Source: an uncultured Roseiflexus sp.
Lineage (GTDB): Bacteria > Chloroflexota > Chloroflexia > Chloroflexales > Roseiflexaceae
DNA length: 32,049 nucleotides
NCBI GenBank assembly: GCA_937935075.1
Contig: CALGYB010000005.1
Span: 1-32,049 of the forward strand
Reading direction: 5' to 3'
The notes beneath the pieces are model-generated. The model made no database searches. It was not told the DNA's origin and saw nothing but the letters and a program-made list of their open reading frames with translations. Shown here piece after piece: positions 1 through 32,049 of the stretch (position 1 is the first letter of the stretch; every line of letters begins with the position of its first letter). Position numbers and translations under genes: made by a program.

Positions 1-2
1 CC

Positions 3-317
3 GATGGCGGTTCGTCGCCCTCCAATCTGTCATTGCTGCCGGTTGAGCGTCTTGAAGCGATTATCGCGTTGCTGGCGACGGCGCCGGCGATTATGGCAGC
101 CTCACCGCCGGGTGTTACCAAAGGGCGCATTGCTGCACTGCTCGAGCCGGAAGAGCGCCGCCACGCCGGTCTGCTCATGGAGTGGCTCGACCGGGCAGGC
201 GTGCTGATCGAGCCGCGTTCTGAAGCGTTGCGCTGGCGTGAACCGCGCCCGTTTTGCAGTAATGACATCGCCTGGATCGCAACACAGGTTCGGTCGGTGT
301 GCATGGAGGCGTTATGA
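3..317 (+). CDS. C-terminal part of an unrecognised protein (5' end outside window)
   Basis: The reading frame is open from base 3 with no convincing start inside the window (the first candidate is a TTG at 33), so this is the last ~104 codons of a gene that begins upstream. The visible part is helical and rich in Ala, Leu and Arg. It reads like a winged-helix or small helical C-terminal domain (ITKGRIAALL-type helix, then WLDRAGVLIEP), but this is only a shape impression. The stop TGA overlaps the ATG of the next gene (ATGA at 314-317), so the two are translationally coupled and probably work together. The partner is a TraG/VirD4-like ATPase, which suggests a DNA-handling or membrane-complex role. 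That role is inference. Confidence 0.6.
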   Translation, partial: DGGSSPSNLSLLPVERLEAIIALLATAPAIMAASPPGVTKGRIAALLEPEERRHAGLLMEWLDRAGVLIEPRSEALRWREPRPFCSNDIAWIATQVRSVCMEAL

Positions 318-3232
318 ACCGGGGAGCGCTTCGCAGCACAGCGCCCAATCCGCCGCCGGCAAGTCGTCCGCCGCAGCCCGATCTGCCGCTACACATTGTA
401 CGTGCGCTGGCGTTTGCCAGTATTGCGCTGGCATTCACTCGCCCTGTGGCGTTGCCGTTGCTCGTAGCCACCCCGCCGCAGGGGGCGCTCTCGGCGCTTC
501 GCCTGATGAACGATCCGGCAATCGCTTCGCTTGCGTTGCTACGCTATGTATTTGAACCGGCGATCTTTTCAGTCGTTGTCATCGGCGCGCAGGCAGCGCT
601 GTGGGTTCTTTTGGGTGAACTGTTGTTTGCACTGGCAGCAGCGATTCTCGCGCGCCACGCAGCACGGCGTGCGATGCGCGCGCCGCTCTGCCTGTGGGTC
701 CGCCCGACCATCCGCCCGACAGAGCGCACCGGACTCGCCACGAAGCCCGGTTCGCTCATGCGGTTAATCCACGGCGGTATGGCATCGCGTCACTGGACGC
801 ATGCCACGCCACGGTACGTGCTGCTCGTCAGCGGCGCGCCAGACCTGCCTGCCGAGTTGGGTGCGCTGATTATCGGCGCACCGGAGGAGCGGCAACGCGC
901 CATGATCGTCCTGGACGGGGCAGTTCGTAGCAGTGCGCCAGGGACGCTGGTCAACGCTGCTGATGACCCGCTTCTGGCTGCGGCGCTGCCAGGGCGCTGG
1001 ATCGCCTGGCAGCATTTTGCGCTGGCGCTGCCGCCAGCCTACCCGCTCCACGCACCGACCGTCGCCGTCGAAACCGAACTGGCAGGCGTGTTGCTGGCAG
1101 CGGTGCGACCCTATGGCAGCGTGGCGCATGCCGGTCTGGAGGTGGCATTGCGCCCTCAGGGGGGGATGACGAGTTGGGCGTTGGGGCGGCAGTGGCGCGC
1201 GCGCGCAACGGCATTGAAACTGGCGCTCGAACAGCGCCAGGATTATGCGCTGACGCCGGACATTGCCGCTATCGAGGCAAAACTCGGCGATGCGGCATTC
1301 GAAGCGACTATTGTGGCAACCGCCGTCGCCGAATGCCTCGATGACGCTCTGACAGCGCTGCACGCGATCGGCGACGCACTTGGCGCATTTCAGCAACGCA
1401 CCGCCAGCCGTTTGCAACGTTTCGTCCCTCGTGGTCGCATATCAGCGCGCCAGGTTTCCGGCGAAAACGCAGCCGATATCGTTGCCGCTCTGCGCATGCC
1501 GCTCGTTGCGCCGCCGCCTGCCATCCTGTTGCCGTTCCGCCTCTGGCGTGGACCAGACATTCTGACCGCCGGGGAACTCGGGTATCTCTGGAACCCCGCC
1601 TCCATGCTCGCCAGCGGGTTGGTGCGATGTGATCCCTGCCGCCGAATCGCAGCGCCGCCGCACGCATTTTGCGGCAACGACCCGGAGCGTATCGTGGTGG
1701 GCTACGCTGTGCATACCGATGGACATAGCGCGCCGGTGGGACCGACGCTGCGCGATCTGCGGCAGATCCTTCACCTGACTGCCGGCATGGGCGCCGGGAA
1801 GAGCCGACTGCTGGCAAACCTGTGCCAGCAACTCGTACCACACGGGTTTATGCTGATTGACGGCAAGGGCGACGACCGGGGAGGCAGTCTGATCGATACG
1901 GTGCGCCGGCTTATTCCGTTAGCGGATGAAGCGCGTCTGATCCTGTTCGATCCGCTCGATACCGCCTGGCCCATTGGACTGAATCCGCTGGCTGGCGTGA
2001 ATGTCGCACAGCCAGGCGGCGCCGACCTGGCATTAGGGCAGATTCTGGCAACCTTTGCGCGTATTGATCCGGGAACATGGGAACGTTCGCCCGGCATGCA
2101 ACAATTCGCGCGCATGGCAACGCTGCTGGTGCTCGAAGGCGAAGCGCATCCCACCCTGGCGCATGTCAAGCAGGCGCTCCTCGACGAAGCGTATCGCGAG
2201 GCATTGCTCCAATCGACGCGCAATATCGAAGTCGCCAGTTTCTGGCGCGAAACCTATCCGCGCCTGGGCGAAGGGCAACGATCCAGTTGCGATGCGCTGT
2301 TACGTCGGTTCGATGCGCTGCTGACCCCTGAAACAACGCGCTACCTGGTGGCGCAGGCGCAGCCGACGCTCGATCTGGCGCAGATGATTGCCGACCGTAT
2401 GATCGTGCTTGTGCCATTGCCGGATGTGGCGCTTGGCGGGCTGGCAGGCGCCGTCGGAATGTTGATTGCTCAGGCTTTCGTGCGCGCCGCGTTCAGCCGG
2501 AGCGGCGGCGACCAGACCCGCCACGACTATCCGCTTATCATCGACGAATTGCAGGTGCTGATTGGCAACAGCGACACGAGTGATATGGCAACCGCCATCA
2601 CCCGTCTGCGCTCGCTGGGCATCCCGACAATCTACGCCCATCAGGCGCTGGCGCAATTAGGCGATCTGCGCGACCTGATGCTGATCAACGCCGGTAACCG
2701 GATCATACTGCAAACCCAGGAACCTGATGCAAGCGTGTATGCGCGCGCCTACGCTGCCAGCGGTCTCACTGCCGCCGACCTGAGCGGGCAACCGCCAAAC
2801 GACCACCAGTACGCCGTCCTGCGTTGTCGCGGCACAGTCGCAGGACCGTTTTCGATGCAACCGCTTCCCTGGCCCGTGGCACAGGAAGAGCCGCCACCAC
2901 CTTATGCCGGACCCGATTGGCACAGCGTCCTGCCAGATGACAGCGATCCAGCCGATCGCTTCATTACACGGGTCGTCTATGAAACCGGCAACAGTACTGG
3001 CGCTGCCAGAGAACTGGCGCAGCTCGATGATGGAAACTGGCGTCGGCTGTTGAGCCGCTGGGAGTGTATCAGGCGCTGCCAGCGCCAGTACATTCTGGAT
3101 CATCCTGGCTGCATTCCCGACCGGCTGGAGCGCCAACGCTGGCTTTCGCGCCTGTATGCAGCGCGTCCACAGGCGCTGGCTGCGGCTGAATACCTGCGCG
3201 GGCGTCAAAAGGATCGCATCAGAAAGCCTTAA
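314..3232 (+). CDS. Membrane-anchored TraG/VirD4/HerA-like P-loop ATPase
   Basis: This 972-residue protein starts at the ATG in the ATGA overlap with the upstream gene; an in-frame GTG at 299 is less likely. Residues ~30-120 hold two or three hydrophobic segments. A cytoplasmic part of unclear fold follows. The P-loop is GMGAGKS at ~491-497, and FMLIDGKGD follows it, as in TraG/VirD4 and HerA/FtsK-type motors. Walker B is LIIDEL at ~741-746. Downstream, the region reading RLRSLGIPTIYAHQALAQL then INAGNRIILQTQEP matches the sensor/arginine part of TraM-recognition (TraG/TraD C-terminal) ATPases. Such proteins pump DNA or couple substrates to type IV secretion. No relaxase, VirB or partition gene is visible, so the substrate is unknown. 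The C-terminal ~100 residues look like an added helical domain. Confidence 0.8.
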   Translation: MNRGALRSTAPNPPPASRPPQPDLPLHIVRALAFASIALAFTRPVALPLLVATPPQGALSALRLMNDPAIASLALLRYVFEPAIFSVVVIGAQAALWVLLGELLFALAAAILARHAARRAMRAPLCLWVRPTIRPTERTGLATKPGSLMRLIHGGMASRHWTHATPRYVLLVSGAPDLPAELGALIIGAPEERQRAMIVLDGAVRSSAPGTLVNAADDPLLAAALPGRWIAWQHFALALPPAYPLHAPTVAVETELAGVLLAAVRPYGSVAHAGLEVALRPQGGMTSWALGRQWRARATALKLALEQRQDYALTPDIAAIEAKLGDAAFEATIVATAVAECLDDALTALHAIGDALGAFQQRTASRLQRFVPRGRISARQVSGENAADIVAALRMPLVAPPPAILLPFRLWRGPDILTAGELGYLWNPASMLASGLVRCDPCRRIAAPPHAFCGNDPERIVVGYAVHTDGHSAPVGPTLRDLRQILHLTAGMGAGKSRLLANLCQQLVPHGFMLIDGKGDDRGGSLIDTVRRLIPLADEARLILFDPLDTAWPIGLNPLAGVNVAQPGGADLALGQILATFARIDPGTWERSPGMQQFARMATLLVLEGEAHPTLAHVKQALLDEAYREALLQSTRNIEVASFWRETYPRLGEGQRSSCDALLRRFDALLTPETTRYLVAQAQPTLDLAQMIADRMIVLVPLPDVALGGLAGAVGMLIAQAFVRAAFSRSGGDQTRHDYPLIIDELQVLIGNSDTSDMATAITRLRSLGIPTIYAHQALAQLGDLRDLMLINAGNRIILQTQEPDASVYARAYAASGLTAADLSGQPPNDHQYAVLRCRGTVAGPFSMQPLPWPVAQEEPPPPYAGPDWHSVLPDDSDPADRFITRVVYETGNSTGAARELAQLDDGNWRRLLSRWECIRRCQRQYILDHPGCIPDRLERQRWLSRLYAARPQALAAAEYLRGRQKDRIRKP

Positions 3233-3259
3233 AATCGAGTTGAAAACGTTCGATGGCAT

Positions 3260-3288
3260 TTCACGGCGTCCTGATGAGGAAATATACT
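3260..3288 (+). promoter_or_regulatory. Candidate promoter of the HU gene
   Basis: TTCACG at 3260-3265 and TATACT at 3283-3288 are separated by 17 bp, which puts transcription start ~65-70 nt before the HU start codon. A perfect TTGACA (3288-3293) and a second TATACT (3301-3306) overlap this pair, but they are only 7 bp apart. They cannot form one classical promoter together, so the exact elements are uncertain. Confidence 0.5.
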
Positions 3289-3360
3289 TGACAAACGCTG
3301 TATACTGCGTATTGAAGAGGAAAAGTCATACGACAGATCTGCGGAAAGGATAGACCCAGG

Positions 3361-3639
3361 ATGCAAAAGACCGACTTCATTAAGGCAGTCGCCGAACGAG
3401 CGAACCGGTCGCAGAAGGAGACGAAGGAAATCGTCGATGCGGCGCTGGAAGTCATCACCGAGGCGTTGAAGCGCGGTGAGAAAGTCACCCTGACCGGCTT
3501 CGGCACATTCGAAGTGCGGCAGCGCCAGGCGCGCGATGGGGTGAATCCACAGACGCGATCGAAGATCCACATTCCGGCGACCCGCACCCCTGGCTTCAGC
3601 GCCAGCAGTACGCTGAAGAACGCCGTCAAGGAAGGCTGA
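3361..3639 (+). CDS. hup: HU-family nucleoid DNA-binding protein
   Basis: A 92-residue protein of the usual HU length. It starts MQKTDFIKAVAERA and has the helical dimerisation region (1-40), the strand motif VTLTGFGTFEV (~44-54), and the DNA-binding arm RDGVNPQTRSKIHIPAT with the intercalating Pro (~60-75). It ends in the standard C-terminal helix. HU bends and compacts DNA as a dimer and helps repair, recombination and replication. The gene stands alone between its own promoter and a strong hairpin terminator. An AAGGA-like sequence lies ~12 nt upstream of the ATG. Confidence 0.96.
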   Translation: MQKTDFIKAVAERANRSQKETKEIVDAALEVITEALKRGEKVTLTGFGTFEVRQRQARDGVNPQTRSKIHIPATRTPGFSASSTLKNAVKEG

Positions 3640-3670
3640 GGTTTGGTTCCAATACTTCGATGACCTCATT

Positions 3671-3705
3671 GCTCGCCAGCGCTGATCTCGCTGGCGAGCG
3701 TTTAT
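3671..3705 (+). terminator. Intrinsic terminator after HU
   Basis: A perfect 11-bp stem (3671-3681 with 3689-3699) closes a 7-nt loop and is followed by GTTTAT. It starts 31 nt after the HU stop codon. Confidence 0.85.
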
Positions 3706-4028
3706 CATGACCGCGTCGCGGGCGTTCTCCAGGGGATACGCTATGCAACCAGGGAAGCGTTTTTGGGTGTATACTGACCGCACATCCGTTTCATGCCCGG
3801 GATATAGTGTGTAAGACTGATGCGCGGTCATTTGTACCATACTGCCGGGGCGCGCAGCGGGACGTCGGGGCGCTGCGGGCTGAAGCCCTCGCTGAGAACG
3901 CGGTTCGACCATGCTCACCGCAAGTGAAAGCCCCGCCGGGGCTGCTGATGCCAAGCGCAGTCATGCGTCCACGACTGCCAACGCGCGTTGTGGATCGGTA
4001 CGCTTTGCGAACCGGGCACTCGAACATC
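3706..4028. other. Gene-free gap with GC-rich dyads
   Basis: I see no credible gene in this ~320-nt stretch. It holds two compact palindromes, GGGCT-ga-AGCCC (3877-3888) and AGCCCC-gcc-GGGGCT (3929-3943), separated by ~40 nt. The arrangement looks like a dispersed intergenic repeat of the kind common in Chloroflexota. Open frames here have no start context and poor codon character. Confidence 0.5.
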
Positions 4029-4057
4029 TTGTCTGACTGACTGCAAGTTAGTATAAG
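4029..4057 (+). promoter_or_regulatory. Promoter-like pair just upstream of the solitary CRISPR-type repeat
   Basis: TTGTCT (4029-4034), a 17-bp spacer and TATAAG (4052-4057). Predicted initiation at ~4063-4066 falls 5-8 nt before the 36-nt repeat at 4071. Transcription would read the repeat in the sense that puts ATTGAAAC at its 3' end, as expected for a crRNA precursor. Confidence 0.5.
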
Positions 4058-4070
4058 ACTGCTTATGGCG

Positions 4071-4106
4071 GTGAGAAAAACCCAAATCCTGCCAGGGGAT
4101 TGAAAC
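4071..4106 (+). CRISPR. Solitary CRISPR-type repeat (one unit, no array)
   Basis: A 36-nt segment begins GTGAGAAAAACCC and ends CCAGGGGATTGAAAC. The length, the 3' GATTGAAAC ending and the internal CCTG-c-CAGG dyad are typical of type I/III CRISPR repeats, where ATTGAAAC becomes the crRNA 5' tag. I found no second copy on either strand of this window, and no cas gene is present. It could be an orphan or decayed array, a relic left by spacer loss, or a cargo-type mini-array. A chance match is possible but the combination of features makes it unlikely. Confidence 0.55.
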
Positions 4107-4108
4107 CT

Positions 4109-4258
4109 ATGGCGACACAGCTTTCGCTCAATCTCGATGATATTCTTGTACTACGAAATAAACGGGTCGGTAGTAGTATTATCAATTCTTCGGTTCGTAA
4201 TGGTGGATCTGATCAAATTTCACTCTATGAAGCGGCTGTTATTCTCAGAAAAGTCTAG
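4109..4258 (+). CDS. Small AT-rich ORF between the repeat and the endonuclease
   Basis: A 49-codon ORF starts at an ATG only 2 nt after the CRISPR-type repeat and ends 20 nt before the endonuclease start. It begins MATQLSLNLDDILVLRNKR and ends YEAAVILRKV. No family is recognised. Base composition is clearly more AT-rich than the neighbourhood, like the endonuclease gene. It has no Shine-Dalgarno sequence; the DNA where one would sit is the CRISPR-type repeat itself. It may be a real small gene of an acquired restriction locus, a remnant, or chance. Confidence 0.3.
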   Translation: MATQLSLNLDDILVLRNKRVGSSIINSSVRNGGSDQISLYEAAVILRKV

Positions 4259-4278
4259 ATTGACTATTTTTGAAATCA

Positions 4279-4755
4279 ATGAAGCCGTTCAACCCTTTGG
4301 ATAAGCAGAACCTGGGAATAAGCGTGGTACGGGCGTTGCTCTCACAAACGCTCCATCCTCTGCCACCCTCGCAGAAATTCAAAGGTGCTGGGGTATATGC
4401 TATATACTATGCCGGAGCGCATGAGTTGTATCGGTCTCTGAACATACAAAGTGATGATGATACGGAGAAAAGCCCTATCTATGTAGGAAAGGCTGTTCCT
4501 GCAGGCGCAAGAATGGGTATATTAGGTGAGACATTGCTCATTGAGCAGTTTCGCCCGATATGGAATGTGCTTGTGCCTGGTTTTGGAAATCACGATCCTG
4601 GCAAGGGAAGGTACAACCAGCAACGCTCTGCGTGGGACACGCTGCATCCCGGTCGGCAATGGGCGGCAAAGCTTAAGGACTATCCGAAAACGCGCGATCA
4701 AATCGCTGAGGAGGTGCGCCAGGCGCTCACGATTGGTGGAAACTTGCGTCCCTGA
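4279..4755 (+). pseudogene. Eco29kI-type GIY-YIG restriction endonuclease, apparently internally deleted
   Basis: This 158-residue protein matches the Eco29kI type II restriction endonuclease family, which is normally ~210 residues. The N-terminal FNPLDKQNLG, GAGVYAIYYAG (GVY at 38-40) and PIYVGKAVPAGAR (YVG at 68-70) are followed at ~80 directly by LGETLLIEQFRPIWN and GFGNHDPGKGR...SAWDTLHPGR. In family members as I recall them, ~50 residues lie between GAR and LGE, carrying an R-x3-H helix that is part of the active site (R104 and H108 in Eco29kI). Here that segment is missing in frame, while the later Glu (84) and Asn (96) remain. Cleavage is therefore probably lost. No methyltransferase flanks it, which fits an inactive enzyme. 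The start is the ATG at 4279; a TTG nine bases upstream is the alternative. The low GC suggests transfer. Confidence 0.75.
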
Positions 4756-4890
4756 ATTCGCTGCTCGTGACGTTCAACTAACAGCAACGTTGCAGCGCAT
4801 GGTCGCTGCCGGAAACATCCGACCCGCAACGTTATCACCCTGTCCAGCTGCAACTGCCCTCGCCCTGCCCCTCGTGTCTGAAACTCTGCC

Positions 4891-4919
4891 TTGCGCATCT
4901 AAACGTTATCAAGTATACT
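4891..4919 (+). promoter_or_regulatory. Candidate promoter of the TRAP binding-protein gene
   Basis: TTGCGC (4891-4896), a 17-bp spacer and TATACT (4914-4919) predict a leader of ~50 nt. The -10 is good and the -35 is weak. Confidence 0.5.
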
Positions 4920-4977
4920 TCTTGCATCCCCCCCTTTGTGGTTAACAGATGGTTCTGAAGCAAGGAGCAGCAACATC

Positions 4978-6188
<1,211 letters not shown>

Positions 6189-6189
<1 letters not shown>

Positions 6190-6251
6190 GGGCGCCCCCC
6201 CGTGGGCGCCCGTGCCAGGTGGTTCGTCGGGGCGCCCCCCGTGGGCGCCCG
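6189..6251. terminator. Two direct copies of a GC palindrome between convergent genes
   Basis: Copy one (6189-6212, beginning in the TRAP stop codon) and copy two (6229-6251) differ by a single C. Each can fold as GGGCGCC pairing with GGCGCCC around a short C/GTG loop. They separate the convergent TRAP and deacetylase genes and could stop transcription from both sides. There is no T-run, so they may instead be a dispersed repeat. Confidence 0.6.
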
Positions 6252-6256
6252 CAGCG

Positions 6257-7333
6257 TTACCGCAGCACATCCGACAATTTCCGCACCTCAAACCCCATTG
6301 CGGCAAACCGGTCCAGGATCGCCGGCAGCGCGTCGGCAGTGGCATCGCTGCCGCAGTGCGCCAGAATGATCGCGCCGCGCAGATCGTCCGGGTTGAGTTT
6401 CCGCGTTACCCGCTCGACGAGAAACTCCGGCGTTTTCGGTTCACCGACCGAATCCAGGCTGTCCAGCGTCCAGTAAACCGGCAGGTACCCTTCCGCCAGC
6501 GCGACACGCAGCACCCGCTCGTTGTACGCGCCATACGGCGGACGGAAGAAAGGGCGCGTGGTCGCTCCCGGCGCGATCTCCTGGAGAATCGCCTCGGTTT
6601 CGCTCAGTTCGCGGCGGATGGCGTCGTCGTCGAGCGTCGTCAGATCGGGATGGTTCACCGTGTGGTTGGCGAGTTCGTGTCCGTCTGCAACCATCTGACG
6701 CACCAGGTCGGGATTGGCGCGCATCCAGCGTCCGGTCAGAAAGAAGGTGATCGTTATGCCGCGTTCGCGCAACGCCTCCAGGATGCGCGGCGTTGGCGCT
6801 GCGTCTGCGCCCGCGTCGAGGGTCAGCGCGATCCAGGGGCGCTCCGTGCCGCCGCGCTGTACCAGCAGCGCCTCACCCGCATCGGTGGGCGCGAGCAGTG
6901 GCACAACGAGATCCCTTCCGGCACGCGGCGGCGCATCGAGATGGTTGTATGTTTCAATAAGCGCCACAGTGCTACCATAGCGTTTCGCAATCTCATCGAG
7001 CGTCTCACCCGCAACCACCCGATGCCCTGCATAGCCGACAACGCGCGGCGGGGGCAGGGACGTGGCTGTGGGCAACGACTCGGGTGTTGGCGGCGGGAGC
7101 GTAACGGTGGGGGCAGGAGACGCGGTTGGCGGTGATGGCGGCGCGGTCGGCACGGTGGCAGTCAGCCCGGCTGACACGATGGCGGTCGGCGCCGTTGTGG
7201 AAAGTGGCGTAGGCGACTCGAGCGCCAGCGGCGGCGCGGGGCGGCGCATCAGGTCGTTGAGGAACCAACCAAGCGCGATCCCTGTCAACAGGGTCAGTAG
7301 AATGAGCGGGAGACTGGTGCTGCGCTGTTCCAT
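6257..7333 (-). CDS. Membrane-anchored LysM polysaccharide deacetylase (NodB/CE4)
   Basis: A 358-residue protein. Residues 9-25 form a membrane anchor, 35-97 a Pro/Thr/Ser linker, ~102-146 a LysM peptidoglycan-binding domain (HRVVAGETLDEIAKRYG), and ~166-355 a NodB homology domain. CE4 motifs seen are TLDAGAD (171-177), H-T-V-N-H (224-228) and RPPYG (264-268). CE4 enzymes remove N-acetyl groups from peptidoglycan or chitin-like sugars using a metal bound by Asp-His-His. Here the usual DD of motif 1 is D-A: the catalytic-base Asp (173) stays, but the metal-ligand Asp is Ala. It is the last gene of the cvpA-mutS2 operon, 24 nt after the YcxB-like gene. A cell-wall role outside the membrane is likely; activity is uncertain because of the motif change. 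Confidence 0.9.
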   Translation of the reverse strand: MEQRSTSLPLILLTLLTGIALGWFLNDLMRRPAPPLALESPTPLSTTAPTAIVSAGLTATVPTAPPSPPTASPAPTVTLPPPTPESLPTATSLPPPRVVGYAGHRVVAGETLDEIAKRYGSTVALIETYNHLDAPPRAGRDLVVPLLAPTDAGEALLVQRGGTERPWIALTLDAGADAAPTPRILEALRERGITITFFLTGRWMRANPDLVRQMVADGHELANHTVNHPDLTTLDDDAIRRELSETEAILQEIAPGATTRPFFRPPYGAYNERVLRVALAEGYLPVYWTLDSLDSVGEPKTPEFLVERVTRKLNPDDLRGAIILAHCGSDATADALPAILDRFAAMGFEVRKLSDVLR

Positions 7334-7357
7334 ACCATCCGCCAGTGTCTGATCTTC

Positions 7358-7873
7358 TCACGAAGATCGACGGATGTTTGCGCGTAGAAGTTCCCGAAAC
7401 TCATCGATGGCTTTCTGATTGGCAAAGGCGCGTTTTGGCACAACCGAATACGCCCAACGGCCATGGATCAAGACGAACACACGGTCACTTTCTACAAACG
7501 ACTGATAACGATCCCAGGTTCTGCTGACCCGTTCCTTTCCGAAGCGAAAATGGACACCCTGCCGGTCGAAGACGGTCTCAATCGGCTGGCGCAATGCTGG
7601 ACTGCTGCGGAACGTGGACCAGATCAGCAATAACGGCACAGGATCGAACCAGGTGAACAGCCCAAGCGCCAGCAGCAGCAACGCCGCCGCTTGCACTCCC
7701 GCAGTAAATGCAATCCAGACAGCAGTGAAGATGGCGACAATCGCAACGAACTTGTAGAACAGATGCTTGCGCGTCGAACGCTGATAGAGCCGACAGGCAT
7801 GCAGTTGTTCATCGAGTGTGTGGGTGTACTGCAACGTCATACGTTGTGCGTTTACTGGCGTAGCGGCTGTCAT
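7358..7873 (-). CDS. YcxB-like two-helix membrane protein
   Basis: A 171-residue protein with a basic N-terminal stretch and two adjacent hydrophobic helices (~44-62 and ~64-88). A C-terminal domain of YcxB type follows, with [28 protein letters not shown], then [17 protein letters not shown], then a helix. This small PH-like domain is found in many membrane proteins of unknown role. Its ATG overlaps the stop of the LysM gene (ATGA), so synthesis of the two is coupled. The function is unknown; a membrane or envelope role fits its neighbours. Confidence 0.8.
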
Positions 7874-8454
7874 GGGATGATCAACTCCTGTCCAATCCGC
7901 AAGTTGTCGGCAGCGGCAGGCGTCAGATTGTTGGCGCGCAGGAGCGCTTCGACCGTCACACCGTTACGTTCTGCGATGGCGCGCAGCGTGTCTCCTGGTT
8001 GCACGACATACCGCCGTGGACCTGCCTGCGGCATAGGGGTGGCAGTCGGTTCAGGCGTTGCCGTCGGTTCGGGCGTGGGTTCGGGTGTCGCCGTCGGTTC
8101 GGGTGTCGGTTCGGGCGTCGCTGTCGGTTCGGATGTCGCCATTGCCAGTGTGGGCAGCGCCGCCGGTGTCGCGGTAATCGCTTCTGGCGCTGGAACGTCG
8201 GTCGGCGGCGGCACAGGCGCTTCGACCGGAGCGGCGATCGGCTGCATGACGGTCAGATCCGCGATGCGCAGGCTCGACATATTGCTGCGCGCCAGGGCAA
8301 AGACTGCGCCAAAAGCCGCCCCAAAGATGATGACCGCCAGCGCGAGGCGCACCCGCTCATCGAGGCGCTGCCGCGTCAGGCGCAACGCAACAGCGCCGAT
8401 CAGCGGCAACAAGAGCGCAGTCAGAAGGAGTGTGATCAGCATCCACTGCGACAT
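7870..8454 (-). CDS. LysM-domain membrane protein with Pro/Thr/Glu repeat linker
   Basis: A 194-residue protein starting at the ATG at 8454, with its ribosome site (GGTGA) overlapping the mutS2 stop 7 nt upstream. Two hydrophobic helices (~4-25 and ~36-55) are followed by a long spacer rich in [10 protein letters not shown] units (~105-140) and one C-terminal LysM domain (~148-194: [28 protein letters not shown]...IGQELIIP). The LysM should bind peptidoglycan glycans outside the cell while the helices hold the membrane. Its stop overlaps the next start. Upstream open frame to 8637 belongs to mutS2 in another frame and is not used. Confidence 0.88.
8041..8132 (-). repeat. Tandem repeat coding for [10 protein letters not shown] units
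   Basis: Imperfect tandem units of 18 and 12 bp (composite ~30 bp) encode the Pro/Thr/Glu spacer of the LysM protein. The unit order is [10 protein letters not shown] repeated two to three times. Confidence 0.8.
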
Positions 8455-8461
8455 AGCCGGG

Positions 8462-10969
8462 TCACCGTTCTTGCAGACGCACGATGGTAACGCCGTCGCC
8501 GCCTTCCATTGCACTGGCGCTGCTGAACGATGCGACCAGTTTATGCTGCTGAAGGAATTCGCGCACCGCCTGCCGCAGTGCACCGGTGCCTTTGCCGTGA
8601 ATGATGCGCACCCACGGCAATCCGGCGAGATAGGCATCGTTCAGGTAGTGGTCGAGCCGGTCACGCACATCAGCAGCGCGCCAGCCGCGCATATCGAGTT
8701 CGAGCGGCACATCACGCGGCGCGGGGATCGACGTGCCACGCGATTCATACGCCGGTCGGACGGATCGTCCTTCGTTGCCATCGCCCCGCTTTTCGCGCGT
8801 CAACTCAGCAAGATCGGCCTGCATCCGGAACCCGCCAACCTGCACCTCGGCAGTTTGCTCTTCTTCATCGATCGAGAGGATCTCGCCGGTCAACCCGACA
8901 GAACGCACCCGCACGACATCGCCGGGGCGCAGCGGGCGCGGACCCTGCTCAACAACGGTCATCGTCGTGCGTTCGGCAGGTTTGCCTGGCGGCGTTTCGG
9001 GAAGGCTGGCGCGCGTCTCCTGAAGTCGTCGTTCCGCTTCTTCGAGCCACTGGCGCGAGACCGACACCGAACGAAATTCATCGCGCAAGCGCCGCACCTC
9101 GTTGCGCGCCTGACGCAACTCCGCTTCGATCTCATCGCGCGCAGATTGCCAGGCCTCGTTGCGCCGCGCCTCGAACTCACGCAACTCGGCAGCAAGTCGT
9201 TCCCGATACTTCTCGGCATCGGCGCGCACTTCCATCGCACGCTGCAACTCTGCCGCAGCAGCGCCGCGTTCGCGATGGATACCTGCCAGCAGATCTTCGA
9301 CCTGCGCATCCTGGTGCGCCATGCTGGCGCGGGCACGCTCGATCAATGCCGGTGACAGCCCCAACCGCGCAGCGATTGCCAGCGCATTCGAGCGCCCAGG
9401 CAAACCGATGGTCAGTTTGTAGGTGGGCGCAAGGGTCTCGACATCGAACTCGACCGAAGCGTTTTCGACGCCGGGTGTGGCGTAGGCAAACGATTTCAAC
9501 TCGGCGTAGTGCGTGGTGGCGACGCCGAGCACGCCGAGTTCGAGCAAACGCTCGATAATGGCGCGCGCCAGCGCCGACCCCTCCACCGGATCGGTGCCCG
9601 CGCCCAGTTCATCGAGCAACACCAGCGCCGGCAGGCGGTCGGCGGGGGCTGATCCCCGCAAGGCATTGGCATCGATTGCGCGCCCGTTGGTCAAACGCTC
9701 CGTCTCCGATACGTCGGCGCGCTCCGCATCCGGTTCACCCTCCAGTGCGCGCAGGATGCGAATGATGTTCGTCATATGCGACGAAAACGTCGAGAGGCTC
9801 TGCTCGATGCTCTGCTCATCGCCGATGTCGGCGAATATCTGCCTGAACACCGGCAGGCGCGAGGGCTGAGACGCAGGAATGTGCATTCCGGCTTGCGCCA
9901 TCAACGCCAGCAGGCCGGTCGTCTTGAGGGCGACCGTTTTGCCGCCAGTATTAGGACCGGTGATCAATAGGATGCGAAACGGACCGCCGAGGCGCATATC
10001 GATCGGCACGACGTGCTGCGGCTCGATCAGCGGATGGCGCGCGGCGGTCAGCAGCAGAAACGGCTCATCAGGCGGAGGCGCATCGACAATGTCCGGCATG
10101 ACGCAGCGCATTGTGACGGCATACCGTGCCATAGCGAACGCCAGATCGAGGATTGCCAGCGCCTCGACGCCGGCAACGATCGCGTCGGCGTGATCGCCGA
10201 CCTGCGTCGAGAGTTCCGCCAGAATGCGTTCGACTTCTTCGTGCTCAGCGAGTTGCAATTCGCGCCAGGTATTGTTGAGATCGACGACGGTCAACGGCTC
10301 GATATACAGTGTGGCGCCACTTGCCGATTGGTCATGCACCAGTCCGCGCACAGTGCGTCGGTGTGTGGCTTTCACCGGAATGACATAGCGCCCGTTGCGT
10401 ACTGTAATGATCGGCTCTTGCAGCGCATCGCCGTGGGACATGATCAGATTGTGGAGTTTTTCCTGCAGGCGGTTGAATGCAGTGCGCACCTCGGCGCGCA
10501 GCCGCGCCAGTTTCGGGCTTGCGCTATCGAGCACCTGGCCATCGTCACCGATCGCGCGTGTAATCGCATCTTCGATCTCCGGCAGGAGCGGCAGATCGGC
10601 AGCGATCTCGCGGAGGAGCGGAAACATGTCCGGGTCGAGTTTCAGCAATGTTGTGCGCAGACGCCGCGCACTTGCAAGGGTAGCGACAATCTCGAGGAGC
10701 GTCGCCGCATCGCACACCCCGCCGCGCCGAGCCAGACCGGCCGCAGGGCGCACATCACGCGCACCGCCGATGGTGAGATCGGGCATCTCGTCGAGCAAAC
10801 GACGCGCTTCATCGGTCAGGCGCAGGCGACGGCGCACATCGACCGAATCGACCGACGGCGCCAGAGTCAGCGCCAGGTCGCGCGACACCGAGAATGCCGT
10901 GTAGCGCGCAAGTTGCTGGCGAACTTTGGGAAACTCAAGGGTTTCGAGCGTCTGGAGGGCGATAGCCAC
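8462..10969 (-). CDS. mutS2: Endonuclease MutS2 (MutS-family ATPase with Smr domain)
   Basis: An 835-residue protein beginning at GTG (10969). It has the clamp/lever region (~1-290), then the MutS ATPase with Walker A GPNTGGKT (338-345), the ST motif [18 protein letters not shown] (381-398), Walker [12 protein letters not shown] (~450-460) and TTHYAELK. A coiled coil rich in Glu/Arg (~520-650), a KOW-like small domain and a C-terminal Smr nuclease domain (~755-833, LDMRG and HGKGTG) follow. MutS2 suppresses recombination and in some bacteria splits collided ribosomes. The Smr part supplies nicking. About 35-40 extra residues (408-447) sit between the ST motif and Walker B compared with usual MutS2. 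The adjacent cvpA gene upstream is the common arrangement. Confidence 0.97.
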
Positions 10970-11013
10970 AGGAAGGACCTCAACAACGCAGGCAGGAGGC
11001 GCTGCCTGAGTGA

Positions 11014-11568
11014 TTATCGAATGAGAAAGATGATCTCGGTTTCGCGCGGCAGGATGGGCTTCACCGACTGATAGATCAGCGGCAGAATATTGTTGGCGAA
11101 GAACTGCACGAGCACCGAGCCGCGCACCCCGCTCTGTATCGCCTTGACAATCGGAAACGTCACCGTCCCTGCCGTATCGCGAAACACAAACAGTTGCTCG
11201 AGCAGAATGGCAAGCATGCCTAGGAACAATGCTCCCAGCACCAGACCAAGGAGTGTGCCGACGATTTTATCGATGAAGTCGAGACTGGCCGGCATCGTGG
11301 CGTAGCGGAACGTGTACAGCCCGGCAGTGGTGATCAACAGGAATGCAACCAGCAGGATGACGCCGAACGCGACGATCTGTGCCACATCGAACGATGTGCC
11401 GAAGCGTTCACGAAAGAAACGCCCAAGCGCCTGGAAGTAGAGACTTGCCAGGATGATGCTGACATAGAATGAAACAATCGCAATCGCCAGCCGGATCGTA
11501 CCCTGAAAGAACCCCAGGGCAAGCCCGCCAAGCACGCCAAGCAAAAACAGAATGTCAATCAGATTCAA
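11014..11568 (-). CDS. cvpA: CvpA-family membrane protein
   Basis: A 184-residue protein with four hydrophobic helices and the family N-terminus NLIDILFLLGVLGGLALGFFQG. CvpA proteins are inner-membrane proteins named from colicin V production; their basic role is unclear, with links to envelope stress and purine-gene neighbourhoods. The start is a TTG at 11568 with a strong AGGAGG 5-6 nt upstream. It lies 44 nt before mutS2 in the same operon, an arrangement known from Firmicutes. It is the first gene of a five-gene minus-strand operon. Confidence 0.9.
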   Translation of the reverse strand: MNLIDILFLLGVLGGLALGFFQGTIRLAIAIVSFYVSIILASLYFQALGRFFRERFGTSFDVAQIVAFGVILLVAFLLITTAGLYTFRYATMPASLDFIDKIVGTLLGLVLGALFLGMLAILLEQLFVFRDTAGTVTFPIVKAIQSGVRGSVLVQFFANNILPLIYQSVKPILPRETEIIFLIR

Positions 11569-11605
11569 TGCGCCCTCCTATCCGTTATTCGACGGCGCAG
11601 GACGT

Positions 11606-11614
11606 ATTATAGCA
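11606..11614 (-). promoter_or_regulatory. Extended -10 promoter of the cvpA-mutS2 operon
   Basis: On the minus strand TGCTATAAT (TGn plus a perfect TATAAT) lies ~40 nt before the cvpA start. I see no -35 hexamer at the right distance, which an extended -10 can tolerate. Confidence 0.65.
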
Positions 11615-11690
11615 TATCGACGCGCGATGCTTCTCGTATGTCGACACAGTGCGGTCGGGAGCGAACGGCACGCGATGTTCCGCCGAAATG

Positions 11691-11720
11691 CAAACCCCAC
11701 TGTGCGGTCAGTGGGGTTTG
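11691..11720 (-). terminator. Terminator of the tRNA-Gly gene
   Basis: A perfect 12-bp stem (11691-11702 with 11709-11720) has a 6-nt loop and begins 20 nt after the tRNA. On the minus strand the right arm ends GTTTG and is followed by CATTT, a short T-rich tail. Confidence 0.75.
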
Positions 11721-11740
11721 CCGGTGTGCCGCCCTGATTG

Positions 11741-11815
11741 TGGAGCGGGAGACGGGATTCGAACCCGCAGCCCTCTGCTTGGGAAGCAGATGCGCTACCG
11801 TTGCGCCACTCCCGC
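11741..11815 (-). tRNA. tRNA-Gly(CCC)
   Basis: A full cloverleaf on the minus strand. The acceptor GCGGGAG pairs with CTCCCGC, the D stem is GCGC/GCGC, and the anticodon stem TCTGC/GCAGA encloses loop TTCCCAA with anticodon CCC. The T arm is GCGGG-TTCGAAT-CCCGT. The discriminator base is T (U), usual for tRNA-Gly, and the 3' CCA is encoded. It reads GGG codons. The gene is monocistronic with its own promoter and terminator. Confidence 0.97.
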
Positions 11816-11825
11816 GTACACCGAT

Positions 11826-11854
11826 ACTGTAGCAGTTTCGGCGACTTCTGTCAA
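11826..11854 (-). promoter_or_regulatory. Promoter of tRNA-Gly
   Basis: On the minus strand a perfect TTGACA (11849-11854) is followed by a 17-bp spacer and TACAGT (11826-11831). The base triplet before the -10 is TGC, an extended -10. The tRNA begins ~10 nt further on. Confidence 0.9.
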
Positions 11855-11926
11855 GATCGCCATGCGCGCTTGGGTCAGGGGGAGTGGTCCATGAGCTGGG
11901 AAAAATAGTTCTTAAGTCCCGGATCA

Positions 11927-11955
11927 TAGGCAAAAGTTGACGTTCCGTGTACAAT
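11927..11955 (+). promoter_or_regulatory. Candidate promoter of the BTAD regulator gene
   Basis: TAGGCA (11927-11932), a 17-bp spacer and TACAAT (11950-11955). A TTGACG at 11937 sits only 7 bp from the -10. The predicted leader is ~155 nt. Confidence 0.45.
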
Positions 11956-11976
11956 ATGCATCAGAAAGGATCTATG

Positions 11977-12071
11977 CTCGCATTGACTGCGAGGTGCGTT
12001 TGGCGGATGGAGCAGGGAAGCGCGATCGTGCATAGTGTGATACCATGCTCACGAATGTTGACATGCGAGCA
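11977..12071 (+). promoter_or_regulatory. Pair of related dyads in the leader of the BTAD regulator gene
   Basis: Dyad one is CTCGCA-ttgac-TGCGAG (11977-11993). Dyad two runs from TGCTC (12046-12050) to GAGCA (12067-12071) around ATGTTGACAT. Both contain ATGCTC, TTGAC and GCGAG in the same order, so they look like two diverged copies of one site, as expected for an operator. The rest of the 11816-12115 gap holds only the two promoters. Confidence 0.35.
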
Positions 12072-12115
12072 CGAAGAGATGACATTGTGCCAGGCACAAC
12101 GATAGTCTGAACGGT

Positions 12116-15100
12116 ATGGGTGCGCCTGACCACAGCATCGAATCAAGAAATCCCAGCCGCGTAGCGCAGGCGCTGCTGCCGCTCAAACTGACTCTCCCGC
12201 CCCTGCGCGAGGGAGTTCTCCTTCGACCCGATCTGCAGGCGTTGCTGGCGGAAGTGCGGTTGCAACCGCTCACCCTCGTGATAGCGCCAGCCGGATATGG
12301 TAAAACGACGTTGATCGCGCAATGGGCGCAGGAGTTGGGGCGTACTGCTGCGCCGGTCGCCTGGTTGACCCTCGATGCCGGCGAACGCGACCCGGCATTG
12401 TTTCTGGCGTACCTGATTCGTGCGTTTCAGACGGCATTTCCCGCCATCGGACAGGATGCAGTGCGGGTGTTGTCGAGCGCCGCGAATCTCGAACGCGACT
12501 GGCCGCTGGTCGCCGGGGCGCTGTGCAGCGATTTGCAGCGGTATGTGTTGTCGGCAGCCTTTCTGTTCCTTGATGATCTGCATCAGGTGATCGACGCGAC
12601 GGTCATCGGGCAGATTCTTGGCTATCTGCTGCGCGCCGCGCCGCCTTCTCTGCATATCGTGATCGCCTCACGACGCGAGTTGCATATCCCGCCGCTGGCG
12701 CGCCTGCGCACGGAAGGTCGTATTGTCGAGGTGCGTCAATCCGATCTCTATCTGTCTCCAGAGCAGGCGCGCCAGTTACTGGCGATCCAGGGCGTGACGC
12801 TCTCGGATGAGGAGCTGACGACGCTGCTGGCGCGTACCGAGGGATGGGCGCTGAGTTTGCAGCTTGCTGCCCGGGTGCTCGCCGAACAGCCGGTTGAGCG
12901 CCGCAGTGAGTTCGTGGCTGCATTAGGCGGTGGAAGCGAGCAGTTGCTGGCGTATCTGGCAGCAGAGGTGCTCGCCGATCTTCCTGCCGATGTGCTGGAG
13001 TTTCTTCGCCTTGCTGCGCTTCCGCCACATTTCGACGCCGACCTGCTGGCAGAGGCGCTGTTGCGTGAGGATGTCCCATACCTGTTGCGCCGTATTCGCT
13101 CACTGGGTCTGCCGCTGACACCGATCGATCCGCAGAGTGATCGCTTACGCTTCCATCCGCTCTGGCGCGAATTGCTGCTGCGTGATATTCACGAGATGGT
13201 AGACGACGAAACCCTTGCCGCCTTCCATCGCCGCTTCGGGCGGCAGTTCGAGTTGCGCGGCGAACTCGAGGAAGCGCTCGATCATTATGCCCGCGCCAAC
13301 AGCATCGATGATCTCGAACGCGCCCTGCTCGAACACGCCTGGCCCCTGCTCAATTCACCACGTCGGAGTACTGTGCGGCGCTGGATTGAACAGATACCGG
13401 CGGAGCGACGCGATGCCAACCCCGAATTGTTGTATATGTGGGGATACAGCCAGATCGTCGCCAATCCGCCATTTGCGGCGCAGATTATCGAACGGGCTGC
13501 CGATCTGTTCCGTCGGGCGGAGGCGCCGGCACGCGAGTTGCGCGCGTACTCCGATCTTGCAGCGCTGCTCTTCTGGCAGGCGCGCCCGACCGATTTTGCC
13601 GCCGTTTGCGTGCGCGCCATCCGCGCCGCCAACCAGGCGCGTGATGCCTGGTCGCGTGGCGCCGCGCTGACGTGCGCTGCTGCGATGCTCTCTATTCGCG
13701 GGCGTCTCCCGGCTGCGCTTCGCGTTGCCCACCATGCGGCCGCTCATCCGCTCAATCCGGCGTGGCACTGGTTGCTGGCGATGATTGTTACGTCGATCCA
13801 CAATCAGCTGGGCCGTCCCGCCGATGCGCTGGCAGTGGTCGATGAAGCGCTCCAGTTGCAGCAGATCGACAGCAACGACCGCATGCGACAGAATCTCCTG
13901 CGTCAGCGGGCGATGGCGCTCTATCTCCTTGGCCAGCACGCCGAGGCGCTTGCCCTGGCGCTCGATGCTCATCGCTACCTGCTGGACTACTACCGCGACG
14001 GCACGGCCGGCGTGAGCGCAGCGCAACTGGCGTTGCTCCTCTCACTGCAGGGGCGTCTCGATGAAGCGGCGATCTACATTGCGCAGGCGCGCGCCGCCTT
14101 TCACGACCTTGGCGCGCTGGCGCCGCTCGCGTCGCTGCAAGCCATCGAACTGTACAACACACTGCGGCGCGGTCAGGCGGCGCGCGCCGCCGCCGCCGCC
14201 ACTGCGTTTGTACGCCGTCTCGATGAAGTGGAAGGCATGGCGCCCGATCTGCGTCTGCGTCTTCTGCTCGCAATTGTGCTTGGCGAGGCGGGTGAGGATC
14301 GGCAGGCGCTCGACCTGCTGAAAACGACCGTTCAACAGATGCAGCATCGTGGTTATCGGCTGTTTCTGGCGTCTGCCTGCCTCTATGGCGCATACCTTGC
14401 CGGGCGCTGCGGCGCTGCGGCGCTGCGCGATGGATGGCTCCGCACCGGATGGTCGGTTGCCGGCGAGGATCGCTGCCGTTTCCTGCCCATGATGCCCGCC
14501 GCAGCCCTGAAAGATGTGGCGGTGGCTGCATTGCGCGCCGGGATAGGGGGGGACGTGCTTGGGCGCATCCTGCCCCTTCATCTCGGCGATGAGACTGTGG
14601 ACCTCTTGCAAGACGCATTGGGGGACTCGTCGCCGGAGGTGCGTGCGCAGGCGGCGCGGCTGCTTGGTGAAACCGGCACGGCGGTCGCTTATCCGGCATT
14701 ACGGGCGTTGCTCAAGGATCGCAATCCGGCGGTGCGCCAGATTGCCGAAGAATCACTCAACCGCCTGGTGTATCGCCCACCCTACGTGTTACGCATTCGT
14801 ATGCTTGGCGCCTTCACCGTCTGGCGAGGCGATCACGAGATCCGCGACCGTGAATGGCGCAGCAGTAAAGCGCGTCAGTTGTTGCAGTTGCTGCTGACGG
14901 AACGGGGACGGGCGCTGCCGCGCGAACGGGTGGTTGAGGCGCTCTGGCCCGACATGGAGATCGATGCGGCGATCAATAATTTGCGCGTTACGATCAACCG
15001 GCTGAGCAAAGCGCTCGAGCCGGATCGACCCGATGGCGCCCCTTCCGCCTATCTGGTGCAGCAGGGCGAAACGTATGCCTTCAACACCGCGAGCGACCAT

Positions 15101-15553
15101 CGGATTGATGTTGTGGAATTCGTCGAGGCTATTGACGAAGGACGACGCGCGGATCAGCGCGGTCAGCGCGCCGCAGCGATCGCTGCCTATCGACGCGCCA
15201 TCCGGTTGTATGGCGGTCCCTACCTGCCCGACAACATGTACGAAGACTGGACGGTTGTCGAACGTGAACGGCTGGCGCTGGCGTTTATCGAGGCAGCACT
15301 GCGATTGGGCGCGTTGCTCCTCGAAGAGGGCGCTGTTCACGAGGCGATTGGTCTGGGATGGCGCGTGATCGAGATCGATCAGACCCAGGAAGAAGCCTAT
15401 CGCCTGCTGATGCGCGCGCATGCTGCGCTTGGCGAGCGCAGCACGGCGCTGCGGCTGTATTCGCGGTGCGTCACGGTATTGCAGAATGAATTGGGCATTA
15501 CGCCATTGCCCGAAACGACTGCGCTCTATCACGCGCTGCGCGACCTGCGGTGA
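12116..15553 (+). CDS. Giant transcriptional regulator: STAND ATPase, TPR, HEAT, winged helix and BTAD
   Basis: A 1145-residue protein. Residues ~20-330 form a MalT-like STAND NTPase with P-loop APAGYGKTTL (58-67) and Walker B LFLDD (~150-154), then a winged-helix/helical part containing LARTEGWALSLQLAA. Residues ~370-800 are TPR-like helical pairs. Residues ~825-880 contain two HEAT-like repeats (SPEVRAQAARLLGE, NPAVRQIAEESLNRL). Residues ~890-985 are an OmpR-type DNA-binding winged helix (MLGAFTVWRG...WRSSKARQLLQLLL...VEALWPD), and ~990-1140 a BTAD bundle. SARP/BTAD regulators usually carry the winged helix and BTAD at the N-terminus; here they follow the sensor ATPase. Signal binding to the TPR/STAND part would free the DNA-binding end. 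The ligand and targets are unknown. It is transcribed alone. Confidence 0.92.
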   Translation: MGAPDHSIESRNPSRVAQALLPLKLTLPPLREGVLLRPDLQALLAEVRLQPLTLVIAPAGYGKTTLIAQWAQELGRTAAPVAWLTLDAGERDPALFLAYLIRAFQTAFPAIGQDAVRVLSSAANLERDWPLVAGALCSDLQRYVLSAAFLFLDDLHQVIDATVIGQILGYLLRAAPPSLHIVIASRRELHIPPLARLRTEGRIVEVRQSDLYLSPEQARQLLAIQGVTLSDEELTTLLARTEGWALSLQLAARVLAEQPVERRSEFVAALGGGSEQLLAYLAAEVLADLPADVLEFLRLAALPPHFDADLLAEALLREDVPYLLRRIRSLGLPLTPIDPQSDRLRFHPLWRELLLRDIHEMVDDETLAAFHRRFGRQFELRGELEEALDHYARANSIDDLERALLEHAWPLLNSPRRSTVRRWIEQIPAERRDANPELLYMWGYSQIVANPPFAAQIIERAADLFRRAEAPARELRAYSDLAALLFWQARPTDFAAVCVRAIRAANQARDAWSRGAALTCAAAMLSIRGRLPAALRVAHHAAAHPLNPAWHWLLAMIVTSIHNQLGRPADALAVVDEALQLQQIDSNDRMRQNLLRQRAMALYLLGQHAEALALALDAHRYLLDYYRDGTAGVSAAQLALLLSLQGRLDEAAIYIAQARAAFHDLGALAPLASLQAIELYNTLRRGQAARAAAAATAFVRRLDEVEGMAPDLRLRLLLAIVLGEAGEDRQALDLLKTTVQQMQHRGYRLFLASACLYGAYLAGRCGAAALRDGWLRTGWSVAGEDRCRFLPMMPAAALKDVAVAALRAGIGGDVLGRILPLHLGDETVDLLQDALGDSSPEVRAQAARLLGETGTAVAYPALRALLKDRNPAVRQIAEESLNRLVYRPPYVLRIRMLGAFTVWRGDHEIRDREWRSSKARQLLQLLLTERGRALPRERVVEALWPDMEIDAAINNLRVTINRLSKALEPDRPDGAPSAYLVQQGETYAFNTASDHRIDVVEFVEAIDEGRRADQRGQRAAAIAAYRRAIRLYGGPYLPDNMYEDWTVVERERLALAFIEAALRLGALLLEEGAVHEAIGLGWRVIEIDQTQEEAYRLLMRAHAALGERSTALRLYSRCVTVLQNELGITPLPETTALYHALRDLR

Positions 15554-15563
15554 GAGATGACTG

Positions 15564-15779
15564 TCACTTCTGAGGCGGCAGGTCGTCGGGAGATGCGTTG
15601 CGTTCCTGGAGGCGTTCGCAACGATAGCGGATGAACGTCAGCGCTTCCTGCAAGGTGCGAAACATTCGCTCATCACCGCTGCCGATGTGCTGCACTCGAC
15701 CATGCCACATTTCCGGATCCGTCTGGTCATCTTGAAAGACCAGACGCAGTAAAAAAGCCTCTGTACGCCGCTGGCTCAT
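15564..15779 (-). CDS. Small conserved-looking hypothetical protein
   Basis: A 71-residue protein beginning MSQRRTEAFLLRLVFQDD. The start is set by a perfect AGGAGG (15788-15793) 8 nt upstream. It has alternating strand-like (FLLRLVF, MWHGRVQHI) and helix-like (FRTLQEALTFIRYRCERLQ) segments and no membrane helix. No family is recognised. A 9-bp hairpin touches the ribosome site. It ends 10 nt from the convergent regulator gene. Confidence 0.75.
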   Translation of the reverse strand: MSQRRTEAFLLRLVFQDDQTDPEMWHGRVQHIGSGDERMFRTLQEALTFIRYRCERLQERNASPDDLPPQK

Positions 15780-15787
15780 TCCACTAT

Positions 15788-15818
15788 CCTCCTTGTTGCA
15801 TCCAACGACGATGCAACA
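15788..15818 (-). promoter_or_regulatory. Hairpin abutting a strong Shine-Dalgarno sequence
   Basis: Arms 15794-15802 and 15810-15818 form a perfect 9-bp stem with a 7-nt loop. On the minus strand the stem ends exactly where AGGAGG begins. It could protect the 5' end, stabilise the mRNA, mark a processing site in the operon, or modulate ribosome access. Confidence 0.5.
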
Positions 15819-15873
15819 GTGATCAGGCATCAGTGTGTCAAACACAGTCTATCGGAGCGGTATTACCATTCTA

Positions 15874-16095
15874 TTACCGCCGCGCAATGCCGGTGACGAC
15901 GTTCATCACATAGGCGACACTGATGTTATCGCCGGGACAAGGATCGGGATAGGCGTCTTCCACGCCGATGCGGGCGCGACGCATCTGGTCGGGCGTATCG
16001 GTGTGGGCGAAGATGATGTCGTAGAAGCGGGTTCCGTGGATGTCGATACGCTGGATATGATGCAGAACGGCATCTTTCTTGCCGGACATAATCAT
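15874..16095 (-). CDS. Small hypothetical protein after ilvA
   Basis: A 73-residue soluble-looking protein beginning MIMSGKKDAVLHHIQRIDIHGTR and ending VAYVMNVVTGIARR. AAAGGA (16105-16110) lies 9 nt before the first ATG; a second ATG two codons later is the alternative. The sequence has strands such as HHIQRIDIHG and RFYDIIFAH. No known family is recognised. It begins 18 nt after the ilvA stop, so it belongs to the same operon. Confidence 0.7.
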   Translation of the reverse strand: MIMSGKKDAVLHHIQRIDIHGTRFYDIIFAHTDTPDQMRRARIGVEDAYPDPCPGDNISVAYVMNVVTGIARR

Positions 16096-16113
16096 CGCTG
16101 AACGTCCTTTCGG

Positions 16114-17346
16114 CTACTCGGGCCATCCGCCGACGCCTTCACGCTCCACGTGGTAGCCGGAGGCGAGCAGGTGCTGAATGACCTGCTGCCCGTGCGCTTC
16201 ATCGCGCACTTCGAGCACTAGTTCGATGCCTACCCGGTCGAGCGGCGCCAGCCAGACGGCGCGGCGATGAAAAATATCAATAACATTCGCGCCTGACTCG
16301 GCCACGCGCGTGAGGAGCGGCGCCAGGTTGCCAGGGCGATCTTCGAGAGTCAATTTGAGCAACACGTAGCGCCCCTGCCGCACAGCCACCTGTTCGAGCA
16401 CACGGGTCAAGAGGTTGCTGTCGATGTTGCCGCCACACAGGGGCACGCACACCGTCTCCCCGGCACGCGGCGTCACCTGTCCGCTGATCAATGCCGCCAG
16501 TCCGGCGGCGCCGGCGCCTTCGACCACCAGATGGTCGTGCTGAACGGCGTGTGCAATAGCGCGTGCAATGGAGTCGTCATCGACGGTCACCACATCATCG
16601 ACCAGATTGCGAATGATCGGAAGGGTCAATGTTCCTGGTCGCTTAACGGCAATGCCGTCGGCAATCGTGTGCGCGCTGGAGACGGCGACAGGTTGCCCGG
16701 CGGCGAGTGAGCGCGGTACCGGCGCGCAACCGGCGGCCTGAACGCCGATGATCCGCACGTGGGGCAGGATGGCCTTGAGCGCCAGCGCAATCCCGCTGAT
16801 CAGACCGCCGCCGCCGATTGGGACGATAATCAGGCTCAGATCGGGCAACGCCTCGGCGATTTCCAGACCAAGCGTGCCCTGCCCGGTAATCACGTGTTCG
16901 TGGTCGAACGCCGGTACATACGCCATGCCACGTTCCAATTCGAGACGTCGAGCGTACATTTGAGCATCGTCAAAGGTCATGCCATGCAGGATGACCTCTG
17001 CGCCGAGGCGTCGAGTAGCCATGATTTTCGTCAACGGCGCGCGCTCAGGCATCACAATCGTTGCGGGCAACCCGAGTGATCGCGCTGCCAGCGCAACCCC
17101 CTGCGCATGGTTGCCCGCCGACGGCGCAATAACCCCCGCTTGCCTCACGGCATCGGGCAAGCGGCTGATCATTGTGTATGCCCCGCGCACCTTGAACGAA
17201 CCGCTTCGTTGGGTGCATTCCGCTTTGAGCCAGATTGATGCGTTGAGTTCCTGCGAGAGACGCTCATCGGGGAGCAGCGGCGTCTCGATGATAATACCGT
17301 GCAACGCTGCACGGGCGGCGCGAATGTCGTCAAGGGTGATCGGCAT
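16114..17346 (-). CDS. ilvA: Threonine ammonia-lyase with C-terminal ACT-like domain
   Basis: A 410-residue PLP enzyme that converts threonine to 2-oxobutanoate and ammonia, the first step of isoleucine synthesis or threonine breakdown. The PLP lysine is K52 in SGSFKVRGA. PSAGNHAQG and PIGGGGLISG (phosphate cup) are present, and the last ~85 residues (RYVLLKLTLEDRPGNLAPLL...) form an ACT-type regulatory domain. This single-ACT ~400-residue form resembles TdcB-plus-ACT enzymes rather than the 510-residue E. coli IlvA. The start is the ATG at 17346, with AGGAG just upstream inside the longer frame that begins at 17364. It sits in a minus-strand operon without other isoleucine genes. Confidence 0.93.
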   Translation of the reverse strand: MPITLDDIRAARAALHGIIIETPLLPDERLSQELNASIWLKAECTQRSGSFKVRGAYTMISRLPDAVRQAGVIAPSAGNHAQGVALAARSLGLPATIVMPERAPLTKIMATRRLGAEVILHGMTFDDAQMYARRLELERGMAYVPAFDHEHVITGQGTLGLEIAEALPDLSLIIVPIGGGGLISGIALALKAILPHVRIIGVQAAGCAPVPRSLAAGQPVAVSSAHTIADGIAVKRPGTLTLPIIRNLVDDVVTVDDDSIARAIAHAVQHDHLVVEGAGAAGLAALISGQVTPRAGETVCVPLCGGNIDSNLLTRVLEQVAVRQGRYVLLKLTLEDRPGNLAPLLTRVAESGANVIDIFHRRAVWLAPLDRVGIELVLEVRDEAHGQQVIQHLLASGYHVEREGVGGWPE

Positions 17347-17388
17347 TCTTCTCCTCGCGTTCATCGTCGAACGGCGGTCATCTTCGAA

Positions 17389-17607
17389 CTATTTTGCGTC
17401 GGGTTCCAGTTGCTCACGCAAATCGGCGGCGCGTGCCGCAAGCACCTGGAAGCGCAGCGCAAGCGGTTTGTCGCCAGAGTCGCGCGCTGCACTCATGAGA
17501 AACCCGGCCACGTCCTGGTCGCGCTTGAGTGCCAGGCGGTCGCCAGCAAGGTGATGCTCGGCGATCCGGCGCTCCAGATATTCCAGAATCTGTTCGACGG
17601 TCAGCAT
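17389..17607 (-). CDS. Small helical hypothetical protein upstream of ilvA
   Basis: A 72-residue, charged, wholly helical protein starting MLTVEQILEYLERRIAEHH, preceded by a G-rich ribosome site (GGGGGA). There is no membrane segment and no recognised family. Helices at ~3-20, 28-42 and 47-66 suggest a small three-helix bundle. It lies 37 nt after the radical SAM gene and 43 nt before ilvA. Confidence 0.7.
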   Translation of the reverse strand: MLTVEQILEYLERRIAEHHLAGDRLALKRDQDVAGFLMSAARDSGDKPLALRFQVLAARAADLREQLEPDAK

Positions 17608-17644
17608 ACATCCCCCTCTCTGATTGTGCCGCATTGTAGCACAA

Positions 17645-18712
17645 TCAGGCGTCAGCGTCGCGCACACGCCGCAGAATCGCGTTCAGCGCATCGTACAACG
17701 GACTGGCGCGCAACTGAATATCGGTTGCCTGACCAGTGTAGATCAGGTCGGCGAGTTCACGTCCCTGACGCGCCAGGTGCGCGCGTCCCTGGACACTATC
17801 GCGAAACGCAGTCTGCTTCAGCAGCAGTGCGGCTTCATTCTGCGGGCGCAGTCGACCGGCGTAGAGCGCGTGGGGAGCGCGCACCGGCAGATTGAGCGCA
17901 TCGCACCGTTCCAGCAGCGCCCGGTCGCGCTCGTTGCGATACGTCAGGTCGGGCAGAGCACGACCACGGTACAGGTCGCGATAGTAGGAAGGCGGATAGC
18001 GGCCGATGCGCGTCAGCATATCGTTGATTCGCCCGCGGTGGCGCTCGTCTGGAATGAGCAGATAGTCCCAGACGACAAAATCGGCGCCGGCATCGGCGAT
18101 GGCATTGAGCGTTGCATGGAGAATCAAGTCGGTGTCGTTGACATACGGCAGAATCGGTATGAGCGCCACTCCGACAGGGATGCCAGCACGTTTGAGGGTT
18201 GTGATAGCATCAAGACGCAAGGCCGGGGCTGGCGCTCGATCCTCGATCTTTTCCGCCAGATGCAGGTCGATGGTGAGCAGGGTAAACATCACAATCGCCA
18301 GACTGGTCGCGTGGATGCGTTCCAGGATCGCAAGGTCCTCTACAACCGTCGGGCTTTTGGTCAGGATCAGCACCGGTTGCCCATGTTCCGCGAATGCGCG
18401 TAACGTCTGGCGTGTCAGGCGATAGGTCAATTCAGCGGGCTGATACGGATCGCTCAGCGCGGTAATTCCGACCAGATCGCCGCGGTCCAGTCCATCGAGG
18501 TCGCGCTGAACCCGCTCAGGCAGATTGACCGGCACGCGCACCCGCTCATTCAGCGGACGCTGCTGAACAGCCCAGCCGTCACAGTATGGACAGCCAAACT
18601 CACAACCGCCGTAGATTGCCATCGTATACGACGACAGAAAGTACTCGTTGATGATGGGTCGTCGTGGACCGATGACCGGTCCTGTGATCTGCTCTTCGAC
18701 GTAATACGCCAT
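17645..18712 (-). CDS. SPL-family radical SAM protein
   Basis: A 355-residue protein with the radical SAM cluster motif C37-x3-C41-x2-C44 (GGCEFGCPYCDG), preceded by the SPL-type lead-in SSYTMAIYGGC. Further features include GITALSDPYQPAEL, LILTKSPTVVEDL and GVALIPILPYVNDTD, typical of spore photoproduct lyase-like (Rv2578c-type) radical SAM proteins. It should cleave SAM reductively at a [4Fe-4S] cluster to make a 5'-deoxyadenosyl radical. True SPL repairs spore DNA, but non-spore formers carry paralogues of unknown substrate, so no substrate is assigned. It starts 12 nt after suhB. Confidence 0.88.
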   Translation of the reverse strand: MAYYVEEQITGPVIGPRRPIINEYFLSSYTMAIYGGCEFGCPYCDGWAVQQRPLNERVRVPVNLPERVQRDLDGLDRGDLVGITALSDPYQPAELTYRLTRQTLRAFAEHGQPVLILTKSPTVVEDLAILERIHATSLAIVMFTLLTIDLHLAEKIEDRAPAPALRLDAITTLKRAGIPVGVALIPILPYVNDTDLILHATLNAIADAGADFVVWDYLLIPDERHRGRINDMLTRIGRYPPSYYRDLYRGRALPDLTYRNERDRALLERCDALNLPVRAPHALYAGRLRPQNEAALLLKQTAFRDSVQGRAHLARQGRELADLIYTGQATDIQLRASPLYDALNAILRRVRDADA

Positions 18713-18724
18713 AAGCCGTGTCTG

Positions 18725-19495
18725 TTATTCGGCGAGCGCCGCGAGCAACTCATCGTGGATGCGACCATTGGATGCGACCAACCGGTCGTTCCACGGATTC
18801 CAGGGTGCGCCGCGCCAGTCGGACAGACGCCCGCCGGCTTCGAGTACGAGCAGTGCGCCAGCCGCCGTGTCCCACGGTTTCAGGCGCAGTTCCCAGTGTG
18901 CATCGAGGCGTCCTGCCGCCACATATGCCAGATCGAGCGCAGCGGATCCCGCGCGCCGGACTCCCTGCGTGCGCGCCTGGATGCGGGTAAACTGCCGGGT
19001 GTTATTGTCGGCGGTGGTCGCATAATCGTAGGGGAACCCGGTCGATACCAGCGATGCCGCGAGGGTTGGCGTTTCCGAAACGCGCAGGCGCTGCTCGTTG
19101 CACCACGCCCCTGCGCCGCGTTCAGCAGCGAACAGTTCGTCGCGCAACGGGTCGAACACAACGCCAAGGGTCAGGGTATCGTTCTCCAGGAGGGCGATCG
19201 AAACCGAGAAGAAGGGAAATCCGTGCGCATAATTGTTTGTTCCGTCGAGTGGATCGATAACCCAGAGGAAGGGGGATGCCCGCTCCACACCGCCCCCTTC
19301 TTCGGCAAGCAGAGCATGATCAGGAAAGGTGCGGCGGATGGCGGCGACAATCAACTCCTCGCTGGCCCGATCCACTTCGGTCACCACTTCATAGGCGCTC
19401 TTCAATTCCACAGTGCGGCGGCGTGCAAGCCCATCGAGCAGCAATGCGCCGGCGCGTCGTGCGGTTTCGATGGCAAAAGAGAGCATAGGCATCAT
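18725..19495 (-). CDS. suhB: Inositol monophosphatase family protein
   Basis: A 256-residue Mg-dependent phosphatase. Metal-site motifs are LLAEEGG (Glu 65/66), WVIDPLDGTNNYAHG (D81, D84) and WDTAAGALLVLEAGG near the C-terminus. It hydrolyses inositol-1-phosphate or a related sugar phosphate; SuhB homologues can also have RNA-related roles. Three ATGs (19495, 19492, 19486) are possible and none has a ribosome site. A TATATT at 19503-19508 lies only 7 nt upstream, so the mRNA may be leaderless. It is the first gene of the operon that reaches 15564. Confidence 0.92.
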   Translation of the reverse strand: MMPMLSFAIETARRAGALLLDGLARRRTVELKSAYEVVTEVDRASEELIVAAIRRTFPDHALLAEEGGGVERASPFLWVIDPLDGTNNYAHGFPFFSVSIALLENDTLTLGVVFDPLRDELFAAERGAGAWCNEQRLRVSETPTLAASLVSTGFPYDYATTADNNTRQFTRIQARTQGVRRAGSAALDLAYVAAGRLDAHWELRLKPWDTAAGALLVLEAGGRLSDWRGAPWNPWNDRLVASNGRIHDELLAALAE

Positions 19496-19646
19496 CGTGT
19501 ACAATATATCGGGTTTCGTCAATGGAACAGGCAGGACGATGGCTGCGTCTATCCTGTGAAACATTCATCGTTCGACTATCGACGTACAGGCTCATACATC
19601 ACCCCGACGCAATGCCTGTCGCCGTCATTGTATCAGGGAGGAAGCA

Positions 19647-20144
19647 ATGCGCAAGTCGATGATAGTATGGGCAGTTGCATCGGCGATCACCCTGGCTGCG
19701 TGCAGCGGGACACCCGCTGTCACCCAGCCGACTGCGCCGGCAACCCCGGAACCGACGACGGTCATTATCGATATGCCAACCGTGCCGGTTGGCACACCGT
19801 ATCCCGCCCCCGCCCTCACGCCCGCTCCGGAAAACGGCGCCTATCCGGCGCCAGGGCAACCGACGCCTGAGCCGACCAGTGAGATCAACGAGGCGACGAT
19901 GCAGGCGATGAGCGAGCTGGCGCGCCAGAAACTGGCGGAAGAACTGGAGATTTCGGTTGATCAGATAAAGGTTGTCAACGCGGATCCAACGTACTGGAGC
20001 GACGCCAGCCTCGGTTGCCCGCAGCCCGGTATGACATACCAGCAGGTCATCACGCCAGGATATCGAATTACACTGGTCGTTGGCAGCGATCTCTATTTCT
20101 ATCATACCGATACGGTGCAGACAGTGGTGCGGTGTCAGCAGTAA
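19647..20144 (+). CDS. Secreted lipoprotein with Pro/Thr linker and a Cys-containing C-terminal domain
   Basis: A 165-residue protein with a strong GGGAGGA ribosome site. Signal peptide 1-18 ends in lipobox LAAC (Cys19). A Pro/Thr/Glu linker covers ~20-85. The C-terminal domain (~88-165) contains a helix and WSDASLGCPQPGMTYQQVITPGYRI, and ends VVRC. The two cysteines of that domain could form a disulfide. I recall this DASLGCP-PGYRI module as common in Chloroflexota lipoproteins with no known role. It is divergent from suhB and convergent with the NYN gene (13 nt between stops). Confidence 0.85.
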   Translation: MRKSMIVWAVASAITLAACSGTPAVTQPTAPATPEPTTVIIDMPTVPVGTPYPAPALTPAPENGAYPAPGQPTPEPTSEINEATMQAMSELARQKLAEELEISVDQIKVVNADPTYWSDASLGCPQPGMTYQQVITPGYRITLVVGSDLYFYHTDTVQTVVRCQQ

Positions 20145-20157
20145 CAGCCGCCCTTGC

Positions 20158-20652
20158 TTAGTGGAGATGCTCTCCTTCCTCTCCCCCGAACAGGCGCAGC
20201 CACTCTTCGACTTCCGAGCGCTCCGCCTGTTCCGGTTTTTCGACATCTGCACGCTGTTGGCGCCGGGGCGGATTCGCACTTCCGAGTAATGTCTGAGCAA
20301 ATGTGCGAGAGTCGACAACCTTGATGCCACGGGCGGCGGCAGCCTGCGCTATCTCACGATCTGCCGTGACGACCGTCCACTCACGCGGACGGGTAACGGC
20401 TTTGATCCGCCGGATCAGGTGGGCGTCGGCATCCTGCGGTGAATGCGCAAAAATGCAGGTGACACCGTATCCGTCGAGGCGCTGCGGATGACCGTAGACG
20501 CCGTGATCGAACACCACGACGATTGTGCGTCCGCGGCGCTGCGCTGCATATTTCCTCAAGAGCAGAACCAGTTGAGCTTCATCATCGGCATCGGACAGGT
20601 GCAGGCCGGGCATCTGTGCGATCAGATTGTGTCCATCGATCAGCAACGGCAT
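20158..20652 (-). CDS. YacP/Rae1-like NYN-domain RNase
   Basis: A 164-residue protein with the PIN-like NYN fold: LLIDGHNLIAQMP (first Asp), TIVVVFDHG (second Asp), DADAHLIRRI (third acidic cluster) and WTVVTADREIAQAAAARG (fourth). Family members such as B. subtilis YacP/Rae1 cut mRNA in the ribosomal A site. The C-terminal ~35 residues are Glu/Arg-rich. It stands alone, with its start 110 nt from the divergent DUF4097 gene. Confidence 0.87.
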   Translation of the reverse strand: MPLLIDGHNLIAQMPGLHLSDADDEAQLVLLLRKYAAQRRGRTIVVVFDHGVYGHPQRLDGYGVTCIFAHSPQDADAHLIRRIKAVTRPREWTVVTADREIAQAAAARGIKVVDSRTFAQTLLGSANPPRRQQRADVEKPEQAERSEVEEWLRLFGGEEGEHLH

Positions 20653-20762
20653 CGGCGCACCTCATACGACAGGCGTTACGTGGGGCGCAACCGGCGCCTC
20701 CTGGTGAACGTCGTAGCAGGGAGAGCCACATATTTTGGCTTTGGTACGACCCGGAGGATGCG

Positions 20763-21752
20763 ATGGATGCTCAAGACCACGAACGGTACATAACCGGAAA
20801 TCGGTCGTCTTCACCGGATAACGCGCCACCATTGTCGCATCCGCCTGATGAACCGTATTATCAGCGGCGCAACGGCGCCCTGATCGCAGGAGTGACATTG
20901 CTGACGCTTGGACTGGCATGGCTCCTGATTCGATTTGGCGGCGACCTGCGGTACCCTGGCAGTCCAATGCCATTCGATCAGACGGTTGGCGGACGGCGGA
21001 TCGAGATTGCCGCAGGGAGCGCCGATGTTACCATTATACGCTGGGATCGCCCTGAATTTCGCGTTCAGGCGCAGCAGGTCGAGTGGTCGATGGGCGGCTT
21101 CGATATCGTCGTGCGCGCCGATGGCGACACCGTGCGGGTTTCTCATCAGTCCGGTTGCTGGCTGTTCTGCGGCAGGTTGCATTATCAGATCGCTGCACCC
21201 GCTTCAGCGGACGTGAGTGTGACGACGACGAGCGGCGATGTGCGGATAGACGCGATTGACGGCGAGACGACGGTCAACACGACCGGCGGCGATGTCTGGC
21301 TCAACGGCGTCGGCGGTTCTCTGGCGGTCGATACGGTCAGCGGCGAGGTCACTCTGCGTAATGGACGGGTCTCAGGCGCGAGAGTCGGGACAAACGGCGG
21401 CGATGTTGATCTCAGCGGCGTCAATGGCCCGCTTGCGGTCACGACGATTTCCGGCAGGATCAAGGTGCGCGACGTTACCAGCGGTCCGGTTCTGCTGCAA
21501 ACCGCAAGTGGGAACATCAGCATGAATGGCGCGCTCTCCGGTGATCTCGAGATCACCAGCATCTCTGGCGATGTCAGGATAAAACTCCCGTCGCAGACCG
21601 GCTATCGCCTGTTCATCAGAACCTTGAGCGGTGACATTGAGGCGCCTGGCATACACGAGAAAGGCGCGCCGCACGAATGGCGCACGACGATCGGCGACGG
21701 CGCCTATGCGCTGAACATCGCCACCACGAGTGGAGACGTTCGGATCAAGTAG
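20763..21752 (+). CDS. Single-pass membrane protein with DUF4097 beta-solenoid-like domain
   Basis: A 329-residue protein starting at the ATG at 20763, with GGAGG (20753-20757) upstream. A ~35-residue cytoplasmic N-terminus leads to one membrane helix (~38-58, GALIAGVTLLTLGLAWLLI). A beta-rich domain follows with at least seven repeats of a TTSGDVRI / TVSGEVTL / TISGRIKV unit about 18-20 residues long. This is the pattern of DUF4097 putative adhesins, which fold as a beta-solenoid at the membrane surface. Two Cys in SGCWLFCG sit at its start. Family members are often next to anti-sigma or PspC-like regulators; none is here. Function unknown. Confidence 0.88.
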   Translation: MDAQDHERYITGNRSSSPDNAPPLSHPPDEPYYQRRNGALIAGVTLLTLGLAWLLIRFGGDLRYPGSPMPFDQTVGGRRIEIAAGSADVTIIRWDRPEFRVQAQQVEWSMGGFDIVVRADGDTVRVSHQSGCWLFCGRLHYQIAAPASADVSVTTTSGDVRIDAIDGETTVNTTGGDVWLNGVGGSLAVDTVSGEVTLRNGRVSGARVGTNGGDVDLSGVNGPLAVTTISGRIKVRDVTSGPVLLQTASGNISMNGALSGDLEITSISGDVRIKLPSQTGYRLFIRTLSGDIEAPGIHEKGAPHEWRTTIGDGAYALNIATTSGDVRIK

Positions 21753-21784
21753 TCATTGGCTATCCAGAACCGAGCGGGGCAGGC

Positions 21785-21862
21785 GTCATTGCGATCCGCC
21801 ACGCTTCGCTCGCGGCAAGCGCTACGCTCACGACAAGCAGCGCCGGCGCGCTTCGCAATGAC
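21785..21862. repeat. REP-like element with 10-bp inverted ends
   Basis: GTCATTGCGA (21785-21794) and its exact reverse complement (21853-21862) bound a 58-nt core. The core has two imperfect ~18-20-bp tandem units (CTTCGCTCGCGGCAAGCG-like). It lies between convergent genes (DUF4097 and the golvesin-like gene). CGTCATTGCGA ends are typical of dispersed bacterial repeats. Confidence 0.65.
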
Positions 21863-21891
21863 AGCAGCACAGCGTCATTCGGAACAGACGG

Positions 21892-23238
21892 TCACGACGG
21901 CACAACCATCTGAACGTCGTCCAGATCGGGCCAGGGTTGTTCTTTTCCGGTCCAGTCGCGGGCGCGAGCGCGGAAGGCGTATGCGCCGGGTTCAGCGGGA
22001 ACGAAGATGGCTTCGCGCCCGGTCGCCTGCACCTGCCAGTCTATCCATTCACCGTCGGGGACACGACGCACCTGCACATCGAACGACGCAATGCCGCTGA
22101 TGTCATCCTGTCCATCCCAGCGTACCAGAATGCCGCCTTCGGGCAGAAACGCCGCCTCAGTCACCGAAGCGTCTGGTGGTGTCTGATCGCTGCGCGGAAT
22201 CCACTTGAGCGCATCAAAGTGCACAGCGCGACCATCGACGCCGGTCTGATTGGTCAGCATGACCGAAGCGCCCGGACCCATATGAAAGACCCCCAGCGAG
22301 ACCCATCCGCCGGAAGCAGCCGCTTGATCGACAACGACTTCGGACACAGCGCCGCTATGCGCGACCGAATACCGCGCCTGATTCGTCGCTGTTGGACCGC
22401 AGGCTGGAATGAATGCCATCACCTCGTAGAAGCCTTCTCCCGGCAGATCGGGCGACCAGACGGCGCGATGCTGTGAACGTACTGTTGCTTGCGGCGTATC
22501 GTAACTCCAGGCATGACTGCCGCCAAAGCCGCAGTCGGCACGCTGCCAGTTCCGTCCATCCCGGGCAGCGTATCCTGGCGCGCTATCATCCACGACAATC
22601 GCCTCTGGTTCAACCACCGTGCGATCGGTCATTGAGGGCGCATCACCGCCTGCCGCGACGAACGGGTCAGCGCCAAGCCACAAAAACGTCACTTCGACCC
22701 AATCGCTATCAGTCATACCGAGATCATCCCAGAACGCGCCATCGGCAATATCAATGCCGTTAGGTTGACGAATACGACGTCCAAACTCGTCGCGGCCGTT
22801 GTTGTACCCCTGCTGACGGGCTGCCTGCGCCATCGGCAAACCGACGGGGAGATCGCCATACCGCCGGCCTGTCGCCCAGTAATCGTCGCGTGTATTCCAG
22901 GGACCAACGTCCCATACCGGCAGCACCACGCTGCGATTGCGGTAGGTGACACGCACCTGATATTCCGCGCCGCCGCGGCTCGAAAGCGCACTCCACGACG
23001 GAAGCGCCACGAACCGGTCGCGCGATTGAATAATGTGCCCATTGGCAGTGCGACGGCCAACGCGCCCCTGGCGTGTGGCGAACACCCGGTATGTTGGAGC
23101 GACAGGTGAGGTTGCAAACGAAGCATCTGAAGCGGGAGGCGGCGACGGCTCTTCGGCGTAAGCGCGATCAACAGGCGGAAACGACGCGAAGATAGCGACA
23201 AGCGCGGCAACTATCAAAAGGCGTTGAGCTGATAACAT
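21892..23238 (-). CDS. Secreted double-psi beta-barrel plus golvesin-like domain protein
   Basis: A 448-residue protein with signal peptide (1-28, cleavage after AYA). Residues ~85-190 look like an RlpA-type double-psi beta-barrel: VWDVGPWNTRDDYW and GIDIADGAFWDDLGM...VEVTFLW. Residues ~245-348 resemble a golvesin/Xly carbohydrate-binding domain, with PGEGFYEVMAFIP, ATNQARYSV, GWVSLGVFHMGPG and AVHFDALKWIP. Residues ~355-445 form a fibronectin-like beta-sandwich. The set suggests a secreted protein that binds or acts on cell-wall or surface polysaccharide. AGGAG lies 5 nt before the ATG. No partner gene is adjacent. Confidence 0.8.
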   Translation of the reverse strand: MLSAQRLLIVAALVAIFASFPPVDRAYAEEPSPPPASDASFATSPVAPTYRVFATRQGRVGRRTANGHIIQSRDRFVALPSWSALSSRGGAEYQVRVTYRNRSVVLPVWDVGPWNTRDDYWATGRRYGDLPVGLPMAQAARQQGYNNGRDEFGRRIRQPNGIDIADGAFWDDLGMTDSDWVEVTFLWLGADPFVAAGGDAPSMTDRTVVEPEAIVVDDSAPGYAARDGRNWQRADCGFGGSHAWSYDTPQATVRSQHRAVWSPDLPGEGFYEVMAFIPACGPTATNQARYSVAHSGAVSEVVVDQAAASGGWVSLGVFHMGPGASVMLTNQTGVDGRAVHFDALKWIPRSDQTPPDASVTEAAFLPEGGILVRWDGQDDISGIASFDVQVRRVPDGEWIDWQVQATGREAIFVPAEPGAYAFRARARDWTGKEQPWPDLDDVQMVVPS

Positions 23239-23492
23239 CCATACTCCTGACGTTCAAACGGGCACGCACTGCATACTGTCGAACAGCACGCGAGCGTGCT
23301 GCGCAGGCTGCCACCGGCGCAGCGCGTCATGCGCAAACCCTGGCACGATACGATAGCGTGCACGAAAGAGTGTCGTACCACCTTCGATATAGGGCGCGAT
23401 TGTAGCCAGTATTGGAAAATTGTCAAGTTGGCAGGGAGGAGCGCCAGATCAGCGCCTGCGCGCCGATGCATCACCCCCAACCGGCATAACTC
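23239..23492. other. Divergent intergenic region
   Basis: No gene is seen between the divergent golvesin-like and dus genes. A hairpin with 7-bp arms (23284-23290 with 23295-23301) sits in the leader of the golvesin-like gene. No clear -35/-10 pair for that gene is visible. Confidence 0.5.
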
Positions 23493-23501
23493 TGGTATAA
23501 T
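23493..23501 (+). promoter_or_regulatory. Extended -10 promoter of dus
   Basis: TGGTATAAT: TGn followed by a perfect TATAAT at 23496-23501. No -35 is visible at 17 bp (ACCCCC). The predicted leader is ~95 nt. Confidence 0.65.
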
Positions 23502-23542
23502 TCAAAAGAGTGCTACGAAAAACACACTTCTCCTGGGAATGA

Positions 23543-23584
23543 GGGCATCTTGCCCATGAACACTAATGCAGGCGAGACGCCTGC
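23543..23584 (+). repeat. Two-hairpin repeat element in the dus leader
   Basis: GGGCA-tct-TGCCC (23543-23555) and GCAGGCG-aga-CGCCTGC (23568-23584) are separated by 12 nt. The pair ends 20 nt before the dus start and lies inside the transcript. The composition looks like a dispersed intergenic repeat that landed in the leader. Confidence 0.6.
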
Positions 23585-23604
23585 GCTCCCGGGTGAGCAG
23601 GCAT

Positions 23605-24612
23605 ATGTACGACGATCTTCCGACACAGTATCAAATCGGCTATCTTACCATTCAGCCCAATATCGTGCTTGCGCCGATGGTCGGCGTCACCGACAGCATC
23701 TTTCGCCGCATGATTCTCAGCCTGGGCGGATGTGGCCTGGTGTGCAGCGAAATGACCAATGCCTCAGCCGTCAGCCCACGCGCGCGCAGCCGCCACCGCC
23801 AGCTCGATTATTTGCCGGAAGAGCGCCCGATTGCGATGCAGTTGAGCGGCAACGAGCCGGACCTGGTTGCGGCGGCTGCGCGCGTGGTCGAAGCGTTGGG
23901 CGCAGATATTCTCGATCTCAATTGTGGTTGCCCCTCGCCAAAAGTGACCGGCGGCGGGCATGGCTCAGCGCTCCTGCGCGACCTGCCGAAAATGGAACAG
24001 TTGCTCAAAGCGGTCTGCAATGCCGTCCAGATTCCGGTCACGCTCAAGTTTCGCGCCGGCTGGGATGAAACGAGCCTGAATTATCTGGATACCGCAAAAA
24101 TGGCGGAGCAGGCGGGCATTGCGGCGTTGACGCTGCATCCGCGAACACGCGCGCAGGGGTACGGCGGCGTCGCCGACTGGCGCCGTGTCGCTGAAGTCAA
24201 GCGTGCCGTGAACATCCCCGTCATTGGATCGGGTGATGTGCGTGATGCCGCCGATGCGCTGCGTCGCCTGCGCGAGAGCGCCGCCGACGGCGTCATGATC
24301 GGTCGGGCGGCAATGCACAATCCGTGGATCTTTCGCCAGATTGCTCAATTGCGCGCGGGAATGCAGCCGATGGTTGTGACGCCTGGCGACAAGTACGAGT
24401 TTCTGATGCGCTACCTGGAGATGTGCTGTGACGATCTGCCGGAGCGTCTTGCGCTGAACAAACTGAAACAGATCATTGGGCAGTTCGGCATCGAGTTGCC
24501 GGGGGCCGCAGCATTGCGCAGCGCCATACACCATTCATCCGGCGTCGTTGAGGCGCGCGACCATCTGGAGCGATTCTTCGCGCAGTACGTTGAAGCGGCA
24601 GTAACCGGTTGA
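23605..24612 (+). CDS. dus: tRNA-dihydrouridine synthase
   Basis: A 335-residue FMN-dependent enzyme that reduces specific uridines in the tRNA D-loop with NADPH. It is a TIM barrel with LAPMVGVTDSIFR, the catalytic-Cys motif LNCGCPSPKVTGGGHGSALL, VTLKFRAGWD, LTLHPRTRAQGYGG, PVIGSGDV and GVMIGRAAMHNPWIF. A helical C-terminal RNA-binding domain follows. It is most like DusB. The start chosen is ATG 23605 (MYDDLPTQYQIG); an in-frame ATG at 23566 would add residues coded by the hairpin element and is less likely. The ribosome site is weak. Confidence 0.94.
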   Translation: MYDDLPTQYQIGYLTIQPNIVLAPMVGVTDSIFRRMILSLGGCGLVCSEMTNASAVSPRARSRHRQLDYLPEERPIAMQLSGNEPDLVAAAARVVEALGADILDLNCGCPSPKVTGGGHGSALLRDLPKMEQLLKAVCNAVQIPVTLKFRAGWDETSLNYLDTAKMAEQAGIAALTLHPRTRAQGYGGVADWRRVAEVKRAVNIPVIGSGDVRDAADALRRLRESAADGVMIGRAAMHNPWIFRQIAQLRAGMQPMVVTPGDKYEFLMRYLEMCCDDLPERLALNKLKQIIGQFGIELPGAAALRSAIHHSSGVVEARDHLERFFAQYVEAAVTG

Positions 24613-24758
24613 CACTCAAGGCGCCTTGCAGTACCATACCTTGGCGCTGAGCGCTCTGCTACATTGTTGTACGCTGTTTATGCTGAAGGCGATACGAAAC
24701 AAACGTACGTCTGGCGCAGTCCAGGCGTCAGTGATCATGCTGTGCGCTGGAGACACTC

Positions 24759-25703
24759 ATGAACGAACAGGTCGAAGCGTTTCTGCGCCATCTTGCGGAT
24801 GAACGCAATCTTTCCGCCAATACGATAGCAGCGTATCGCACCGATCTGGAGCAGTTTTGCGCGTTTCTGCACGGAAGGCGTCAATCCGCGTGGTGTGAGG
24901 TGACGCACGATGATGTGCTGGCATTTATGATCGATCTTCGTGAACGCCGGTATGCCAGCTCAACCGTTGCGCGCAGGGTCGCTGCGATCAAATCATTCTT
25001 CGCCTTCCTGCAAAAGAATGGCGTCGTGCACCACGATCCAACTGAGCGCATCGACTCGCCCAAGGTAGATCGCGACCTGCCGCGGGCGCTGACGCCGCAC
25101 CAGGTCGATGAACTGCTGGAATTGCCGTTGCGCTCGCCAACGCCGGAACGCATCCGCGACAAGGCGATGCTCGAGTTGATCTACGCCACCGGCGTGCGCG
25201 TCAGCGAACTGGTGGCATTGAATGTGAGCGATGTCGATCTCGAGCGTAACGAAGTTCAGTGCATCGGTAAAAATGGGCGAGTGCGCGTTCTGCCGATCTT
25301 TGGGTCGGTAGTCACAGCGCTGGAGGAATACTTTGATATCAGCCGCAGTCAGCTTGCCCGTGGGAGCGGGGCGTCGAGCGAGGCGCTGTTTCTCAATCAT
25401 CGCGGCAAGCGCCTGACACGACAGGGCTTCTGGTTGATCCTCAAACAGTATGCCGAGGAATTGGGGCTGAGCGATCTCACGCCCCATATGCTACGGCATT
25501 CGTTTGCCGTGCATATGCTCAATACCGGGGCCGATCTGCGCAGGGTGCAGGAATTGTTGGGGCACACGTCGATTTCGACGACGCAAATCTATACCCATAT
25601 CAACCACGCAACGCCGGCGCTGCAATCCCAGCGCGCTGCGCCGCGCGCCAGCGAAGTCAACGGCGTCTTGAGCGATCGAGCGCTTGTCCCGGAAGAAAAG
25701 TAA
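24759..25703 (+). CDS. xerD: Tyrosine recombinase XerD/XerC
   Basis: A 314-residue site-specific recombinase. The N-terminal SAM-like core-binding domain covers ~1-90. The catalytic domain has the full set R147 (TGVRVSEL), K171, H243 and R246 (HMLRHSFA), H269 (LLGHTS) and nucleophile Y278 (TTQIYTHI). It resolves chromosome dimers at dif. The length and the N-terminal NLSANTIAAYRTDLEQF are typical of XerD. GGAGA precedes the ATG. The C-terminal ~25 residues form an added Ala/Arg/Ser tail. Its stop codon lies only ~12-18 nt before the glycyl T-box, so the two may share a transcript. Confidence 0.95.
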   Translation: MNEQVEAFLRHLADERNLSANTIAAYRTDLEQFCAFLHGRRQSAWCEVTHDDVLAFMIDLRERRYASSTVARRVAAIKSFFAFLQKNGVVHHDPTERIDSPKVDRDLPRALTPHQVDELLELPLRSPTPERIRDKAMLELIYATGVRVSELVALNVSDVDLERNEVQCIGKNGRVRVLPIFGSVVTALEEYFDISRSQLARGSGASSEALFLNHRGKRLTRQGFWLILKQYAEELGLSDLTPHMLRHSFAVHMLNTGADLRRVQELLGHTSISTTQIYTHINHATPALQSQRAAPRASEVNGVLSDRALVPEEK

Positions 25704-25714
25704 AGCATGCGGCG

Positions 25715-25918
25715 TTGAACCAGAGGAGTACTCGCATACACTGCGCTCAGCGAGCCGGGGAGGGTGGAAGCCCGGCGGCAGGAGTGCGGGGAAGGGCGCT
25801 GGGGAGCCGCTTCTCCTTCGAGTGACCGCATTGGCGCAAGCCGTGTGCGGTAACTGGGGTGGAACCGCGTGTTGCTACGCAATGCGTCCCCAGGCGACGA
25901 TGTTCGCCTGGGGTTTTT
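25715..25918 (+). promoter_or_regulatory. Glycyl T-box riboswitch
   Basis: Stem I begins near AGAGGAGTACTCGC (25723-25734), with the apical segment AGCGAGCCGGGG...GGAAGCCCGGC (25750-25775). A GGC glycine codon at 25795-25797 (context GAAGGGCGC) is the likely specifier. A hairpin with ACCGCA/TGCGGT arms precedes the T-box motif GGGTGGAACCGCG (25857-25869). Its TGGA bulge can pair with a UCCA tRNA end, as in tRNA-Gly. A terminator follows. Uncharged tRNA-Gly should stabilise the antiterminator and allow glyS expression. Confidence 0.92.
25888..25918 (+). terminator. T-box-controlled terminator before glyS
   Basis: A perfect 10-bp stem (CCCCAGGCGA 25888-25897 with 25904-25913), a 6-nt loop and five Ts. 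The left arm overlaps the segment that would pair in the antiterminator (CTGGGG at 25854-25859 with CCCCAG at 25888-25893). Confidence 0.93.
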
Positions 25919-25938
25919 GTTGAACAGGAGTCGTGAAT

Positions 25939-27531
<1,593 letters not shown>

Positions 27532-27548
27532 CGGCGCGGTGGCAGTGT

Positions 27549-27591
27549 GGGGCGCAGCGGCGGCGGTGTGGGCGCGCCGCCGCCGCGCCCC
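27549..27591. terminator. Long GC-rich hairpin between convergent glyS and sqdB
   Basis: Arms 27549-27565 and 27575-27591 pair as 16 of 17 bases (one A-C mismatch) around a 9-nt loop. There is no T-run on the + strand, so it may act as a bidirectional transcription barrier or 3'-end protector. Confidence 0.6.
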
Positions 27592-27636
27592 GACGATGTT
27601 GCCTGTGCGTGGGGCGGGGCGGCGATGGGGGCGCGT

Positions 27637-28911
<1,275 letters not shown>

Positions 28912-28948
28912 CGCGCGAATATCAAGAACGCATTAAGGGCGAGTAAAA

Positions 28949-29962
28949 TCATTGCGATTCCGGATCGGGCGCAAACTGGTCGTGCAGTTCTTGCAGCCGT
29001 TCATCGGTGTGGCGCGCATAGTACTGTTCGGTAATGCGGGTGTTGGCGTGCCCCAGAATCGCCGAAACCTCGGAGAGTTGGGCGCCTTCGTTGAGCAGCC
29101 AGGTGGCGACGAAGTGGCGGAAAGTATGCGGGGTGACGGTCCGCAGCGCGTGCGCTTCGCGGGCACGCCCTTCGCGCTCAATCTGATCCGCCACACGTTG
29201 AGCGGCGCCGGTCACAATCTCCCACGCTGCGATGCGCCCCAATCGCCCGCCGGCGCTGCGTGGACCGTGGGAAATGAAGAGCGCATCGGCGTGCGGAAAT
29301 GTGGTGTGCCGCGCGTGCAGGTAACGCAGGATTGCCTGCTGCGCGTGCGTGCGCAGAAAGACGGCGCGACGGCGCTGCCCTTTGCCAACCACGAAAGCGC
29401 GCGGAAGAATGCTGCCATCGTCAGCGCGAACATCAACAACATTCAGGCTCAATACCTCGGAGATCCGCGCACCGGTGGAAAAGAGAGTGTGCAGTAGTGC
29501 AGCGTTGCGCAGCATATTCAGGCGGTTGCGTTCGGCGCGGCGCCCTGCTTCGCCGGGGGGCAATTCGCCGTCGTAGAACGTCACCAGTTTGCGCAGATCG
29601 GGAACGTTGGGCGCGCGACCGGCATAGGCGCGCGGCAGCGCATCGCGCAGGTGCAGGCGAACCAGCGCAAGATCGCAGCGCAAGTGACCGCGATCGGCGA
29701 GGAACTTGCAGATTGCCAGTGCGCCGTGACCATACGTCAGAACCGTGCCATCCGCCATCCCTTTCAGAGAGTCGATCCAGGCGCCGAGATCGGGGGCGGC
29801 AATGTCGGCAACGGTGCGCCGCCCTTGGCGTTGCGCCCAGGATGTGAATGAGCGCCATGCATCGCAGTATGTGGCAATGGTGGAGGCTGCCAGCGGCTTG
29901 CGGCGTGAGCGTTGCGCTGCGGCCCAGGCGTCGGCGGCGGCGGCGATAGTCAATTCTGTCAT
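28949..29962 (-). CDS. Second tyrosine recombinase (integrase family)
   Basis: A 337-residue recombinase distinct from XerD. The core-binding domain is ~5-110. Catalytic residues are R166 (TGARISEVL), K194 (GKGQRRR), H279 and R282 (PHTFRHF), H305 (ILGHAN) and Y314/Y315 (TEQYYAR), so all are present. An Arg-rich, longer insert (RVADQIEREGRAREAHALRT) precedes the HxxR box. It starts 13 nt after the YhfZ-like gene, so the two form an operon. No att site or phage gene is seen nearby. It may invert or integrate DNA, or be a Xer paralogue. The target is unknown. Confidence 0.9.
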   Translation of the reverse strand: MTELTIAAAADAWAAAQRSRRKPLAASTIATYCDAWRSFTSWAQRQGRRTVADIAAPDLGAWIDSLKGMADGTVLTYGHGALAICKFLADRGHLRCDLALVRLHLRDALPRAYAGRAPNVPDLRKLVTFYDGELPPGEAGRRAERNRLNMLRNAALLHTLFSTGARISEVLSLNVVDVRADDGSILPRAFVVGKGQRRRAVFLRTHAQQAILRYLHARHTTFPHADALFISHGPRSAGGRLGRIAAWEIVTGAAQRVADQIEREGRAREAHALRTVTPHTFRHFVATWLLNEGAQLSEVSAILGHANTRITEQYYARHTDERLQELHDQFAPDPESQ

Positions 29963-29975
29963 AGCACATTCATGT

Positions 29976-30935
29976 TCAGTAGGCTGGCGTGCGGCGTCGT
30001 TCCAGCACCTCGTTCTGGATCAGGCGCAATTCATGGATCTCGATGGCAGCATTGAGCACCGCTGCAACAGGCCGGTTTCCTTTATCGACAACCATCACCG
30101 CCGTGCCAAGCGCCACAAGTTCCGGGTAATCATTCGCGCTCAATGGGAGGACTTGCAGATTGGCGATTTCGGCGGGCACATCCTCGCGACTCCAGACGGT
30201 TCCATCGATAACCCCGCTTATCACCAGATGTAATCCCTGAGCATAATCGATCTCAACGAATTCGACACGCTGTTCGCGGCAGATTGTATGCACAATGAGG
30301 GTGTGATCGGCGGACGACGGATCCACGCCGATCCGCATGCCGTCCTGAATGCCGGCTGCTGGAGCATCGCGCAGGATCAGCACGTGCTGCGCCATAAATG
30401 TGTCGGGACCGAGTTCTGTCACAATATCGATCTCCGGGTATTGCATCGCAGCACGGCGTGAAAGCAGCGCCCAATCGCACTGCTGCGCCGCCAGCGCCTG
30501 CACGCGCTGCCCGGCGCCTCGAATGAAGCGCAGTTCCAGGTCGATTGGCAGGCGGTCGAACTGCGTGCGCAGCCCGGTGGCCAGTCCGATCAGGCGGCGC
30601 GAGTAGATGAGCGGAAGCGCCCCAACCAGCGGTCGGTGCATCGCAATTGACCACAGAAGAGGATAATCGATGGCGGCGACATACGTGCCAAGCCGTCCCC
30701 GCGCTTCGAGGTGCACGGCGCCAACCGATGTCAGGTACTGCAACCCGGCCTGCACCGTCCCGACGCTGGCATCCAGACGCGCAGCGTATTCGTGAACACG
30801 AGTGATCCGGTCGCCTGGCATTCGTTCGAGGAGCGAGCGCGCCAGAGCGACAACGATCTGTCCATGTTTGGAGAAAAGCGGTTCATCGTCTGTGTTCGCA
30901 AGGAGCAGCCTGTCGATCTGACGATTACGGGTCAT
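29976..30935 (-). CDS. YhfZ-like GntR-type transcriptional regulator
   Basis: A 319-residue protein with an N-terminal winged helix of GntR/HTH_41 type (~20-85: SKHGQIVVALARSLLERMPGDRITRVHEYAARLDASVGTVQ-like order). The ~80-320 part resembles the YhfZ C-terminal domain, a periplasmic-binding-protein-like fold, with PLIYSRRLIGLATGL as its signature. Ligand binding should alter DNA binding; the E. coli relative sits in a poorly understood operon. AAGGAA lies ~8 nt before the ATG at 30935. It is co-transcribed with the second tyrosine recombinase, an unusual pairing that suggests it controls that enzyme. Confidence 0.85.
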   Translation of the reverse strand: MTRNRQIDRLLLANTDDEPLFSKHGQIVVALARSLLERMPGDRITRVHEYAARLDASVGTVQAGLQYLTSVGAVHLEARGRLGTYVAAIDYPLLWSIAMHRPLVGALPLIYSRRLIGLATGLRTQFDRLPIDLELRFIRGAGQRVQALAAQQCDWALLSRRAAMQYPEIDIVTELGPDTFMAQHVLILRDAPAAGIQDGMRIGVDPSSADHTLIVHTICREQRVEFVEIDYAQGLHLVISGVIDGTVWSREDVPAEIANLQVLPLSANDYPELVALGTAVMVVDKGNRPVAAVLNAAIEIHELRLIQNEVLERRRTPAY

Positions 30936-31196
30936 CGAACTATTCCTTATAGAGCGAACAACCGGATGTTACCCAATGATCGCCCATGTTGACCGTCTAG
31001 CGGCTGACGTTGGCTGAGCCAGTCGAAGCCAACGTCAGCCGCTCCACGTCCTTAATTGCCCAGGTTGCGGTTGATCGCTCTATGAGAGCGGGTCTGAACA
31101 CTTGCCTTATGAAGCGCATGTGAGTGGGCGCAGGCGCCGCATTCGTTCACCCGAATGACTTTCTCAGATACGCTCTTAGCACCAGCGCGGTTTTGC
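30936..31196 (-). other. Long structured leader of the YhfZ-recombinase operon
   Basis: About 260 nt lie between the predicted start of transcription and the regulator's ATG. The region holds the 17-bp dyad, a small CGCTCT-atg-AGAGCG hairpin (31076-31090) and CATTCG-ggtgaa-CGAATG (31142-31159). No convincing gene was seen. Confidence 0.5.
30999..31043. repeat. 17-bp perfect inverted repeat
   Basis: Arms 30999-31015 and 31027-31043 are exact reverse complements around an 11-nt loop (GAGCCAGTCGA). The hairpin includes GTTGGCTGAGCC and GTCGAAGCC, wording common in dispersed REP-like elements. It lies in the leader of the YhfZ-like gene. Confidence 0.8.
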
Positions 31197-31226
31197 ACTG
31201 TAGCATACAGCGTGTGGTTGTGTCAA
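31197..31226 (-). promoter_or_regulatory. Strong promoter of the YhfZ-recombinase operon
   Basis: On the minus strand a perfect TTGACA (31221-31226), an 18-bp spacer and TACAGT (31197-31202) preceded by TGC (extended -10). The -10 is the same as that of tRNA-Gly. The promoter lies 11-42 nt past the stop of the upstream gene. Confidence 0.75.
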
Positions 31227-31238
31227 CCGCCGATGGTT

Positions 31239-31898
31239 TCAGCGCTCGCACGGAGTCGTCGTGGACTCTTCCGGCATTCCAACCCAGGTTTCGGAGAAAG
31301 CCAGAAAAGCAGAGCTGGCCGAATCGCCGGCAGGAACCCTGGTTTCGCCAGGGAGCGGCACGCCATTGACCATGATGATCCCTCTGGCGCACGGGCAGAT
31401 GACCGCCGATACGTCGTAGGCAATAGGACCGCTGGTGTTGTGGAACAGTTCCATCGCCGCATCGAAGATGTCTTCCCACACCAGTTCGATCACGTGCATC
31501 CCGCTCGTACACACGATGCGTCGGCTCTGCCTGCCGTTAGGGTATTGAATGAACTGTGCGGATTGCAGTGCCAGCGCTGCCAGACCGGGGTCGCGAAACC
31601 CGTCGAAGTACTGGTTGAATCGTTCGGTTATCATGCGTCCCAGTGATGGATTGTCGGTGTAGATCGCCAGCGGCGGAAGATCGTGGCGGATGGTTGTCTC
31701 CTGGTCGACTCGCATGAACAGAACGGTTCCCTCTCCGTCAGCCGAGTATGTGCAATGCCAGCAACTGGTCCAGACCATCGCTGCGTCGCTTCCCGGTCGA
31801 TACAGGGTGATTAGGTGGTTTTCTCCGGCAAAGAGGACCGGTCGTCTTTTGTTGAGAAGAGCCACGTGCGCCTCATTCTGATCTAACGGCGAAAGCAT
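31239..31898 (-). CDS. Unrecognised soluble protein
   Basis: A 219-residue protein starting MLSPLDQNEAHVALLNKRRP. It has no signal peptide or membrane helix. Its beta-rich stretches include RPVLFAGENHLITLYRP, GTVLFMRVDQETTI and MHVIELVWEDIF. Several cysteines (TSCWHCTY, ICPCARG, CTSG) could bind metal, but their spacing is not a known motif. The ATG at 31898 is chosen; the GTG at 31910 would start inside a direct repeat. The family is unknown. Downstream on the same strand is the strong promoter of the next operon. Confidence 0.65.
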   Translation of the reverse strand: MLSPLDQNEAHVALLNKRRPVLFAGENHLITLYRPGSDAAMVWTSCWHCTYSADGEGTVLFMRVDQETTIRHDLPPLAIYTDNPSLGRMITERFNQYFDGFRDPGLAALALQSAQFIQYPNGRQSRRIVCTSGMHVIELVWEDIFDAAMELFHNTSGPIAYDVSAVICPCARGIIMVNGVPLPGETRVPAGDSASSAFLAFSETWVGMPEESTTTPCER

Positions 31899-31902
31899 GA
31901 GC

Positions 31903-32049
31903 GACTTCACTGCAAAAAGCGGTATCCACGAAGGTCACAAAGGGACACAAAGGAAAGGCGCTTCATTATTCACCTTCGTGCGCTTCGGGTCCCTGGCGGT
32001 GAAGCCGGTGTGCAGCGGACTCAATCATGACTTGACTGCAAAAAGCGGT
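31903..32049. repeat. 21-bp direct repeat flanking a dyad-rich element
   Basis: The segments 31903-31923 and 32029-32049 are identical except one base (both end ACTGCAAAAAGCGGT). Between them are CACGAAGGTCACAAAGGGAC-type text (31926-31946) and CACCTTCGTGCGCTTCGG (31971-31988), which are roughly inverted. The second copy touches the window end, so more units may follow. Confidence 0.75.

Follow-up and report, generated by a model that had tools for sequence, protein, structure and literature searches.

A solitary type III-A CRISPR repeat at the start of a decayed methyltransferase gene in Roseiflexus is most likely a stray leftover and not a working mini-CRISPR

How did a single CRISPR-type repeat come to lie at the very start of a methyltransferase gene, and does it have any function there? 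The repeat is found in a 32,049-nt stretch of the genome of an uncultured Roseiflexus sp. (hereafter the window). An earlier note, made from the sequence alone, had read it as a decayed array or an orphan mini-CRISPR, with a promoter-like leader of its own on the left and a spacer or guide on the right. On the basis of comparison with related genomes, we consider that it most likely strayed from a type III-A system that is still present in relatives, as a leftover rather than a working mini-CRISPR. The features of the locus are as follows.

3361-3639, + strand: gene for an HU-like DNA-binding protein (name based on the sequence), the left neighbour of the restriction-modification (R-M) slot, conserved in five genomes of the same genus
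3816-4058, + strand: one copy of a dispersed, MITE-like 243-bp element, whose 3' end supplies TTGTCT-N17-TATAAG
4064-4070, + strand: left copy of the direct repeat TATGGCG, abutting the CRISPR repeat; its ATGGCG can be aligned with the native methyltransferase start in the relative G013
4071-4106, + strand: solitary CRISPR repeat of 36 nt, related to the 37-nt type III-A repeat in the genome G012
4108-4114, + strand: right copy of TATGGCG, one base past the CRISPR repeat; it contains the ATG (4109) with which the methyltransferase remnant starts
4109-4258, + strand: remnant (49 aa) of an Eco29kI-type DNA methyltransferase, in which MATQLSLN runs in frame into the C-terminus LDDILVLRNKRVG...ILRKV
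4270-4755, + strand: Eco29kI-family restriction endonuclease (Pfam PF09517, E 1.8e-42); the intact copy in G013 is at L021:6958-7572

The 36-mer at 4071-4106 is GTGAGAAAAACCCAAATCCTGCCAGGGGATTGAAAC. Reading from the left, TTGTCT (4029-4034) is followed after 17 nt by TATAAG (4052-4057) and, after a further 13 nt (4058-4070), by the repeat, so that all sequence elements named in the earlier note lie where it had placed them. A repeat search around 4071-4106 agreed with it that no second copy is nearby, and no second repeat separated by a spacer, as in an array or a mini-CRISPR, was present at this site. The genome is a draft of 4.85 Mb in 220 contigs (99.95% complete), and a search with the 15-nt 3' part of the repeat, allowing up to two mismatches, revealed no other evident copy in it, the nine other 15-mer matches being weaker. 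The exact 36-mer was absent from a set of 84,980 genomes, which possibly does not include the genome studied here. Collections of phages, plasmids and viral contigs gave no match either, and a tRNA was the sole match in the Rfam search.

We then used 330 nt around the repeat to search 25 other genomes. In the same genus, contig C81 of G012 matched the repeat, and none of its flanks, several times at intervals of about 75 nt, with E-values of about 1e-8 to 1e-9 over 37-38 nt. These matches belong to an array with the 37-nt repeat GTGAGAAAAACCCAAATCCCCGCCAGGGGATTGAAAC, which comes after genes matching csm4, csm5, a csm6-like CARF protein, cas6, cas1 and cas2; the first gene of the operon, a 756-aa frame, we take to be a putative cas10/csm1 by its position and length. 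The window repeat differs from the G012 repeat by the lack of one base and by one substitution, and both end in GATTGAAAC. Given this alignment with a genuine array in the same genus, the 36-mer is not a chance look-alike and, judged by its sequence, is a true, slightly degenerate type III-A repeat. The earlier assignment to type I/III was borne out, and the absence of a similar repeat from the arrays of close relatives, which would have spoken against the earlier note, was not observed; the repeat of G012 also occurs in G013, at the end of one contig, and a second contig of G013 carries a variant array. Outside the genus, genomes of the same family contained only distant look-alikes, such as the GCGAGGGGATTGAAAC arrays in G014. 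It should be noted that on contig C75 of G013 (L020 1-420) the 5' end (about 48 codons) of the first cas-operon gene directly abuts the CRISPR repeat at the contig end, which suggests either deletion of the cas operon down to the array or an assembly break. The array repeats on contig C289 of the same genome (L134 55-160) terminate in GGGGATTACGAC and not in GGGGATTGAAAC.

In contrast with the G012 array, the window repeat is solitary, has no leader, spacers or recognized adjacent cas genes, and its stem is weakened. The CCTG-c-CAGG dyad to which the earlier note had pointed would leave a loop of only 1 nt and so cannot be a hairpin. Folding predicts the stem AAUCCCC-GCCA-GGGGAUU instead, at -11.6 kcal/mol in the G012 repeat. 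The window repeat has lost one base and carries a substitution in the stem, neither of them compensated, and its predicted fold reaches only -5.8 kcal/mol (z -0.45, not better than shuffled sequences).

The left flank turned out to have a different origin from that of a CRISPR array. The 243-bp element has about 40 matches in its own genome, and the part of it within the 330-nt query matched nothing in the 25 other genomes; the element has perhaps undergone a recent species-specific expansion. Its ends, read by eye, resemble inverted repeats (ATACTNATGCGCGGTCA / TGACCGCAAGTTAGTAT). TTGTCT was present in 22 of 30 copies examined, whereas TATAAG occurred only in the window copy, the others having TATGAG, TATCAG or TATTAG, and a consensus promoter scan of the + strand did not list TTGTCT-N17-TATAAG as a site. 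Because this pair is the end of an unrelated dispersed element, it is not, as had been supposed, a CRISPR leader, and nothing upstream of the repeat is like the leader of the G012 array.

On the right, the bases after 4106, which had been proposed as a spacer or guide, match the methyltransferase start of G013 (MATQLSLN...) and are therefore native gene. No foreign spacer follows the repeat, and the next 40 nt had no match within the window beyond short chance words. The methyltransferase of G013 (464 aa; L021:5543-6937) starts with MATQLSLNFDVPG..., sharing MATQLSLN with the 49-aa frame of the window, which then continues as its C-terminus; about 1.2-1.3 kb of the gene is gone. The DNA, which reads ATGGCGACACAGCTTTCGCTCAAT in the window vs ATGGCGACTCAGCTTTCGCTCAAT in G013, agrees with this. 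A comparison of the two translations showed that the window endonuclease lacks about 43 internal aa. Thus, the locus belongs to the Eco29kI-type R-M systems as a remnant only, with PF09517 in the window and PF01555, for the N6/N4 methyltransferase, in the intact G013 copy. In G013 the intact pair has the same neighbours, an HU gene and a TRAP-transporter gene, and the slot has decayed differently in G009, G010 and the window and is empty in G012. The slot between these two genes spans 3640-4890 in the window and was also located in L021, L091, L092 and L090. In Chloroflexus, the gene for a methyltransferase homologue (58% identity) starts without any such repeat. As a general caution, the promoter-like pair and the apparent spacer beside this lone repeat both dissolved once relatives were compared.

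These flanks bear directly on the idea that this site once held a complete type III-A array, possibly along with cas genes, which recombination reduced to a single repeat. Spacers are readily deleted by recombination between repeats (PMC9458426), and the G013 contig on which the first cas-operon gene abuts a repeat indicates that this system may break at its array. However, no leader, trailer, spacer or cas fragment lies beside the window repeat, which is bordered by a native gene on the right and by the dispersed element, with native sequence upstream of it, on the left. The earlier view of a decayed array or orphan mini-CRISPR was correct in recognizing a genuine lone repeat of this kind, but nothing of a collapsed array is left around it, and we regard a collapse in place as unlikely. 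An array spacer derived from the methyltransferase gene could also have recombined with that gene and brought the adjacent repeat along, which would account for a repeat joined almost exactly at the gene start. This would require a spacer that has not been seen and a coincidental TATGGCG on the left, and none of the four readable G012 spacers matches the window locus; such an origin appears highly improbable.

At the position of the junction, G013 reads ...gtaATGGCGACTCAGCTTTCGCTCAAT, with one ATGGCG and no repeat. When the dispersed element is removed, the left flank of the window (4058-4070) aligns by eye with G013 up to ATGGCG, although the aligner put the gap elsewhere. The occurrence of TATGGCG on both sides is suggestive of the insertion of one repeat unit at the methyltransferase start, with 7-8 bp duplicated. 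A shared word of at least 7 nt so placed was found at 0.2% of random 36-bp positions; because TATGGCG was noticed post hoc, an insertion with target duplication is held likely but unproven. The reading concerns one site, and no second example was found.

We therefore favour, with reasonable confidence, a captured type III-A repeat with a duplicated target of about 7-8 bp in an R-M locus that has since decayed, the repeat now being an unselected relic. A single array repeat, from the same lineage or from a donor, would have been copied or captured into the methyltransferase start, and the capture at the Eco29kI-type locus would have duplicated about 7-8 bp of its target, (T/C)TATGGCG. The repeat most likely arrived as a short fragment that was captured at a double-strand break. 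The R-M locus would then have decayed through in-frame deletions in both genes and the insertion of the dispersed element upstream, leaving a repeat that is probably no longer under selection. There is a smaller chance, which we consider doubtful, that one 36-37 bp repeat unit moved as a discrete segment and duplicated 7-8 bp of its target. This could have occurred, for example, when an integrase of a lost type III-A system inserted a repeat-derived fragment off target, or by capture at a staggered break; if so, genomes could acquire ectopic repeats by this route. When Cas1-Cas2 integrates a spacer off target, a stretch of about the length of a repeat is duplicated. Because the putative duplication here is only 7-8 bp, ordinary integration of this type is unlikely as the origin of the repeat.

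Solitary repeats are already known from viral SRUs, some of which are RNA anti-CRISPRs or Racr (PMC10651486; reviewed in PMC8616872), and another kind is represented by the CreA repeats of CreTA modules (PMC9458426, PMC8501985). Similar to the viral SRUs and Racr, the window repeat is a single CRISPR-like unit that lies apart from cas genes and has promoter-like sequence upstream. However, it occupies a chromosomal slot that is syntenic across the genus and not a phage, prophage or other mobile element, no viral, phage or plasmid match was found, and no type III-A system of its own was found that it could inhibit. CreA is likewise a degenerate repeat outside an array and beside a potentially toxic gene. 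CreA usually has a pair of degenerate repeats that enclose a spacer-like segment, with an adjacent target. By comparison, the window contains no second degenerate repeat and no guide match beyond chance words, and no linked cas locus was recognized on reading its ORFs. The window repeat thus fails tested hallmarks of both groups. In the part of the literature covered, we found no published insertion of a single repeat with target duplication. If the insertion reading is true, the locus provides an example of how ectopic repeats, from which CreA-like RNAs and RNA anti-CRISPRs are made, arrive next to unrelated genes. For the present it is one isolated and probably inert relic, whose residual interest lies in how exactly one repeat got moved.

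The earlier note spoke of no cas genes, and none was recognized in the window on reading the ORFs; the genome as a whole does have them, since other contigs carry type III-D-like, partial Cmr-like and Cas6 genes. The type III-D-like module comprises Cas10, Csx10, Csm2 and a Csx7-like gene plus a Cas6; Cmr-like and Cas10-like fragments and, by reading, a Cmr1-like fragment at a contig end were also identified. On contig C16, a Cas6 with an open frame lies behind a helicase-like sequence (Cas3-like by reading). When the cas loci examined in this genome were compared with the type III-A genes of G012, one Csm3-like match, in the III-D module, was all that was obtained. No cas1 was found, and the sole array with GATTGAAAC-ended repeats found in this genome is short, a remnant whose repeat is not the one in the window. 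The type III-A locus itself appears to be absent, judging from family and pattern searches of the 220-contig draft.

A functional repeat would be transcribed from upstream and yield an RNA that either resembles a crRNA or binds Cas proteins; this RNA would regulate the R-M genes or sequester the Cas proteins. Its position at the methyltransferase start, where it could supply a Shine-Dalgarno-like AGGGG, and the presence of other cas genes, including a Cas6, would agree with such a role. On the other hand, the candidate promoter is a variant of the dispersed-element end, the hairpin is weakened, neither a second repeat nor a guide-like match in the next 40 nt is present, and no Cas6 close to that of the G012 type III-A system was found, the C16 protein showing no clear similarity to it. 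A regulatory role is unlikely because the R-M genes are already broken by large deletions, and overall we consider a functional ectopic repeat quite improbable. A transcript of the repeat may nevertheless be processed, since the genome keeps type III genes and an open-frame Cas6, and this may count against a wholly inert relic. The cas6 of the type III-D-like module (contig C130 of this genome, L149 8294-9405) appears to have its halves in two reading frames, owing to a frameshift or an assembly error. In the G012 array (C81, L013 1850-2600), a palindrome, GTAAGGGCGGGTCTCAGACCCGCCC, occurs three times directly after degenerate trailing repeats.
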